Source: Sphingomonas sp. HMP6 (GTDB lineage: Bacteria; Pseudomonadota; Alphaproteobacteria; Sphingomonadales; Sphingomonadaceae). Taken from it: DNA of 64,000 bases. The stretch's first letter is position 1; each line of letters opens with the position of its first letter. The stretch is from the NCBI RefSeq assembly GCF_013374095.1, contig NZ_AP022672.1:3573072-3637071 (forward strand). Reading direction: 5' to 3'. The notes under the pieces were generated by a model that ran no database searches, was not told where the DNA came from, and saw nothing but the letters and a program-made list of their open reading frames with translations. The translations under genes and the position numbers were made by a program. Shown in pieces: positions 1 through 64,000 of the stretch.

Positions 1-924
1 GCCCTCGGGCTGCGGCATCGTTTTGAAAGCAAGTCTGGAGGCGTCTTCGACGGTCTGCTGATGGCTGCGCTGCTTTCGACAATTGCGGCTGCAATGTTGG
101 CGTTCGGGTCGATCTTGCCGTCTGGCGCGAAGTGGCTGATCGGCGTTGCGAACCTGGGCCAACTCCCGTTGCTCGCGATCGGCCTGCCGCTGCTGCTCGG
201 ATCGGACGTGATGGCGCTTCGCCGCGACCTTGCGGCCGCTCGTTCGACTGCGGCCGAACAGACGAAGATCGCGAAGAGCGCGGAGGAAGCGTTACGCGAG
301 GAAATCCGGTCACGAGCGGTTGCCGAAGAACGGCAACGGTTCGTGCGCGACATGCACGACGGCATCGGAGGGCAGATGCAAGCGCTGCTGATGCGTCTTC
401 GAATGCGCAAGATCGCAATCGCCGACGTCGAAAGCGAGGTCGCGGCGGGGCTGGTTGATTTGCGACTGGTGGCCGATTCACTGGACCATGTCGGCACCGA
501 CCTGGCCCAGGCCCTTGCGACGTTTCACACCAGGGCTCGGCAGCAGTTCGATGCGGTGGGGATTGGGCTGATATGGAATCAGAGCGGAGACTGCTCACGG
601 ATCATATTGGACCCGCGGGCCATCTTGAACGTGTACCGTATCCTGCAGGAGGCGCTCACCAACTGTGTCCGCCATGCGCACGCCAATCACGTTACCGTCA
701 CAATCGAGCTTCCGCCCAATGCGGGGCTTCTGGCGATCCTTTTCGAGGACGATGGTCGCGGATTTGAGGCGACCGCTGTGTCACATGGTAGAGGTCTAGG
801 GAATATGGCTCAGCGCGCGGCCAGGCTTGGGGCGAAGTTCGATGTGATCAGCGTTCCGGGAATGGGCGGCAGCCGGATCGAACTGATCGTGCCAGTTCAA
901 TCGCAAGAATCGTCACAGGTCTAG
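1..924 (+). CDS. Sensor histidine kinase, HisKA_3/NarL type (5' truncated by window edge)
   Basis: The reading frame is open from base 1, so the true start lies outside the window; 307 residues are visible. Two hydrophobic stretches near the start are followed by a coiled linker. The H-box RQRFVRDMHDGIGGQ is typical of HisKA_3 kinases that pair with LuxR-type regulators. An HATPase_c domain follows, with an N-box (EALTNCVRHAHA), a G1 box (FEDDGRGF) and a G2 box (GRGLGNM). It should autophosphorylate on the H-box His and pass phosphate to an Asp in a regulator. The last 12 bases overlap the 3' end of a convergent response regulator, its obvious partner. The signal sensed is unknown. Confidence 0.85.
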   Translation, partial: ALGLRHRFESKSGGVFDGLLMAALLSTIAAAMLAFGSILPSGAKWLIGVANLGQLPLLAIGLPLLLGSDVMALRRDLAAARSTAAEQTKIAKSAEEALREEIRSRAVAEERQRFVRDMHDGIGGQMQALLMRLRMRKIAIADVESEVAAGLVDLRLVADSLDHVGTDLAQALATFHTRARQQFDAVGIGLIWNQSGDCSRIILDPRAILNVYRILQEALTNCVRHAHANHVTVTIELPPNAGLLAILFEDDGRGFEATAVSHGRGLGNMAQRAARLGAKFDVISVPGMGGSRIELIVPVQSQESSQV

Positions 925-1569
925 CCAGCCGTTTTGGACCGCCTCGAACACCGCTTCGTTGCGCGAATGCACGCTCATCTTGGAATAGATCGCCTTCACA
1001 TGGTCGGCGATAGTATGCTGCGATATATCGAGGGCTGACCCGGTTTCACGATACGATAGGCCGCGCGAAAACATCAGAAGGACGTCGCGCTCGCGGGGCG
1101 TGAGGATGTTGGCGACTTCAGTCGCTTTAGCATCCGGTCGACTGAGCATCCCGAGCAAATGGGTCGCAATCTGCGGACTGATTGGATTGCCGCCTGCATG
1201 CAGGGCATGGATGTCGCGGATGATCTGGTCAGGCGGGGTGTCTTTCAGCAAATAGCCGCTGGCGCCAAACTCGAAGGCGAGCAAGACGCTGGCCTTGTCA
1301 CCCAATACGGTGAGGATCAGCGACCGCCCCCCGGTCGCGTCCGCGAAATGTCGGATAAAGTCCAACCCGTTGCCATCGGGCAGTTTGATATCGACCAGAC
1401 AGATGTCTGCGAGCGTCGTTTCTATCGCTCGCCGCGCGTCGACGATACGCTCGCAGGCGAACGCGACGTGAAAGCCATCGGTCTCTTCGATCAACAGCGT
1501 CAAATATTCGCGCGTCGCTGGGTCGTCTTCCAAAACGCCGACGGCGATTGACGTCGGGACGACAGTCAT
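913..1569 (-). CDS. Two-component response regulator, LuxR/NarL family
   Basis: 218 residues. An N-terminal receiver domain shows the acidic pair D15/D16, phospho-acceptor D60 (in LVDIKLPDG), T87 and K109. A C-terminal LuxR helix-turn-helix begins at LTPRERDVL. The start chosen is the ATG at 1569, which overlaps the stop of the upstream gene as ATGA; the frame runs further upstream, but only inside that gene. It should bind DNA when phosphorylated, probably by the convergent kinase at 1-924. The target genes are unknown. The coupling to the Cys-rich membrane protein suggests both serve one signalling process. Confidence 0.88.
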   Translation of the reverse strand: MTVVPTSIAVGVLEDDPATREYLTLLIEETDGFHVAFACERIVDARRAIETTLADICLVDIKLPDGNGLDFIRHFADATGGRSLILTVLGDKASVLLAFEFGASGYLLKDTPPDQIIRDIHALHAGGNPISPQIATHLLGMLSRPDAKATEVANILTPRERDVLLMFSRGLSYRETGSALDISQHTIADHVKAIYSKMSVHSRNEAVFEAVQNGWLDL

Positions 1570-2789
1570 CGCTTGCGCACTCTGTTTCGATCCCAGCAAT
1601 TTGCGTGCGGTTGGTCGACGATATCGATCCACATCCGGGATTTGGACGGGATGCGGCTGTAAGATATCACGCCACCTCCGCCGCCTTCATGATAGCTCAA
1701 GACGCGCCACCCTGCGCCGAATTCCGCACTGCAACGGGCGTTGGCCGTTGCTAGCGTTGGAAAGTCGGTCCCCGCCAGCGGCGTGGTCATTCGAACCTCG
1801 CCGCCGTTGAACGAATCCAACTGCAGCCCTAATTTTTTCAATCGAGCAATGTCAGGGGCTTTAGAGCCAGGCTTGAAGCATCCCAGCGGCAACGCCGCAG
1901 CGCAACTCATATCGCCACTATAAGGGTCGCAACCCGGCTGACTGAAATCTCCGTTGCAGCGAAGCCAGGACAGGTCCTCGCCGATGCTTTTATTGTGAAA
2001 TTCGCGAAAGGTGACCCCACGTATGTCGTCGGGTGCCATGCAAAGAACCAGCGCCATGAAATCGATGCTGGTGTCGTCGCCGATGGCTACTTCTACGTGG
2101 TCGGGCCGGGCGGGAGAGTTCGCCCAATCCACAAACCGTTCGCTCGATCCGGGCGGCATGCTCATGGGTAATTGCGCCAAATTCATCGTCAGCAAAATGC
2201 TGCCGTCCGGCAGCGTTTTACGATTTTCGATGTCTTTCAGCCGTCGGCCAAATTCGATCGTACCGAAGCGAGCTTGGTTATCAGGATTGTCGACTAAATC
2301 CCCTAATCGGACATTATCGTTGCCCGCTCCCGGCTCGCCGCGCGTTCGTAGCACCAACTGCGCAGTCTCGATGCCGCTTGGCATCTGGAACCAGTCTGTG
2401 AAGTATTTGTCGGCCCCGGGTTCGTCATAATTCCTGAGCCCCATTACGCGATTTTTGCCCGCTGCAAGGTCTTTGAACAGACCAGTGCCGAGCAATCGCG
2501 GATCGATGCGCGCCGGCTCATTTCCTCCTCTGGCGAATCCGTCCTCGACGCCATTTACGAGAACTATTCGACGCTGCCATCGTTGGCACGTCGTGCGATC
2601 AACTATATCGAGCCCTGGTGTTATAGAGCGTGTAACTCGATCGAAATCTGCCGAAGCGTTCGGCCTATACCCGCTGATGTGGACAAGCGCGAACCATGCA
2701 CAAAGCGCACCTAGCGTGCCGACAAATGCCACAGCCGCCGGCGACCTCAACTTGCTGCTCATAGCTAAACGCAACTCGAGCCCCCTCAT
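1566..2789 (-). CDS. Hypothetical membrane-anchored, Cys-rich envelope protein
   Basis: About 407 residues from the ATG at 2789; a second in-frame ATG at 2762 is equally possible, and the frame stays open to 2903. One hydrophobic segment near the N-terminus (AVAFVGTLGALCAWFALV) is an uncleaved signal or anchor. The rest looks extracytoplasmic, with several cysteines clustered around residues 290-330 that could form disulfides. The C-terminus contains a Gly run and the motif WIDIVDQPHANCW. I do not recognise the family. It is translationally coupled (ATGA) to the response regulator downstream, so a role in signal sensing is possible, but this is inference. Confidence 0.6.
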   Translation of the reverse strand: MRGLELRLAMSSKLRSPAAVAFVGTLGALCAWFALVHISGYRPNASADFDRVTRSITPGLDIVDRTTCQRWQRRIVLVNGVEDGFARGGNEPARIDPRLLGTGLFKDLAAGKNRVMGLRNYDEPGADKYFTDWFQMPSGIETAQLVLRTRGEPGAGNDNVRLGDLVDNPDNQARFGTIEFGRRLKDIENRKTLPDGSILLTMNLAQLPMSMPPGSSERFVDWANSPARPDHVEVAIGDDTSIDFMALVLCMAPDDIRGVTFREFHNKSIGEDLSWLRCNGDFSQPGCDPYSGDMSCAAALPLGCFKPGSKAPDIARLKKLGLQLDSFNGGEVRMTTPLAGTDFPTLATANARCSAEFGAGWRVLSYHEGGGGGVISYSRIPSKSRMWIDIVDQPHANCWDRNRVRKR

Positions 2790-3258
2790 TGCGCGACACG
2801 ACGACCTTCCAAGGCGGCCCGCTATTTCAGCCGCTCGTACGGCTTCCGTTATTTCGCTACCGTTACAGCCGTCGGGTCCAGTCGCCAAGGGGACAGGGGA
2901 CACCGCAATTGCAAAGCCAATCGGAGGGGCCGCTTATCCTAGAGAGCCGCCTGAAAGTAGTCGGCCCGCTTGCGGCCCACATTCGGCCATCTAGCGGCAC
3001 TTGAACGAGCGACCGCATTCGGGATGGGCTTAAACGGCCATAAACGCGGCTTCTTGGGTCATTCTGCCGCAAAGCTGCCGGGCGGCAGGAGCAACATCTC
3101 AAACCATCGCCGTAGTCGTTGATTGCGCAACCCGTTTAATTTCTCACAATGCATCAAAGCGGCCCATAAAAGCCCGCAAATCGTGTGGGACCAAATGTGG
3201 GCGCCGTTTCAACCACCGCGTGAAAAAGCGGAGAATACTGACGATTCTGGCTTGACGC
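2790..3258. other. Intergenic region, no gene seen
   Basis: The 469 bases between the membrane-protein start and the tRNA hold no convincing reading frame. There is a small dyad (CTGCC-GGGC-GGCAG) near 3075-3088 without a T-run. The promoter of the minus-strand operon should lie at its left end, but I cannot assign boxes. Confidence 0.4.
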
Positions 3259-3333
3259 TGGTGACCCCTACGAGAATCGAACTCGTGCTTACGCCGTGAG
3301 AGGGCGTCGTCCTAACCGCTAGACGAAGGGGCC
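3259..3333 (-). tRNA. tRNA-Glu (anticodon CTC)
   Basis: The minus strand folds as a 75-nt cloverleaf. The acceptor stem GGCCCCT pairs with AGGGGTC, followed by discriminator A and an encoded CCA. The D-arm is GTCTAGCGGTTAGGAC. The anticodon stem ACGCC/GGCGT encloses loop CTCTCAC with anticodon CTC. The T-arm contains GTTCGATTC. Body and identity elements match bacterial tRNA-Glu; this CTC form would decode GAG. Confidence 0.95.
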
Positions 3334-3465
3334 ATGCGTTGAAGCGGCGGCAATACGCATCGGCAGGGGGGGCGTCAAGGCGCAGCGGAACTCGCGCCGC
3401 ATACCGGCGTTTTTATCCCAGTCACGGTCCGAACGGGCGGATCGCCGAAATCTTGGGAATTTTAG

Positions 3466-3612
3466 ATGCTTTGGACCATTGTCGTTGTTTTGCTCGTGCT
3501 GTGGGCATTGGGTTTTGCGGTTAATATCGGCGGTGGGTTGATCCACTTGCTGTTGGTCATTGCGCTGATCGTCGTGGTGGTGCGGCTGCTGCAGGGGCGC
3601 CGTGTGGTCTAG
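3466..3612 (+). CDS. lmo0937-type small membrane protein (48 aa)
   Basis: The short frame begins MLWTIVVVLLVLWALGF, continues through a Gly-rich turn (NIGGGLIH) and a second hydrophobic stretch, and ends in basic residues (LLQGRRVV). This two-helix pattern and length match the lmo0937/DUF5670 family of tiny inner-membrane proteins. Their function is not established; in other bacteria they are often stress-linked. A purine-rich stretch (TTGGGAA) lies about 6 bases before the ATG. It is monocistronic and convergent with DAHP synthase. Confidence 0.75.
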   Translation: MLWTIVVVLLVLWALGFAVNIGGGLIHLLLVIALIVVVVRLLQGRRVV

Positions 3613-3632
3613 CGTCAACGGTGCGCGGCGGT

Positions 3633-5003
3633 TCAGGCCGCCGCGCGCCGCCGTTCGGCCATTTCGACGTTGAGCATCTCCGCCAACAGGAATGCAAGCT
3701 CCAGCGATTGCCCCGCGTTCAGACGCGGATCGCAATGGGTGTGGTAGCGGTCGGCCAGCGATTGCTCGGTGACATCCACCGCGCCGCCGGTGCATTCGGT
3801 CACGTTCTGGCCCGTCATTTCGGCGTGGATGCCGCCTGCGATCGACCCCTCGGCGCGATGCACCGCGAAGAAGCCGCGTACTTCCGCCAGGATTCGGTCG
3901 AACGGGCGCGTCTTGTAGCCGTTCGCCGCCTTGACGACATTGCCGTGCATTGGGTCGCAACTCCAGACGACGGGATGCCCCTCGCGCAGCACGGCGCGGA
4001 CCAGCTTGGGTAGGCCCGCCTCGATCTTGTCGTGACCGTAGCGGGTGATGAGCGTCATGCGGCCAGGCACGCGGTTGGGATTGAGCGTGTCGAGCAAGCG
4101 CAGCAGCGCGTCCGGCTCCAGGCTTGGCCCGCATTTCATGCCGATCGGGTTGCCGATACCACGCAAATATTCGACATGCGCGCTGCCCTCGAAGCGTGTG
4201 CGGTCGCCAATCCACAGGAAATGCGCCGACGTGTCGTACCAGTCGCCGGTCAGCGAATCCTGCCGCGTGAGTGCCTGTTCGTAGCGGAGCAGCAGTGCTT
4301 CATGGCTGGTATAGAAGCTCGTTTGGGCCAATTGCGGTACGGTTTCCGGGCTGATCCCGCAGGCGGCCATGAATTCGAGCGCCTCACCGATTCGGTCGGC
4401 AGTTTCAGCATATTTCTTCGCCCACGGGCTGCGGCCCATGTAATCGTGCGTCCAACGATGGACTTGCGCGAGATTTGCGTAACCGCCGCCCGCGAAGGCG
4501 CGCAGCAGGTTCAGCGTCGCCGCGGACTGGCTATAGGCGCGGATCATCCGCTGTGGATCGGGCTGGCGCCCGTCCGCCGTGAAGTCGATATCGTTGACGA
4601 TGTCGCCGCGGTACGCGGGCAGCGTAACGTCACCTTGAGTCTCGGTATCGGCCGACCGCGGCTTGGCGAATTGCCCCGCCATGCGACCGAGCTTCACCGT
4701 CGGCAGTTTCGACGCGAACGTCAGCACGACCGCCATTTGCAGGATGACGCGAAAGGTATCGCGAATGTTGTTGGCGCTATGCTCGGCGAAGCTCTCGGCG
4801 CAATCGCCGCCTTGCAGCAGGAACGCCTTGCCCTCCGCCACACGGGCGAGGTCGGCGGTCAGATTGCGTGCTTCGCCGGCGAAGACGAGCGGGGGGAAGC
4901 TGGCGAGCGTATCGGTCGCCGCGTCGAGCGCAGCGGCGTCCGGATAGGTCGGCATCTGCCGCGCGTCGGCACGCGTCCAGCTATCGGGGGCCCAAGCACT
5001 CAT
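3633..5003 (-). CDS. aroG: Class II 3-deoxy-D-arabino-heptulosonate 7-phosphate synthase
   Basis: The enzyme condenses phosphoenolpyruvate and erythrose 4-phosphate to DAHP, the first step of the shikimate pathway. The 456-residue core beginning MSAWAPDSW matches the plant/mycobacterial class II family. Visible motifs are [11 protein letters not shown] with the metal-binding Cys, [37 protein letters not shown] and [15 protein letters not shown]. The start at 5003 has a strong Shine-Dalgarno (GGAG 6 bases before the ATG). However, the frame is open upstream for 72 or more codons that encode an HTH domain, so a longer fusion product starting at 5219 or 5210 is possible (separate entry). Confidence 0.9.
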
Positions 5004-5219
5004 GTCATTCTCCGTGCGAATCGAAATATACCAATCGGCGTGGGTGGCGATGCCGTTGGCCGCGATTTGATTGACGGCCGGGCCGCTTGCGCGTTTGCCG
5101 TCCTCCTCCCAACCCTGAACGGTCGAGCCGGGCGCGCCATACCAGGCACCGAACGCGGCGCGGGTGAGCGCACGGTCCTCGCGGAAGCGCCGGATCTTGA
5201 TGCCTGCCATCGTCGTCAT
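5004..5219 (-). other. In-frame XRE-like helix-turn-helix segment upstream of DAHP synthase
   Basis: From the ATG at 5219 (alternative 5210) the frame encodes about 72 residues and reads without a stop into DAHP synthase. The segment has the Cro/C1-type HTH pattern: [18 protein letters not shown], then a recognition-helix-like [13 protein letters not shown] and a hydrophobic tail with HADWYI. Either the cell makes an HTH-enzyme fusion, or this is a small regulator gene that lost its stop, with the enzyme also initiated internally at 5003. Two TTACCC-N5-GGGTAA-type dyads just upstream fit a DNA-binding product. HTH identity is from pattern only. Confidence 0.55.
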
Positions 5220-5229
5220 GCCCAGCGCA

Positions 5230-5246
5230 TTACCCAGCGTGGGTAA
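5230..5246 (-). promoter_or_regulatory. Operator-like dyad TTACCC-N5-GGGTAA (copy 1)
   Basis: This is a perfect 6+5+6 dyad in the 61-bp gap before the HTH start at 5219. Its centre is 33 bp from that of copy 2, about three helical turns. Size and placement suit a homodimeric Cro/C1-type regulator, probably the HTH domain encoded immediately downstream. This is inference from symmetry and position. Confidence 0.5.
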
Positions 5247-5262
5247 GTCGGGCAAGCGGAAA

Positions 5263-5279
5263 TTTCCCAGACGGGGTAA
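5263..5279 (-). promoter_or_regulatory. Operator-like dyad (copy 2, one mismatch)
   Basis: Read on the minus strand it is TTACCC-CGTCT-GGGAAA, matching copy 1 except for one base in the right half. It lies immediately downstream of the D-2-hydroxyacid dehydrogenase stop codon and upstream of copy 1. Confidence 0.45.
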
Positions 5280-5280
5280 T

Positions 5281-6216
5281 TCAGTACCCGGCGGTCAGAT
5301 CCACGACATTTTCCATTGGCCGTCCATCGCGGAAGGCGTCGAGGTTGCGCAGGAACAACGCGGCGGCGCGCTGGAACATCTTGGTCTGGCTGCGACCCGA
5401 CAGGTGCATCGTGTGGATGAGGTTGGGCGCGGCCCACAGCGGGTCTTCCGGTGGCAGCGGCTCGGGCGTGACGGTGTCGAGGCAGGCGCCGCCGATGCGT
5501 TGCGCCGTGAGCGCGGCGATCAGCGCGTCCTGATCGACCATGTCGCCGCGGCCAAGGTTGAACAGCCACGCGCCGGGCTTCATCGCCGCGAGTTCGCGCT
5601 CGCCGATCATCGCCTGCGTCGCATCGGTCGAGGGGGCGGCAAGGATCACCCAGTCGAATGCGCCGAGTTTGGCCTTCCACGCATCCGGGGTCAGCGTGCC
5701 GTCGCGGCCCGATCGCGTCACACCGGTGACCGCGACGCCGAATGCGGCCAGCCGCTCGCCGATCAAACGTCCGATCGCACCATAGCCGACGATCAGCGCG
5801 CTGGTTTCGAACAGTTCGATCCGGCCGGGGGCGTAGTCGGGCCAGGCACGTCGATCAGCGATCCGCACCACCTCGTCATAGCGCTTCGCCGCCACCAGCA
5901 CGCTCATCACGGCATATTCGGCAACCGCGACGGCGTTGATCCCGCTACCGTTGGTGACGATCGTCCCGTCGCGCGTGAGTTTCGCCATGTCGAGCGAATC
6001 GATTCCGGCGATAGCGGTGAACAGCCATTTCAGCGATGTCGCCGCCGCCACGGCTTCCGGGGTTAGACCGTGCGGGAAGAGATCGACCCAGCCGATATCG
6101 GCATCGACCATCGCTGCCGTTGCCTCTTCACGGGTCGTGACCCAGGCGATCTCTAGATCGTCGGGCAAATGCGCCTCGATCAGGCCTCGGACGAACGCGG
6201 GGAGGACGGCTTTCAT
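5281..6216 (-). CDS. D-isomer-specific 2-hydroxyacid dehydrogenase family protein
   Basis: 311 residues. The Rossmann NAD(P)-binding motif is [14 protein letters not shown] in the middle of the protein, followed by the family pattern with Arg in [12 protein letters not shown], acidic residues in [17 protein letters not shown] and His in MHLSGRS. These correspond to the Arg-Glu-His catalytic set, with HLSG in place of the more common HISG or HIAG. It should interconvert a 2-oxoacid and a D-2-hydroxyacid; the substrate cannot be read from sequence. The start at 6216 overlaps the cysS stop as ATGA, so the two are coupled. Confidence 0.85.
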
Positions 6217-7640
6217 ACGGTCAGTTTCCAATCCCAACTAAGCGAATCGCCGTCCATCACTTCGACCCCGGCCGCGGCGAGCGTATCGCGTATCGCGTCG
6301 GAGGCCGCGAAATCCTTCGCCACGCGTGCGTCGCGGCGGGCGGCGAGGTGGGCCTCGATTTCATCTTCGTCGAGCGTCGCCGTGGCGGGCCGCAGCCGAA
6401 GACCGGCGCGGTTCAGCGTCTCGAGCTTAAGGCCCAGCACGGCGTCGAAATCGCCAAGGGCGCGCAGCCGCGTTGCGGGCGACAGGCGTTTGTCGGCGAG
6501 CAGGTCGTCGAGCACGGTCAGCGCGCGCGGCGTAGCGAGATCGTCGCCAACCGCCGCCTCTAATTGCGCGAGATACGGTTCGGCATCGCCCTTAAGCAGG
6601 TAATCGTCGCGCGACCGCAACGCGTCGCGCGCGATCACCAGGCGCTTGAGCCGTGTGAACGCCGCCGCCAGATTCTCCCAGGTGAATTCCAGCTCGCTGC
6701 GGTAATGCGCCTGCAGGCACATCATCCGATATGCCAGCGGATGAAAGCCGGCATCGACCAGCGTCTGGAGCCGCAGGAACTCACCGGTCGATTTCGACAT
6801 TTTCGATCCGCGATCGACCAGGAAGTTGTTGTGCATCCAGATCCGTGCGCCCGTATCGTCGCAACCGCAAAACGCCTGGTTCTGCGCAATCTCGTTGGGA
6901 TGGTGGATTTCGCGGTGGTCGATCCCGCCGGTGTGGATGTCGAAGGGATGGCCGAGATGCTGGCGACTCATCACCGAGCATTCGAGGTGCCAGCCGGGGG
7001 CGCCCTTGCCCCAGGGTGAATCCCATTCCATCTGGCGCTGCTCCCCGGGAGGTGAGCGCCGCCAGATCGCGAAATCCTGCGGATGGCGTTTGCCCGAGAC
7101 GGGATCGATCCGGCTTTCGCCCGCATCCGAAACGGCGCGCGCGAGGCTGCCGTAATCGGGCACACGGGTCGTATCGAAATACAGCCCGCCTTCGATCAGA
7201 TAGCAGTCCTTTTCGATCGCCTGCGCGAACGCAATCATCTGCGGAATGTGGTCGGTAGCCACCGTCCATTCAGCCGGCGGATCGATGTTGAGCCGCGCGA
7301 CATCGTCCTTGAACGCCGCCGTATAATGCGCGGCGATCTCCCAGATCGATTTTGCCTGCGCCGCGGCGGCCTTTTCCATCTTGTCGTCGCCCGCATCGGC
7401 GTCGCTGGTCAAATGCCCGACATCGGTGATGTTGATGATGTGCTTGGTCGGATACCCCTTCCAGCGCAGCACGCGGCCGAGTGTATCGGCGAACAGGAAG
7501 GCGCGCATGTTGCCGATGTGCTGATAGTTATAAACCGTCGGCCCGCAGGTGTAGATTCGCACGAGTGCCAGATCGATCGGCACGAACGGCTCGGTCGCGC
7601 GCGTGAGGCTGTTATAGAAGGTGAGGGGGGTGCCAGTCAT
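6213..7640 (-). CDS. cysS: Cysteine--tRNA ligase
   Basis: 475 residues, the usual length. Class I synthetase signatures are present: TCGPTVYNYQHIGNMR near residue 31 contains the zinc-binding Cys32 and the HIGH-type motif HIGN, and KMSKSTGEF lies near residue 280. It charges tRNA-Cys with cysteine in the cytoplasm. It is the first gene of a two-gene unit with the hydroxyacid dehydrogenase, and its start is divergent from rpsU. Confidence 0.97.
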   Translation of the reverse strand: MTGTPLTFYNSLTRATEPFVPIDLALVRIYTCGPTVYNYQHIGNMRAFLFADTLGRVLRWKGYPTKHIINITDVGHLTSDADAGDDKMEKAAAAQAKSIWEIAAHYTAAFKDDVARLNIDPPAEWTVATDHIPQMIAFAQAIEKDCYLIEGGLYFDTTRVPDYGSLARAVSDAGESRIDPVSGKRHPQDFAIWRRSPPGEQRQMEWDSPWGKGAPGWHLECSVMSRQHLGHPFDIHTGGIDHREIHHPNEIAQNQAFCGCDDTGARIWMHNNFLVDRGSKMSKSTGEFLRLQTLVDAGFHPLAYRMMCLQAHYRSELEFTWENLAAAFTRLKRLVIARDALRSRDDYLLKGDAEPYLAQLEAAVGDDLATPRALTVLDDLLADKRLSPATRLRALGDFDAVLGLKLETLNRAGLRLRPATATLDEDEIEAHLAARRDARVAKDFAASDAIRDTLAAAGVEVMDGDSLSWDWKLTV

Positions 7641-7794
7641 GACGCTCGCTTACAGAGGCGGTTGGGCCAAAGTCACGTAATAAGGTGATCCATGCCTTGA
7701 AACTTGTGAGTGCCGCGTGTAGGGCGCACGCCTTGCGACGCAGACTCAATGTTTGCGGCGGCGCTTATCTATCGATTCGGAGCACTTCGGGTTT

Positions 7795-8001
7795 ATGCAA
7801 ATCATCGTACGCGACAACAATGTCGACCAGGCGCTGCGCGCGCTTAAGAAGAAGCTGCAGCGCGAAGGCGTCTATCGTGAGATGAAGCTGCGCCGGCATT
7901 ATGAAAAGCCGAGCGAGAAGCGCGCGCGTGAGCGCGCCGCCGCTGTCCGCCGCGCCCGCAAGCTGGAGCGCAAGCGCATGGAGCGCGACGGGGTTCGGTA
8001 A
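7795..8001 (+). CDS. rpsU: 30S ribosomal protein S21
   Basis: 68 residues starting [20 protein letters not shown] and ending in a highly basic tail rich in Arg/Lys/Glu, exactly the bS21 pattern. The frame extends upstream to 7753, but the family start is the ATG at 7795. The gene stands alone and is followed by a terminator-like hairpin. bS21 sits near the anti-Shine-Dalgarno end of 16S rRNA and assists initiation. Confidence 0.95.
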
Positions 8002-8011
8002 GAATCCCCTT

Positions 8012-8041
8012 CGGCCGGCCAGTGCGCGCCGGCCGTTCGTT
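8012..8041 (+). terminator. Terminator-like hairpin after rpsU
   Basis: The perfect 8-bp stem CGGCCGGC / GCCGGCCG has an 8-base loop and is followed by TTCGTT. It lies 11 bases after the rpsU stop. The U-tract is weak. Confidence 0.5.
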
Positions 8042-8080
8042 CTGACGTAAATAGACTTCGACCCCCGCCCGGGAGCCACC

Positions 8081-8716
8081 ATGTCGATCACCGCTGTCCC
8101 GCTGAAGCCCGTCAAGCGGAGCATTTTGGTGTATCTGTGGCTCTTCATCGCCTTGGCGGTGGCGGGGGCCGCGGCGCTTGCGATGCAAACGCCGATCGAT
8201 CCGACGACGGCGTTCCTAGCGAAGAATGCCCGCGCCAAGGGCGTGGTAACCACGCCGTCGGGACTGCAATATCTTGTGCTTACGCCCGGTAAGGGTCCGC
8301 ACCCGACCGATGAGGACATCGGCCTGATCAATTATGAAGGTCGGCTGGTCGACGGCACGGTGTTCGACAAATCGCCGCAGCCTACCCCGATCCCGGTCGT
8401 CGCCAGCAACCCGGAGACGGGTCGACAGGGCGTGATCGCGGGCTTTTCCGAAGCATTGAAACTGATGTCGAAGGGCGCGAAATATCGCGTCTGGATCAAG
8501 CCGAGCCTCGCGTATGGTGAGAAGGACCAGGGCGTAATCCCGCCGCATTCGACGCTGGTGTTCGATCTCGAACTGCTCGAATTCATCCCCGAGTCGACCT
8601 ATCGCCAGATCCAGCAACAGCAGCAGTTGATGCAGCAGCAACGCGGTGGTGGTGCGGGTGGTTTGCCGCCTGGTGCGCTGCCGCCCGGCGCAGAGGGACA
8701 ACCCGGCGCGCGCTGA
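8081..8716 (+). CDS. Membrane-anchored FKBP-type peptidyl-prolyl cis-trans isomerase
   Basis: 211 residues. An N-terminal transmembrane segment (about residues 15-35) is followed by an FKBP domain (about 58-170). The domain shows GLQYLVLTPGKGPHPT, INYEGRLVDGTVFDKS, GVIAGFSEALKLMSKG and IPPHSTLVFDLELLEF, which include the usual FK506-pocket positions. The tail is low-complexity: a Gln-rich stretch, then Gly/Pro-rich. The protein probably faces the periplasm and helps fold envelope proteins. A good ribosome site (GGGAG, 6 bases before ATG) supports the start. Confidence 0.9.
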   Translation: MSITAVPLKPVKRSILVYLWLFIALAVAGAAALAMQTPIDPTTAFLAKNARAKGVVTTPSGLQYLVLTPGKGPHPTDEDIGLINYEGRLVDGTVFDKSPQPTPIPVVASNPETGRQGVIAGFSEALKLMSKGAKYRVWIKPSLAYGEKDQGVIPPHSTLVFDLELLEFIPESTYRQIQQQQQLMQQQRGGGAGGLPPGALPPGAEGQPGAR

Positions 8717-8873
8717 GCCAAGTCGCTTCGGTGATTGCGTCGGCGAACCAGACCGCGCATCCTATATAAGGTTCGTACGTTCCTGCATGTGGAGACCACA
8801 GTGTCGCATGCGCGTTGCGCACTTGCCGCTCGCGTAAGGCGAGAGCAAGGGGTGCGCGAGAGGTAGCTACGAC

Positions 8874-10283
8874 ATGTTCGACGGCATTGACCCGATTATT
8901 CTCGCCCGTGCGCAATTCGCCTTCACGGTCAGTTTTCACTTCATCTTTCCGTCCTTCTCGATCGGCCTCGCGAGCTATCTTGCGGTGCTTGAAGGGTTGT
9001 GGCTGCGCACGGGCAAGCAGCTCTATCTCGACATCTTCCGCTTCTGGGTAAAGATCTTCGCCGTCGCCTTTGCGATGGGCGTCGTGTCTGGCATCGTGAT
9101 GTCATATCAGTTCGGCACCAACTGGGCGGTGTTCTCGGACAAGACCGGGCCGATCCTGGGGCCGCTTATGGCCTATGAAGTGCTGACCGCCTTTTTCCTT
9201 GAGGCCGGCTTCCTCGGCGTGATGCTGTTCGGGATGAAGAAGGTCGGCAAGCGGCTGCATTTTACCGCCACCTGCATGGTTGCGGTGGGTACCGCGATCT
9301 CGGCCTTCTGGATCCTGTCGGCGAACAGCTGGATGCACACGCCGCAAGGTTATGCGATCAACGCGCAAGGCCAGTTCGTAATGGCCGGATCATGGCTCAA
9401 GGTGATCTTCAACCCAAGCTTCCCGTATCGCTTCCTCCACACCGTGATTGCCGCCTACCTGACCACCTCACTGGTGGTTGGCGCGACCGGGGCTTGGCAT
9501 TTGCTGAAGAATCCGAGCGAGCCGCATGCGCGGAAGATTTTCAGCATGGCGATGTGGATGGCGGCGATCGTCGCGCCGATCCAGATCATGGCCGGCGATG
9601 CGCACGGACTCAACACGCTCGAATATCAACCGGCCAAGGTGATGGCGATGGAGGGTCATTATGACAGCCATCCCAAGGGCGCGCCGCTGATCCTGTTCGG
9701 CATTCCCAATTCGGAAAAGAAGCGGATCGATTATGCGATCGAGATTCCAAAGGCATCCTCGCTGATCCTTAAGCACGATCTCAACGCGCCGCTCGCCGGG
9801 CTCGACACGATCCCGCAGGACAAGCAGCCGCCCGTCGCGATCCTGTTCTGGTCGTTCCGCGTGATGGTGGGCCTTGGCTTCGCGATCTTCGGACTTGGCC
9901 TGTGGAGCCTGTTCGCGCGGTGGCGCGGCAAATTGTACGACTGGAAGTGGCTGCACCGCGCGGGCGTGCTGATGGGCCCGGCCGGGTTCATCGCGGTCAT
10001 CGCCGGGTGGATCACGACCGAGACCGGGCGTCAGCCTTACACGGTTTACGGTTTGCTCCGCACGGTCGACAGTGCCTCGCCACTCGCCGCACCTGCAGTC
10101 GGCGCCTCGCTGGTCGCCTTCGTGCTGGTCTATTTCGCGGTGTTCGGCGTCGGCACTTGGTACATCTTGCGCTTGATCGGGAAGGGTGTCGAGACGGGCG
10201 AGAGCGAGATCAGCGACGCACCGATCCGCACGGCGGGAACGACGCCGTCGCCTGCGCACCAGCCGGAAGGACATGCGGCATGA
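8874..10283 (+). CDS. cydA: Cytochrome bd-type ubiquinol oxidase subunit I
   Basis: 469 residues with multiple transmembrane helices. Probable heme ligand His22 is in VSFHFIFPSFSIG and a second conserved His is near residue 189 (FLHTVIAAY). The subunit oxidises ubiquinol and reduces oxygen to water at hemes b and d-type. The association with a DUF2474 peptide, and a moderate overall length, suggest the cyanide-insensitive (CIO) branch rather than the long-Q-loop E. coli form. The stop overlaps the cydB start (ATGA). Confidence 0.93.
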   Translation: MFDGIDPIILARAQFAFTVSFHFIFPSFSIGLASYLAVLEGLWLRTGKQLYLDIFRFWVKIFAVAFAMGVVSGIVMSYQFGTNWAVFSDKTGPILGPLMAYEVLTAFFLEAGFLGVMLFGMKKVGKRLHFTATCMVAVGTAISAFWILSANSWMHTPQGYAINAQGQFVMAGSWLKVIFNPSFPYRFLHTVIAAYLTTSLVVGATGAWHLLKNPSEPHARKIFSMAMWMAAIVAPIQIMAGDAHGLNTLEYQPAKVMAMEGHYDSHPKGAPLILFGIPNSEKKRIDYAIEIPKASSLILKHDLNAPLAGLDTIPQDKQPPVAILFWSFRVMVGLGFAIFGLGLWSLFARWRGKLYDWKWLHRAGVLMGPAGFIAVIAGWITTETGRQPYTVYGLLRTVDSASPLAAPAVGASLVAFVLVYFAVFGVGTWYILRLIGKGVETGESEISDAPIRTAGTTPSPAHQPEGHAA

Positions 10284-11281
10284 TCAATGCGGATCTCGCC
10301 ACGGTATGGGCCTTCATCATTGCTTTCGCGGTGTTCGGTTATGTCGTGCTGGACGGCTTCGATCTCGGGATCGGCATCCTGTTCCCAGCGTTCAAGGTCG
10401 GCGCCGATCGCGACGCGGCGATGAACGCGATCGCGCCGGTGTGGGACGGAAACGAGACATGGCTGGTACTGGGCGGCGGCGGGCTGTTCGCGGCGTTCCC
10501 GCTGGCCTACGCGATCCTGATGCCGGCGATGTATCCGCCGATCATCGCGATGCTGCTGGGCTTAGTCTTCCGCGGCGTGGCGTTCGAATATCGCTGGCGC
10601 GACCCCAGCCATCGTCGCTGGTGGGATATCGCCTTTACCGTTGGATCGTTCACTGCCGCCTTCGCCCAAGGCGTGATCCTGGGCGCGTTACTACAGGGTG
10701 TGAAGGTCTCCGGGCGTGCTTACGGGGGCGCATGGCTCGACTGGCTGACACCGTTCAGCGTGCTGACCGGGGTCAGCGTGGTGGTAGGTTATGCGTTGCT
10801 CGGCGCGACCTGGCTGATTGCCAAGACCGAAGGACGGACCGCCGAACAGGCGCTCGGCTTCGCACGCTGGCTGGGTGTGGCGACTTTGGTGGCCGTGGCG
10901 GCGGTGAGCCTCGCCACGCCGTTCCTCAACCATGATTATTACAGCCGATGGTTCCGGATGCCGGGCATCTTGCTCACCGCGCCGGTGCCGATCCTGGTTG
11001 CTGCGATCGCCTTGCTGTTCTGGCGGTCGCTCGGCCGCGGTGCGCAGATTCTGCCGTTCGTGCTCACGATCGCCGTGTTCGGCCTGTGTTTCATCGGGCT
11101 GGGGATCAGCATGTATCCCTATATCGTGCCCGCCAGCGTAACGATCTGGCAGGCCGCTGCGCCCGAATCCTCTCAAGTCTTCATGCTGATCGGCGTCGGC
11201 ATCATGCTGCCGCTGATCATCGGCTACACCGCGTGGGGTTATTGGGTGTTCCGCGGCAAGGTTGGCGAGGGGTATCATTGA
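10280..11281 (+). CDS. cydB: Cytochrome bd-type ubiquinol oxidase subunit II
   Basis: 333 residues. The start MINADLATVWAFIIAFAVF overlaps the cydA stop. The family signature GYVVLDGFDLGIGIL comes directly after, then WDGNETWLVLGGGGLFAAFP, with about eight or nine transmembrane helices. It forms the heterodimer with CydA in the inner membrane. The longer open frame upstream of 10280 is only the shadow of cydA. Confidence 0.93.
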   Translation: MINADLATVWAFIIAFAVFGYVVLDGFDLGIGILFPAFKVGADRDAAMNAIAPVWDGNETWLVLGGGGLFAAFPLAYAILMPAMYPPIIAMLLGLVFRGVAFEYRWRDPSHRRWWDIAFTVGSFTAAFAQGVILGALLQGVKVSGRAYGGAWLDWLTPFSVLTGVSVVVGYALLGATWLIAKTEGRTAEQALGFARWLGVATLVAVAAVSLATPFLNHDYYSRWFRMPGILLTAPVPILVAAIALLFWRSLGRGAQILPFVLTIAVFGLCFIGLGISMYPYIVPASVTIWQAAAPESSQVFMLIGVGIMLPLIIGYTAWGYWVFRGKVGEGYH

Positions 11282-11403
11282 TGATCGAGAGCCGCGTCGC
11301 ACCGCTATGGAAGCGGCTCGCCTGGATGGCGGGCATTTGGGTGATCAGTGTCCTTGCGCTCAGCGTGGTGGCATATGCCATTAAACTGTGGTTACGCGCC
11401 TGA
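11281..11403 (+). CDS. DUF2474 family small membrane protein of the CIO operon
   Basis: 40 residues: a short basic N-terminus (MIESRVAPLWKRLAWMAG), one transmembrane helix and a basic end (KLWLRA). It starts on the last base of the cydB stop (TGATG), so it is translationally coupled. The position and pattern match the DUF2474 peptides that follow CIO-type cydB and are thought to be accessory subunits analogous to CydX. Confidence 0.8.
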   Translation: MIESRVAPLWKRLAWMAGIWVISVLALSVVAYAIKLWLRA

Positions 11404-11428
11404 TCTTTCCGACGTAAAGGTGGACGCC

Positions 11429-11749
11429 GTGGATTGGGGCATTTTCAAGCGGCAGATGGGCGAGCAGTTGCACATCAGCGACGATGCGCTGCATGTCCAC
11501 GCTGGCATGGCGATTCTTATTCTCGTCGCATTGCTGTTGCGGCGGCCACCGTGGAACTGGCGCCCGCTGCTCACGGTGGCGGTGATCGAGGCGATCAACG
11601 AAATCTACGACATGCGCTCGCTTGGTATACGGCCGAATAATGAAACTGCATTTCCCGACAGCATCCATGATTTCGTGCTGACGATGCTGTGGCCGGTCGT
11701 CATCGCCGCGACGTGGCCGCTGTTCCGGCGGTTCTTGGATAAACGCTAA
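11429..11749 (+). CDS. Hypothetical small membrane protein
   Basis: About 106 residues if started at the GTG at 11429, which is preceded by AAAGG at a suitable distance. GTG 11420 is an alternative, and a longer frame from 11348 would overlap the DUF2474 gene. It has two or three hydrophobic segments (AGMAILILVALLL, VLTMLWPVVIAATWPLF) separated by a polar loop with EAINEIYDMRSLG and a conserved-looking DSIHDF. I do not recognise a named family; the pattern of membrane helices around Glu/His/Asp residues resembles VanZ-like proteins only loosely. Confidence 0.6.
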   Translation: MDWGIFKRQMGEQLHISDDALHVHAGMAILILVALLLRRPPWNWRPLLTVAVIEAINEIYDMRSLGIRPNNETAFPDSIHDFVLTMLWPVVIAATWPLFRRFLDKR

Positions 11750-11828
11750 GAATAGCCGCGCCTTTCCATGCGCGCGTGTGCGCGGTAACGCGGGTCGTCA
11801 CGCGAATCATCAGGGTCTAAGGGTTCCC

Positions 11829-12698
11829 ATGCATATCAAGCCGCTGCGCAAGGCCGTTTTTCCCGTTGGTGGCTTGGGAACCCGTTTTCTCCCCGCGACG
11901 AAGGCGATGCCCAAGGAAATGTTGCCCGTGGTGGATCGCCCCTTGATCCAATACGCGGTCGACGAAGCGATCGAAGCGGGGATCGAACAGATGATCTTCG
12001 TTACCGGACGCGGTAAATCGGCGATCGAGGATCATTTCGACATTGCCTATGAACTCGAGGCGACGATGGCAGCACGCGGCAAGTCGCTTGAAGTGCTCGA
12101 CCAGACCCGGCTCGCGCCCGGCGCGGTCGCCTATGTGCGGCAGCAGGAGCCGATGGGCCTGGGTCACGCGGTCTGGTGCGCCCGCGACATCGTCGGCGAT
12201 GAGCCGTTCGCGGTACTGCTCGCCGACGACTTCATGGTCGGAAAACCGGGCTGCCTGCGCCAAATGGTCGATGCCTATATGAAGGTCGGCGGCAATATGA
12301 TCTGCGCGCAGGAAGTGCCTGAGGATCAGACGCATATGTACGGGGTTATCACGCCTGGCACGCGCGACGGCGCTCTCACGCAAGTGAAGGGGCTGGTCGA
12401 AAAGCCGGCAAAGGGTTCTGCACCGTCGAACCTTTCGGTGATCGGTCGCTATATTTTGCAGCCCGAAGTTATGCGCGTGCTCGAGAATCAAGGCAAGGGC
12501 GCGGGCGGCGAGATTCAGTTGACGGACGCAATGGCGCGGATGATCGGTGATCAGCCGTTCCACGGGCTGACTTTCGACGGCAAGCGCTACGATTGCGGCG
12601 ATAAAGCGGGCTACGTCACCGCCAACCTCGCCGTCGCGGTGGGACGCGACGATATCGGCGAAACCGTACGCGCGTTTGCGGTCAATCTGCTGAAATAG
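11829..12698 (+). CDS. galU: UTP--glucose-1-phosphate uridylyltransferase
   Basis: 289 residues. The nucleotidyltransferase signature KAVFPVGGLGTRFLPATKA is at the N-terminus with KEMLPVVDRPLIQYAV; DDFMV and GLVEKP follow. It makes UDP-glucose from glucose 1-phosphate, the precursor for glucose, glucuronate, xylose and galacturonate units used elsewhere in this locus. The start at 11829 has AAGGG just upstream. It is the first gene of the polysaccharide region. Confidence 0.95.
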   Translation: MHIKPLRKAVFPVGGLGTRFLPATKAMPKEMLPVVDRPLIQYAVDEAIEAGIEQMIFVTGRGKSAIEDHFDIAYELEATMAARGKSLEVLDQTRLAPGAVAYVRQQEPMGLGHAVWCARDIVGDEPFAVLLADDFMVGKPGCLRQMVDAYMKVGGNMICAQEVPEDQTHMYGVITPGTRDGALTQVKGLVEKPAKGSAPSNLSVIGRYILQPEVMRVLENQGKGAGGEIQLTDAMARMIGDQPFHGLTFDGKRYDCGDKAGYVTANLAVAVGRDDIGETVRAFAVNLLK

Positions 12699-12775
12699 TC
12701 GAGATTCGGCGTACCAGAGAGCCTTAACCAATTCGCGTTAGAGTGACCCGTTCACGAAAACGGGTGCGAAAACGC

Positions 12776-13657
12776 ATGAAGGGTATTATTCTGGCCGGTG
12801 GCGCGGGAACGCGGCTGTATCCGGCGACGCTGGCGCTGTCGAAGCAATTGCTGCCGGTGTTCGACAAGCCGATGATCTATTATCCGTTGTCGGTCCTGAT
12901 GCTGGCCGGGATCCGCGAGATCCTGATCATTTCCACGCCGCGTGATTTGCCGATGTTCCGCTTGCTGCTTGGTGACGGTTCTGCGTTCGGTATAGCCTTG
13001 TCCTATTGCGAACAGCCAGAACCCGGCGGCCTGCCGCAAGCTTTCTTGCTGGGCGCGGATTTCCTCGACGGGGAGGCGTGCGCGCTGATCCTGGGAGACA
13101 ATATCTATCATGGAGATGGACTGGGCGCGAAGTGCCGCGCGGCCGCGCTCGCGGCGGAGCAGGGCGGGGCAACCGTCTTTGCCTATCAGGTCGACGACCC
13201 CGAACGCTATGGGGTGGTATCGTTTGATCCGGTCAGCGGGCGCGCCACGGGAATTGAGGAAAAGCCGGCCGAACCGCAGTCGAACTGGGCGGTGACCGGC
13301 CTGTATTTTTGCGATGCCGGCGTGGTCGAGATCGCGCGGGGCCTCACGCCCTCTGCACGCGGCGAAGTCGAGATCGTCGACGTGCTCAAGGCCTATATGG
13401 CGCGCGATGCCCTGTCGGTCGGGCGGTTGGGTCGCGGTTACGCATGGCTCGACACGGGCACGCACGATTCGCTTCACGACGCCTCGTCGTTCGTACGGAC
13501 GATCGAGCGGCGACAGGGCATCAAGATCGCATGCCCTGAGGAAATCGCGCTCGATCTCGGCTGGCTCGATGCGGGGCAAGTGACCGCGCGGGCTGATTCG
13601 ATGGGCAAGACCGACTATGCGCGGTATCTGCGCTCCTGCGCCAAGGCGGCGGCATGA
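12776..13657 (+). CDS. rfbA: Glucose-1-phosphate thymidylyltransferase
   Basis: 293 residues, the usual RmlA length. Signatures are [44 protein letters not shown] and the C-terminal [12 protein letters not shown]. It makes dTDP-glucose. The stop overlaps the rfbB start (ATGA), so the two steps are coupled. No RmlC or RmlD is found in the window. Confidence 0.95.
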
Positions 13658-14724
13658 GCGCCGTCGTATCACTCGCCGCGGCAACGCCCGAACGCTGTGT
13701 GCTGGTCACCGGGGGGGCGGGCTTCATAGGTTCGGCGGTGTGCCGGCATCTCGTTCGGGGGGGGCGCACGCGTGTCATCAACCTCGACAAGCTGACCTAT
13801 GCCGGCTCGCTTTCAGCACTCGCCGATGTTGCCGCATCGCCACACTATCGCTTCGTCCAGGGGGATATTGCCGATCGCGTGCTGGTGACCCGCTTATTGG
13901 CGGAGGAGCGCGTCGATGCGGTAATGCACCTCGCTGCGGAGAGCCATGTTGATCGCTCGATCGATGGCCCGGCGGTGTTCGTCGAGACCAACATAACCGG
14001 CACCTTCCACCTGCTCGAAGTTGCACTCAATCACTGGCGCGGGCTTGAGGGCGCTGCAAAGGACCGCTTCCGCTTTCATCATATCTCTACTGACGAGGTG
14101 TTTGGCGACTTGCCGTTCGATTGCTCCAAATTCGACGAGGACTCGCCATATCGCCCGTCATCGCCCTATTCGGCGTCGAAGGCTGCGTCAGACCATCTCG
14201 TGCGCGCGTGGCACCACACCTTCGGTCTGCCGGTTGTGCTGTCGAATTGCAGCAATAATTACGGGCCGCATCAATTTCCCGAAAAGTTGATTCCGCTGAC
14301 GATCACGCGGGCGTCGGCAGGGCTCAGTTTGCCGGTGTATGGGACGGGGGAGAATGTTCGGGACTGGCTGCATGTAGAGGATCATGCACGTGCGCTCGAT
14401 GCCGTGATGATGCGTGGGGCCGTGGGCGAGACCTATGTTATTGGCGGCCGCGCCGAGCATAGCAACATCGCGGTGGTTGCGATGATCTGCGATCTGCTCG
14501 ATGCGAAGGCTCCCCTTGCGAACGGGAAGCGCCGCCGCTCGCTGATCCAGTTGGTGACCGACCGGCCGGGCCATGATCGCCGTTACGCGATCGACCCTAG
14601 CCGAATCGAGCGCGATCTGGGCTGGCGCGCGGAGATCGCGTTTGCCGAGGGGCTGACCAGGACGATCGATTGGTATTTGGCGGAAAGCGCGTCGTTCGCA
14701 CAGAGCGTACCGCTGGTCGGCTAA
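13654..14724 (+). CDS. rfbB: dTDP-glucose 4,6-dehydratase
   Basis: 356 residues of the extended SDR family. The NAD-binding [10 protein letters not shown] is preceded by about 16 extra residues. The active site has STDEVFGDL (Thr-Asp-Glu) and the catalytic [10 protein letters not shown] (YxxxK). It converts dTDP-glucose to dTDP-4-keto-6-deoxyglucose. Rhamnose synthesis would need RmlC and RmlD, which are not here, so they lie elsewhere or the intermediate goes to another sugar. Confidence 0.95.
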
Positions 14725-14891
14725 CCCACCGACGATCGCCGCTACATTCGGGCGAGATCAAAAAATGATGGGCGGCGGAAGCTGCGCTTAAGCTCAAGAG
14801 CGCTAGTGCGTCTGCAATTTACAGATGGACGCTATGGTCCATGCAATGGCGTCTTCGCCTCCATAACCACCGCAGCGGAGGAGACCACCCA

Positions 14892-14927
14892 CGAAAAGAA
14901 AAGGGGCCGAGCTTTCACTCGACCCCC
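14892..14927 (-). terminator. Rho-independent terminator of the FecR-like gene
   Basis: On the minus strand a 9-bp stem with one mismatch (GGGGTCGAG / CTCGGCCCC), with a 6-base loop, is followed by TTTTCTTTTCGT. It lies just downstream of the FecR-like gene stop at 14954. Confidence 0.75.
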
Positions 14928-14953
14928 AAATTCTCTTGGCAAAGACCCTAAGA

Positions 14954-15394
14954 CTAGGGGCTAACTGCCTTCGTGCTGGTGTTGCTCGTTGCGGCGACAA
15001 TGCCACCGGCAACAGCAACAAGCGCCAAACCACCGATGATGTAGCCCGTCGAGCTACCACCGGTGCCTTCGCCGGCACCGGACGTATCGTCCTGCGTTGC
15101 CGCGAACGACTGCGGTGCAGCGCAACCAGCGGTACCGACCGACAGGATTGACGTTGGCTTCAGGGCTACGTTGCAGCCCTGCATTGCGACCTTCGCCGAA
15201 GAACCACGGGTGATAACCCGATCGCCAACGAACAGCGACTGGCCAGCGCGTGCTGGAAGAAGCTTGCCGTCACGTGCAACAACAGTGCCCTGCGACACTG
15301 CGGTCAGCGTGCCGACGGATTGCTCGGAAGCCGCAAACAGCGGTGCCGAAAGGCTCGCCATCACAATGGCGGCGGTTACCCGCGAAAATTTCAT
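14954..15394 (-). CDS. Small FecR-like envelope protein with C-terminal anchor
   Basis: 146 residues. A signal peptide (MKFSRVTAAIVMASLSAPLFA) is followed by a compact domain: GTVVARDGKLLPARAG, then SLFVGDRVITRGSSAKV and ALKPTSILSVG. That is the FecR-type beta pattern. After a Gly/Thr-rich linker there is a C-terminal hydrophobic helix (IIGGLALVAVAGGIVAA). The start at 15394 has GGGAGA upstream, and its own terminator follows. It probably sits in the periplasm or outer envelope. Its role is unknown; FecR domains occur in both sensor and surface proteins. Confidence 0.65.
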   Translation of the reverse strand: MKFSRVTAAIVMASLSAPLFAASEQSVGTLTAVSQGTVVARDGKLLPARAGQSLFVGDRVITRGSSAKVAMQGCNVALKPTSILSVGTAGCAAPQSFAATQDDTSGAGEGTGGSSTGYIIGGLALVAVAGGIVAATSNTSTKAVSP

Positions 15395-15564
15395 CTCAGT
15401 CTCCCTTGAACCCGTTTGGCGGTGCTCGGTGATCGGAATACCCACGAGCAGTCATTTTGTCTACCCTCAAATCGTTCGCGCTCGCACAAAAAACATGAGT
15501 GAGATGCCGAAACGCCACAGGACGATTTGGGTTGCACCCAAGGCGTAGGACAAGCGAAAATCCT

Positions 15565-16344
15565 CTAGCCAACGGCGGTGAGATATTTGCGATCGGTCCC
15601 CTCCAGGCATAACGCTGTGAGCACGCCGCTGGCATAGGCCCCGGTATCGATTCCAATGCGATTAGGGCGCTCATCCGGGCCATCGCTAATCGTGTGGCCG
15701 TGCACCACGACGAAGGGATGGCAGGCCGAACTGTCGAGGAAATCTTCGCGAATCCAGCGCAAATCCGAGATTTTCTGCTGTTCCAGCGGCGTGCCTGGGC
15801 GGATGCCGGCGTGCACGAAAAGATAGTCGCCGAAGCGAAAGCTATCGACGAAGGACTCGACGAAGGCGAGATCGGTCGGAGGCATCGCCGCCCGAATTTC
15901 GGCTGCCGCCGCTGCCGCCGGAAGCGTGGCCAGGCGGCCCACTTCGACGCCGTAACTTTGCGCGAATTCGTATCCGCCAAAACTCATCCAGTCCCAAACG
16001 CGCTCAGGATCGTCGCCTAGCACGCGCAGCAACATCTCCTCATGATTGCCCATCACGAACACGGGATTGGGCAGATTCAGGCGAATCGTTTGTAATAGTT
16101 GAAGTACGCCACGCGAATCGGGTCCGCGGTCGATCAGGTCGCCGAGAAACACGATGAATTCGCGTTGACAGGGGCGGGCCTGACTGTCGGCGTCGATCTG
16201 GTCTAGCAAATCGCGGAGAAGATCGAGCCGGCCATGCACGTCGCCGATCGCGTAGGCGCGGGTACCAGGCGGGCCGCTGGGGGGCGGGGCGGGTTTCGGG
16301 GTTTTTCTGAACAGTCCCACGGTCGTTTCCAAATGATCCGACAT
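15565..16344 (-). CDS. Calcineurin-like metallophosphoesterase (PPP family)
   Basis: 259 residues. All phosphoesterase motifs are present in order: GDVHGRLDLL, GDLIDRGPDSRG, GNHEEM, then FVHAGIRPG and VVHGHT. This matches the bacterial PrpA/ApaH-like serine/threonine phosphatase group with a two-metal centre. The substrate could be a phosphoprotein or a dinucleoside polyphosphate. It follows a glycosyltransferase by 20 bases on the same strand inside an exopolysaccharide locus with a tyrosine kinase, so a regulatory role there is possible but unproven. Confidence 0.88.
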   Translation of the reverse strand: MSDHLETTVGLFRKTPKPAPPPSGPPGTRAYAIGDVHGRLDLLRDLLDQIDADSQARPCQREFIVFLGDLIDRGPDSRGVLQLLQTIRLNLPNPVFVMGNHEEMLLRVLGDDPERVWDWMSFGGYEFAQSYGVEVGRLATLPAAAAAAEIRAAMPPTDLAFVESFVDSFRFGDYLFVHAGIRPGTPLEQQKISDLRWIREDFLDSSACHPFVVVHGHTISDGPDERPNRIGIDTGAYASGVLTALCLEGTDRKYLTAVG

Positions 16345-16364
16345 TCCGCCGGGCGCATCTGCGC

Positions 16365-17600
16365 CTATCGCTGTGCGATATCGCCGCTAACGGCTTCGAG
16401 CAAGAATAGCCAGCGGGTGAGCGCGTGCGTGCGCGTGTAGCCGCCATCGAGTAGCGCGCGCGCGGCGCGTCCCATCGCCGCAGTCCGGGTCCGGTCGTCG
16501 GCCAGAGCCACGATCGCGTCCGCAAGCGCCGCAGCATCGCCGGGCGCGACAGCGACACCCGCGCCTGCGGGAACGATCAGCCGCGGGAGCTCGCCGTCCG
16601 GCATGCACACCGCGACGACGGCGCGCCCGGCGGCGCAGACCCCGAAAACCTTGCTGGGCACGATCAGGCCTTCGAACTCGGGACGAAGCGAAATCCAATG
16701 CGCATTTCCCGTCGCGAGTGACTCGGACAGTTTTTCGCGCGGCTGATACGGTGCGAATCGAAAGTTCGTCAGCCCAAGCGCGTCGACCCGCGCGGCGAGT
16801 TGGTCCGACATGTGCCCGCCGCCAACGAACAGAAACACGATGTCGGCCCGTTCGCGCAGCGCCGTCGCCGCGCCAAGCAGCGTATCGTATTCATGCGCGC
16901 GACCGAGATTGCCAGAGTAAGCGAGCACGAACGCGCCGCGCGCAATATTCCAGCCCGCCCGCAGCTCCGGCGAATGGCCGGTGAGGGGGACGATGTCTGC
17001 GTCGTTCGACCAGTTCGGAATGACGGCAATGCGATCCCGGGCGATGCCGGCGCGCACGATCCGATCAGCCATCAGATCGCCGATCGCGACGATCCGCGTC
17101 GCCCGACGGAGCGACATGTCGCGCAAGCCCGTCAGCAAGCGCCCGATCGGACCTTTTGCGATGCCGATGCCGTAGGCGACAGCCACTTCGGGGTAGAGAT
17201 CCTGCAACCATGGGATCAGCATAGCCCCGCGGACTCGTGCCACGAGCGCGAGCGGTACCGACAGCAAGGGCGGATCGGTTTTTACGACCAGAACGGTGCC
17301 GCGCCTGGCGATCCGCGCGGCGACGATGGGCGCGAACAGCAGATAGAACAGATATGCCGCGATTCGCCCCGCCATGCCGCGGCGGCTCGCTGGCGTTGTA
17401 ACGCGGTATATCTTCACGCCGGCGATCGTTTCCTGTCGCGGCAACAGGCCGTGGTCCTGCCCGTACAGGGCGCGGCTCGTGATCACGGTGACGTCATGCC
17501 CCTGCGCCGCCAGATCGACCGCGAGATCGGTCAGGATTTGCGCCGTCGCCGAATGATCGGGGGCGTAGAAGCGGTTGAGGAAGATGATCGGGGCGGGCAT
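16365..17600 (-). CDS. Glycosyltransferase family 4, WcaI-like
   Basis: 411 residues from the ATG at 17600 (MPAPIIFLNRFYAPDHSATA), the usual start of WcaI-type enzymes; the frame upstream to 17780 lacks a family match. It has two Rossmann lobes, with the acceptor-lobe motif GHDVTVITSRALYG, SGNLGRAHEYDTLL at the donor lobe and the EX7E-like region FEGLIVPSKVFGVCAAGR. It probably adds a sugar to the lipid-linked repeat. It is divergent from the priming transferase across a 274-bp gap that should contain promoters for both. Confidence 0.85.
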   Translation of the reverse strand: MPAPIIFLNRFYAPDHSATAQILTDLAVDLAAQGHDVTVITSRALYGQDHGLLPRQETIAGVKIYRVTTPASRRGMAGRIAAYLFYLLFAPIVAARIARRGTVLVVKTDPPLLSVPLALVARVRGAMLIPWLQDLYPEVAVAYGIGIAKGPIGRLLTGLRDMSLRRATRIVAIGDLMADRIVRAGIARDRIAVIPNWSNDADIVPLTGHSPELRAGWNIARGAFVLAYSGNLGRAHEYDTLLGAATALRERADIVFLFVGGGHMSDQLAARVDALGLTNFRFAPYQPREKLSESLATGNAHWISLRPEFEGLIVPSKVFGVCAAGRAVVAVCMPDGELPRLIVPAGAGVAVAPGDAAALADAIVALADDRTRTAAMGRAARALLDGGYTRTHALTRWLFLLEAVSGDIAQR

Positions 17601-17874
17601 CGCGGCGGGCGTTCTCGTCAAAGCGGCACTGGCGCGGCCAAAGCACGATGCGATCAATCCGATCAACTCCTTACTTACCTGGTCGGAGCCGCGGTTTGGC
17701 GTCACGACCCTCGCGGCGTCCCTACGATCTTCTTGTTTTGCTTGAACTCGGTTCGAGCGCGTGCAATCTGCCGCGTGCATTTTGCAGTGCAGCGTCGCCC
17801 CAAGGCGGCTGGACCGCGTTGGTCCTGCGCGGTATTGATGAATCGCGATTGCGGACGATTTAGGGGATTTCGCA

Positions 17875-19191
17875 ATGCTGCAAGCGCGTTTGCGAAGCAG
17901 GGATGGGCAGCGGCGTGCGGCCGTGCAACGCTATCGCTATCAGATCTTGGTCGGTTTGCTGATTGCGGTCGTGCTTCCATCGGTAGTGCGCGGCATTTTC
18001 GATTCGCGCGATTTGTCGTATTTCGGCCGCACGATCCTGGAATATGGTAATAGCCGCAATTCGCTGATCGCGTCGATCGTCGGGCTGTTTCTGGGCGTCG
18101 CACTGTTCCGGCGCTTGTGTAATTTCCCCGGCGTGCGTTCCTACGAATATGTCCTGCCATCGTTCTTCACGTCCTATGGCATCGTGACTGCCGTTCTGCT
18201 TGTTTTTAGGCTCGAATATATTGTTTCGGTGGTCGTCACGAGTCTCGCGCTCGCCGTGATGACCTTCTTCGTGATCTGCTATTTGAGCCAGCGGCACACG
18301 GCGTATCTGTTCCACGTCGTGCCGTGCGGCGACATGTCGCGGCTGCACGGTATCCAGCATGTCGACTGGGCCTATCTCCAGGAACCCATTTTGCCCGAGG
18401 TGCCGGGGTCGGGGATCGTGGTCGATCTACGGGCAGAGATTGGCGACGAGTGGGAACGGCTGCTGGCGCAGGCAGCCCTTGCGGGCGTGCCGGTCTACCA
18501 TTCCAAGCAACTGCTGGAATCGATTACCGGGCAAGTGGAAATCGAGCATATCTCGGAAAACAGCCTGGGATCGCTCAATCCCAATGACGGGTACGGCAAG
18601 GTCAAACAGGGGATCGATCTTCTCGTCGCACTGATCGCCTTACCATTATTTTCGCCTTTCCTGCTGTTGATTGCCCTGGCGATCCGGCTCGATTCGCCCG
18701 GACCGGTGCTGTTTCGGCAAGTCCGGATGGGATTTCGCGGAAAGCCCTTTCAGGTCTACAAATTCCGCACGATGCGCCCGGTTACAGCGCCCGGGACGCA
18801 TGACGACGCGCGCCGCGCGGCGATCACGCAAAGCGACGACAATCGCATCACGCGCGTCGGGCGCATCCTTCGGCGCACGCGAATCGACGAAATTCCGCAA
18901 ATTCTCAATATCCTGCGCGGGGAGATGAGCTGGATCGGGCCGCGTCCGGAGGCGATGGCTCTATCGGGATGGTATCAAAGTGAAATTTCGTTCTACAGCT
19001 ATCGCCATGTCGTAAAACCTGGAATAACGGGATGGGCGCAAGTAAATCAGGGACACGTCGCTGAAATACATGACGTGCATTACAAGCTTTGTTACGATTT
19101 CTATTACATAAAATATCATTCGGCGTGGCTTGATGCTCTTATATTATTTAGAACTGTTCGAACCGTTATTACAGGATCGGGCGCGAAGTAG
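17875..19191 (+). CDS. Polyprenyl glycosylphosphotransferase (priming enzyme for exopolysaccharide)
   Basis: 438 residues. Several N-terminal transmembrane helices (about residues 22-140) precede a central soluble part and a C-terminal bacterial sugar transferase domain. The domain has a membrane hairpin (DLLVALIALPLFSPFLLL), then GPVLFRQVRMGFRGKPF, YKFRTM, RRTRIDEIPQILNILRGEM, IGPRPE and KPGITGWAQVN. It transfers a hexose 1-phosphate to undecaprenyl phosphate, starting each repeat unit. It opens the operon with wza- and wzc-like genes. Glucose is the likely first sugar by family analogy; that is inference. Confidence 0.92.
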   Translation: MLQARLRSRDGQRRAAVQRYRYQILVGLLIAVVLPSVVRGIFDSRDLSYFGRTILEYGNSRNSLIASIVGLFLGVALFRRLCNFPGVRSYEYVLPSFFTSYGIVTAVLLVFRLEYIVSVVVTSLALAVMTFFVICYLSQRHTAYLFHVVPCGDMSRLHGIQHVDWAYLQEPILPEVPGSGIVVDLRAEIGDEWERLLAQAALAGVPVYHSKQLLESITGQVEIEHISENSLGSLNPNDGYGKVKQGIDLLVALIALPLFSPFLLLIALAIRLDSPGPVLFRQVRMGFRGKPFQVYKFRTMRPVTAPGTHDDARRAAITQSDDNRITRVGRILRRTRIDEIPQILNILRGEMSWIGPRPEAMALSGWYQSEISFYSYRHVVKPGITGWAQVNQGHVAEIHDVHYKLCYDFYYIKYHSAWLDALILFRTVRTVITGSGAK

Positions 19192-19323
19192 ATTATACTA
19201 GCTAAGCGATTGCCAGCGCACGCCCATATCCTTTGCGTGGCGTTTGATAGGGTGTCGGGTTGATTTCGACGCTTCGAATGCTAAAGCCCGCGCTGGGCAA
19301 AGGGCCATGCTGCCACTTGATTT

Positions 19324-20088
19324 ATGGAGACCACTTTGACCGCTCATGCCGAAGCTGCGAACCGATCGCCGTCCGTGCCGATCGCCTCGGCATCTCGCAC
19401 CGTCTTGGCGGTTGCGACGCTGTGCCTTGCAGCGATGCTAATGCTCGGCGGCTGTGCCGATAAGCGTGGCGGCACCATCCCTTACGGTGTCGCGAAATTC
19501 GACGCCCCCGATCCGATCGCGGCGATCTCGGTGGAAAATGCGTATCGCACCGGCCCCGGGGATACCCTGGCGATTGCCGTGATGCGTGTGCCCGATCTGT
19601 CCGGTGATGCGGTGATCGATCCGACGGGTGACATCACGATGCCGTTGATCGGCAAGGTTCCGGCAATCGGCAAGACCACTGATCAGTTGGCAAGGGAGAT
19701 CGCGGGCCGTCTAAGCGCCAAATACCTTCAAAATCCGGAAGTTCGCGTGGCACTGAAGGCTTCCTCAAGCCAGCGTATTACCGTTGATGGGTCGGTGAAT
19801 GGACCCGGCATCTACGCGATCCCCGGATCGACGACCCTGCTTCAGGCGATCGCACTTGCAAAGGGCACATCGGCGGATGCGAATTCGCGCAAAGTCGCGG
19901 TGTTCCGCACGATCAACGGACAGCGTCAGGCGGCGGCATTTGACCTAACCGATATTCGTCGCGGCAAAGCCGCTGATCCAGAGATTTTCGGCAACGATAT
20001 CATCGTGGTCGATGGTTCCACGTCGAAAGCGGCGTTGAAGAACGTTTTGCAGACGATTCCGCTGATCTCGCTTTTCCGTCCGTTCTGA
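19324..20088 (+). CDS. Polysaccharide export lipoprotein, Wza/GumB-like
   Basis: 254 residues. The signal sequence ends in a lipobox (LGGC, Cys44), so it should be a lipidated outer-membrane protein. A polysaccharide-export domain (YRTGPGDTLAIAVMRVPDLSG) and an SLBB-type domain (ITVDGSVNGPGIYAIPG) follow. It forms the outer-membrane pore or collar for the polymer. The ATG at 19324 has no clear ribosome site; an in-frame TTG at 19336 is preceded by GGAG at 6 bases and may be the true start. Confidence 0.9.
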   Translation: METTLTAHAEAANRSPSVPIASASRTVLAVATLCLAAMLMLGGCADKRGGTIPYGVAKFDAPDPIAAISVENAYRTGPGDTLAIAVMRVPDLSGDAVIDPTGDITMPLIGKVPAIGKTTDQLAREIAGRLSAKYLQNPEVRVALKASSSQRITVDGSVNGPGIYAIPGSTTLLQAIALAKGTSADANSRKVAVFRTINGQRQAAAFDLTDIRRGKAADPEIFGNDIIVVDGSTSKAALKNVLQTIPLISLFRPF

Positions 20089-20139
20089 CGATCGCACACA
20101 GTGCTGCCCCGATATGATTTTGTTAGGCGACCATAGCTG

Positions 20140-22392
20140 ATGAATAAGGAAACCAACGAGATCGTGGCTGCAGGGGCGGGCGGTCAGTCGCGCGGCCTGC
20201 AGCATGCTGCCGCCAGCAACCTGTTCGGTGCGGCCGAGGCAGGCGCAGAAAGTACGAACCAGATCACGACGCGCGAAGCGCTGCGCGTTCTCGGTAAATG
20301 GCGTTGGTTGATCGCGGCGATCGTCGGTGCCGCGCTTATCATCGGGATCGTGTCGACGATGCTAACCAGCAAGCGCTATCGCGCGACCGCGCAGGTCGAG
20401 TTGGCGCTGCAGGAAATCAATCTTGGGCCGGGCAAAGACGGCACTGGTGCGGAATCGCAGGTGATGCGCGACCCGCAGTTCATGGGCACCCAGATCGGGT
20501 TGTTGCGCAGCCGCGATCTCGCTGAGCGCGTCGCACGCAGCCTGGACGGTGCGTCGCGCGCCAAGTTCGCCCCCAACGCGACGAACCCGACCGCACAGAT
20601 CGCAGCAGCGACTGGGGCCATCGCCGGTGGCTTACGGATCGATGTCGTGACGGGCAGTCGGCTCATTAATATTACCTATGAGAACCGCGATGCAGCGCTG
20701 GCGGCGACTGTAGCCAATGCTGTGGCGGACAATTACATCGCGTCGAATCTCGAACGCAAATATGAATCCTCTGCCTTTGCCCGCAAGTTTCTCGAGCAGC
20801 GCTTGACCCAGACCAAGGCCGCGCTCGAAAAGTCGGAACGGGATCTGGTCGAATATGCCGGTCGTGAGAAAATCGTCATGGTAGGCGGCGGCGCCGATCA
20901 AGGCGGTGGCAAGGACGGCGGGGAATCGCTCGAAGGCAGTACGTTGACCTCCCTAAACGGGGCACTGGCGACGGCGCAGGCCGAACGAATCGCGGCCGAG
21001 CAGAAGTATCGCAGCGAGGGTCCGTCGGCCGGGCAATCCGCCGCGATCAACAGTTCAGCAGTCGGCAATCTTAAGGCAGATCGCGCTAAGCTCCAGGTCG
21101 ATTTCCAAGAGAAGCTCGGCACTTTTAAGCCCGATTATCCCGAGATGGTCGCATTGAAGACCCGTATGCGCGAACTCGATCAGCAGATCGCACGCGCCCA
21201 AGGGGAGATCTCCGGATCGGTCAGCAACAATTACGCTGGCGAGTACCGCGCCGCCCTCGGTCGCGAGCAGCAACTGCGTGCGCGAGTCTCGCAATTGACT
21301 TCGGGCGTGCTTAATCTGCGTAACCGTCAGATTCAGTATAATATCCTGTCGCGCGAGGTCGATACCAACCGCTCGCTCTATGACGGTCTGTTGCAGCGCT
21401 TTAAACAGGTGAGTGTCGCCGGCGGCGTCGGAGCAAGCCAGGTTTCGATTGTCGATCGCGCATTGGTACCAGGTGGCCCGTTTGCGCCGAACCTGCGCAA
21501 CAACCTTCTGATCTCCTTGCTGATCGGCTTGATGATCGGTGCCGGTGTCGCGTTTGCGATCGAGTTCATCGACGACACGATCAAAAACCCGGATGACGTC
21601 CGCAATCGTCTGCACCTGACGTTGCTTGGTGTCGTCCCATCGGTCGCCAAGGGCGTGACCATGCTGGAGGCGCTCGACGATCCGAGTTCGGCCCAGTCGG
21701 AAGCGTATCTCTCGACGCGTACTGCCATCAAGTTCACGACGGCGGGTGGTGCGCCCAAATCGCTGTTGGTGACCAGTTCGCAAGCGGCCGAGGGTAAATC
21801 AAGCAGCTGCTTCGCGATCGCGCGGGGCTTCGCCCGACTTGGCGAGTCCGTTCTTCTGATCGACGCGGATATGCGCAAGCCGTCCTTCTCGGTGCCGAGC
21901 GGTTCGGAAGGGGTCGGTTTGTCGTCGCTGCTCGCCTCGACCGACGATCTGCGGAATCACATTACCCAGACCTCGATCCCCAACCTTTTCCTGGTGCCAA
22001 GCGGCCCGATTCCGCCCAACCCGGTCGAATTGCTCGGCGGCATGCGGCTGCGGGAGGTGCTTGCGGAGGCTGAGGGGATGTTCGACATCGTCATCTTCGA
22101 TTCGCCGCCGGTGATGGGGCTGGCCGATGCGCCGATCCTGGCGTCGGTCGTCGATGCATCGATCTTTGTGGTGCAGGCCGGCCGGATCCGCCGCCCAGCC
22201 GCACTGCGCGCGCTCGCGCGGCTCGAACAGGCGGGGGCCCGCATCGTTGGCGGCGTTATCACCAAGTTCGATCTGAAGGGCGCGAGCTACGGGTACGGCT
22301 ATGGCTATGGCTATGGCTATAGCTACGGCCAGAAGCAGATCAAAAGTGCGGAAGCCGGTGCGCGGCGCCAGATTTCGATCGAGAAAGAATGA
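20140..22392 (+). CDS. Wzc-like polysaccharide co-polymerase with tyrosine kinase domain
   Basis: 750 residues. Transmembrane helices at about 54-75 and 453-475 flank a large periplasmic coiled-coil (Wzz-type) domain. The C-terminal BY-kinase domain has Walker A (SSQAAEGKSSS, Lys553), Walker A' (VLLIDADMRKP, about 571-580) and Walker B (DIVIFD, about 649-654). The tail holds seven tyrosines alternating with Gly/Ser (717-729), the autophosphorylation cluster. It controls chain length and export with the Wza-like protein. Part of the Tyr cluster is encoded by four perfect hexanucleotide repeats. The stop overlaps the next start (ATGA). Confidence 0.93.
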   Translation: MNKETNEIVAAGAGGQSRGLQHAAASNLFGAAEAGAESTNQITTREALRVLGKWRWLIAAIVGAALIIGIVSTMLTSKRYRATAQVELALQEINLGPGKDGTGAESQVMRDPQFMGTQIGLLRSRDLAERVARSLDGASRAKFAPNATNPTAQIAAATGAIAGGLRIDVVTGSRLINITYENRDAALAATVANAVADNYIASNLERKYESSAFARKFLEQRLTQTKAALEKSERDLVEYAGREKIVMVGGGADQGGGKDGGESLEGSTLTSLNGALATAQAERIAAEQKYRSEGPSAGQSAAINSSAVGNLKADRAKLQVDFQEKLGTFKPDYPEMVALKTRMRELDQQIARAQGEISGSVSNNYAGEYRAALGREQQLRARVSQLTSGVLNLRNRQIQYNILSREVDTNRSLYDGLLQRFKQVSVAGGVGASQVSIVDRALVPGGPFAPNLRNNLLISLLIGLMIGAGVAFAIEFIDDTIKNPDDVRNRLHLTLLGVVPSVAKGVTMLEALDDPSSAQSEAYLSTRTAIKFTTAGGAPKSLLVTSSQAAEGKSSSCFAIARGFARLGESVLLIDADMRKPSFSVPSGSEGVGLSSLLASTDDLRNHITQTSIPNLFLVPSGPIPPNPVELLGGMRLREVLAEAEGMFDIVIFDSPPVMGLADAPILASVVDASIFVVQAGRIRRPAALRALARLEQAGARIVGGVITKFDLKGASYGYGYGYGYGYSYGQKQIKSAEAGARRQISIEKE
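22297..22320 (+). repeat. Hexanucleotide tandem repeat (GGCTAT)x4 in the tyrosine tail
   Basis: Four perfect in-frame copies encode Gly-Tyr units 720-727, flanked by diverged copies (GGGTAC before, AGCTAC after). A change in copy number by slippage would keep the frame and alter the number of phosphorylatable tyrosines. Confidence 0.9.
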
Positions 22393-23612
22393 CGGCCACG
22401 ACCAGCTCTTGGGTGCGACGGTCTGCCGCGCTCGCCGGTGCAATCGTGTTCGTAGGAATCATAACGATTTCGACCGAGCAGGCGCGTCCCGCAGCATCGT
22501 CGCTGGGCCGCACGATCGGCGTGGGACCGGCCGAACCCCGGCTTGCCACCATCGCCGACACGATCGCGGTGGCGCATCGCCGTCCCTCGGCAGCGGATAT
22601 CGACTTCGCCAACCACGCGGCAACGCGGCAGCCACTGGCCGCCTTGCCCTACTACATCGCCGCCGCGACGCGACCGGCGGATGCCGTGATGAGCGCACGC
22701 GCGCTGAATGCGATGGCGCTGCAGCGCGACCCGCGGCTCCGGCCCGCCTGGGCATGGCGCGTTACCGACCGCGCGAAAGCCAATGATGTGGGCGCGGCGA
22801 CGCGCGCGCTGATCCGGCTCGCGGTGCTGACCACGGATTCGACCCCGATCTGGACGGCCATCGCGCAAATCAGTGCGGACCCGGCGGCGCGCAAGGAAAT
22901 CAAGGCTGAGATCGCGCGCGGCGCGCCGTGGCGCGATCTGTATCTTACGACCTTGAGCGCCTCCGCCGTCGATCGCACGATCGTGTTCGAAATGCTCGAA
23001 TCGGTTGGAAAGCGTGCGCCGGTGACGAACGTTGCGCCGCCACCCGGGACCCCCGACGATCGCCGCGCCTTCATAGCGCAGATGGTGACCCAGCGCGCTT
23101 ATGAGCGCGCCTATCTTGCCTGGGTGCAATGGCTGCCCGCCGCATCGCAAAATGCGGTGGGTTATATTTTCGACGGCGGTTTCACCGGGGCGGCCGCCTT
23201 GCCGCCGTTTACGTGGGAATTTGTAGACGGTGCCGGGGGTACAACGGCGGTTGTTCCCGCAACCGGCCTGACGGTCGATTATTCGGGCAGCGATGGATCG
23301 GTTCTGGCGAAGCAGATGATTCTCTTGCCGCCGGGGCGGTATCGCTTGGTGACACAAGGCAAGTTCGAGCCGGTTTCGAATGAGAACGGTACAGCAGCGC
23401 TGTCCTGGACCCTGGCTTGCGTGGGCGGTAATCCGACCTTGAATGCGCTTGCCGTGCCGCTCGATGGCGTATCGAAGCGTGTCGCGGGGGCACCCTTCCA
23501 GATCGCAGCGGGGTGTGACGCGCAGACCCTTTCGCTCAAGGTCAATTCCGCTGATTTTGCCAAGCATTTGTCCGGTGCGATCCGGTCGGTTGCAATCGAG
23601 GCGGTGAAATAA
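22389..23612 (+). CDS. Unknown envelope protein of the exopolysaccharide operon
   Basis: 407 residues, coupled to the wzc-like gene (ATGA) and to the ligase/polymerase-like gene (TAATG). One N-terminal hydrophobic segment (residues about 13-28) suggests export with an anchor. Residues about 60-190 are Ala-rich helices resembling TPR-type repeats. The C-terminal half (about 245-400) is beta-rich (PPFTWEF, KQMILLPPGRYRLVTQGKFE, LSWTLACVGG) and looks like a jelly-roll or carbohydrate-binding fold. I do not recognise a named family. The context implies a periplasmic role in polymer assembly or modification. Confidence 0.75.
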   Translation: MTATTSSWVRRSAALAGAIVFVGIITISTEQARPAASSLGRTIGVGPAEPRLATIADTIAVAHRRPSAADIDFANHAATRQPLAALPYYIAAATRPADAVMSARALNAMALQRDPRLRPAWAWRVTDRAKANDVGAATRALIRLAVLTTDSTPIWTAIAQISADPAARKEIKAEIARGAPWRDLYLTTLSASAVDRTIVFEMLESVGKRAPVTNVAPPPGTPDDRRAFIAQMVTQRAYERAYLAWVQWLPAASQNAVGYIFDGGFTGAAALPPFTWEFVDGAGGTTAVVPATGLTVDYSGSDGSVLAKQMILLPPGRYRLVTQGKFEPVSNENGTAALSWTLACVGGNPTLNALAVPLDGVSKRVAGAPFQIAAGCDAQTLSLKVNSADFAKHLSGAIRSVAIEAVK

Positions 23613-25030
23613 TGCGCGATCACGCCCCCTCGATGCTTCCTTCGCTCGACTTGCGCGGCACTGCCGTGTGGCAGGCGCTTGCGGTCGCTGGTTTCTTGCT
23701 GATCGCAGTAACGCTCGGCGGATCGAGCGTTGGCGGCGTCCCATCGAATGCGGTGTTGCAAATTGCTGCCGTGATCGCGATCGCGGCGACCTTCGCCCGG
23801 GCCAACCCGACCCCACGCGCCACGGGCGAACGCCATTTGCTCATCCTGGCGGGGTTGTTTGGCGCGCTGATCGTTGTCCAGCTTATACCCCTGCCACCGG
23901 CGGTGTGGAGCGCCTTGCCGGGGCGGCGCATTGTCGTTGAGGGGTTCACGGCACTCGGCTTGCCGTTGCCGTGGATGCCGCTGTCGCTCGCGCCCGAGAA
24001 GACCGTGCAATCCGGCTTGTCGCTGCTTGCGCCGGTGGCGATCATCGTCATGCTCGGCGCCTTCAAACGTCCGGTTGCGCGCGCCGCGGTGCTGGCGTTG
24101 ATCGTGCTGATGGTGCTGTCGGTCCTGCTCGGCGTCGCACAAGTGGCGGGCAATGAGCATTTGTACTTCTACGAATTTACCAATGGCGGCAGCGCGGTCG
24201 GATTCTTCGCTAACTCGAATCATTTCGCCACTCTGATGTGTCTCACTTTGCCGCTTGCGGCGGGTCTGGTGGCGCGCTGGCGTAGTGCGTCGGACGGGGC
24301 AGGAGGCGCGTCTCGCGTGTTCGCGGCGGCGGTGCTGCTCGCCGTGGTACTGCTGGGTCTGCTTGGTGTGACCATGACCAAATCAGTTGCTGGCGTCGCG
24401 CTGGCGCTGCTTGCACTGTCAGGCAGCGCAGCGATCGTGCTGTCTGGGCTGCCGCGTGGCTTGCGCCTTGGCTTTCTGGGCGGCGTCGTGGTGGTGGTGA
24501 TCGTGGCGGCAGTGGTCGCCTTCAACAGCGGCATCGGCGATCTGACGACAACCGACATCAGCTCAAGCGACCTGAGCCGCACCGCGATGTGGCGGTCGAC
24601 CGCGCAGGCGATCGGCGATTTCGGAACGGCGGGCGCGGGTTTCGGCAGCTTCCCGCAAGTGTTTCACCTGTTCGAAAATCCCGAACGCGTGAGCGCGGTG
24701 TTCGCCAATCATGCGCATAACGATCTGCTCGAGTTTGTGCTCGAAGCCGGCATTCCCGGCTTGCTCGTGCTTGGCGCTTTCCTGATCTGGTTTGCGGTTC
24801 GCGTCGGGGCAGTTTGGTTGATCGATCGCCAGCGCGACCCGCTCGCGCAGGGTGCCTCGATCGCCGCGCTGATCATATTGCTGCACAGCCTGGCCGATTA
24901 CCCGCTGCGGACCGGCACTATCGCGGCGCTGTTCGGGCTATGCTTGGCGTTGCTCGCGCGCGATCCGGCAGGCCGGGCGGCAGACGAAGCACCGGCGGCG
25001 GCGCAACCGGGCCGCCACCTCTCGGCCTAA
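23612..25030 (+). CDS. O-antigen ligase/polymerase family membrane protein (Wzy_C type)
   Basis: 472 residues, about 11-12 transmembrane helices, with a periplasmic loop containing GFFANSNHFATLM and the later FENPERVSAVFANHAHNDLLEF motif typical of the O-antigen ligase family. It is the last gene of the plus-strand export operon. It may polymerise or transfer the repeat unit. A second, unrelated Wzy-like gene exists at 34.5-35.8 kb, so the division of labour is unclear. Confidence 0.85.
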   Translation: MRDHAPSMLPSLDLRGTAVWQALAVAGFLLIAVTLGGSSVGGVPSNAVLQIAAVIAIAATFARANPTPRATGERHLLILAGLFGALIVVQLIPLPPAVWSALPGRRIVVEGFTALGLPLPWMPLSLAPEKTVQSGLSLLAPVAIIVMLGAFKRPVARAAVLALIVLMVLSVLLGVAQVAGNEHLYFYEFTNGGSAVGFFANSNHFATLMCLTLPLAAGLVARWRSASDGAGGASRVFAAAVLLAVVLLGLLGVTMTKSVAGVALALLALSGSAAIVLSGLPRGLRLGFLGGVVVVVIVAAVVAFNSGIGDLTTTDISSSDLSRTAMWRSTAQAIGDFGTAGAGFGSFPQVFHLFENPERVSAVFANHAHNDLLEFVLEAGIPGLLVLGAFLIWFAVRVGAVWLIDRQRDPLAQGASIAALIILLHSLADYPLRTGTIAALFGLCLALLARDPAGRAADEAPAAAQPGRHLSA

Positions 25031-25051
25031 GTCGGATCGCAATGTCGTGCC

Positions 25052-25075
25052 CCCGCGCCGGACGACCGGCGCGGG
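25052..25075. terminator. Bidirectional terminator-like hairpin between convergent operons
   Basis: A perfect 10-bp GC stem (CCCGCGCCGG / CCGGCGCGGG) with an ACGA tetraloop lies between the plus-strand export operon and the 3' end of the long minus-strand operon. T-runs are weak on both sides, so its strength is uncertain. Confidence 0.55.
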
Positions 25076-25903
25076 CTATTGTGCAGCGCGCTCGTCGATC
25101 TTGAGCTTGATGTCGTGGAAGTAGGCGAACTTCATCAGCGCATAGTGCAGCCCGGCTGCGCCATCCATAAACCCGCGTTTGGCGATATAGGTGCCGAGGA
25201 AATAGGCGGGTGCGAACCACCATTTGTCGAGCGCGCGGTACTTCGTCTTCTGCCGCTTGGTCAGCCTTGCCCAGGCGCCGCCCGTGTCCGCCATCAGTTG
25301 CGCGCGGCGATGCACCTCCCAGGTCGAGTAGCTATTGTGGCGCGCGATGAAATGCTCGATCCCGCGAAAATCGAGATGATCGATTCGTGCGATGATTTCG
25401 CCTACGGGTCCGTCGAGCTGCGGATGCTCGTGCACCTCCATGTCGAGCTTGCTCCAGCCCGGATCCTCGATCCGCTCATACAGGCCGGCGTCGACGCGGA
25501 ACAGCGCGAGCTTGCGCTGCGGCAGGCCGTGTTTCAGCACCTTGCCCATGAAATGCGTGGTGTAATTGAGCCAGAACCCGACGTTCTCGGTATCTGGTAG
25601 CGCGCTTGTGAGTTCGTGCAGGAATTCGGCCGACACCTGTTCGTCACCGTCGAGGAACAGCACCCATGGCGTATCGAACACCTCGTTCAGCAAAACCCAG
25701 TTGCGCTTCTTGGGGTAGCCGCCAGGCCAGTCGAAATCGATCACGCGGGCGCCGTGTTGGCGCGCAATATCCTGCGTCCCGTCTGTGCTACCCGAATCCA
25801 CGACCCAGATGTGCGCGAAATCGCCGAGCCGCGACAGGCATTGCGGCAGGTTCTTTGCTTCGTTCCTGGTGGGGACGACGACGGTAACGGGCAGGGCGCT
25901 CAT
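25076..25903 (-). CDS. Glycosyltransferase family 2 (WaaE/KdtX-like)
   Basis: 275 residues from the ATG at 25903, which overlaps the stop of the upstream gene (ATGA). A GT-A fold is evident: VTVVVPTRNEAKNLPQCL, VVDSGSTDGTQDIA, then the DGDEQV metal-binding motif and FRVDAGLYER. This resembles lipopolysaccharide-core beta-glycosyltransferases of the WaaE type. It is the last gene of the long minus-strand operon and probably adds one sugar of the repeat. Confidence 0.88.
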   Translation of the reverse strand: MSALPVTVVVPTRNEAKNLPQCLSRLGDFAHIWVVDSGSTDGTQDIARQHGARVIDFDWPGGYPKKRNWVLLNEVFDTPWVLFLDGDEQVSAEFLHELTSALPDTENVGFWLNYTTHFMGKVLKHGLPQRKLALFRVDAGLYERIEDPGWSKLDMEVHEHPQLDGPVGEIIARIDHLDFRGIEHFIARHNSYSTWEVHRRAQLMADTGGAWARLTKRQKTKYRALDKWWFAPAYFLGTYIAKRGFMDGAAGLHYALMKFAYFHDIKLKIDERAAQ

Positions 25904-26811
25904 GCGGATGCTCCGGCGAAGATCGGGGACGCGGCTGGCCCGAAGGACGGCAGCAGCGGCGCGGTCGCGAGGAACCGCTGCGGCGGAGACCAATCGAGCG
26001 ATTCCAGCAGTTTGTCGACATCTGCCTCCAGACGTTCTTCGTCCACCAAAGAACGCGGCATCGCACCGAAATGCAATCGCGCCGGAGCAATTCCGGCTTC
26101 CTGCGCGATCCGTTCCACCGCCATGCGCACGCTCACGGCCTGGCCCGTACCGACATTGTACAGCGGTTTGAGCGGCGTAGGCAGCGACATCAACCGCACG
26201 ATCGTTTCGCATACATCATCGACATGGACGAAGTCGCGCAACTGACGGCCGTCGCTGAGTGCGATCGGACGGTCGTGATGCCGCGCGTCGAGAATTTGCG
26301 GGAACAAGCGCTTGGGGTTTTCCCCCGGTCCATACGCGCCAAAGATGCGCAGGACTGTCGCGTCGACATTCCTAGCGGCACGCGCCTTCACGACGGCCAT
26401 GCTCGCGGCCAGCTTTGCGCGACCATAGACACTGACCGGGTGGCAGGGCGCCGTCTCGGCATGGCGCCCGCTGTAACCGTATTCGGCCATGCTGCCGGCC
26501 TGGATAAAGCGAGTCGCGGGGCGCACGGCGGCGCAGAGTGACGCGGCAACGTTGATTTCGCGCCGCGCCGCGTCGGCAGCGGCGTCTGGCGTCTGTGCCC
26601 GGACATAGGCCATCGCGGGCGAGGCAAGATTGACGACAATATTGGGCTGGAGGGCCTGAACGAAGCGTGCGACCGCCGTTTCGTCCTCCAGATCGAGCAT
26701 CGCGCGCGAAGGCGCTTCTACCCGAAATCCTGCGGTGCGCAGGTGCGGGATCAGTCGTCCGCCGATAAAGCCGGTCCCGCCGGTCAGGAGCACGACCGGG
26801 GCGTCGGTCAC
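25900..26811 (-). CDS. NAD(P)-dependent sugar epimerase/reductase (extended SDR)
   Basis: 303 residues. The GTG start at 26811 overlaps the upstream stop (GTGA). Nucleotide-binding TGGTGFIGGRLIPHL opens the protein. The active site has Ser in IQAGSMAEYG and YGRAK (YxxxK), and FVHVDDVCETIV follows. It lies two genes downstream of rfbF/rfbG, so the best guess is reduction of the 4-keto group of CDP-4-keto-6-deoxyglucose. A role with GDP- or dTDP-keto sugars is also possible. Confidence 0.78.
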   Translation of the reverse strand: MTDAPVVLLTGGTGFIGGRLIPHLRTAGFRVEAPSRAMLDLEDETAVARFVQALQPNIVVNLASPAMAYVRAQTPDAAADAARREINVAASLCAAVRPATRFIQAGSMAEYGYSGRHAETAPCHPVSVYGRAKLAASMAVVKARAARNVDATVLRIFGAYGPGENPKRLFPQILDARHHDRPIALSDGRQLRDFVHVDDVCETIVRLMSLPTPLKPLYNVGTGQAVSVRMAVERIAQEAGIAPARLHFGAMPRSLVDEERLEADVDKLLESLDWSPPQRFLATAPLLPSFGPAASPIFAGASA

Positions 26812-27968
26812 GGGCGTGGTGTCCCTTGCGCGTAAAGCGTCTCGAGCTGCCCGGCGATGACCGGCCAGCCATAGTGCCGTTCCACCACGGCGCGCGCATT
26901 ATGGCCAGCGGCGGCCAGTGCGTCCGCCGACAGCAACAGCAGCCGTTCGAGGCCCGCCTTCACCCCGGCGATCGTGTCGGGGACGACGGCTCCAGCCTGC
27001 CATTCCTCGACTTCAGGCAAATGGCATTTGTCGGTGATGAGGACTGGTAATCCGGCCGCCATCGCCTCCAGAATGGCGACCGAAAAGCCTTCCTGATGCG
27101 AGGGCAGAACGAACAACTGCGCCGCTCCCAACGCGCCCATCGCGACGGGCCCGACCAAGTCCGTCGTCAGCGTGATACGATCCGAAAACGACGATCCCGC
27201 GATCCTGCTGCGCAGCGTCTGCAGCAGCGCATCGTCCTGCGGAATCCCGGCGATCAGCAGCCCGACGTCATCGAAGCGCGAGTCCAGGGCGAGGCGCGCC
27301 TCGACGAGCTGATCCACGCCCTTCTTGGGATGCAGGCGGCTGAGATAGACGATCGTGCGCGGCCAGACCGAAAGGCCAGGCACCGTGCGGCGCACCGCTT
27401 CGCGCCCAGCCGTGATGGCCGCGCAGGTCGCCGCGATGTCGATCCCGTTCGCTATGATCGCACGTGGTGTCTTTGGGTAAAGATCGCTGGCCTCCGCCGC
27501 TTCCTCCCCCGTCGCAAACACGATGGCGGCGGCCTGGGATAACAGGCGTCCCGTCCACAGCCGCAAGGCGACCAGCTTCTTGAGACGGGATTGCGCCATC
27601 GACCAGTGATCGAGCATGCCGTGTGCCGAGACGATCACGGGCTTTCCCGCGGCGCGGAAAACTGCGGCGAGATCGGCGGCGCCTGCTTCCCAGACCGCGT
27701 GGACATGGAGCGCGTCAAACTCGGCAATGCGTTGCCGCGCCGCGCGCTGCATCGCGCGGCTACGGCCGAACTGGGCGGGGCGGTCGACCGGGAAGCGGCA
27801 AATCTCCACGCCCGGCGTGTCGACCGCCCCCGCCGCCAAGGTAAAGATCGTGACCGCGTGGCCGCGCGCCACCAGCGCTTGCGCGCTCCCCAGGACAACG
27901 CGCGGTGGGCCGCCTGCCAATGGGCGCAGGTCGGGCGTGAACAGCGCGATACGCAGCGGGCGAATCAT
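26808..27968 (-). CDS. Glycosyltransferase family 4
   Basis: 386 residues with the GT-B fold. The acceptor lobe opens IALFTPDLRPLAGGPPRVV, the donor lobe has IVYLSRLHPKKGVDQLVEA and the catalytic EX7E motif is EGFSVAILEAMAAG. The donor may be the CDP-sugar made by the neighbouring genes, judged only from order. It overlaps both neighbours by stop/start fusion. Confidence 0.87.
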   Translation of the reverse strand: MIRPLRIALFTPDLRPLAGGPPRVVLGSAQALVARGHAVTIFTLAAGAVDTPGVEICRFPVDRPAQFGRSRAMQRAARQRIAEFDALHVHAVWEAGAADLAAVFRAAGKPVIVSAHGMLDHWSMAQSRLKKLVALRLWTGRLLSQAAAIVFATGEEAAEASDLYPKTPRAIIANGIDIAATCAAITAGREAVRRTVPGLSVWPRTIVYLSRLHPKKGVDQLVEARLALDSRFDDVGLLIAGIPQDDALLQTLRSRIAGSSFSDRITLTTDLVGPVAMGALGAAQLFVLPSHQEGFSVAILEAMAAGLPVLITDKCHLPEVEEWQAGAVVPDTIAGVKAGLERLLLLSADALAAAGHNARAVVERHYGWPVIAGQLETLYAQGTPRP

Positions 27969-29065
27969 GCCGTCGCCCAGGCGATGTCCTGTGCTGTTCC
28001 GGCGCTCTCATACGCCGCAATGGTATCGCGTGTCAGCTTGGTAAGATCGACGTCGCCATCGGCCCACTTGCGATACCAGGATACGGTCTGCGCGATCGAC
28101 TGGTCGAAATCCCACGCCGGGCGCCATTTCAGCACATGGTGCGCCTTGTCGCAATTGAGCGCGAGCGCGAAGGCTTCGTGCGGCGCGTCGTGCGCGTCGG
28201 CCAAGTCCCAGGTGCCGCTGCCCCACGCGGATAGCGCGCGCGCGACGACGTTTTCGACCGGCTGCACGCTTGCCACCGTCGGTCCGAAGTTCCAGCCGCT
28301 TGCGAACGCGCTCGCATCCTCTGCGGTTGCCAGACGCGCGCCGAGCCAGAGATAGCCGCTCAGCGGTTCCAGCACATGTTGCCACGGCCGGGTTGCCAGC
28401 GGATTGCGGATTTCCACCGGATGCCCCGCGACGAGTGCGGCGATGCAATCGGTCATCAGCCGGTCGGCGGCCCAGTCGCCCCCGCCGATCACGTTTCCGG
28501 CGCGTCCGCTCGCCAAGCGGACGTGCGATTCCGGCCCGGAGAAGAAGCTGCTGCGCCAGCTATCGACCACCAGTTCGGCGGCGCCTTTGCTCATGCTGTA
28601 GGGATCGTGCCCGCCCATCGGATCGATCTCGCGATAGCCCCAGATCGACCCGGTATTGGCGTAGCATTTGTCCGAGGTGACGACGATCACCGTGGTCGCA
28701 CGGCCGGTCGCGCGCACCGCCTCCAGCACGTTGGCGGTCCCGACGACGTTCGTCGCGAGCGTTTCGACCGGGCGTTCGTACGACAGCCGCACCAAGGGTT
28801 GTGCGGCGAGATGGAAGACGATCTCGGCCTCGCTCTCCGCGACCACGCGGTTGAGGTGGGCCACGTCGAGAATGTCGCCGATATGGTGATCGACCACATC
28901 CTCGACACGCGCGATCTCAAACAGCGACGGCACGGTCGGGATATCGATCGAATAGCCGGTGACCTCCGCGCCCAGCCGGTCCAGCCAGAGCGACAGCCAG
29001 CTTCCCTTGAATCCGGTATGGCCGGTGATCAGGACCTTGCGTCCGCGATAATAGCCCTGAAACAC
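27965..29065 (-). CDS. rfbG: CDP-glucose 4,6-dehydratase
   Basis: 366 residues from the GTG at 29065, three bases after the rfbF stop; the frame continues upstream inside rfbF. The family start is VFQGYYRGRKVLITGHTGFKGSW. VTSDKCYAN and the catalytic YSMSKGAAE follow, with GRAGNVIGGGDWA typical of RfbG. It forms CDP-4-keto-6-deoxyglucose from CDP-glucose. The start choice rests on spacing and family alignment from memory. Confidence 0.92.
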   Translation of the reverse strand: MFQGYYRGRKVLITGHTGFKGSWLSLWLDRLGAEVTGYSIDIPTVPSLFEIARVEDVVDHHIGDILDVAHLNRVVAESEAEIVFHLAAQPLVRLSYERPVETLATNVVGTANVLEAVRATGRATTVIVVTSDKCYANTGSIWGYREIDPMGGHDPYSMSKGAAELVVDSWRSSFFSGPESHVRLASGRAGNVIGGGDWAADRLMTDCIAALVAGHPVEIRNPLATRPWQHVLEPLSGYLWLGARLATAEDASAFASGWNFGPTVASVQPVENVVARALSAWGSGTWDLADAHDAPHEAFALALNCDKAHHVLKWRPAWDFDQSIAQTVSWYRKWADGDVDLTKLTRDTIAAYESAGTAQDIAWATA

Positions 29066-29067
29066 GC

Positions 29068-29859
29068 TCAGCCGACCGCCCAGGGCGCCTTGCCGGCGGA
29101 CCACAGATCGTTGAGGTAGGTCCAATCGCGTGCGGTATCCATGCACTGCCAGAAGCCGTCATGGCGATAGAGCATCAGCTCGCCGGCCGCCGTCGCCTCG
29201 ATCAGCGGTTCGCGCTCCAGCATCACGTCATCATCCTTGTCGGCGATGAAGCGGTCGAGAAATTCGGGGTTCATCACCATAAAGCCGCCATTGATGAAGC
29301 GATCGGTGACATTCGGCTTCTCGGCCCAATCGACGACCTGATTGCCTTCCAGCTGCAGCTCACCGAAGCGCCCCGGGGGGATGACGCCGGTCATCGTGAC
29401 CAGCTTGCCATGCGCCCGATGGAAGGCCGCCAGCGCGGTCAGATCGACATCCGACACGCCGTCGCCATAAGTCAGCATGAACGGCTCGCCCGGCGTGAGG
29501 TGCCGCGCGATGCGGCGCAAGCGGCCTGCGGTCGCGGTTTCCGCCCCCGTTTCGGCAATGGTGACGGTCCAATCGTCACCGTCCAGTTGATGCGGGTGAT
29601 AGTGCGTGACCGGTTGTTCGCCGAGCCGCACCGTTACGTCGCACCGTTGCGCGTGATAATTGAGGAAGTAGCTCTTGATCGACCAGCTAAGATGGCCGGC
29701 GCACAGCACGAATTCCTTGAAACCATGCCGGGCATAGCTGCGCATGATGTGGAGCAGGATCGGATCCCCGCCGACCAGCGCCATCGGTTTCGGAACGGCG
29801 TTGCCGGTGACCTCGCCCAGACGCGTTCCCTTGCCACCGCACAGAATGACGACTTTCAA
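29068..29859 (-). CDS. rfbF: Glucose-1-phosphate cytidylyltransferase
   Basis: 263 residues starting at TTG 29859 with GGGGGAAG four bases upstream. Signatures are MKVVILCGGKGTRLGEVT, PKPMALVGGDPIL, MLTYGDGVSDVDL and the C-terminal FWQCMDTARDWTYLN. It makes CDP-glucose for rfbG. RfbH, which would lead to 3,6-dideoxyhexoses, is not seen in the window. Confidence 0.94.
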   Translation of the reverse strand: MKVVILCGGKGTRLGEVTGNAVPKPMALVGGDPILLHIMRSYARHGFKEFVLCAGHLSWSIKSYFLNYHAQRCDVTVRLGEQPVTHYHPHQLDGDDWTVTIAETGAETATAGRLRRIARHLTPGEPFMLTYGDGVSDVDLTALAAFHRAHGKLVTMTGVIPPGRFGELQLEGNQVVDWAEKPNVTDRFINGGFMVMNPEFLDRFIADKDDDVMLEREPLIEATAAGELMLYRHDGFWQCMDTARDWTYLNDLWSAGKAPWAVG

Positions 29860-29973
29860 CAGGCTTCCCCCAAAGGCGGTACGGCCCCCGCGCGATAGCC
29901 TGGGCGATTAACGTCTGCGCGGTCGAGTTACAACTCTATCGTGACATTTCCCGTTGCGATTCTGCGGCGTGAT

Positions 29974-31143
29974 TCAACGCCGTGCCATGCCGGCAAGCAC
30001 GATCCGGTCGATCGGCGTCGGACGTCGCAAATGCGCCATACCGAAGTGTACCGCCTCCGCCATCCCGGTGCCAAAACGTTCCGGGCCCCAAGCGTTTACG
30101 CGCGCGCAGCCCGCGACCGCCAGCGCCGTGGCGCGCGCTCGATCGGTCAAGCGATCGAGCGCGCGCGTGATCGCAGCGGTGTCGAGCGGATCGAACAGCA
30201 GGCCGGTCACGCCGTCCTCGACCAGCACCTCGGCGCATCCGCAACGCTTGGATATCGCGACCGGCAGACCGCTCGCCATCGCCTCGTTGACAACCAACCC
30301 CCATTGCTCGGTGGTTGAGGCGTGCACGAAGGCGCCGGCGGTGCCGTAAAACTGTGGCAGTTCGTCGATCTGGCGGAAGCCTGGCATCAACACATGCGCG
30401 GTGAGACCCAGTGCCGTGCGCTGCGCCTCCAACGCCCCGCGAAGCTCGCCATCGCCCAGCAGCACCAGCGGCCAATCCGCCGGATCGTCGCTGCGTCCGC
30501 GCCGGAAGGCGGCATAAGCATCGAGCAGCCGCGCGAGGTTCTTTTTTTCGATGAAGCGGTTGGAGGTGAGAAAGTAGCGGCCGCGGATGGCCTCGGGCAA
30601 GCCACCGGGCATGGTCGTGGCGGCGGCGGCCTGCGCGAAATAGGCATTGTCGACCGCGTTATAGCCGCGGAAGATCGCCGCTTTGTCGAGCCCCAGATCG
30701 ACGAGATAGCGCGCTTGCGAATCGCTCGTCACCAATCCCGCGCTATAATGCGCGACGATTCGACGCTTGACCCATTCCGCGACCGGTTTACGCGCGAAAT
30801 CCCACGCGTTCGTCTCCGACATCAGGATCGCCGGAATGGACCTTTCCCGTGCCCAGATCAGGCTTGCAAAGGCCGCGCGCGACGACCAGCCGGGCAGCGC
30901 GATTGCATCGACCTCGAGCGGCGCAAGCTTGGCGTCCAGTTCCGCGATGACGTCGCGCAACCCGCCCGATCCGGCAAGCGGCAGATAGTGTAGCGGGGCA
31001 GGCACGGCGGGCTTGTCCCAGGCATATTCGGTCCCGCCCGGCGTCGCCTCGACCGCCACGATATCGAGCCGCGCGCTCGCGCCGAGCATACGCGCGATAT
31101 GGTACGGCCCGAAATTGTCGAACAGGATTGCGACGCGGGTCAT
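29974..31143 (-). CDS. Glycosyltransferase family 4
   Basis: 389 residues, GT-B fold. Motifs are the donor-lobe start FLTSNRFIEKKNLARLLDAY, VLLGDGELRGALEA and EX7E in EQWGLVVNEAMASG. The acceptor lobe begins VAILFDNFGPYHIARM. The start overlaps the preceding gene's stop (ATGA). The specificity is unknown. A gap of 114 bases separates it from rfbF. Confidence 0.87.
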   Translation of the reverse strand: MTRVAILFDNFGPYHIARMLGASARLDIVAVEATPGGTEYAWDKPAVPAPLHYLPLAGSGGLRDVIAELDAKLAPLEVDAIALPGWSSRAAFASLIWARERSIPAILMSETNAWDFARKPVAEWVKRRIVAHYSAGLVTSDSQARYLVDLGLDKAAIFRGYNAVDNAYFAQAAAATTMPGGLPEAIRGRYFLTSNRFIEKKNLARLLDAYAAFRRGRSDDPADWPLVLLGDGELRGALEAQRTALGLTAHVLMPGFRQIDELPQFYGTAGAFVHASTTEQWGLVVNEAMASGLPVAISKRCGCAEVLVEDGVTGLLFDPLDTAAITRALDRLTDRARATALAVAGCARVNAWGPERFGTGMAEAVHFGMAHLRRPTPIDRIVLAGMARR

Positions 31144-32246
31144 CGCGGCAGCGTCGTTTCGGGGGCTGTGGTCCCCTCAACCCGACGATAGACCGCCTCC
31201 ACGCCGCGCGCCATCGTCGCGATGTCAAAGCGCGCGGCAATGGTCGCACGGTCCTGCGCCAGGGCCTCGGTTGGCGCGGTGCGGCTGGTCGCCAAGTCTC
31301 GAATGATCGCGGCCGCTGCCGTCATGTCGCCCGGCGTCACTCGGTACGCACTGCGCAAGGTCGCCGCCACCTCGCTGCCGCCCGAATCGTTGGCGTAGCT
31401 GATCGACGGTACGCCGCGCTGCACCGCCTCAAGAAACACCAGGCCGAACGGCTCGCGATGCGAGAAGATGGCGACGATATCGAGTGTATCCCACGCCGCA
31501 GCAATATCCACGACATAGCCGTGGAACACGATGCGGTGATCGATGCCGCGCGCAGCGGCGCGGGTGCGCGCTTCGGCCAGATCGACCCCGTCGCCATAAA
31601 CCGCAAAAACGAGCCGCTCGTCCGCCGCGAGCAATTCGACCAGATCGAGAAAGTCGAAAATACCCTTCTCCGCGACGACGCGGCCCGCGAAGCCGACCGT
31701 GAAACGCGCTGCAGAGCGCAGATTGGTCGGTGGCGCTTCCGGGCCAATCACCACGCCGTTGTGAACCACGTCGAGCGTCTCGGCACGGACCGTGCCGGTC
31801 GCGATCAGGGCGCGGCCGATCGAATGCGAAATCGCGATGTGTCGCTTGGCAAACCAGCCCTGCAGCCGACGCGACAAGCGCTTTTTCCACGTGAGTTCAT
31901 CGTCGCAATAGACATGGGCATGCGCGATCCAGCGCTGCGAGCCGCTGAGCGCGATCAGGCTCGCCGCCCAGATCGGCTCGCAATGGGTGTGGACGATCGC
32001 GCCGCGCGCGCCGAACAGAGTGATCAACAGACGGAGTGGTGCGATCGGCCCGGCGATGCTCCGCGTGACGGCGCCCAACCCATAGTCTCTGGCTATCGCA
32101 CGAACGCGCTCACCGCGCCCCAGGCACAGCATCGTAACCCGTCTGCCCTGCGCAACCTGCTCCCGCGCGAGCATCGGGACGAGCGCCTGAATCCCGCCCC
32201 ACGGCTCCGACGGCACGATGTGCAGGATCGGGCGATCAGAAGACAT
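31140..32246 (-). CDS. Glycosyltransferase family 4
   Basis: 368 residues from the ATG at 32246, overlapping the upstream gene by 11 bases. It opens ILHIVPSEPWGGIQALVPML. The donor lobe has VGFAGRVVAEKGIFDFLDL, and the EX7E region is REPFGLVFLEAVQRG. The open frame further upstream is inside the neighbouring gene. The specificity is unknown. Confidence 0.86.
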   Translation of the reverse strand: MSSDRPILHIVPSEPWGGIQALVPMLAREQVAQGRRVTMLCLGRGERVRAIARDYGLGAVTRSIAGPIAPLRLLITLFGARGAIVHTHCEPIWAASLIALSGSQRWIAHAHVYCDDELTWKKRLSRRLQGWFAKRHIAISHSIGRALIATGTVRAETLDVVHNGVVIGPEAPPTNLRSAARFTVGFAGRVVAEKGIFDFLDLVELLAADERLVFAVYGDGVDLAEARTRAAARGIDHRIVFHGYVVDIAAAWDTLDIVAIFSHREPFGLVFLEAVQRGVPSISYANDSGGSEVAATLRSAYRVTPGDMTAAAAIIRDLATSRTAPTEALAQDRATIAARFDIATMARGVEAVYRRVEGTTAPETTLPR

Positions 32247-33381
32247 CGGACACCGCAGCGATGAAACGCGTCTCCCATGCTGCCATCGAATAGACCTCAG
32301 CGTCGCGCGTCGAACCGGCCGAGAGCGCAGCGCGCAACACCCGGTCCTCGACGATCCGCACGACCGCGTCCGCGATTGCCTGGGGATCGCGCGGCGGCAG
32401 CACGATCCCACTTTCCCCGTCGGTGAAATCGACCCCGCCCTCGCGCGTTGCGACGATCGGCAGGCCGCTCGCCATTGCCTCCAGCACGGTGCCGGCCGCG
32501 CCTTCCGCCAGCGAGGGGAAGAGGAAGAGATCGGCGCGCGCGAACTCGCGCATCAGATCGGTCTTGCCGAGATGGCCGAGGAGTTCGATGTTCGGCGCGG
32601 CCAGCTTCGCACGCATCACTGGGCTGCCGCTGCCGGCAAAGACGAAGCGGATGTGCGGATGGCTCGCGCGCAACATGTCCGCGGCGGCGCGGATATAGTG
32701 CACCCCCTTGCGCAAGTGAAGCGATCCGCAAAACAGCACGCGCCCCGGCTCCGGCGTGCCGACGCTCGCATGCAAACTGGCACCATATGGCACCAGTCGG
32801 CATTTGCGGGCGAACTGTGCGCCATAACTCGTGACGTCATCGATCACCGCCTGCGACGGGCAGAACAGTACGTCGGATTGTTCGAACATCGCCAGCGAAT
32901 GCGTTTCGTAGCGGCGGGCCAAATCGGGTGCGGTCGCAGCTTCGCCCCAATCGGGAAACGCAGCGACCTCGCGGTCGACCGCGCGATAGGCACCGGGCAC
33001 GATGAACACGTCGGAAATGATCGGCTTGCGCGGCGCGCGCGCGCGAAGCTCTGCGCCTTCGGCAAAATATTGCAGATAGAAGCCGTCGCTTTCCGCGACA
33101 TCGCGCGCGCTGGGTTGGCGGAGCGTGCGCCGTCCGGAGCCGGGCAGGGCGACATTCACGCCGGACCGGATCAGCCGCGCCGGCAGCGCATCGGTCGCGC
33201 GGCGGTTCAGCTTGGCCTTGACGCCTGCCGGAAGCGGTATGTGCGAAAGTCCGCGGAAAGGATGGCCCATGCCGAGCGCGAAATCGGTGTAGAGCCGCTG
33301 CAACATGTCGTGCTGGTTCAGGAATCGCGCGAGCGCATAATTATGCCGGGCACCGGGCTGAACGAGCATGACGCGTGGCAC
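32236..33381 (-). CDS. Glycosyltransferase family 4
   Basis: 381 residues if the GTG at 33381 is used, 9 bases after AAGGAAA; ATG 33369 is an alternative. The protein starts VPRVMLVQPGARHNYALARF. The donor lobe has VLFCGSLHLRKGVHYIRAA, FVFAGSGSP and the catalytic-type region EGAAGTVLEAMASG. The sugar is unknown. It is the middle gene of a run of four consecutive transferases. Confidence 0.85.
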   Translation of the reverse strand: MPRVMLVQPGARHNYALARFLNQHDMLQRLYTDFALGMGHPFRGLSHIPLPAGVKAKLNRRATDALPARLIRSGVNVALPGSGRRTLRQPSARDVAESDGFYLQYFAEGAELRARAPRKPIISDVFIVPGAYRAVDREVAAFPDWGEAATAPDLARRYETHSLAMFEQSDVLFCPSQAVIDDVTSYGAQFARKCRLVPYGASLHASVGTPEPGRVLFCGSLHLRKGVHYIRAAADMLRASHPHIRFVFAGSGSPVMRAKLAAPNIELLGHLGKTDLMREFARADLFLFPSLAEGAAGTVLEAMASGLPIVATREGGVDFTDGESGIVLPPRDPQAIADAVVRIVEDRVLRAALSAGSTRDAEVYSMAAWETRFIAAVSDVF

Positions 33382-33466
33382 GGAGCTAGGTTTCCTTCGT
33401 CGAATGCCTGAAACGACAGAATGGAGACATCGCGCGCCCGTCGGGCGTACCTGCCTTTTGGCGCTT

Positions 33467-34519
33467 CTATTGGGGAAAGAGGAAGGCGGCAACCGGACTT
33501 TTCTGCAGCGCATCAATACGGTCGTCCCATGTTTCGATCCGCGGGGTGCGGCCCTTTGCGTGGGTGTCCAGCGCGGCCGCGATCAGTCCAGGTACGGCCA
33601 CGATATCGCCGGTGAGCACATCGCCGCGTTTTGCGACCTGATCGCAATAGGGCGTCGCGATGATCGGCTGGCCGATCGCGAGATGATCATAGAGCCGCAT
33701 CGGCGAGCAGAAGTGATTGAACGGCGTGGCGGCATAGGGGATCACGGCGACGTCGAAGGCCGCCATCCACTGCGGCATCTCGGCATGCGGCTTCGCGCCC
33801 AGAAAATGAATCTTGGGGTCGGCGCGAAGGCGCGCGAGCGTGGGATCCCCCTCCAATGCCGCTTCGACCGGACCGACGAGCGCCAGCGATCCAACGCGCG
33901 GATCGGCGGCCACCGCCGCAAGAAATTCGAGATCGATCCGCGTGTTGAGCACGCCTGCCGCGCCGAAAACTGGCCCTGCAAGTGCTGCAAGCTCGGCAAT
34001 CGCGTCAGGCCGGGGCTGCGGCTCCGCGAAGCGCGGTTCGGTGGCATTGGCCGAGACCTGCGTTTTCGCCGCATCTAGGCTATATTCAGCAACGGCGCGG
34101 GCCCGCAGCGCTTCGCTCACGAAGATCGACAGCGTCGCGATCCGGCACAGCGCCGCCTCGTCACGCGCCATCCGTGCCGCGTTCCACCCGGCATAGGAGC
34201 GGTAATCGTCGGAGCAGTAGTAGACCACCGTACTGCGGCGGGCGGCCCGGCGCGCGAGCGGCAGGTAATGGGGCGTCGTCACCACGACCGTCGCCACTCC
34301 GCCGCGCGACCGTTCGATCAGTTGAATCAACCATGGCATGGCAAGCCATGCCATCGGCCCGGCCCACCCCCGGATCAGGCGGATCGAAAGAGTATCGCTC
34401 TCGATCAAATCGCTAACACCGGACGATGGAGCGACCAGAAGAACCTCGCCCGCCGTTCGACGAAGCGCGTCGGCGAATTTGCGGCGCCAAATCGTATTGA
34501 CGTCAAAAAAAGCGATCAT
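33467..34519 (-). CDS. Glycosyltransferase, GT-B fold (divergent)
   Basis: 350 residues. The pattern is that of bacterial GT-B enzymes with a weak N-terminal lobe (VVVTTPHYLPLARRA, YYCSDDYRSYAGW) and a donor lobe with FGAAGVLNTRIDLEF, IHFLGAKPHAEMPQWM and NHFCSPMRLYDHLAIGQPII. The usual EX7E motif is degenerate. It follows the polymerase gene by 19 bases. Confidence 0.78.
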   Translation of the reverse strand: MIAFFDVNTIWRRKFADALRRTAGEVLLVAPSSGVSDLIESDTLSIRLIRGWAGPMAWLAMPWLIQLIERSRGGVATVVVTTPHYLPLARRAARRSTVVYYCSDDYRSYAGWNAARMARDEAALCRIATLSIFVSEALRARAVAEYSLDAAKTQVSANATEPRFAEPQPRPDAIAELAALAGPVFGAAGVLNTRIDLEFLAAVAADPRVGSLALVGPVEAALEGDPTLARLRADPKIHFLGAKPHAEMPQWMAAFDVAVIPYAATPFNHFCSPMRLYDHLAIGQPIIATPYCDQVAKRGDVLTGDIVAVPGLIAAALDTHAKGRTPRIETWDDRIDALQKSPVAAFLFPQ

Positions 34520-34538
34520 CCCGCCAACGCGCCTATGG

Positions 34539-35837
34539 TCAGGAAACGCGACGTCGTGGCGTATGCGGTGTCACATTGCCGGCCGTCGCTATCTTCGGCC
34601 GCCGGGCGTAACGAAATATGACGTAAGTAGACCCAAAAAGAAGTGGTAACACACCCACAAAAATACTTGTTGACTCGGTGAATACTTTTAAACCCGATGC
34701 CAGCAATATCATATAGTAAAGCTGGGACAAGATATCTCCGGAGTTTGCCCGTTTCCAAAGGCGGCCCATAAAATACGAAATACCGAAAAAAACCAAACAT
34801 CCGAAATAGTGAAATGCCTGAAAAGAATCGGAAAATCCTGTTCGGGTCGCTCCATTTGCAAAATATTTGTTATAGTATTCTTCGTCGTTATTATCTTCTT
34901 TAATTTTGAGACCGTCTTTTATGTCATGACCAAGAATAAAAGCGGGGACATAAAGTTGTATCAAGGTGTTATAGTATGGGGAAAAAAAAGTATATTCATC
35001 GGACCAAGATGTAATAGCAATATCTGAAATACCACTCGCCATTTCATCATAATTATTCTTGCTGCGCGACGTGTCATTAAGCTCGTCCGCCGACAGGGCG
35101 CCAACCAGTGTCGAATTCTCTCGCGCGATGTATCCGCGAATAGCGCCGGCCTCGTTAATCAGCACCGCGCCCAAAAACACCAGGGGGATCAAAAGAAATC
35201 GACTGATCGATTTCTTTTTTACAAGCCAGATGCCAAGAAATATGATAGAGACGACGGTGAAACTAAGCTCCCGTCGGGCAGCAAACAGGATCGTCGGCAC
35301 TGTCACCGCTAATCCGATTAGCGCGAGGGCAAGAGCCCTCTTGTCGCGAGTGTAGAGATACAAAAGCCAGCCCAGACTGGCTCCATAAATCAGCAGCGCC
35401 GAAATCATGACATAAAATGCGACCGCGCCGGTGAACGCTTCGCCTACCTGCATAGTCGCTACTTCGCGAGACAGCAAAATCTGCGCGATACCGCCGACGA
35501 TGACGAGTACAACCGCACCAACTAGCAGTTTGTTGAGATCATATTTGTTGCGAAGCTCGGCAAGATCATTGCGACCGGTAACGGTCGCCCGGATGCCCCC
35601 CGCCCAAAATCCGACAGCCGTCATCACCATGCACAGGATCATATATCCCCAGGTCAGCGACGGCTCGAAATCGTTCAGCTCACCCACGGATTCGATGCGC
35701 CACGCCTGGGGCAGCAGGAAGAACCACATCAGCATAGATCCGGCGACGGGATATTCGAATAACATCGCGGGACGAATGACGCCGACCAGCGCCAGAAGCG
35801 CAATGAGTCCTGTGAGGATGGTCAATTCGACGGACAT
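34539..35837 (-). CDS. wzy: O-antigen polymerase-like membrane protein (Wzy)
   Basis: 432 residues with about 11-12 transmembrane helices, a long soluble loop around residues 225-330 rich in Asn/Asp/Tyr (DTSRSKNNYDEM, KEDNNDEEYYNKYF), and a final hydrophobic block. The arrangement matches oligosaccharide-repeat polymerases, which join undecaprenyl-linked units at the periplasmic face. The 3' half is clearly AT-richer than its neighbours, a common trait of wzy genes that have moved between strains. Confidence 0.8.
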   Translation of the reverse strand: MSVELTILTGLIALLALVGVIRPAMLFEYPVAGSMLMWFFLLPQAWRIESVGELNDFEPSLTWGYMILCMVMTAVGFWAGGIRATVTGRNDLAELRNKYDLNKLLVGAVVLVIVGGIAQILLSREVATMQVGEAFTGAVAFYVMISALLIYGASLGWLLYLYTRDKRALALALIGLAVTVPTILFAARRELSFTVVSIIFLGIWLVKKKSISRFLLIPLVFLGAVLINEAGAIRGYIARENSTLVGALSADELNDTSRSKNNYDEMASGISDIAITSWSDEYTFFSPYYNTLIQLYVPAFILGHDIKDGLKIKEDNNDEEYYNKYFANGATRTGFSDSFQAFHYFGCLVFFGISYFMGRLWKRANSGDILSQLYYMILLASGLKVFTESTSIFVGVLPLLFGSTYVIFRYARRPKIATAGNVTPHTPRRRVS

Positions 35838-35895
35838 GCAGCACCGATCTTCAGGAGCGTCATCGCTTAGCGAACAATCGCAACCGCGGCGAGCG

Positions 35896-36879
35896 CTAGT
35901 TTATACGCAACGCTGCCAGATCGGCATCGACCATCAGCCGGGCAAGCGCAGCCACGTCGGTTTGCGCACGCCATCCGATCGCTGTCGCGGCGCGGCTTGC
36001 ATTGCCGACCAGCGCCGCCGCATCGGCGGGGCGCAGGAACCGCTCATCCACTTCGACATGGTCCTGCCAATCGAGCCCGACATGCGCAAAGGCATGCGCC
36101 AGGAAACCCCCGACCGAGGTGGAAACCCCGGTAGCAAGCACCAAATCCTGTGGCGTGTCGGCGTTCATCATCCGCCACATCGCTTCGACATATTCGGGTG
36201 CATACCCCCAGTCGCGCGTCGCCGATATCGCGCCGAGCTGGAGTTTCGGCCCGCCCTCGCGCGCGATCCGCGCGGCGGCCTTGGTGATCTTGCGCGTGAC
36301 GAAGCTTTCGCCACGCCGCGGCGATTCGTGATTGTAGCAAATCGCGTTGACGCAAAAGAGCCCGAAGGCTTGGCGATAGACGCGCACCATGTCGACCGCG
36401 AAGGCCTTGGCGACTCCGTACGGTGTGATCGGGCGGAACGGCGTATCCTCATCCTGCGGGCTGTGCGCCGCATTGCCGAACAACTCGCTCGACCCGACAT
36501 TCAGGAAGCGCGGCGGCGTCGGCAGATCGCGCACGATTTCCAGGATTTGCAACGTGCCCATCGCGGTGAACTGGCAGGTCGATTCGGGGATTTCGAAACT
36601 GAGGCCGACATGGCTTTGTCCGGCGAGGTGGTAGAGTTCGGTCGGCTGGATCGACAGCAACAGCCGGCGCAGCGTCGTCACGTCGTCTAGATCGCAATAA
36701 TGCAGGAACAGCCGTTGGTTATAGACCGCGACATCGCCAGTCAGATGGTCGAGCCGCGGCCGCTGGATCAGGCTTGCGCGGCGCACGATGCCGTGGACCT
36801 CATAGCCCTTCTGCAGCAACAGTTCGGCCAGATACGAACCATCCTGGCCGGTAATGCCGGTAATGACGGCCTTGGTCAT
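35896..36879 (-). CDS. GDP-mannose 4,6-dehydratase, short paralogue
   Basis: 327 residues from the ATG at 36879, which overlaps the upstream stop. Signatures are [42 protein letters not shown], the catalytic YGVAKAFAVD and [17 protein letters not shown]. It should form GDP-4-keto-6-deoxymannose. It is shorter than and clearly different from the 366-residue gmd at 44.2 kb. The neighbourhood (transferases, no fucose synthase) suggests a different end product, such as a D-rhamnose-type sugar. Confidence 0.87.
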   Translation of the reverse strand: MTKAVITGITGQDGSYLAELLLQKGYEVHGIVRRASLIQRPRLDHLTGDVAVYNQRLFLHYCDLDDVTTLRRLLLSIQPTELYHLAGQSHVGLSFEIPESTCQFTAMGTLQILEIVRDLPTPPRFLNVGSSELFGNAAHSPQDEDTPFRPITPYGVAKAFAVDMVRVYRQAFGLFCVNAICYNHESPRRGESFVTRKITKAAARIAREGGPKLQLGAISATRDWGYAPEYVEAMWRMMNADTPQDLVLATGVSTSVGGFLAHAFAHVGLDWQDHVEVDERFLRPADAAALVGNASRAATAIGWRAQTDVAALARLMVDADLAALRIN

Positions 36880-37952
36880 GCGCTTTTCTCCCCGGCCAGA
36901 TCCAGCAGGAATGCCTCCCACCGGTCGCACAGCGCCTTGTATGAGAAATGTTCGAGATAGTGGCGCTGCAATCGCGCATGGTCGATTTCGCCGGCGTAGA
37001 GCGCGTTCGCCAACGATTGCAGCGCGGGCAGGAACTCAGCGAGATTGCCGCTGGTGATCCGGCAATCCAGATTGCCGTAATCCGGTATCCCGCCCACTCC
37101 ATTGGCGACAAACGGCACGCCGCATGCCATCGCCTCGAGCAAGACCAGCGGTGCTCCCTCGGCACCATAGGTCGGCAGGACTTCAATGTCGTATTTCTGC
37201 AGCAGTTCAGCATAGTCCGCCCCGCCGGGGAAGCGCCCGCACAAGCGGATCCGCGCATGCAGTCCGCGCGCCGCGATCATCGCGCGCAGTTCCGGTTCCT
37301 GCGGCCCGCTGCCCCAGATATCGAGCATTGCGATGTCCTGCCCGGCCGTGTCCCATCGCTCGATTAGCCAGCCGACCCCCTTGTGCGGGGCGAGCCGCCC
37401 GAAATAGCACGCCTTCAGCGTGCCACGCGCGGGCGCAGGCTTTGACGGCAGCGTCAGATCTGCGACGAGTTCGAGCGGATCGGACAGCGCCGGGATCGTG
37501 ACGCTCGGCCCGCTCCAGCCGAAGCTTTGCCGGAACAACGCCTCGACCGGCCGCCCCTGGCCGACGAGTGCATCATAGCCGTGATGCACCAACATCCGCG
37601 GGTCGATCCGGCCATTGCGCGCGCCGCTCATCACCTCGAAAAACACGCGCTTTTTGATACGGCGGTTGAGCAGCGGTCCGAGCATCGATTTCCAACCCGT
37701 GCCCACCACCACCGCGCAGTCGAACGCTTCAGGCGTTCCGGTCGGATAACCGCGCAGAATCTGGCCGATCGTTTCGACATTGACGATCCGCACCGTGTCT
37801 TCCTCTGGCAGATCGTACGGCTCGGTCCCGATCGGCCCAGGCGTCGCCACGGTCACGGCATGTCCGCGCGCGGCCAGCCCGCGTGCGAGCCACAGCGTGT
37901 GGTTCTTCACCCCGCCTTCGCTGTGCAGATACCCGACCAGCAAAAGCTTCAT
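36876..37952 (-). CDS. Glycosyltransferase family 4
   Basis: 358 residues. The start MKLLLVGYLHSEGGVKNHTL has a Gly-rich acceptor-lobe loop. The donor lobe shows ACYFGRLAPHKGVGWLIERW, LDIWGSGPQEPELRA and EX7E in EGAPLVLLEAMACG. It is coupled to both neighbours by ATGA overlaps. The specificity is unknown. Confidence 0.87.
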   Translation of the reverse strand: MKLLLVGYLHSEGGVKNHTLWLARGLAARGHAVTVATPGPIGTEPYDLPEEDTVRIVNVETIGQILRGYPTGTPEAFDCAVVVGTGWKSMLGPLLNRRIKKRVFFEVMSGARNGRIDPRMLVHHGYDALVGQGRPVEALFRQSFGWSGPSVTIPALSDPLELVADLTLPSKPAPARGTLKACYFGRLAPHKGVGWLIERWDTAGQDIAMLDIWGSGPQEPELRAMIAARGLHARIRLCGRFPGGADYAELLQKYDIEVLPTYGAEGAPLVLLEAMACGVPFVANGVGGIPDYGNLDCRITSGNLAEFLPALQSLANALYAGEIDHARLQRHYLEHFSYKALCDRWEAFLLDLAGEKSA

Positions 37953-39079
37953 GATGCGCTTGCCGCTCCGTCGGCACGGCCTACGCCGGTAAAGAGGTCA
38001 AAATAGGTTTTAAGGATGTCGTCGGTGCGATAGGCGCGGCGATAATCGTCGGCAACCGCCGCAGGAGCCCACGCGCCTGCGCGCCATTCGGCGATTGTTT
38101 GGCGGATGACGCCAGCAGCGGCAGCCGAATTATCAAGTGGCAGCACGGCGCCAAACCGGCCACGCGCCAGGATCTGCGGGATCGCGCCGACGGCGGAGGC
38201 AAGAAACGGGCGGCCGCGGCTCAGGACTTCGAGTGCGACGAGGCATTGCCCCTCGCTGACCGACGGATTGAGGAAGATGTCGCACGAATCGATCGCGCCG
38301 GGAACGTCTTCGCGCGGCACCGCCCCGTGAAAGATCACCGGCAAGCCGCGCGCCGCGGCATCCGAGCGCAGCAGCGCATCATGCTCGCCTTCACCGAACA
38401 GGTGCAGTTCAATCTGCGAGTCCGACAGCGCCGCAATGATGTCGAGCAGATAGAACAGGTTCTTTTGCGGCACGAAACGCCCGAGGAAACCGAGCCGACA
38501 AACGCGGTCCGCAGCGGGCTCATGCGCCGGGGTCATTGGCGCCATCGGTGGCAGGTACGGCACTTCGACGATCCGCCCGGCAAAGCCCATCGCGCGCAAA
38601 TCGGCGGTGAAATCGGGACTCTGTACGATCATCGTGTCGATGCATTCGGCAATGTAGCGGGGGAGGGTGGCACCCCACATTTCCGAAGGGCGATAGGCGG
38701 TTATGTACTGCATTTCGGCCCGCCGCGCCCGGTTTTGCCCGCCGATCGCGTGCATGCGCCGTAGTGTCGCGGGCGGCGGAAACTTGCCGAGCACGATCGT
38801 GTCCATGTCCTTCAGTGCCGCGCCATGCCGCCAGAATAACGCACGATCGGGCAAGCGCCACTGTGACCCGCGGCGCAGGCCGCTACGACATACGGATATC
38901 CCGCTGCGCGCGATCGTCCGCAATTGCGGCAGATCGGTCGCCCAGGCGAACAGCGCGAGATCGACCGGTTGCTTCGCCAAGCCGAGCGCAAGATCCTGAA
39001 AACACGCCTCGATCCCGCCGATCGCTTCGAAGCCGCCGACGTAGAGCGCGACGGCTGGTCTGGTAACAGCTGCGCTCAC
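37949..39079 (-). CDS. Glycosyltransferase family 4
   Basis: 376 residues from the GTG at 39079, overlapping the wzx stop (GTGA). It opens VALYVGGFEAIGGIEACFQDL. The donor lobe shows LGFLGRFVPQKNLFYLLDII, HLFGEGEHDALL and EX7E in EGQCLVALEVLSRG. The specificity is unknown. Confidence 0.86.
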   Translation of the reverse strand: MSAAVTRPAVALYVGGFEAIGGIEACFQDLALGLAKQPVDLALFAWATDLPQLRTIARSGISVCRSGLRRGSQWRLPDRALFWRHGAALKDMDTIVLGKFPPPATLRRMHAIGGQNRARRAEMQYITAYRPSEMWGATLPRYIAECIDTMIVQSPDFTADLRAMGFAGRIVEVPYLPPMAPMTPAHEPAADRVCRLGFLGRFVPQKNLFYLLDIIAALSDSQIELHLFGEGEHDALLRSDAAARGLPVIFHGAVPREDVPGAIDSCDIFLNPSVSEGQCLVALEVLSRGRPFLASAVGAIPQILARGRFGAVLPLDNSAAAAGVIRQTIAEWRAGAWAPAAVADDYRRAYRTDDILKTYFDLFTGVGRADGAASAS

Positions 39080-40545
39080 AGGCTGGCGTCCGGGCTGCGC
39101 TGGAAACGACCCGGGATCATTCCCAGCGCCATGTCCTTCAAATCATGCGGACGTGTCCACAGGCAGGCGATCAGCGACAGCAGCACCGAGATGGCTGCGG
39201 CCGCGGTCGAGAACATCGTCATCCCGCCCCAATGATGTGGCGCCACCAGAACGCCCAGTAGCAAGGGCGCGACGTTGATGGCGATCACACGCGAATCGTC
39301 GCGGCGGATACTGGCAAAAGCGCTGCGCCCTACCAACAGGAGAATGTTTCTGACGAGATAGGCGAACGCAACACCCGCCGCCCCGAACCACCATGCGCCG
39401 GCCAGCAGCATCGCGACATAGGGCGCGCTGACCACCAGCACGATCAGGAAATTCGTGCGGGCATTACCGCGGGCGTTGAGTTGGAAGAAGTAGATCGCCG
39501 AAATCGCTTCGATCCACAGCGCCAGCGTCAGGATCTGCAGACTCCACGTCGCGGTGTCCGCGAACGCCGGCGAAATCCAGTAGCGCAGCAGCGGGGCGGA
39601 GACCGCCGCGACCAGGACGTAACCCGGCGTGAGCAACAGTATGAAGCGGATCGTCTTGGACAGCAACGCTTGCTCGCGTTCGCCGGCCGCCCCGACCAGC
39701 TTCGGGAAGATGACGGACAGCAAGCTGAGCGGAATCGTCATAGATCGCGACGTGACGGACAAGGGAATACTGTACAGCGCGATCTGCGATGCGCCGCCGA
39801 TGGTGCCCAGGATCAGACGATCGGCCGACGACACGATCGTTTCCATCAAAGTGCCGAGCGAAACCCAGCCGCCATAGCCGAGCATCATCCGCACGCGGAG
39901 CAGCGAGACGCGCGGCAAGCGGTGCTGAAACATCCGCCAGGAGGATACCGTCATCGCAGACAGCAGGATGACGACACGGGCGGTCAGCGTGGCATAGAGC
40001 AAGGCGGAAATCTCGTTCGATACGAACACTGCCGTCAGCACCGGCAACAAGATGGTGAGCACCGTGTCGATCGATGCAAAGATCGCCAGCGTCAGGAACG
40101 CGTGTCGTCCGTTCCACACGCCGCGCGCGTTCGAGGCCAACACGATACACAGGCCGATCCCGACCAGCGGCAACACCGCCCCGCGCATCTCGTGGCGGAT
40201 TTCCGGGCTGAGGTGCATCAGTTCGGCGAGTCCGAGTGGCAGCAATCCAAAGATCAGGACGCTCGCGATCAGGCCGATCGGCATGCTCAGCGCCATTGCC
40301 GACCAATACGCTTCGGATTGCGCAGCGATGTCGTCTTTCAATTCGCCCGACACGAAATAGGTGAGCGCCGGGCCCATCCCGAAATTGAACGTCGCGACAT
40401 AGGTCGAGAGCGACAGGATCACCGCGACGACGCCGTACCGTTCCGGCCCGATCGCGTGCAAATACACTGGGGTCAGCGCCGCGAACAGCACCAGTCCGAG
40501 CAGATTGCCGCCCAGATTCACCGCAAAATTACGTCCGGTCGACAT
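39076..40545 (-). CDS. wzx: Polysaccharide flippase, Wzx/MATE-like (MOP superfamily)
   Basis: 489 residues and about 12-14 transmembrane helices, starting MSTGRNFAVNLGGNLLGL, the typical Wzx opening. Helices contain GPALTYFVSGELK and ADRLILGTIGGASQIALYSI. It should flip the undecaprenyl-linked repeat unit to the periplasm for Wzy. It follows the FkbM-like gene by 31 bases. Confidence 0.9.
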   Translation of the reverse strand: MSTGRNFAVNLGGNLLGLVLFAALTPVYLHAIGPERYGVVAVILSLSTYVATFNFGMGPALTYFVSGELKDDIAAQSEAYWSAMALSMPIGLIASVLIFGLLPLGLAELMHLSPEIRHEMRGAVLPLVGIGLCIVLASNARGVWNGRHAFLTLAIFASIDTVLTILLPVLTAVFVSNEISALLYATLTARVVILLSAMTVSSWRMFQHRLPRVSLLRVRMMLGYGGWVSLGTLMETIVSSADRLILGTIGGASQIALYSIPLSVTSRSMTIPLSLLSVIFPKLVGAAGEREQALLSKTIRFILLLTPGYVLVAAVSAPLLRYWISPAFADTATWSLQILTLALWIEAISAIYFFQLNARGNARTNFLIVLVVSAPYVAMLLAGAWWFGAAGVAFAYLVRNILLLVGRSAFASIRRDDSRVIAINVAPLLLGVLVAPHHWGGMTMFSTAAAAISVLLSLIACLWTRPHDLKDMALGMIPGRFQRSPDASL

Positions 40546-40576
40546 CAGCGCCGGGCGGTATGATAATCGCGTCGCA

Positions 40577-41359
40577 TCATGCGAAGGTGAAGGCGATGTC
40601 CGCCGCGTCCGGGTTGTTCGGAACGTCGAGCCCCGTCAGCGGATAGGATCGCACGACCGCTTCGTCCGTGGGCAACAGCTGATCGACGCGCCCGAAACTC
40701 ATCTCGATCGCGGTCGGCAGCCCGTTGGGGGCCAGCGGTCCGTAATTGTTGATGTGCAGATGCTCGACATAGAACCACGGGGCTGCGTCGGCGATGAAGC
40801 GCGAGATGCGATCGACGTGTAAATCGACATCGTGGAATTCGATCACGAAACCGGACACCGCCTCTTGCCGTGCGATGATGTCCGGCAACACACGATATTC
40901 GCTGACCTCGATATCGATCTTCAGGAATGTGCTGGCACCGGCATCGGTCCCGATTGCGGTATGCAAGTCGGTACCCCAAGTCCCATAGGTCAGAAAGGCG
41001 CGGTGGTGGCGATTGCGTCGACCGTCGAAGAAGCGCTTGAATTCCAAATACCGTGCAAAATCTCGCGGCTTCGTTCGGCCAGCCGGGATCGCCTTGGCAT
41101 AGGCATAGTAACGCTTCGCCCAGAATTTTGCGGTGACGGACGCGTCATAGCAATCGATTTCGCTACCGGTTCGCGCCTGGAAATCGGCTTCGAAGCGCCA
41201 GTCGTCGAACAGCCCGCCCGACACCAGCCGCTTGGTTCGCGCCAACGCCGCCGCGCCGATCACATAACCGCCATCCTCGTCCGGCCCGACGCGCACGAGG
41301 CCCGCCGCTGACCGGGGCTGCCAACTGGCGGGGAAGATCGTGGGTGGGGTGGGCGACAT
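40577..41359 (-). CDS. FkbM-like methyltransferase/hypothetical protein
   Basis: 260 residues from the ATG at 41359. The stretch FLKIDIEVSEYRVLPDI, then SGFVIEFHDVD, matches the late motifs of FkbM-type SAM methyltransferases. However, the Gly-rich SAM motif at the expected early position is weak (VGPDEDGGYVIGAAAL). It may methylate a sugar hydroxyl of the repeat or may be an inactive relative. It lies between wzx and the UDP-xylose synthase gene. Confidence 0.6.
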   Translation of the reverse strand: MSPTPPTIFPASWQPRSAAGLVRVGPDEDGGYVIGAAALARTKRLVSGGLFDDWRFEADFQARTGSEIDCYDASVTAKFWAKRYYAYAKAIPAGRTKPRDFARYLEFKRFFDGRRNRHHRAFLTYGTWGTDLHTAIGTDAGASTFLKIDIEVSEYRVLPDIIARQEAVSGFVIEFHDVDLHVDRISRFIADAAPWFYVEHLHINNYGPLAPNGLPTAIEMSFGRVDQLLPTDEAVVRSYPLTGLDVPNNPDAADIAFTFA

Positions 41360-41373
41360 GGCGAAAGCCTCGT

Positions 41374-42330
41374 TCAACGCACGTTGCGGAAATAATCGAT
41401 CGTGTGCTTCAGGCCTTCGCGCAGCGGCACGTTCGGCTCCCAATTGTTCAGGAACTGCTTGGCCTTGGCGATGTCGGGCTTGCGCTGGGTCGGGTCGTCC
41501 TGAGGCAGCGGCAGATAGACCAGCTCGGATTTCGAACCGGTCAGCGCCAGCACTTCCTGCGCCAGCTCGATCATCGTGAATTCGACCGGGTTGCCGATGT
41601 TGATCGGACCCGTCACGTCGGGGCCGGTGTCCATCAGGCGCAGGAAGCCTTCGACCAGATCATCGACGTAGCAGAAGCTACGCGTCTGCTTGCCTTCGCC
41701 GTAAATCGTGATCGGATCGCCCTTCAGCGCCTGGACGATGAAGTTCGAGACGACGCGCCCGTCCGCCGGGTGCATCCGCGGGCCGTAGGTGTTGAAGATG
41801 CGCGCGACCTTGATCTCGACCGCGTGCTGGCGGTGATAGTCGAAGAACAGCGTCTCGGCGCAGCGCTTGCCCTCGTCATAGCAGGAGCGGATGCCGATCG
41901 GGTTGACGTTGCCCCAATAGCTCTCGGGCTGCGGGTGGACCGAAGGGTCACCATAGACTTCGCTGGTCGAGGCTTGGAAGATCTTCGCCTTCACACGCTT
42001 GGCGAGGCCAAGCATATTGATCGCGCCGATGACGCTCGTCTTGGTCGTCTGCACCGGATCGTGCTGGTAATGCACCGGCGAGGCGGGGCAGGCGAGATTG
42101 TAGATCTCGTCAACCTCGACATAGAGCGGGAAGCATACGTCGTGGCGCATGAATTCCAGGCGCGAATGGTTGTGCAGATGTTCGATGTTGCGTTTTGCAC
42201 CGGTGAACAAATTGTCGACGCACAGCACTTCATGGCCCTGTTCGAGCAAGCGGTCGATCAGGTGCGAGCCGACGAAACCGGCGCCGCCGGTGACGAGGAT
42301 GCGCTTCCTGCTTTCGTAAAGACGTGCCAC
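41374..42330 (-). CDS. uxs: UDP-glucuronate decarboxylase (UDP-xylose synthase)
   Basis: 318 residues. The start is GTG at 42330 with AAGGGGAA 7 bases upstream. Signatures are [40 protein letters not shown], the catalytic [10 protein letters not shown] (YxxxK) and [12 protein letters not shown]. It turns UDP-glucuronate into UDP-xylose. A UDP-glucose dehydrogenase to supply its substrate is not seen in the window. Confidence 0.92.
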
Positions 42331-42355
42331 GTGAACTTCCCCTTATGGTCGCGGA

Positions 42356-43321
42356 TCAGGCGGCGGCGCTGTGCGCCGCGCCTTGGATGTGATGTTCGAG
42401 AAACCAGCGATAGACCGCCGGAATGCCCTGGTTGAGCGGGATCGACGCGCGCCAGCCGAGGCCGTTCAGCTTGGTCGTATCGACCAATTTGCGCGGCGTA
42501 CCGTCGGGTCGGGTCGCGTCGAAGACGAGATCGCCGGCAAAGCCGACAGCGTCCGCCACATGCCGTGCCAGATCGGCGATGCTGACTTCGTCGCCGGTAC
42601 CGATATTGACGAAGTCTTCGTCCGAATAGGTCTGCGCGAGATAGACGAGCGCATCGGCAAGGTCGTCGACATGCAGGAATTCGCGCAGCGGCGTACCGCT
42701 GCCCCACACCGTCATCGCGGCCGCACCGGCCAGCTTCGCCTCATGCGCCTTGCGCATTAGTGCGGGCAGGACATGGCTCGATTCCAGATCGAAATTGTCG
42801 AACGGGCCGTAGAGATTGGTCGGCTGCGCCGAGATGAAGTCGCAGCCATATTGCCGGCGATACGCGGCGCACAGCTTCAGCCCGGCGATCTTGGCGATCG
42901 CATACCATTCGTTGGTCGGCTCGAGCGCACCGGTCAGCAGCGCGCTCTCGGCCATCGGTTGCGCCGCGAGCTTGGGGAAAATGCACGACGATCCGAGGAA
43001 AACGAGCTTGGCCACGCCAGCGCGGCGCGCGCCCTCGATCACGTTCGCCTCGATCATGAGGTTGTCGTAGAGGAATTCGCCGGGGAAATCGTTGTTCGCG
43101 GCGATCCCGCCGACCTTCGCTGCCGCTAGAAAAACCAGATCGATCTTGGCTCCGTCCATCCACGCGAAGGTTGCCGCCTGATCGCGCAGATCGATCCGCG
43201 TCTCGGGTGACACGATGGTGCAGCCTTCACCCGCCAGCCGCCGCACGATCGCACGGCCGACCATGCCGCGATGCCCCGCAACCCAGACGCGTTTACCGGT
43301 AAGATTGAATATCGCCGTCAT
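42356..43321 (-). CDS. fcl: GDP-L-fucose synthase
   Basis: 321 residues. Signatures are VWVAGHRGMVGRAIVRRL, AAAKVGGIAANNDFPGEFL, GSSCIFPK, the catalytic YAIAKIAGLK and TNLYGPFDNFD. It carries out 3,5-epimerisation and 4-reduction of GDP-4-keto-6-deoxymannose to GDP-L-fucose. The partner is the gmd gene at 44.2 kb, one gene upstream in the same operon. Confidence 0.93.
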   Translation of the reverse strand: MTAIFNLTGKRVWVAGHRGMVGRAIVRRLAGEGCTIVSPETRIDLRDQAATFAWMDGAKIDLVFLAAAKVGGIAANNDFPGEFLYDNLMIEANVIEGARRAGVAKLVFLGSSCIFPKLAAQPMAESALLTGALEPTNEWYAIAKIAGLKLCAAYRRQYGCDFISAQPTNLYGPFDNFDLESSHVLPALMRKAHEAKLAGAAAMTVWGSGTPLREFLHVDDLADALVYLAQTYSDEDFVNIGTGDEVSIADLARHVADAVGFAGDLVFDATRPDGTPRKLVDTTKLNGLGWRASIPLNQGIPAVYRWFLEHHIQGAAHSAAA

Positions 43322-43325
43322 GCAC

Positions 43326-44213
43326 TCAAGCCAGCAGTTTCGCGACCGCGGGGGAATCGGCGAGACTGCGTAGCGTCACCGCGCGACGGTCCCCATCGGG
43401 CAGACGGATGCCAAGGAGTTTGATCAAATCCGCATCGACGATGTCCTTGCGCAAGCAAATCCAGTTCGACTGAGCGAAATTGTCCAGTTCGCGCTGGTAC
43501 GCCATAAGCTCAAGCCCATTGGGCAGTAGCCGACAAAGGAAGAAGCGATCCTCCAAGAGATCGTAAAAATCGAACAGCCCGCGACGCGCGAGTAGCGTGA
43601 AAACGTTATATTCGAACTGAATGATATCGACGGCGCCGCGCGCAAGCATCCCCGAAAAGCCCGATAGCACCGCGAGATCATGCCCCTCGGTATCGATTTT
43701 GAGCAAATCAATACGATCTATGCCAATCTCTGCGCACTCATCATCGCCGGTAACTGCCGACACCGCCACCTTTGAGATCGCCAGGCTGCTGTCGAACTTG
43801 TGAACATCGTAGACCGAAGAAACCGCAGTTAGTGCCGATGCGTTGAAATCGAGCGTCCCAGGCTTATCCGAGAGCGCCCTGTTGCGCAGGTGGGCGCGCG
43901 GATCGACCACCGCCGCCGTCAACAGCGCGAAGGTGGACGGTATCGCCTCGTAGCAATAGACTGTCGCGGTAGGGGAGTGGTCGAGGACTTCGCGGACCCA
44001 GTCGCCGACGTTAGCGCCGACATCAAAGACCGTGACGAGGCCGCGCCTTCCAAGCTGGCGCAGCACCCAGCGTTCGCCATTCGTGGCGATGTTGACGTCC
44101 TCATTATTATACGCCCACATCACGCGACGCGCCATCGCGAAGAACGCGAACGCACCCCGCCTGCGGCGCTTGACGACAGAATCGAGCAAGCGATTGACCG
44201 CCTGTTTCATCAT
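43326..44213 (-). CDS. FkbM family methyltransferase
   Basis: 295 residues from the ATG at 44213 (a second Met follows at once). The SAM-binding motif is VTVFDVGANVGDWVREVL, followed by YCYEAIPSTFALL, LLKIDTEGHDLAVLSG and IIQFEYN, all typical of FkbM enzymes. It probably O-methylates a sugar in the repeat. It sits between gmd and fcl, so methylated fucose is one possibility. Confidence 0.85.
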   Translation of the reverse strand: MMKQAVNRLLDSVVKRRRRGAFAFFAMARRVMWAYNNEDVNIATNGERWVLRQLGRRGLVTVFDVGANVGDWVREVLDHSPTATVYCYEAIPSTFALLTAAVVDPRAHLRNRALSDKPGTLDFNASALTAVSSVYDVHKFDSSLAISKVAVSAVTGDDECAEIGIDRIDLLKIDTEGHDLAVLSGFSGMLARGAVDIIQFEYNVFTLLARRGLFDFYDLLEDRFFLCRLLPNGLELMAYQRELDNFAQSNWICLRKDIVDADLIKLLGIRLPDGDRRAVTLRSLADSPAVAKLLA

Positions 44214-44231
44214 GCAGCGCCCGTTTCCATG

Positions 44232-45332
44232 TCAGCTCTTGACCGCGTACAGCGCCGAGGGGCGTTCTTCGTCAGGACGGCGTTGTTCCGCTTCGCGTGC
44301 GATCACCTTCAGGTCTTCGCGGACCATTTCGGCGCACAATTCGGCGAGCGTGGTGGTCGCTTCCCAGCCGAGCAAACGCTTGGCCTTGGCCGGATTGCCG
44401 ATCAGCAGATCGACCTCGGTCGGGCGGAAATAGCGCGGATCGACCTTGACGAGCGTCTTGCCGGTGTTCGCGCAAACGCCGACTTCATCGACACCTTCAC
44501 CGCTCCAGTCGATCTTCATGTCGACTTCGGCAAAGGCGAGTTCGACGAAGGAGCGCACCGTCTGCGTGATGCCCGTCGCCAGCACGAAATCGTCGCCCTG
44601 CGGCTGCTGCACGATCCGCCACATGCCCTCGACGTAATCGCGCGCATGGCCCCAATCGCGCTTGGCGTCGAGATTGCCGAGGTACAGCGTATCCTGCAGC
44701 CCGAGATGGATCGCCGCCACGGCACGCGTGATCTTGCGCGTGACGAACGTCTCGCCGCGGCGCGGGCTTTCATGGTTGAACAGGATACCGTTGGAGGCAT
44801 GCATGCCATACGCCTCGCGGTAATTCACCGTGATCCAATAGGCGTACATCTTGGCCGCGCCATAAGGCGAGCGCGGGTAGAACGGCGTCGTTTCCGACTG
44901 CGGCACTTCCTGCACCAGGCCGTACAACTCGCTGGTCGAAGCCTGGTAGATCCGCGTCTTGTCGACCATGCCGAGCAGCCGGATCGCCTCCAGCAACCGC
45001 AGCGTGCCGATGCCATCGGCATTGGCGGTATATTCGGGCGTCTCGAAACTGACCGCGACATGGCTCATCGCCGCGAGATTGTAGATCTCGTCGGGCTGCG
45101 TTTCCTGCACCAGGCGGGTGAGATTCATCGAATCGGTCATGTCGCCATAATGCAGATGCAACCGCGCGCCGATTTCGTGCGGGTCCTGGTAAATATGGTC
45201 GATCCGACCCGTATTGAACGACGACGACCGCCGCTTAAGCCCATGGACTTCATAGCCCTTGGCAAGCAGCAGCTCGGCCAGATACGCCCCGTCCTGCCCG
45301 GTAATTCCGGTAATCAACGCGGTTTTGGTCAT
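44232..45332 (-). CDS. gmd: GDP-mannose 4,6-dehydratase
   Basis: 366 residues from the ATG at 45332, the full length of the family. Signatures are [19 protein letters not shown], the [15 protein letters not shown] region, [28 protein letters not shown], the catalytic [10 protein letters not shown] and [17 protein letters not shown]. With fcl it gives GDP-L-fucose. A GDP-mannose pyrophosphorylase is not in the window. Confidence 0.95.
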
Positions 45333-45413
45333 TAAGCTATCCCCGGCGTGCAGCGCGGATGCCATAGCAGCCTGTCACATTCCGTCCAGTGCTGCGTTTG
45401 CGAAGGCTCGTCG

Positions 45414-46412
45414 CTACGCCTTGGTATAGCCCCGATACCATTCCACGAAGCGCGGCACGCCGACATCGATCCCGACGCGCGGCGCGAAACCCAGATCGTG
45501 CTGGATCGCGCTGATATCGGCGAACGTATCCGGCATGTCGCCGGCCTGCATCGGGGCGTTGATGCGAATCGCGGGCTTGCCGCACGCCGCCTCGACCAGG
45601 TCGATCAGCCGGTCGAGCCGCTCGGATTTGTGATTGCCGATATTGTAGAGCCGGTGCGGATTGGGGCTGCCCCCGGCCTTGACCGATCCGTCGTCGGCGG
45701 GGGGGGTATCGAGACAGGCGATGATCCCGGCAACGATGTCGTCGATATAGGTGAAATCGCGGCGCATATCGCCGTGATTGAACACCTGGATGGGTCGCCC
45801 TTCCAGGATCGCGCTGGTGAACAGCCACATCGCCATGTCGGGCCGACCCCATGGACCATAGACGGTGAAGAAGCGCAGGCCCGTCTGCGGTAAGCGATAG
45901 AGATGCGCGTAGGTCTCGCTCATCAACTCGTCGGCGCGCTTGGTCGCGGCATAGAGCGACAGCGGCCGGTCAGCGCGATCGTCGACCTTGAAGGGGAGGG
46001 TCGCATCGCCGCCATAGATCGAGGAGGAGGACGCGTAGACCAGATGCGCAGCGCCGCGCGCCCGGCCCAGTTCGAGCAGGTTGAGATGCCCGGCCACATT
46101 CGAATGGATATAGGCGCGGGGATTCTCGATCGAATACCGCACGCCGGCTTGCGCGCCGAGATGGACGATGCGGTCGAACTCCGTTGACCCTAGCGCCGCA
46201 TCCAGCGCGGCATGATCCGCAAAATCGACACGGTGCATCGTAAAGCGCCCATCCGCTTCGGCCTCGATTGCGGCTACGCGCGCTTCCTTGAGGCTGACCG
46301 GGTAATACTCGTTGAAATTGTCGATCCCCACCACGGTTTCGCCGCGCGCAAGCAGCGCGCGCGTGACCGCCGCACCGATAAAGCCGGCGGCGCCGGTGAC
46401 GAGGATGGTCAT
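45414..46412 (-). CDS. UDP-glucuronate 4-epimerase
   Basis: 332 residues from the ATG at 46412, which overlaps the acyltransferase stop. Signatures are MTILVTGAAGFIGAAVTRAL, GIDNFNEYYPVSLKEARV, HLGAQAGVRYSIENP, SSSSIYGG, the catalytic YAATKRADELM and FFTVYGPWGRPDMAM. The last motif and the NEYY motif are diagnostic of the LpsL/Cap1J type, which makes UDP-galacturonate. Confidence 0.9.
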   Translation of the reverse strand: MTILVTGAAGFIGAAVTRALLARGETVVGIDNFNEYYPVSLKEARVAAIEAEADGRFTMHRVDFADHAALDAALGSTEFDRIVHLGAQAGVRYSIENPRAYIHSNVAGHLNLLELGRARGAAHLVYASSSSIYGGDATLPFKVDDRADRPLSLYAATKRADELMSETYAHLYRLPQTGLRFFTVYGPWGRPDMAMWLFTSAILEGRPIQVFNHGDMRRDFTYIDDIVAGIIACLDTPPADDGSVKAGGSPNPHRLYNIGNHKSERLDRLIDLVEAACGKPAIRINAPMQAGDMPDTFADISAIQHDLGFAPRVGIDVGVPRFVEWYRGYTKA

Positions 46413-47458
46413 GCGCTGGCTCCTTGTGTGGCGCGTGCGCGCTGTTTCAGGCGTTTCGAAAGAGCAATCGCCGGGCGTTCGACCGTCAGCCAAAGGCCGG
46501 TCGCGGCCGCAACAGATCCGACCAGCGCGATCGCCGCCATCGCGATCCAACCCAGCGGCATGGTCTTGAACAAGGGCAGCACGGCCAGGATAACCAGGAG
46601 ATGGACGAGGTATAGCGAATAGGAAATATCGCCGAAATAGGCGAGCACGCTGTTCGACCGCCGAACCAGCAGGATGACGAGCAGCGCAAGTACCGTGGCG
46701 CCGAGCGCTGCCACCGGCCCCTTCAGCGCGATCGCGCCAAGCGACAGCGCAATACACCCCCAGAACCTCCGCGGAGTGATCAGCTGCTCGCGCTGCAGGA
46801 ACAACACCATACCGACCATGAAAACGGGCAGATGCAAAAGGATGTTTTCGCGCTGGCCGAGCGGCAGTTGCTCGGCCGGAAACCAACCCGGCATCGCAAG
46901 AATCATCGCGCCCGCGCAGCCGAGCGTCATCAACAGCGGACGGCTAAGCAGGACCGGGTAAAGCAGGCCGATCAGGACATAAAACTGGAACTCGACGCAC
47001 AGCGTCCAAAACACGCTCAAAAGCCACGGCTTGTCGAACAGCGGCGCGAGATAGGCGATGTGCAGCGCGACCTGTGCCGCATCGATCCGATAGGGCGCAT
47101 GTTTGATCGTTGCGATCAGCAAATTGAGCAACAGAACCGCGACGATGGTTGCGAAATAGGGTGGTTCTACACGGACAAAGCGGCGCGCGATGAAGCCGCC
47201 GAAATCGTGGACCCGATACGCCGATTTGCGGAGCGAATATGGGAGTACGAATCCCGAGATGACGAAGAACGCGGTAACGCCGTACTGACCGAGTTCTGCC
47301 ACGCGGGCGATCGCGCGGGGCGGTGCCACATATGGGCTTGCCGCGACATGATAAAATAACACGGCAAGCGCGGCGAGACCGCGCAGATCGTGCACCGATT
47401 GCACGCGACGTTCCGGCTGCGATGTCGCTGCGATCCCCACCAGGGCCTGAAACCACAT
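46409..47458 (-). CDS. Acyltransferase 3 family membrane protein (OafA-like)
   Basis: 349 residues from ATG 47458; ATG 47572 is in frame, but that extension covers the wecC-tail repeat and looks non-coding in this frame. VHDLRGLAALAVLFYHVAA is the family opening with the catalytic His. GVTAFFVISGFVLPYSL, FWTLCVEFQFYVLIGLLYP and about ten helices follow. It should transfer acetyl or a similar acyl group to the polysaccharide or its lipid-linked repeat. Confidence 0.85.
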   Translation of the reverse strand: MWFQALVGIAATSQPERRVQSVHDLRGLAALAVLFYHVAASPYVAPPRAIARVAELGQYGVTAFFVISGFVLPYSLRKSAYRVHDFGGFIARRFVRVEPPYFATIVAVLLLNLLIATIKHAPYRIDAAQVALHIAYLAPLFDKPWLLSVFWTLCVEFQFYVLIGLLYPVLLSRPLLMTLGCAGAMILAMPGWFPAEQLPLGQRENILLHLPVFMVGMVLFLQREQLITPRRFWGCIALSLGAIALKGPVAALGATVLALLVILLVRRSNSVLAYFGDISYSLYLVHLLVILAVLPLFKTMPLGWIAMAAIALVGSVAAATGLWLTVERPAIALSKRLKQRARATQGASA

Positions 47459-47487
47459 CGCGGCGTCCGGCGAAAGGCCTAATCGGA

Positions 47488-47514
47488 TCAACCGACCAGA
47501 CGCAACGGCTGCGG
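47488..47514. repeat. Left copy of a 27-bp direct repeat (wecC 3'-end relic)
   Basis: It matches 51933-51959 at 25 of 27 positions, with 19 exact in a row (47492-47510). Read on the minus strand it encodes PLRLVG and a stop, exactly the end of WecC at the right copy. It lies 29 bases upstream of the acyltransferase start. Confidence 0.65.
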
Positions 47515-47686
47515 CGTGCGTACGGCACCTAGCTCTTAGATCTGCATCACCGATATCATCCGGCGTAGCCATTGACGGGTCGGTACCGACGCGCCAGGAG
47601 CGGAAGATGAAGTTTCGCCTCCGCCGCCATCCTTCCATGCTCACTATGGGTGATGCAGCGGAGCCGCGAGTACAGGGTCGATCGCG

Positions 47687-48838
47687 TTGATCGGCGAGAC
47701 AAATGAATCCGAACAACTTGCGGCAGCAACCGTATCGACGCCGACGCGCGCTATCGAACTCGACGGGCTTCGCGGCTGGGCGGCGTTGTCGGTTGTGCTC
47801 TTCCATCTTATCCCAGAAAGTTTCGGTGCACTGTTCCCGGCGCTGCGCCATCCGTTGGTCGCGATGTTTATCAATGGCAATCTCGCGGTGTGTGTATTCT
47901 TCATCCTGTCGGGCGATGCGTTGTCGATGGGCTTCATGCGGTCGCGCAACGGCCAACAAGCGGTGTCGATCCTTCTGAAGCGCTACACACGCCTTACCGT
48001 GCCGATCTTCTTCTCCTGCCTGATCGTGCTGGTGCTGTACGAGGCGCACCTCACCTTTAATGTGGTAGCGGGGCAGTTGGTGAAACGCGATGGTTGGCTC
48101 GGCACCTTCCTAACCGAAGATATCTCGGTGAAGAGCTTCGTCCGCTTTGTATTCGTAAAGGTTTATAGCGAGGTCCCGCTTTCTGAGACGTTCAACCCTT
48201 TTCTCTGGACGATGCGGGTCGAACTGATCGGCTCAGTGCTCGTCATCGTCGTGCTGCTGTCGTGGCAATGGGTGAAGAACAAGCTCTGGTTGTTCTTTCT
48301 CTCTGGCCTGTTTCTCCAGGTGACTGTGGCGACCGCATATATCACGCTTTTCTTCATCGGGATGATGTTCGCTTGGCGGCGCAGTGTAAGACCGACGGTC
48401 GCGCGCGGGTTTCTTTCGAGGGGAATTGTGCCGATCCTGCTAATTTTCCTCGTGCTCGGCTGCATCCCCTTCCTCAATTATATCGGGGTCGCGCCATATC
48501 GGATCGAGCAGCTCTTCGCGCCGATCCTCGTCTTCCTCATCCTAGGAAACGAGCGCGCAATCGCATTTTTTCGCGCGCCGCTCTCGCAGTTTCTCGGAAA
48601 AATTTCCTTCTCGATCTACTTGATACAATTCCCCGTCATGATCTCCGCCATGTCCTATATGGTGGTCCGGCTCGGTGCGGTGCAGGCGCTAAGCGGGGTG
48701 AATTGTGCGATCGTGATGGTGACCAGCTTCGTGCTATGCCTCATCGGCGCTTGGCTTTTCCTCGCGATTGAAAACTTGGCTGCACGGATTGGCGAGTTCA
48801 TGGCCGATAGCTTCCTCAATCGCGCTGCGTCGCGGTAG
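47687..48838 (+). CDS. Acyltransferase 3 family membrane protein
   Basis: 383 residues. The only plausible start is the TTG at 47687, with a weak AGGG upstream. The family opening is ELDGLRGWAALSVVLFHLIP; AVCVFFILSGDALSMGF, the WTMRVELIGSVLVIVV block and about ten helices follow. It is the first gene of the plus-strand cassette and differs in sequence from the minus-strand acyltransferase next to it. It likely acylates the polymer. Confidence 0.82.
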   Translation: MIGETNESEQLAAATVSTPTRAIELDGLRGWAALSVVLFHLIPESFGALFPALRHPLVAMFINGNLAVCVFFILSGDALSMGFMRSRNGQQAVSILLKRYTRLTVPIFFSCLIVLVLYEAHLTFNVVAGQLVKRDGWLGTFLTEDISVKSFVRFVFVKVYSEVPLSETFNPFLWTMRVELIGSVLVIVVLLSWQWVKNKLWLFFLSGLFLQVTVATAYITLFFIGMMFAWRRSVRPTVARGFLSRGIVPILLIFLVLGCIPFLNYIGVAPYRIEQLFAPILVFLILGNERAIAFFRAPLSQFLGKISFSIYLIQFPVMISAMSYMVVRLGAVQALSGVNCAIVMVTSFVLCLIGAWLFLAIENLAARIGEFMADSFLNRAASR

Positions 48839-49139
48839 CTGGCTCGACCGCGAAAATGCCTAGGACCATTGCGAGAATATTACCCTCATCGCCAAACCAT
48901 GGTATGTTTCAGCGGTTTATTAAATGCGCTGCCCGAGCGCCGAAAATTAATGCCGTTTCTATTGCGTAGACCGCGCGAATCTGCTTGTGGGCGCGTGACG
49001 GGTCTGACATTTCATCAAGGTAATACCCATACTGAAGGAAGCCGATCGTGAGCGCGGCAAGGTGCAGTAACCGTTCGACAATTCGTGCTTTCCGGGGCAC
49101 TGGCCAGCTTAGCTGGGGCCGGCATTGTTGGGTCCACGG
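48839..49139. other. Intergenic region, possible remnant
   Basis: 301 bases without a convincing gene. A minus-strand frame ending at 48909 has protein-like composition over about 60 codons but no start or family match. It could be a gene fragment. GC is lower than in the flanks. Confidence 0.3.
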
Positions 49140-50117
49140 GTGAGCGGGCAGATACTTGTGATTGGCGCGGGCGGCTTTGTCGGGCGCCGGGTTGTGGCTG
49201 CTTTGCATCGGCGTTTCCCAGGAAGCGTCATGGCGGGCTATCGTCGCGCTGTGCCGGAAGGGGCCGTGCACTGCGATTTGATGGATGCTGACGGTCTTCG
49301 TACAGCAATGCACGGCGTTACTGCCGTCGTGAACTGCGCCCATTCACCCGGTGGAATGGAGAATGCCCGTGCAGCGGCACGCAATGTTGCGGCGGCAGCG
49401 GCCTCGTGCGGCGTCGGCAAACTCGTCTACCTGAGTTCGACTGCCGTCTATGGGCCGGTGAGTGGCGCCGTGCGGGAGGATTCGCCCCTCACTGCCCAAT
49501 CCAGTGGCTACGCAGCTGAAAAAGTTGCTGCCGAGGAAATTCTTCGGCAAGCAGCGGGTCCCGAATTGCGGGTCGCGATACTCCGCCCTGCTCTGGTTTA
49601 CGGGGGTGGCGAACCCCAGTTTTTCGACTGTTTCGTAACGCACGGGCGGCACCGTCAACTTCGCAATCTCGGCGAGTTTGGAATGGGCGATGCGAACCTC
49701 GTTCACGTCGAAGACCTCGCCGAGTTTTGCGCATCGTTAGTAGAGTCAGAGCTGCCGGAGCTTGTGATCGCCAATGTCGTTGGCAATGAAGTTCCGAGCT
49801 GGAATGCCTATTTTGCGGCGATCAGTTCTGCCGTGGGAAACGCGACGCTGCCTCGCCGGTCCATAGGACGCACAGCTTGGGAGACGCGCCGGTTCGCGCG
49901 TCGTGTGATTCGAAAACTTGCCGGTAAAGTCCCGATCGGTGCCGTTCGTGGGTCGTTCCCTGCAGGGCTTTCGGACTCTCCGTTCGAGAGTTGCGCCACG
50001 CGTTTGCACGTTGCCACTGATCGCGCCCGCGAATTGGGATTCGTATCGCGTTTCGGCGTGGATGCAGGGGTGCGTCAAGCCATAAGTCAGCTTCGGGGCA
50101 ACCATGAAATTTCTTGA
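49140..50117 (+). CDS. NAD(P)-dependent epimerase/dehydratase
   Basis: 325 residues from the GTG at 49140; TTG codons at 49125 and 49128 are alternatives. It starts ILVIGAGGFVGRRVVAAL (Rossmann). YLSSTAVYGPV holds the catalytic Ser/Thr, but the usual YxxxK is SSGYAAEKVAAE, that is, YAAEK. LVHVEDLAEFCASLV follows. Ten or more bases at the end overlap the GMC oxidoreductase gene. The substrate is unknown; it is presumably a sugar nucleotide or a lipid-linked sugar. Confidence 0.78.
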   Translation: MSGQILVIGAGGFVGRRVVAALHRRFPGSVMAGYRRAVPEGAVHCDLMDADGLRTAMHGVTAVVNCAHSPGGMENARAAARNVAAAAASCGVGKLVYLSSTAVYGPVSGAVREDSPLTAQSSGYAAEKVAAEEILRQAAGPELRVAILRPALVYGGGEPQFFDCFVTHGRHRQLRNLGEFGMGDANLVHVEDLAEFCASLVESELPELVIANVVGNEVPSWNAYFAAISSAVGNATLPRRSIGRTAWETRRFARRVIRKLAGKVPIGAVRGSFPAGLSDSPFESCATRLHVATDRARELGFVSRFGVDAGVRQAISQLRGNHEIS

Positions 50118-51780
50118 TCTGGAAAACCCGCGCAGCAGCGTGGATTATAATGCCGAAATCTGCATCGTTGGGGCAGGACCTGCCGGGGTTACCATCGCAT
50201 CCGAATTGGTACGAAGTGGCATTTCGGTCATCCTCGTGGAATCGGGGGGGCTGACCGAGGAGAGCGAGACGCACGCTCTTTATGATGGAGATACCATAGG
50301 CGAGCGTGTAAGAATGATGGAGGGACGGCACCGCGTTTACGGCGGAGCCGCGACTCGGTGGAACGGTCGATGTGCGCCACTGGACCCGATTGATTTCGAA
50401 GTACGCGACTGGATACCGCTTTCGGGCTGGCCCTTCCGCTATGCCGACTTCTCCCCGTGGTATGAGCGGGCCAAGGAACTCTCCAATTTTGCGGGACATT
50501 GGATAGACGATGACGTCGCGGTTCGGCGATTGGGTGCCGCTCCACGTCCGTTTAACGGCGGGAAGCTGCAGCGGATGGTGTGGCGGGTCGCTTCTTCCGA
50601 AAATCAGCCGGGTCGAAAGACGCTGCTGAAGCGCTGGCATCGGAAATTCTTCGATTACGGCGCAGCGTATCGCTCGAAGCTTAAGGAAAGCGCGACTACT
50701 CAAGTGTTGCTGCATGCCAATCTGGTCGCGATGCGGTCGAGTGAGGATGGCTCGCGCGTCACCGAGATCAATGTCGCTACGCTTCAAAATCGTCGTGCGA
50801 CGATCCGCGCCAACCATTTCGTACTTGCGACGAGCGGAATCGAGAACGCGCGACAGCTTCTCCTCACGCCCCCGGCACTTCTCGCTCGCATTAATGCCCA
50901 TTCGAATGTCGGGCGTTATTTCGGCCAGCATCCGCGAGGCACCATCGGCAGGATCATAGCCAGCCCGGCGCAGGCACGCCGGATCCAGCGCGCGTTCAAT
51001 TGCTTCATGGTGCCGGACCGAGTTCCGGTTCAATATCAGGTCGGGTTTGCTCTGACGGAGGCGGCGCAACGTGATCACGGATTGGTGAACGCAAGCGGCT
51101 CGCTCATCTATCGCGCCAATTCCGATGCGCCCTGGCGGGCTGCAAAGCGCCTCGCGAATTCGCTTCGCGGCAGGCCCTTTAGGGATACTGCACGCGATGT
51201 CGCTGGCCTGATAACGGGGCTCCCAGACATTGTCCGAAATGTCGCGCGGCGTCAGCTATTCGGTAGACATTTTTGGTACAAGAATCCGGAAATATATGTC
51301 GAGTTGTACTTGGAGCAAATCCCCAATGCAGAAAGCAGGATTTTGCTATCACCCCGGCGCGATCGCTTCGGCAATCGACTTGCATCGGCCGATTGGCGCA
51401 TTTTGCCAATCGAACGGCAAACTGCACGGTTTTTCGCAGATGCCGTGAAAGACGAGTTTCAGCGCATGGATCTTGGCCGCTTCGAGGGTGCTTCATGGCT
51501 CGATGATGATTTCACGCGGGACCCCGATGACCTTGTTGGGATATATCACCTGATCAGCACGACGCGGATGGATGCCGATCCGGCTAAAGGGGTCGTCGAC
51601 GCGAACTGCCGCGTACATGGAGTCGAAAATCTATACTGCGCTGGCGCGTCCGTATTCGCCACCGGAGGTCACGCCAACCCGACCTTGACGATTGTCGCGT
51701 TGGCGGCGCGCCTGGCCGCCCATTTAGAGCAAATTGCGAGAGGTGGGACTTGTGAGCGAAGCCCCAAGGGAAGTGTCTGA
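50104..51780 (+). CDS. GMC family FAD-dependent oxidoreductase
   Basis: 558 residues. The FAD-binding motif CIVGAGPAGVTIASELVRSG is followed by LVESGG and RVYGGAATRWNGRC, and in the middle by FVLATSGIENARQLLL. The C-terminal block (YHLISTTRMDADPAKGVVD, LYCAGASVFATGGHANPT) carries the family active site. Enzymes of this type oxidise alcohols such as sugars or cholines. Overlap with the epimerase start gene suggests one pathway. It is unusual inside an exopolysaccharide locus. Confidence 0.87.
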   Translation: MKFLDLENPRSSVDYNAEICIVGAGPAGVTIASELVRSGISVILVESGGLTEESETHALYDGDTIGERVRMMEGRHRVYGGAATRWNGRCAPLDPIDFEVRDWIPLSGWPFRYADFSPWYERAKELSNFAGHWIDDDVAVRRLGAAPRPFNGGKLQRMVWRVASSENQPGRKTLLKRWHRKFFDYGAAYRSKLKESATTQVLLHANLVAMRSSEDGSRVTEINVATLQNRRATIRANHFVLATSGIENARQLLLTPPALLARINAHSNVGRYFGQHPRGTIGRIIASPAQARRIQRAFNCFMVPDRVPVQYQVGFALTEAAQRDHGLVNASGSLIYRANSDAPWRAAKRLANSLRGRPFRDTARDVAGLITGLPDIVRNVARRQLFGRHFWYKNPEIYVELYLEQIPNAESRILLSPRRDRFGNRLASADWRILPIERQTARFFADAVKDEFQRMDLGRFEGASWLDDDFTRDPDDLVGIYHLISTTRMDADPAKGVVDANCRVHGVENLYCAGASVFATGGHANPTLTIVALAARLAAHLEQIARGGTCERSPKGSV

Positions 51781-51932
51781 TCGAGTCGTTTCATCCCATG
51801 GGCCCGCACAAAACCTTGGTCGCACTGAATATTTGACTGGAAGCGGGATCCTTGCGAGGCTGCCCTGCCTGGCGCTCGGATCCGACCAGATTATGCAATG
51901 CCGCCCCACCGGTCGGGTGATCGTATCGCGTG
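51752..51932 (+). pseudogene. 5' fragment of a truncated gene downstream of the GMC oxidoreductase
   Basis: A GTG at 51752 has a strong ribosome site (GAGAGG, about 10 bases upstream) and overlaps the GMC gene. The frame (VSEAPREVSDRVVSSHG..., then GRTEYLTGSGILARL and LGSDQIMQC) runs straight into the antisense of the wecC 3' end at the right repeat. The natural reading is the beginning of a gene cut off when the cassette joined wecC. No family is recognised. Confidence 0.4.
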
Positions 51933-51959
51933 TCACCCGACCAGACGCAACGGCTCCGG
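51933..51959. repeat. Right copy of the 27-bp direct repeat (wecC 3' end)
   Basis: It comprises the stop codon and last codons of wecC; see the left copy at 47488-47514. Confidence 0.65.
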
Positions 51960-53231
51960 TTTCGCAGACGCGCGCGGCTGATCGGGCCAAATACCGCGCG
52001 TGTCGTACACGATCTTATCGGCACGCTCGTCAACCGGCACCGATCTGAAGACGTCGTGATCGACCAGCACGATCATGATGCCGCACGTCTCGATCGCGGT
52101 ATCGATGTCGCTGAGTTTTGCGCCGGTGCCATCGAACGCGGCGGGCAACATGTCGGTATAGGGTTCGACCACGTCGAGGCGGTCACCGAACCGTGCCGCC
52201 AGCGCAGCCGCAACCTTCAGCGCGGGGCTTTCGCGGAAATCGTCGATGTTCGCCTTGAACGCGAGGCCGAGGCAAGCGACGCGCAGGCCCGGATGCGCTG
52301 CGACCATCGCTTCGGCGCGTTCCACGACATAGTCGATCTTGGCGTCATTCACTTCGCGCGCGGTGCGGATCAGCGGCGTGTTGGCGCGGTCGGCATGAAC
52401 CAGGAACCACGGGTCGACGGCGATGCAATGCCCGCCGACGCCGGGGCCGGGCGACAGGATATTCACGCGCGGGTGGCGGTTGGCGAGGCGGATCACCTCC
52501 CACACATCGACCTCCATCGTATCGGCGACACGGCTGAGCTCGTTGGCGAAGGCGATGTTGACGTCGCGGAAAGCGTTTTCGGTGAGCTTGGTCATTTCGG
52601 CCGCGCGGCTGGTCGTCGTGACGCACGCGCCGCGCACGAAGCGGCGGTAAAATTGCAGCGCTTTGCGCGCGCAGCGTGGCGTGATCCCGCCGATCACGCG
52701 ATCATTGTCGATCAGCTCGACCAGGATGCGGCCAGGCAGCACGCGCTCGGGGCAATAGGCGATGGCGACGTCTGGGCTTTCTGTGGTCTTGCCGGGGATT
52801 TTCAAATCGGGACGAAGTTGCGCGAGGAGATCGCGCACCTTCTCGGTCGTGCCGACCGGCGAGGTCGATTCGAGGATGACCACGTCACCTGCCTTCAGCA
52901 CGGCCGCGATCGTCGTCGCGGCGCGCAGGACATAGCCGATGTTGGGCGCATGATCGTCGGCGAAGGGGGTGGGGACTGCGATGACGAAGACGTCGGCTGG
53001 CTCGATCAACGTCGCGGCCCGCAAATTTCCGCGCGCGACCACGCCCGAGACGAGCCCGTCGAGATCGACCTCCTCGATATGCACCTTGCCCGAGTTGACC
53101 GTCTCGACGACATGTTCGGACACGTCGATGCCGAGCACTTGTGCGCCCGTCCGCGCGATGATGGCGGCGGTCGGCAGCCCGATATAGCCGAGGCCGACGA
53201 CGACGACCTTGAGGTTAGAATCCGAAACCAT
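51933..53231 (-). CDS. wecC: UDP-N-acetyl-D-mannosamine dehydrogenase
   Basis: 432 residues. The NAD motif is VVVVGLGYIGLPTAAIIA. ESTSPVGTTEKV and AYCPERVLPGRILVELIDNDRVIGG are characteristic of WecC rather than of UDP-glucose dehydrogenase. GVGGHCIAVDPWFLV carries the catalytic Cys, and FKANIDDFRESPALKV ends the core. It oxidises UDP-ManNAc to UDP-ManNAcA, fed by WecB. It is divergent from the methyltransferase gene. Confidence 0.92.
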   Translation of the reverse strand: MVSDSNLKVVVVGLGYIGLPTAAIIARTGAQVLGIDVSEHVVETVNSGKVHIEEVDLDGLVSGVVARGNLRAATLIEPADVFVIAVPTPFADDHAPNIGYVLRAATTIAAVLKAGDVVILESTSPVGTTEKVRDLLAQLRPDLKIPGKTTESPDVAIAYCPERVLPGRILVELIDNDRVIGGITPRCARKALQFYRRFVRGACVTTTSRAAEMTKLTENAFRDVNIAFANELSRVADTMEVDVWEVIRLANRHPRVNILSPGPGVGGHCIAVDPWFLVHADRANTPLIRTAREVNDAKIDYVVERAEAMVAAHPGLRVACLGLAFKANIDDFRESPALKVAAALAARFGDRLDVVEPYTDMLPAAFDGTGAKLSDIDTAIETCGIMIVLVDHDVFRSVPVDERADKIVYDTRGIWPDQPRASAKPEPLRLVG

Positions 53232-53588
53232 CGCCGAGCCATTCCCTTGTCGCCGCGCCCCGGAGCTGGAGCACCGCGTTCAGGATTCACTGTGTCAGCA
53301 GAGAGTGAAAATTCCGGAAACGGAAGTGCGCTTTGCCTTGGGGTCGCAGAACACCGAGAAAATCGTGATTGGCAAGGGCGCGGAATGGGTCGCGCAATCG
53401 CGTGGATTGCGGCCAACATACTGTGTGACGCCGTGTCCATTGAAAAGATCTGAGCTGCTACCGGCGCTCGGACCACCCGGCTGGACGTCCGTTAACGTCG
53501 CGCATTGCGTGGTGCAACGCAGCGTAAAGCTGGCAATCGCGGAAGCTCACGGATAATAGAGGCGCCTGCTTACCCACGGAGCTGATGA
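53232..53588. other. Intergenic region between divergent genes
   Basis: 357 bases separate wecC (minus) from the methyltransferase (plus). No gene is supported. Promoters for both directions are expected here, but no boxes are clear enough to call. Confidence 0.4.
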
Positions 53589-54263
53589 ATGATCGATCCC
53601 TTCGCCATCAAACGGCATTCCAAAGTCGATCCGCGACGGGTCGCCTTTACCGCCTTTGCGCGCCTCAGCGACCGCGTCGCGACAAGCCGCTTCGATCGCT
53701 ATGCGTTGCCCCTCACCGACGAGGGCGCGCTGAACCAGGTCGTTGAAAGCGAAATCGACGATACCGACGTCAATCAGCGGCAAATGGACGTCTTGTCGAA
53801 GCATCTCGCCGCCGTTCAGCAGCGCTTGCCGGGTGCCATTGTCGAGATCGGCGCTTATCGCGGCGTTACCACGCGCCGCATGGCCGAAGTGGCGCCCGAT
53901 CAGCAGGTTTACGCGATCGATCCCTATATCGGTTATGGCGGCAGCGATGTCGATCTTGCGAAATTCCAGGCGCGCAATGCGAGTGTCGCGAACATCACCC
54001 ATCTCCGCAAGCCTTCGGGTGCGGGCCTGGCGGATCTCGCGGGCACGCCGATCAGCTTCATCTTCATCGACGCGGTCCACGATTATGTGAACGTGCGGTT
54101 CGACGGCGGTTCGTGGTTCAAACTGCTCCGTCCGGGCGGCATGATCGCCTTTCACGATGTCGACGATATCGTCTTTGCCGGCACGCGCCGCGCGGTGTGG
54201 GAATTGGCGCGGCAAGCGACGTTGGTCGCGCATGTGCCGGGCTTGGTCCTCCTGAGCAAATAG
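53589..54263 (+). CDS. Class I SAM-dependent methyltransferase
   Basis: 224 residues. The SAM motif I is AIVEIGAYRGVTTRRMAEV, motif II is VYAIDPYIGYG, and FIFIDAVHDYVNVRFD, RPGGMIAFHDVDD follow. This is the family of sugar or small-molecule methyltransferases often linked to glycosyltransferases. Its place beside wecB and wecC suggests polymer methylation; this is inference. The start has several Mets; ATG 53589 fits best. Confidence 0.82.
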   Translation: MIDPFAIKRHSKVDPRRVAFTAFARLSDRVATSRFDRYALPLTDEGALNQVVESEIDDTDVNQRQMDVLSKHLAAVQQRLPGAIVEIGAYRGVTTRRMAEVAPDQQVYAIDPYIGYGGSDVDLAKFQARNASVANITHLRKPSGAGLADLAGTPISFIFIDAVHDYVNVRFDGGSWFKLLRPGGMIAFHDVDDIVFAGTRRAVWELARQATLVAHVPGLVLLSK

Positions 54264-54275
54264 CGACGCCGCCGC

Positions 54276-55397
54276 TCAGCCGCCCGCCACGATCCTGGCA
54301 ATCCGCGCACTCGCATGCCCGTCGCCGAACGGATTGTGCGCGCGTGCCATCGCGGCGTAGGCGGCATCATCGTCGAGCAAATGAGTGACCTCGGCGACGA
54401 TCCGGTCGGGATCGGTGCCGATCAGCTTCGCCGTCCCCGCGACCACCCCTTCCGGCCGCTCGGTCGTCTCGCGCATCACCAGAACGGGCTTGGCGAGGGC
54501 AGGTGCCTCCTCCTGCACCCCGCCTGAATCGGTGAGCGCAATGTGGCACAGTTCCAGCGCGCGGATGAAGTGTGGGTAATCGAGCGGATCGATCCGTGCG
54601 ATATTGGGCCGGTCGCCGAGCACGCGCTCCATCGCGGCCACGACATTGGGGTTGGGGTGCATCGGAAACAGGATCGCGACATCGTCGCGCGCGGCGATCC
54701 GGCCGAGCGCATGGGCGATATTGTCCATGCCGCCACCGAAATTCTCGCGCCGATGCGTGGTGACGAGCACGATTCGTTTGCCCGCAAAGCGCGCCGCGAT
54801 CTCGTCCAGCCCCGCTGCCAGGGTCGGATCGGCCGCGAGCTTCGCGCGCGTCGCGTGCAGCGCGTCGATCACGGTGTTGCCGGTGACGTGGATCGTGGCG
54901 GGATCGATATTTTCGCGGCGCAGCGCCTCAGCCGCCGTCTCGGTCGGCGCGAAATGCTGGTCGGCGATCGGCGCGACGATGCGGCGGTTCACTTCCTCGG
55001 GCCAGGGTTGATAGATATCACCCGAGCGAAGACCCGCCTCGACATGGCTGACCGGCACCTTGCGGTAATACGCCGCGAGCGCCCCGACCATCGCAGTTGC
55101 GGTATCGCCTTGTACGATCACGCGGTCGGGCCGTTCGGCATCCATCACGTCGCCAAGACCCGTGAGCAGCCGCGCGGTGAGGCGGTCGAGCGACTGGCCC
55201 GGCTCCATCAGATCGAGATCGATATCGGGCGTGAGGCCGGCGATGCTCAGCACTTGATCGAGCAGCCCGCGATGTTGCGCCGTGACGCAGGTGCGCACGT
55301 CGAGGCCGGGCATGGCCTTCAATGCGGCGACCACGGGAAAGAGCTTGATCGCCTCCGGACGGGTGCCGAAAATGACGAGGATGCGCGCGGTTTTCAT
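54276..55397 (-). CDS. wecB: UDP-N-acetylglucosamine 2-epimerase (non-hydrolysing)
   Basis: 373 residues. Signatures are FGTRPEAIKLFPVVAAL, THRRENFGGGMDNI, FPMHPNPNV and LTDSGGVQEEAPAL, plus VLVMRETTERPEGV. It interconverts UDP-GlcNAc and UDP-ManNAc. Its product is the WecC substrate, although the two genes are separated by a plus-strand methyltransferase. Confidence 0.95.
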   Translation of the reverse strand: MKTARILVIFGTRPEAIKLFPVVAALKAMPGLDVRTCVTAQHRGLLDQVLSIAGLTPDIDLDLMEPGQSLDRLTARLLTGLGDVMDAERPDRVIVQGDTATAMVGALAAYYRKVPVSHVEAGLRSGDIYQPWPEEVNRRIVAPIADQHFAPTETAAEALRRENIDPATIHVTGNTVIDALHATRAKLAADPTLAAGLDEIAARFAGKRIVLVTTHRRENFGGGMDNIAHALGRIAARDDVAILFPMHPNPNVVAAMERVLGDRPNIARIDPLDYPHFIRALELCHIALTDSGGVQEEAPALAKPVLVMRETTERPEGVVAGTAKLIGTDPDRIVAEVTHLLDDDAAYAAMARAHNPFGDGHASARIARIVAGG

Positions 55398-55431
55398 GAG
55401 TTTGCCCTATCGCGTCCGGGTTAAGGCCGCG

Positions 55432-56196
55432 CTAACCGCACCCCTTGCACCCCGGGTCCTTCGGCAGCGCGATGGTGCGGAATCGGAACGCTAGCGCGTC
55501 GACCAATAGCAGCTTGCCTGCGCTGTCGTCACCGAAGCCGATGATTACGCGCATCGCTTCCAGCGCGGCGAGGCTACCCATCACCCCGGTCATCGCGCCG
55601 AGCACGCCGAGATCGGCGCAACTGTCGCCTGCGGCATCGGCGGCATTGCCGACGAAGCAGCGATAGCACGGCTTGTCGGCTTCCCAGCCGCGGAAGACGC
55701 CGAGTTGCCCTTCGAACTGCCCGACCGCAGAAGATACAAGCGGGATGCGCGCCGCGTGCGCCGCGTCGGCCACCGCGAGCCGGGTCGCGAAGCTGTCGGT
55801 TCCGTCGAGGACGACATCTGCGCCAGCGATCAGATCGGCGGCATTCTCCGTGGTCAGGCGTTCGGCCCGCAATTCCAACGCGACATGCGGGTTGATTCGC
55901 GCCGCCGCCAGTCCGGCTGACGCCACTTTCCGCGCGCCGACGTCGACGTCGGCGAACAAGGTCTGGCGCTGCAAGTTCGACAGATCGACCGTATCGTCGT
56001 CGATCAGGATCAGCCGCCCAACGCCCGCCGCGGCGAGATATTGGATCGCGGGCGAGCCGATGCCGCCCGCGCCGACAATGGTGACGGTCGCCGCCTTCAG
56101 TTTCGCCTGACCTACCCCACCGACTTCGCGCAGGACGATATGTCGGGCGTAGCGATCGAGTTCCGCATCGCTCAGTGCAGCGTCGGACAGGTTCAT
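55432..56196 (-). CDS. moeB: HesA/MoeB/ThiF family sulfur-carrier adenylyltransferase
   Basis: 254 residues. The ATP-binding VTIVGAGGIGSPAIQYLAAAGV is followed by DDDTVDLSNLQRQTLF and the catalytic-Asp region VVLDGTDSFATRLAVADAA. Two Cys pairs, PCYRCF and CKGC, form the zinc site, the second at the very C-terminus. It adenylates the C-terminus of a MoaD- or ThiS-type carrier; which one is not decidable from here. Confidence 0.88.
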   Translation of the reverse strand: MNLSDAALSDAELDRYARHIVLREVGGVGQAKLKAATVTIVGAGGIGSPAIQYLAAAGVGRLILIDDDTVDLSNLQRQTLFADVDVGARKVASAGLAAARINPHVALELRAERLTTENAADLIAGADVVLDGTDSFATRLAVADAAHAARIPLVSSAVGQFEGQLGVFRGWEADKPCYRCFVGNAADAAGDSCADLGVLGAMTGVMGSLAALEAMRVIIGFGDDSAGKLLLVDALAFRFRTIALPKDPGCKGCG

Positions 56197-56573
56197 CCGC
56201 GCCAGTCGAACACGATGGTCGCGCGGTACCAGGTGTTGCCCGTGCTGGGCCTTGGCATCAGGTTGCCGCGCGCGAAGCCAGCGACCAGCCCGGCGGCATA
56301 TTGTTCGACCGTTGGGCAGCTGATGGCGTGCGGCACGGTTTTGCGGATCACTCCCGATGCATCGATCAGCGTCGCAACATCGACCTTCACGACATAATGG
56401 CGATCGGCCGGTTTTGGTACGACGCAGCGCCCGGCCGCCACTTCGCCGCCGACGAAAGCGTTCAATTGCGGCGTCATGTGCGGTTCGCTAACATAGGGCA
56501 TTGGCGCGAGGGCGGACCAGTCGGTCGGCACGGCGGAAGGCTCCGCTGCCTGAAGAAGCAAAATGGCGATCAT
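56193..56573 (-). CDS. Small exported protein with TonB-C-like domain
   Basis: 126 residues, coupled by ATGA to both dut upstream and moeB downstream. The hydrophobic N-terminus [18 protein letters not shown] looks like a short signal. The rest ([51 protein letters not shown]) follows the periplasmic TonB C-terminal pattern. There are two Cys. Not a full TonB: the proline-rich linker is absent. The function is unknown. Confidence 0.6.
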
Positions 56574-57016
56574 CGTCCCGTCGATCCGAAACCCCCGGTT
56601 CCACGGGGCGTATCGTCGAGCGATTCCACCACGTCCAGCACTGCGCGTTGAACCGGGGCCGGAACGAGTTGGGCGATCCGATCGCCGCGTGCGATCTCAA
56701 ACGGCTCCGTACCGAGATTGATCAGGATCACCTTCACCTCGCCGCGATAGTCGCTGTCGATCGTGCCGGGCGTGTTAAGGCACGTCACGCCGTACTTGAG
56801 CGCAAGGCCCGAACGCGGGCGAACCTGCACTTCATAGCCCGTCGGAATCGCGATCGCAAAGCCAGTAGCGATCGCGGCGCGGGCACCCGGGGCGAGCGTC
56901 GTGGCCTCGGCCGAGACCACGTCCATTCCGGCGGCACCCGTGGTGGCATAAGCGGGGGGGGGCAGGCCTTCGCCATGGGGCAGGCGCTTCAGCGCGATCG
57001 TGATCGGTGCGGTCAT
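56570..57016 (-). CDS. dut: Deoxyuridine 5'-triphosphate nucleotidohydrolase
   Basis: 148 residues from ATG 57016. The five dUTPase motifs are visible: [47 protein letters not shown] and [11 protein letters not shown]. It hydrolyses dUTP to dUMP and pyrophosphate, keeping uracil out of DNA. A longer frame upstream has a family-free N-terminus and is not used. Confidence 0.95.
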
Positions 57017-57149
57017 GCAAAAGAGCTTAGCCGAGCCGGGGCGAAGCGCGAAAGCAAACTCTTCTTTGGCGTGGCCAACCGCAAGGTGCCGGGAACCAGC
57101 GGGAGTTTGGAAAGTTTGGAACATATAGAAAACATCGATGAGGTGCCCC

Positions 57150-57374
57150 GTGAACGATTCGCTACACAATCCCCCGCTGGACGAGCATCCCGCGTCCAAT
57201 GCGGAGAAGGACCCCGAGAATTGGGTCTCGGGCGACGACCCGATGACGGGCGCGCAAGCGTCGTATCTGACCACGCTGTGCGAGCAGGCCAAGATCGACC
57301 CACCCAGTGCCGATTTGAGCAAAGCCGAAGCGTCGATCCAGATCGATGAATTGAAGCAGAAACTCGGGCTGTAG
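57150..57374 (+). CDS. DUF3072 family protein
   Basis: 74 residues from the GTG at 57150, 6 bases after GAGG; ATG 57138 is possible. The core [18 protein letters not shown], then [17 protein letters not shown], is the DUF3072 signature. The N-terminus ([20 protein letters not shown]) is acidic and likely disordered. The family function is unknown. It is divergent from dut and convergent with coaB. Confidence 0.85.
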
Positions 57375-57377
57375 GGC

Positions 57378-58028
57378 TCAGCCGAGCGCTTGGGCGATCC
57401 GGTCCACCAAGCGCTCGGCGACGGCTTCTTTCGGCATCCGCTCCCAGCTTTCGACGCCGTCCGCGGAGACGATGTGGACGGTGTTCGCCGTGCCGCCCAT
57501 GACGTCACCCGACACGTCATTGGCGACGATCCAGTCGACAGTCTTGCGCACGCGTTTGGCCGTGGCATGTTCGATGACCCGTTCGGTTTCGGCGGCGAAG
57601 CCGACCAATAGTCGCGGGCGATGCGGGCTTGCTGCCAGCCCGGCGAGGATATCGGGATTCTCGACGAGCCGCAGCGTTGGTGGCCCACCCGCGCCCTTCT
57701 TGATCTTCTGGCCCGCACCTTCGACGCGCCAATCGGCGACCGCTGCCACGAGAATGGCCGCGTCGGCGGGGAGGGCGGACTCCACTGCGGCCTGCATCTG
57801 CAATGCCGTCTCGACATCGATCCGCGTCACTCCGACTGGCGTATCGAGCGTCACCGGCCCCGCAATCAACGTCACCCGCGCGCCACGTCGCGCCAGCGCG
57901 GCGGCAATCGCAAAGCCCTGCTTTCCCGACGAGCGGTTGGCGAGATAGCGCACCGGATCGATCGGCTCATGCGTCGGCCCGGCGGTGACGAGGATGTGGG
58001 TGCCGTCCAACCCGGCAGCGGCGGACAT
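57378..58028 (-). CDS. coaB: Phosphopantothenate--cysteine ligase
   Basis: 216 residues. [19 protein letters not shown] and the [12 protein letters not shown] motif are diagnostic of CoaB, followed by [15 protein letters not shown] and VGFAAETE. It joins phosphopantothenate and cysteine in CoA synthesis. It is a separate gene whose ATG shares one base with the coaC stop (TGATG), unlike the fused CoaBC of many bacteria. Confidence 0.92.
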
Positions 58029-58558
58029 CAGGCCAGCGCCGCCTCGATCGTGGCGAGGATTGCGACCGGTTCGGGTAAGCGCCCGGGGCCGAACTCACCG
58101 CACGCCATCGCGCCTTCGTCGGGTTCCAGCACCGTCACGCCGTCACCGCGCAGCGTTGCCACGTTGCGGCGGGTGGCGGGGTGTTGCCACATGCGGATGT
58201 TCATCGCCGGGGCGGCGAGGACGGGCTTGTCGGTTGCGAGCAGCAAGGTTGTCGCGAGATCGTCGGCGATGCCCGCTGCCATCTTGGCCAGCAAATCGGC
58301 GGTGGCGGGGACGACGACGACCAGATCGGCCGCGCGGCTGAGCTGGATATGGCCCATCTCGGCCTCATCCTTCAAATCCCATAGCGAGGTGTAGACCTGA
58401 TTTTCGGACAAGGCGGCCAGCGTCATCGCCGTGATGAAATGCCCGCCGCCCGCAGTCAGGACGCAGGTCACTTCGATCCCGGCCTTGCGGCACAGGCGGA
58501 TCAACTCGCACGCTTTAAAGGCCGCGATGCCGCCGCCGACGATCAGAAGGATTTTCAT
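58028..58558 (-). CDS. coaC: Phosphopantothenoylcysteine decarboxylase
   Basis: 176 residues from ATG 58558. ILLIVGGGIAAFKACELIR opens a flavoprotein fold. TAGGGHFITAM, MGHIQLSRAADLVVVVPATA (with the catalytic His), AAPAMNIRMW and EGAMACGEFGPGRLPEP are present; the last holds the catalytic Cys. It removes CO2 from 4'-phosphopantothenoylcysteine. It overlaps the upstream membrane-protein stop (ATGA). Confidence 0.92.
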   Translation of the reverse strand: MKILLIVGGGIAAFKACELIRLCRKAGIEVTCVLTAGGGHFITAMTLAALSENQVYTSLWDLKDEAEMGHIQLSRAADLVVVVPATADLLAKMAAGIADDLATTLLLATDKPVLAAPAMNIRMWQHPATRRNVATLRGDGVTVLEPDEGAMACGEFGPGRLPEPVAILATIEAALA

Positions 58559-59670
58559 CTGGTCATCCGCGTGATCGTGATTTTCCGACGCGGCGTGCGC
58601 GCAGCCGCGATCAGGTCGCGCAGGCCATCCGGCGCAAAGGCTAAGCCGATGAGGAGCGTGGGCGCGATCATCAAGCCCCAATAGAAGGTGTCGGTCCGCC
58701 CGAACAGCCCGAGCAGCGCGGCATAGACCGCGAAGATCGCCAGTGCGCGCAGTGCCAACGCGCTGTTCCAGGCCGACCAGCCGAATAGCGCAAGGCCGAT
58801 GAGCGGGGCGGCGAGCCACAAGGGGGCAAGGACAAGCGCGGTCGAAAGCTGCATCGTCTTCACGAAGAAGCCGAAGCCGAGCAGCCCGGCCCAGCCCGGC
58901 GACGCCGGGTCGGTGGGCCGCACGACTTGCCCGACCGCATGAGCGTGGAGTGCGACCACGATCGCGAGGACCGCCACCGTCGCTGCCCAGCCGAGTGCCT
59001 CCTTGCGGTTGCCTTCGGCGAACGCCAGCACCGCCATCACGCCGACATAGAGCGCGGCGGTCTCGCGGATCAGCATCGCGATCAGCCCGATCGCGACCGC
59101 CTCGATCCATTTGTCCTCGCGCCGCACCGCCAGCGACAGCGCGATCAACAGGCCTGCCCAGATCTCGTGGAAGCTCGCCAGTTCGCCTTGCACGAACGCG
59201 ATCATGCCGCCGCACAGCAAGGCCATCGCAATCAATCGCGGCGGGGTGCGGGCAAGCGCTGGTTTCAGCTGCCGATACCAGGCGAACAGGACGCCGATCG
59301 TCAGCGCGTACAGCAGACCAATCGTCACGTCGCGCGGCAGCAGCGCCTGCACCACCGCCAGCGTCGGCAAGCGGAAGGTGACGAACGGGCGCATCGGATA
59401 ATCGCCGCTGCGCAATTCCTGCGCGGCGGCGGAGTAATAATCCTGTCCACCGCGCATGTCCTGCACGATCGATTCGTAGAGCATGACATCGGCCTGATCC
59501 TGCGCGCGCTGGGCGGGATCGCGGCTGACGGGCGGGGGACCGGGGCTGGCGAGTGCGAGAAAGGTGGCGGCGAGGAGTAAAGCGAGCAGCGCGAGCGCGA
59601 TCCGTGCGGCCTGCGGTTTCAAGCCAGCGTAACGCGAGGGGGTGGCGAGCCAGAGAGTGGCGTGGGTCAT
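58555..59670 (-). CDS. Polytopic membrane protein, unknown
   Basis: 371 residues from the ATG at 59670. It has about nine hydrophobic helices: a signal-anchor (ARIALALLALLLAATFLAL), a periplasmic loop with QDYYSAAAQELRSGDYP, then helices containing VTIGLLYALTIGVLFAWY and LRALAIFAVYAALLGLFG. The MLYESIVQDM to FRLPTLA region resembles DUF2029/GT-C-type glycosyltransferase proteins, where an Asp-rich loop is expected. It is coupled to coaC but has no evident link to CoA synthesis. Confidence 0.7.
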   Translation of the reverse strand: MTHATLWLATPSRYAGLKPQAARIALALLALLLAATFLALASPGPPPVSRDPAQRAQDQADVMLYESIVQDMRGGQDYYSAAAQELRSGDYPMRPFVTFRLPTLAVVQALLPRDVTIGLLYALTIGVLFAWYRQLKPALARTPPRLIAMALLCGGMIAFVQGELASFHEIWAGLLIALSLAVRREDKWIEAVAIGLIAMLIRETAALYVGVMAVLAFAEGNRKEALGWAATVAVLAIVVALHAHAVGQVVRPTDPASPGWAGLLGFGFFVKTMQLSTALVLAPLWLAAPLIGLALFGWSAWNSALALRALAIFAVYAALLGLFGRTDTFYWGLMIAPTLLIGLAFAPDGLRDLIAAARTPRRKITITRMTR

Positions 59671-59692
59671 AGGCGCCACCCCACCCAACATA

Positions 59693-59800
59693 CGTCACCC
59701 CGGCCTTGTGCCGGGGTCCACCAAGCCGCTCGAAATGCCTTCGACCTTCGAGCGATATTGCTTGCTGCGCAGTGGACCCCGGCACGGGGCCGGGGTGACG
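59693..59800. repeat. REP-like inverted repeat with nested dyad
   Basis: Arms 59693-59721 and 59772-59800 are 29 bp and complementary at all but two positions. Each arm itself contains ACCCCGGC...GCCGGGGT. The spacer holds a second dyad (CGCTCGAA / TTCGAGCG). Its size and sequence style match the palindromic elements scattered in sphingomonad and caulobacter genomes. It sits between ubiB and the membrane-protein gene and could act as a terminator or mRNA stabiliser. Confidence 0.85.
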
Positions 59801-59812
59801 GATGTGGGGAGG

Positions 59813-61348
59813 TCACCCCCACAGCATCCACCCGATGCCCAAACTCGCGGCGATGCTGACCAGCGACACCGCGACATAGCGCCAGCCGCCGCCGATCCTC
59901 ACCACTTCGATCTCGCGCAAGGGTGGTTCGGGCGGTGCGCCCGGCGGATTGGGGAAGCGCCGCTCGATGTTGCGGATCAGCTCGGGCAGGCGTGCCAGCG
60001 TACGGAAATCCTCGACCAGCCGGTCCGCCACTGCCGCTTCGGGGCCAAGCTCGGTGCGGATCCATTCGCGCACGAACGGGGCGGCGGCGTCCCACAGATT
60101 GATCTCGGGATCGAGGCTGGTCGCCACGCCCTCGACCATCACCATCGTCTTTTGCAGCAGCAGCAGATGCGGCTGGGTCTGCATGTCGAAATCGCGCGTG
60201 ATGTTGAACAGCCCGTCGAGCATCATGCCGATCGACATGTCCTTGACCGACATGCCGCGCATCGGCTCGCCGACCGCGCGCAGCGCCGTCGCGAATTCGT
60301 CGACGCTGTGATGTGGCGGGACATAGCCCGCCTCGAAATGGATTTCGGCGACGCGCTTATAATTGCCGGTGATCAGCCCGTAGAGGATCTCCGCCAGCCA
60401 CACCCGCGCACGCCGGTCGATCCGGCCCATGATGCCGAAATCGATCGCGGCGATCTTGTTGCCGGGCAGCGCGAACAGATTGCCTTGGTGCATGTCAGCA
60501 TGGAAAAACCCCTCGGCAATCGCCTGGCGCAGGAAAGCGTGGACCAGCGTGTCGGCGAGCTTCTGCATGTCATAGCCGGCCGCGATCAGCGCCTCGCGGT
60601 TCGACAGCTTTATCCCGTCGATCCATTCGAGCGTCAGCACCTTGCCGGCGGTGCGCTGCCAATCGATTTGCGGTACCAGAAAATCGGGTTCGGCGGTCAT
60701 CGCATCGGCGAGCTCGGACGCAGATGCCGCCTCACGCCGCAAATCGAGTTCGCGCGCGGTCCAGCGCTTGAACGTCTCGATCACGAGACGCGGGCGCAAC
60801 CGGGCGATCTCGCCGCCATACGCCTCGACTTGCGCCGCGGCCCATTGATAGGTGTCGATCGCGCGCGCAAAATCCTCTTCGACGCCGGGGCGCAGGACCT
60901 TGATCGCCACGGTGCGGCCATCGGTCGTGACGCCGCGATGGACTTGCGCGATCGAGGCGGCACCGACCGGCACGGGATCGATTGCGCTGAACAGATCGGC
61001 GGGATCGCGCCCGAACGCGCGCGTCATCGCCGCGTGGATCGTCTCGTATGGGACGGGGGGCAGGGTATCCTGGAGCCGCATCAAGTCCGCCGCCGCCGCC
61101 TCGCCGACAATATCGGGCCGCGTGGCTAACGTCTGGCCGAGTTTGATCGCGGCGGGACCGATCGCCTGCAACGCATCGGCATAGCGCGGCACGGCGGGTA
61201 CGCGCGCGCCGATCCGCGCGATCCGGGCGAGGCGGCGCACCGGGGTGGGCGTGTTGGGGTCACGTTCGATTCCGCGAAGCGCCCCGTGCCGCGCGAGGAT
61301 GCGGCCCCATTTGAGCAGGCGCCAGACGTGAGTTGCGGGGGCGGTCAT
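59813..61348 (-). CDS. ubiB: UbiB/ABC1-family atypical kinase, ubiquinone biosynthesis
   Basis: 511 residues. The kinase-like core has the KxGQ motif (AAIKLGQTLATRPDI), PVGAASIAQVHRG, VAIKVLRPGVEEDF, EGFFHADMHQGNLFAL and IAAIDFGIMGR. A C-terminal hydrophobic helix (YVAVSLVSIAASLGIGWML) anchors it to the membrane. It supports CoQ assembly through ATPase activity, and its neighbour ubiE catalyses a ring methylation. Confidence 0.94.
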   Translation of the reverse strand: MTAPATHVWRLLKWGRILARHGALRGIERDPNTPTPVRRLARIARIGARVPAVPRYADALQAIGPAAIKLGQTLATRPDIVGEAAAADLMRLQDTLPPVPYETIHAAMTRAFGRDPADLFSAIDPVPVGAASIAQVHRGVTTDGRTVAIKVLRPGVEEDFARAIDTYQWAAAQVEAYGGEIARLRPRLVIETFKRWTARELDLRREAASASELADAMTAEPDFLVPQIDWQRTAGKVLTLEWIDGIKLSNREALIAAGYDMQKLADTLVHAFLRQAIAEGFFHADMHQGNLFALPGNKIAAIDFGIMGRIDRRARVWLAEILYGLITGNYKRVAEIHFEAGYVPPHHSVDEFATALRAVGEPMRGMSVKDMSIGMMLDGLFNITRDFDMQTQPHLLLLQKTMVMVEGVATSLDPEINLWDAAAPFVREWIRTELGPEAAVADRLVEDFRTLARLPELIRNIERRFPNPPGAPPEPPLREIEVVRIGGGWRYVAVSLVSIAASLGIGWMLWG

Positions 61349-61361
61349 TTCCTACGCCCCA

Positions 61362-62129
61362 TCAAATCTTCCACCCGGAGTGAATCGCGACCAGCCCGCC
61401 GAGCATCGGCTCGACATTGGTCTGCACGAACCCGGCATCGCGGATCATGCCTTCGAAGGTCGGCATATCGGGAAAGCGGCGGATCGATTCGATGAGGTAG
61501 CGATAGCTGTCTTCATCCTTGGCCAGCAGCTTGCCGAGCTTTGGCACCACCTTGTGCGAATAGGCGTCGTACACATCGGCGAAGCCCGGCCACACGGTCG
61601 TCGAAAATTCGAGGCAGTAGAAACGCCCGCCGCGCCGCAGCACGCGGTTCGCCTCGCGCAGCGCCTTGGGGATGTCGGTCACGTTGCGGATGCCGAAGGC
61701 GATCGTATAGGCGTCGAAGAAGCGGTCGGGGAACTGCAACACCTCGGCATTGGCCTCGGACCAGACCAGCCCGTCGATGCCGCGCTTGGCGGCGCGGTCC
61801 ATCCCGACTTCGAGCATTTGCGGGTTGATGTCGGCGACCGTGATGCTCGCGCCCGATTCGGCAAGGCGGAACGCGATGTCGCCGGTGCCGCCGGCCATAT
61901 CGAGGATCTGCTCCCCGGCGCGCGGTTTTACGCGGCGCACGAAGCGGTCCTTCCAAAGCCGGTGCATCCCGCCCGACATCGCGTCGTTCATGATGTCATA
62001 GCTGCGCGCCACGCTGGAGAAGACCCCGCCGACGCGGGCGGTCTTGTCGGTGGCGGGAATGTCCTCATAGCCGAAGGAGACGGTGTCGGCGGCGTTGCCG
62101 GGGAGGGGGGCGATCATTGGGTCGGTCAT
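61362..62129 (-). CDS. ubiE: Bifunctional demethylmenaquinone/2-octaprenyl-6-methoxy-benzoquinol methyltransferase
   Basis: 255 residues. The family signature YDIMNDAMSGGMHRLWKDRF is followed by the SAM motif ILDMAGGTGDIAFRLA, EANAEVLQFPDRFFDAYTI and GRFYCLEFSTTVWP. It performs the C-methylation of the quinone ring. The start ATG 62129 is divergent from mutM. ubiB follows 13 bases downstream. Confidence 0.94.
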   Translation of the reverse strand: MTDPMIAPLPGNAADTVSFGYEDIPATDKTARVGGVFSSVARSYDIMNDAMSGGMHRLWKDRFVRRVKPRAGEQILDMAGGTGDIAFRLAESGASITVADINPQMLEVGMDRAAKRGIDGLVWSEANAEVLQFPDRFFDAYTIAFGIRNVTDIPKALREANRVLRRGGRFYCLEFSTTVWPGFADVYDAYSHKVVPKLGKLLAKDEDSYRYLIESIRRFPDMPTFEGMIRDAGFVQTNVEPMLGGLVAIHSGWKI

Positions 62130-62222
62130 CCCCCGGCTCTAGCCGAGCCGCGCGCCCACGCAAACCATCGCGTGACGGCTGCATAAGAATCTCACTTCTG
62201 CGTAAGCGGTATCATTCTTCTG

Positions 62223-62314
62223 CTTCGCGTCCTTCCTGCCTTCTTTGCGGTCTTCGCGTGAAAAAGAAGGTTGGTTCACGCGAAGGCCGCGAAGAAGGAG
62301 GGAAGGCCGCGAAG
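62223..62314. repeat. Long inverted repeat (40-bp arms, 12-bp spacer)
   Basis: Arms 62223-62262 and 62275-62314 match at 35 of 40 positions and are built of CTTCGCG/CGCGAAG units, ending TTCGCGTGAA / TTCACGCGAA around the spacer. It is in the ubiE-mutM divergent gap. If mutM is transcribed from upstream of it, the mRNA leader would form a very stable hairpin. Confidence 0.85.
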
Positions 62315-62361
62315 ATAAGGGAAGGTGTTGCGGCTTCGCCGCGATCGCGCGATGGCGGGGG

Positions 62362-63171
62362 ATGCCTGAACTACCCGAAGTCGAAACCACCGTGCGCGGG
62401 CTGACCCCGGTGCTGGAGGGCCAGCGGATCACGCGCGTTCAGTTGCGCCGCGCCGATTTGCGGCGGCCGTTCCCGGTCGATCTTGGCCAGCGTCTGACCG
62501 GCGCGATCGTCATTGGCCTAACCCGTCGAGCTAAGTACGGGCTGATCGCCACCGATCGCGGCGATACGATGATCTTTCACCTCGGCATGTCGGGCCGCTG
62601 GCGCGTTGATCCGGCGGAAGTCCTAACGCACGACCATCTCATTCTCGAAACGCCAACGCGCCGCCTCGCGCTCAACGATGCGCGCCGCTTCGGCTCGGTC
62701 GATCTGGTATCGACCGAATCGCTTGCCGATTTTCCGGCCTTCAAGGCGCTCGGGCCCGAGCCGCTCGGGCCGGGTTTGACGGCGACCTATTTGCACACCG
62801 CGCTGGCGGGACGAATCGCGTCGATCAAGCTCATGCTGCTTGATCAGCGAATCGTCGCCGGTCTCGGCAATATCTATGTCTGCGAAGCGCTGTTCCTGGC
62901 GGGCATTTCGCCCAAACGGCCGGCGGGCAAGGTTTCTCGGGCCAAACTCGACCGACTCGTGCCGGCGATTCGCAGCGTGCTGCTCGCCGCGATCGAGGCG
63001 GGTGGGTCGAGCTTGCGCGATTATGTCCGGCCTGACGGCGAACTCGGCTATTTCTCCAAGCAATTCGCGGTCTATGGCCGGGAAGGGCAGCCCTGCGCCT
63101 GTGGCGGGACCGTTGCACGCTATGCCGAGGGCGGCCGGTCGACATTTTGGTGCCCGAAATGTCAGCGATAG
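62362..63171 (+). CDS. mutM: Formamidopyrimidine-DNA glycosylase
   Basis: 269 residues from ATG 62362. The invariant N-terminus MPELPEVETTVRGL carries the catalytic Pro and Glu. HLGMSGRWRV, RRFGSVDLV, QRIVAGLGNIYVCEALF and the C-terminal zinc finger CACGG...WCPKCQR are present. It excises oxidised guanine such as 8-oxoG and nicks abasic sites. Confidence 0.96.
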   Translation: MPELPEVETTVRGLTPVLEGQRITRVQLRRADLRRPFPVDLGQRLTGAIVIGLTRRAKYGLIATDRGDTMIFHLGMSGRWRVDPAEVLTHDHLILETPTRRLALNDARRFGSVDLVSTESLADFPAFKALGPEPLGPGLTATYLHTALAGRIASIKLMLLDQRIVAGLGNIYVCEALFLAGISPKRPAGKVSRAKLDRLVPAIRSVLLAAIEAGGSSLRDYVRPDGELGYFSKQFAVYGREGQPCACGGTVARYAEGGRSTFWCPKCQR

Positions 63172-63228
63172 GCACCGCAACAGTTGACCCTCGGAGCGCT
63201 TCTCGCTAAGGCGCACGGCTTCCGGGGC

Positions 63229-63257
63229 CGGGAGGTTACTCCCGCCCTTTCTTATTT
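63229..63257 (+). terminator. Hairpin between mutM and rpsT
   Basis: The 6-bp stem CGGGAG / CTCCCG has a GTTA loop and is followed by a pyrimidine/T-rich run (CCCTTTCTTATTT). It could end mutM transcription or act as an attenuator in the rpsT leader. Confidence 0.45.
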
Positions 63258-63275
63258 ACAGAATCAGAGGGCTTC

Positions 63276-63539
63276 ATGGCGAACACGCCACAGGCGAAAA
63301 AGCGCATCCGTCGTAACGCCGCGCGGACCATCGTGAACGGTAACCGCACCGGTCGCATTCGTACCTTCGTCAAGAAGGCCGAGAGCGCATTGGAAGCGGG
63401 CGACAAGGCTGCTGCAACCGCTGCGATGGCGCAGGTCCAGCCCGAGCTGATGCGCGGCGTTGCCAAGGGCGTGCTGCACAAGAATACTGCGAGCCGCAAA
63501 TTCTCGCGTCTGACCAAGCGCCTTTCCGCGCTGGCCTGA
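63276..63539 (+). CDS. rpsT: 30S ribosomal protein S20
   Basis: 87 residues. [21 protein letters not shown] and [17 protein letters not shown] are the bS20 signatures; the rest is basic and helical. It binds the 16S rRNA 5' domain. In alphaproteobacteria rpsT commonly lies just before dnaA; dnaA would be just past the right edge. Confidence 0.97.
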
Positions 63540-63565
63540 CACGCGAAGCTGGTTAAGGACACATC

Positions 63566-63597
63566 GCCCGCCGGACGCAGGTTCGGCGGGCTTTTTG
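63566..63597 (+). terminator. Rho-independent terminator of rpsT
   Basis: The perfect 8-bp stem GCCCGCCG / CGGCGGGC with a 10-base loop is followed directly by TTTTT. It starts 27 bases after the rpsT stop. Confidence 0.85.
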
Positions 63598-64000
63598 TCG
63601 TCTGCGCGGTTTTACATATTTAGGCGTACGGGAAAGAACGTATTGCGAACCGCGTTTTTGACGCTCGCTGACAAACGTAGGACTTGCCACGATTCGCATA
63701 AAGTTCACGGAAGTGTAACGATTATTATCGTTATATTTCATTGGTTTATAAGTTTTCTGACGCGAAACCGTGGGCAAATGCGAGTCAACCGGATTATTTC
63801 AAAAATCTGACAGCCGTGGCTCTTGCCCGACTCGCTGCGATCTTCATAACTGTCCCTCCGACGCGCAGACGATTGTCTCGCGACTCAAATCGAACGGCAT
63901 AGTCAGACGGACTGCGTTTCCGGCTGATGGGAACTTTGTCTGTCGTATAGCGCTCGTTTCGCATGCGTAACGAGCTTAAAAATAAAGGTTTAGTGTCGAC
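63598..64000. promoter_or_regulatory. AT-rich intergenic region, probable upstream of dnaA
   Basis: 403 bases without a gene; AT content is well above the rest of the window, especially 63690-63770. GANTC sites (the CcrM methylation target) occur at 63691, 63782, 63829 and 63882. No perfect DnaA box was found. The gene order to the left predicts dnaA to the right. No promoter boxes are called. Confidence 0.4.

Follow-up and report, generated by a model that had tools for sequence, protein, structure and literature searches.

The window, the whole stretch of 64,000 nucleotides of Sphingomonas sp. HMP6 that we analysed, contains a minus-strand gene in which a helix-turn-helix (HTH) domain is joined to the N-terminal end of a class II 3-deoxy-7-phosphoheptulonate (DAHP) synthase, or DAHPS (Table 1). 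Read directly, the enzyme is 456 codons long (ATG 5003–5001, stop 3635–3633), and 72 codons running from an ATG at 5219–5217 precede it in the same frame with no stop between, which bears out the single open frame claimed in an earlier sequence-only reading of this DNA. The frame extends upstream of the HTH ATG as far as a TTG at 5255. Residues 73–528 are predicted to be a catalytic class II DAHP synthase, scoring 688.6 bits against the TIGR01358 equivalog (cut-off 614.7) and, for the enzyme part, 679.1 bits against PF01474, and fusion residues 74–517 align with residues 8–449 of 5uxm. The fusion gene follows that of a dehydrogenase on the same strand, and a tRNA-Glu (CTC) lies downstream of it (window 3259–3333, minus strand).

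Table 1 Features of the fusion locus, in window coordinates
Feature	Position	Strand	Remarks
HTH-DAHP synthase fusion gene	3633..5219	minus	528 codons plus stop; frame open in 118/118 loci read
Cro/C1-type HTH domain and short linker, residues 1–72	5004..5219	minus	predicted fold; below Pfam cut-off
Class II DAHP synthase, 456-residue form from internal ATG	3633..5003	minus	TIGR01358
Internal enzyme ATG	5001..5003	minus	kept in 103/118 loci
Shine-Dalgarno GGAG, 6 nt 5' of internal enzyme ATG	5010..5013	minus	GGAG in 100/103 loci with ATG
−10-like TAATGC, in part within the near dyad and 7 nt 5' of the HTH ATG	5227..5232	minus	putative, by reading
Near operator-like dyad, perfect TTACCC-N5-GGGTAA	5230..5246	none	conserved in 118/118 loci
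−35-like TTGCCC, lying between the dyads with 17 bp to the −10-like hexamer	5250..5255	minus	direct reading
Far operator-like dyad, TTACCC-N5-GGGAAA on the minus strand, one mismatch	5263..5279	none	
Upstream neighbour, 2-hydroxyacid dehydrogenase gene (ATG form), outside the system	5281..6219	minus	ends 1 nt before the far dyad

The HTH takes up about the first 64 residues of the fusion. Its score against Pfam HTH_31, 21.4 bits, is under the curated cut-off of 27, and its profile found no match among PDB sequences. Modelled alone with AlphaFold from 67 aligned sequences, however, the HTH reached a mean pLDDT of 92.3, and Foldseek ranked the operator-bound P22 c2 repressor first in the PDB for this fold (probability 1.00, E 0.008); in no case was E below 0.001. 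By predicted fold, the HTH domain is genuine despite its sub-cut-off Pfam score. A structure prediction for the whole fusion from 13 close sequences gave a pLDDT of 32, too low for use. The sequence-only reading had proposed comparing synonymous with non-synonymous change: pN/pS was 0.17 for the HTH versus 0.12 for the enzyme over 231 pairs of 22 loci of the window's own clade, and 39 HTH columns were invariant across 13 genomes. By these measures the HTH is under purifying selection. The window's own genome also encodes a distant relative of the HTH (L003, position 2374342, 33% identity in a 109-residue frame, E 4.5e-4), which lies near an integrase-like frame.

Two operator-like dyads, one perfect and one with a mismatch, lie 33 bp apart, centre to centre, as had been described from the sequence alone. 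Counted on both strands, four dyad matches were observed against 0.11 expected, the largest number in 100 shuffles being two. The 3.64-Mb genome has a single copy of the perfect dyad; allowing one mismatch adds the far dyad and one further site, at genome position 1313684 (L268, 1501–1517), where a gene resembling one for a ROK-type regulator starts. This site was taken as a chance match. Two-mismatch dyads were not enriched in the genome, with 25 sites compared with 62 for the pattern read backwards, and no wider set of targets is therefore suggested. The near dyad lies between and over the promoter-like boxes TTGCCC and TAATGC, and the second box ends so close to the HTH ATG that the arrangement suggests a leaderless message and a blocking operator. 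A scan for E. coli-type sigma-70 consensus found no promoter at the locus, and an Rfam scan found tRNA only, with no RNA family at the dyads.

Conservation of the fusion and its dyads

A whole-protein search of 61 genomes returned full-length, stop-free fusion matches in 13, the window's own genome included, and a 14th genome (G012) carries a fusion split over two contigs. The profile of the 13 HTHs matched 126 of the genus's 295 genomes with E no higher than 0.001; matches were strong (E 4e-38 or better) in 120 of these 295, the other six being weak or a free gene. We fetched 123 fusion loci and dropped five repeats, leaving 118 that represent all strong genomes except G211 and G012. The ATG at the HTH start is kept in every one of the 118 loci read, own included, and no stop intervenes from the HTH into the enzyme, so that the frame held up in the related genomes to which the earlier reading had pointed. 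One fusion frame is just 467 residues long (L040, G262), ending early inside the enzyme, perhaps through a sequencing error, and the L147 locus is cut by a contig end. An independent scan of named genomes matched 85 candidate loci; the 80 among the matches listed are in Sphingomonas, Stakelama, Sphingosinithalassobacter and less precisely named relatives, several of them apparently on the same contigs as in the genus set. Judged by these counts, the fusion is a conserved system in many Sphingomonas.

The near dyad matched at least 10 of 12 arm bases in all 118 loci, at −25 to −29 from the HTH ATG, a level reached by 0.13% of mononucleotide shuffles. It was perfect in 93 loci, and its spacer is free, with 81 different five-base sequences. 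The far dyad matched at least 9 of 12 arm bases in 102 loci (shuffles, 2.4%) and fell below this in 16; among the 102, its distance was 32–36 bp in 82, 23–24 bp in 9 and other in 11. Both arms were altered together in the two dyads of L145–L147, which read TTACGC-N5-GCGTAA, and in the near dyads of L126 and L131, which read TTACTC-N5-GAGTAA. Each of the 118 loci has a TTG 5–12 nt ahead of the near dyad and retains the TAA of the dyad arm that forms part of the −10-like hexamer. In contrast, at 17 same-genus loci without the HTH (from 19 such in the 61-genome search), the best dyad within 300 nt matched 7–9 of 12 arm bases (two at 9), equal to shuffles. The dyads, whose conservation the sequence-only reading had put forward as a check, are thus found with the HTH and sink to shuffle level without it. 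With a near dyad at every fused gene and a perfect dyad that is single in the genome, the predicted site of action lies at the gene's own promoter, as a self-repressing enzyme would have it.

Three changes of the fusion label are required on the enzyme tree, which holds 156 enzymes; this tree came from a short search, has 56 weak inner branches of 151, and leaves out L147 and L304 (no core found). DAHPS in 23 of 23 genomes of other genera matched from enzyme residue 2–4 onward, and the HTH profile found nothing ahead of DAHPS in those genomes. Outside the family, no HTH match was stronger than E 1.2e-7 among 289 genomes from the class, or than E 9.6e-5 among 396 genomes from the order. Close to the end of contig C1 of G026, at 3913926–3915503, three matched pieces make up a second copy of the fusion gene, which may reflect an assembly overlap. 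Three records named Bacillus, Stenotrophomonas and Parvimonas (P0011, P0015 and P0021) hold this Sphingomonas-type protein, probably through contamination or misnaming.

The internal enzyme start

The internal enzyme ATG is absent in 15 of the 118 loci. Where it is present, GGAG stands 6 nt before it in 96 loci and 8 nt before it in four; by a wider definition, a ribosome site precedes 101 of 103 internal enzyme starts versus none of the 118 HTH starts. The excellent ribosome site that had been reported for the internal start in the window is accordingly the common condition. The first G of GGAG is the last base of an L, T, A, V, M, S or Q codon in 96 of 100 loci; T, A, L, V and S codons in the same genes end in G in just 32–58% of cases.

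Fourteen of the 15 loci without the internal ATG are also without GGAG, and six (L056, L083, L104, L105, L113 and L133) contain no start codon (ATG, GTG or TTG) after the HTH and ahead of the conserved core of the enzyme. Loss of the internal ATG among fusions needs at least six changes on the enzyme tree. The fused gene is the sole class II DAHPS in all 16 genomes checked (the window's own and the 15 without the internal ATG), and 14 of these gave no class I-type DAHPS match; G096 and G133 gave a 276-residue class I-type match that may be another enzyme. With no other start before the core and no other class II DAHPS, the fusion must be a working enzyme in six species, and in every open frame read the enzyme and the DNA-binding domain are encoded as one chain. 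The alternative raised in the sequence-only reading, that a fusion and a free enzyme both arise, fits most species through the internal ribosome site and fails in those six. Where both starts exist, the window included, it is likely that the fusion and the HTH-free enzyme are both made, and the HTH-free enzyme could be the main product.

Free phage relatives and a fusion to NAD synthetase

We read free relatives of the HTH at eight distinct loci, four in genus genomes and six in viral contigs, two being shared; their proteins are 77–124 residues long. At all eight prophage or viral loci the gene occupies the position of Cro, diverging from a gene for a repressor-like HTH protein. Three of three such repressor-like genes tested scored above Pfam HTH cut-offs; a DnaG-type CHC2 zinc-finger gene follows in L064, L066 and L176, the three loci tested for it. 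Every free locus has a 6-N5-6 palindrome at −25 to −28, with 4–6 of 6 pairs, and by reading a TTGC ahead of it. CCC-N5-GGG is present in five of the eight, versus 22 of 4000 random positions; the palindrome of the other three lacks the complete CCC/GGG. L386, L389 and L067 each have a further palindrome close by that is equal or better. The palindrome of L065, CTACCC-N5-GGGTAG, is one base per arm from the DAHPS operator-like dyad. Prophage L065 (5219, minus strand; the same locus as L390) shares genome G213 with fusion L096, where cross-talk is possible. Six of the eight free relatives (L385, L386, L387, L389, L390 and L064) carry C-terminal CxxC...C...C cysteines, a possible zinc site, and the DAHPS fusions are without this set. 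Searches with the free relative P0012 gave 21 phage records and six plasmid hits, weak and partial. The fusion HTH resembles phage Cro and P22 c2-type regulators in its predicted fold, its short palindromic operator-like sites and its Cro-position prophage relatives; unlike them, it forms part of a host enzyme, and its chromosomal locus has no adjacent, divergent repressor gene.

The same HTH family also occurs inside open frames of at least 564 residues in 56 genomes of 16 other genera (397 family genomes searched). At 41 loci read, from 40 genomes, the sequence of a glutamine-dependent NAD synthetase (NadE) begins after the HTH. These loci are L154–L175, L179–L196 and L198; L163 and L179 come from one genome, and a 42nd locus fetched, L197 (G354), was left out with its 77-residue frame. 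Two NadE fusions tested passed NF002730 (1046 and 1027 bits, cut-off 473) as well as Pfam CN_hydrolase and NAD_synthase. A perfect GTATCC-N5-GGATAC precedes HTH-NadE in 38 of the 41 loci and has one mismatch in two; in L198, where the HTH has diverged, the palindrome has diverged too, to TTATCT-N5-AGATAA. The NadE fusions carry both a different half-site and a different recognition region from the DAHPS fusions. In counts over 36 loci, which left out L174, L175 and L194, the palindrome lies at −26 or −27 in 34, and the internal ATG is absent in two (L158 and L182). A ribosome site by our own rule precedes only 7 of the 34 internal ATGs, so the two-product design may not hold for HTH-NadE. HTH-NadE appears to act at its own promoter.

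Public names with HTH-NadE include Erythrobacter, Porphyrobacter, Altererythrobacter, Croceibacterium and Qipengyuania. The NadE fusion is patchy: among nine further genomes of other genera, four have a close NadE match that begins no earlier than query residue 80, and for 12 genomes of the Sphingomonas genus, seven of them with the DAHPS fusion, the NadE match begins no earlier than residue 63. Within one genus (g30), NadE is fused in G480 (L187) and not in G326 (L248), which points to recent gain or loss in places. Public records name the proteins DAHP synthase or NAD(+) synthase and their Pfam column shows no HTH, leaving the regulator invisible in annotation.

A tree of 67 HTHs, built on 72 columns and rooted at the midpoint, with bootstrap values that had not settled, places the DAHPS group in one clade (93/97) and the NadE group in another (99/99), and does not unite the free relatives in a single clade. 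The simplest reading of these sequences is that a Cro-like domain was captured together with its operator and promoter, and transfer is likely to have run from phage to host.

Proposed mechanism, alternatives and known parallels

The explanation that we hold with good confidence is that a prophage Cro cassette, captured in frame with DAHP synthase, gives a DNA-binding enzyme that would repress its own promoter; very probably, the fusion lowers the expression of its own gene. In an ancestor of this Sphingomonas group, the class II DAHP synthase gene would have been joined in frame to a Cro-like regulator from a sphingomonad prophage, which would have brought along its promoter and operator. Pairs of HTHs, brought together by a presumably oligomeric enzyme, would bind TTACCC-N5-GGGTAA. 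Binding at the near dyad, between the −35-like and −10-like boxes, would block transcription, and the far dyad would strengthen this repression. The message would start at or beside the HTH ATG and yield the fusion without a ribosome site; the internal ribosome site would yield HTH-free enzyme in most species and so set the number of HTHs per oligomer. The class II DAHP synthase of M. tuberculosis is described as a homotetramer with allosteric sites near its interfaces (PMC5493349), and in some class II enzymes an N-terminal extension is reported to help form such sites (PMC6435475). It is at this end that the fusion carries its HTH. As a tetramer, the fusion could offer paired HTHs to both dyads, in an arrangement that bound ligand could alter; aromatic amino acids may exert some control.

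Repression is more probable than activation, since the near dyad lies over the promoter-like core. The fusion might instead activate its own promoter, as lambda CI does at PRM, and many loci do have a second dyad upstream of the −35-like box. That upstream dyad is the dispensable one, however, and the dyad kept in every locus sits where a bound dimer should block polymerase, which makes activation unlikely. We think it distinctly improbable that the dyads are bound by another cellular repressor while the HTH has some other role, for example in stability or localisation. The cell does have other HTH proteins, such as the distant relative at L003, but the dyad and the HTH occur together throughout the 118 loci, with dyads at shuffle level in those without the HTH, and a perfect dyad is found only once in the genome. 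Moreover, NadE fusions differ in half-site and recognition region alike, both have diverged in L198, and the free phage relatives have their dyads at the same place.

The HTH frame could also be a once-useful remnant carried along by a gene of which only the 456-residue enzyme from the internal start matters now. The well-kept GGAG before that start favours this, as does the match of the enzyme part alone to solved class II enzymes. Yet 15 loci have lost the internal ATG, six of them with no start at all before the core and the fused gene their sole class II DAHPS, and a low HTH pN/pS, the invariant HTH columns and the universal near dyad also speak against a remnant, leaving it very little credence. 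Least credible to us is a role of the dyads as leader RNA hairpins: in some loci both arms have changed in step, as pairing would require, but the arms are identical in 93 of 118 loci although any paired arms would do, no Rfam family matches at the dyads, and the near dyad overlaps promoter-like boxes with no ribosome site following.

By analogy, the system closest in logic to a self-repressing DAHP synthase is PutA, trifunctional proline utilization A, a metabolic enzyme described as repressing its own regulon and as having a DNA-binding domain at its N terminus (PMC5293562). Its DNA-binding domain is a ribbon-helix-helix on a proline-degrading enzyme that switches to the membrane, and is reported there to be one that could be moved to an enzyme without one (PMC5293562). 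The present fusions differ in their Cro/C1-type HTH, anabolic enzymes, phage relatives and conserved internal enzyme start, and in that two unrelated enzymes were captured. NadR of enterobacteria has an HTH joined to enzymes of NAD synthesis, as in HTH-NadE, but joins other enzyme domains and regulates other genes. Among DAHP synthases, a chorismate-mutase-like domain belongs to a class I enzyme and is not known to bind DNA. The DAHP synthase described with such a domain at its N terminus (PMC5526877) is like the fusion in having an extra N-terminal domain and unlike it in that this domain is a chorismate mutase homologue. Type IIA class II DAHP synthases are like the enzyme part of the fusion, being class II enzymes; passages of PMC6435475 on them name no added DNA-binding domain, and the term 'helix-turn-helix' is absent from its main text. 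Among the top matches in the full-text literature, with subscription papers mostly outside it, we found by title or abstract opening no description of a regulator–DAHP synthase fusion, in line with the earlier statement that none was known, and none of an HTH–NAD synthetase; nor did the top matches on enzyme–regulator fusions in general describe such fusions by title or abstract opening.

These comparisons suggest two versions of a self-regulating enzyme, a kind already known, each constructed from a phage-type cassette. A broader claim, which we regard as unlikely, is that in this bacterial family the phage Cro–operator cassette is a repeatedly domesticated control part, captured at least twice (by the unrelated key enzymes DAHP synthase and NAD synthetase), with cross-talk between enzyme and phage. 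Such cross-talk is possible because some prophage operators, as at L065, still resemble host ones; if true, the host enzyme would dampen the early promoter of related phages, or a phage Cro would lower host aromatic synthesis. The DAHPS fusion sits at the entry of the aromatic pathway, and NAD synthetase supplies a second, separate example. Together the two fusions would show one route by which a phage domain and its binding site, moving as a unit, come to control core metabolism. The design is compact, in that repression would follow from the amount of the enzyme itself and the gene also provides for an HTH-free product, and it could serve as a ready autoregulated module.
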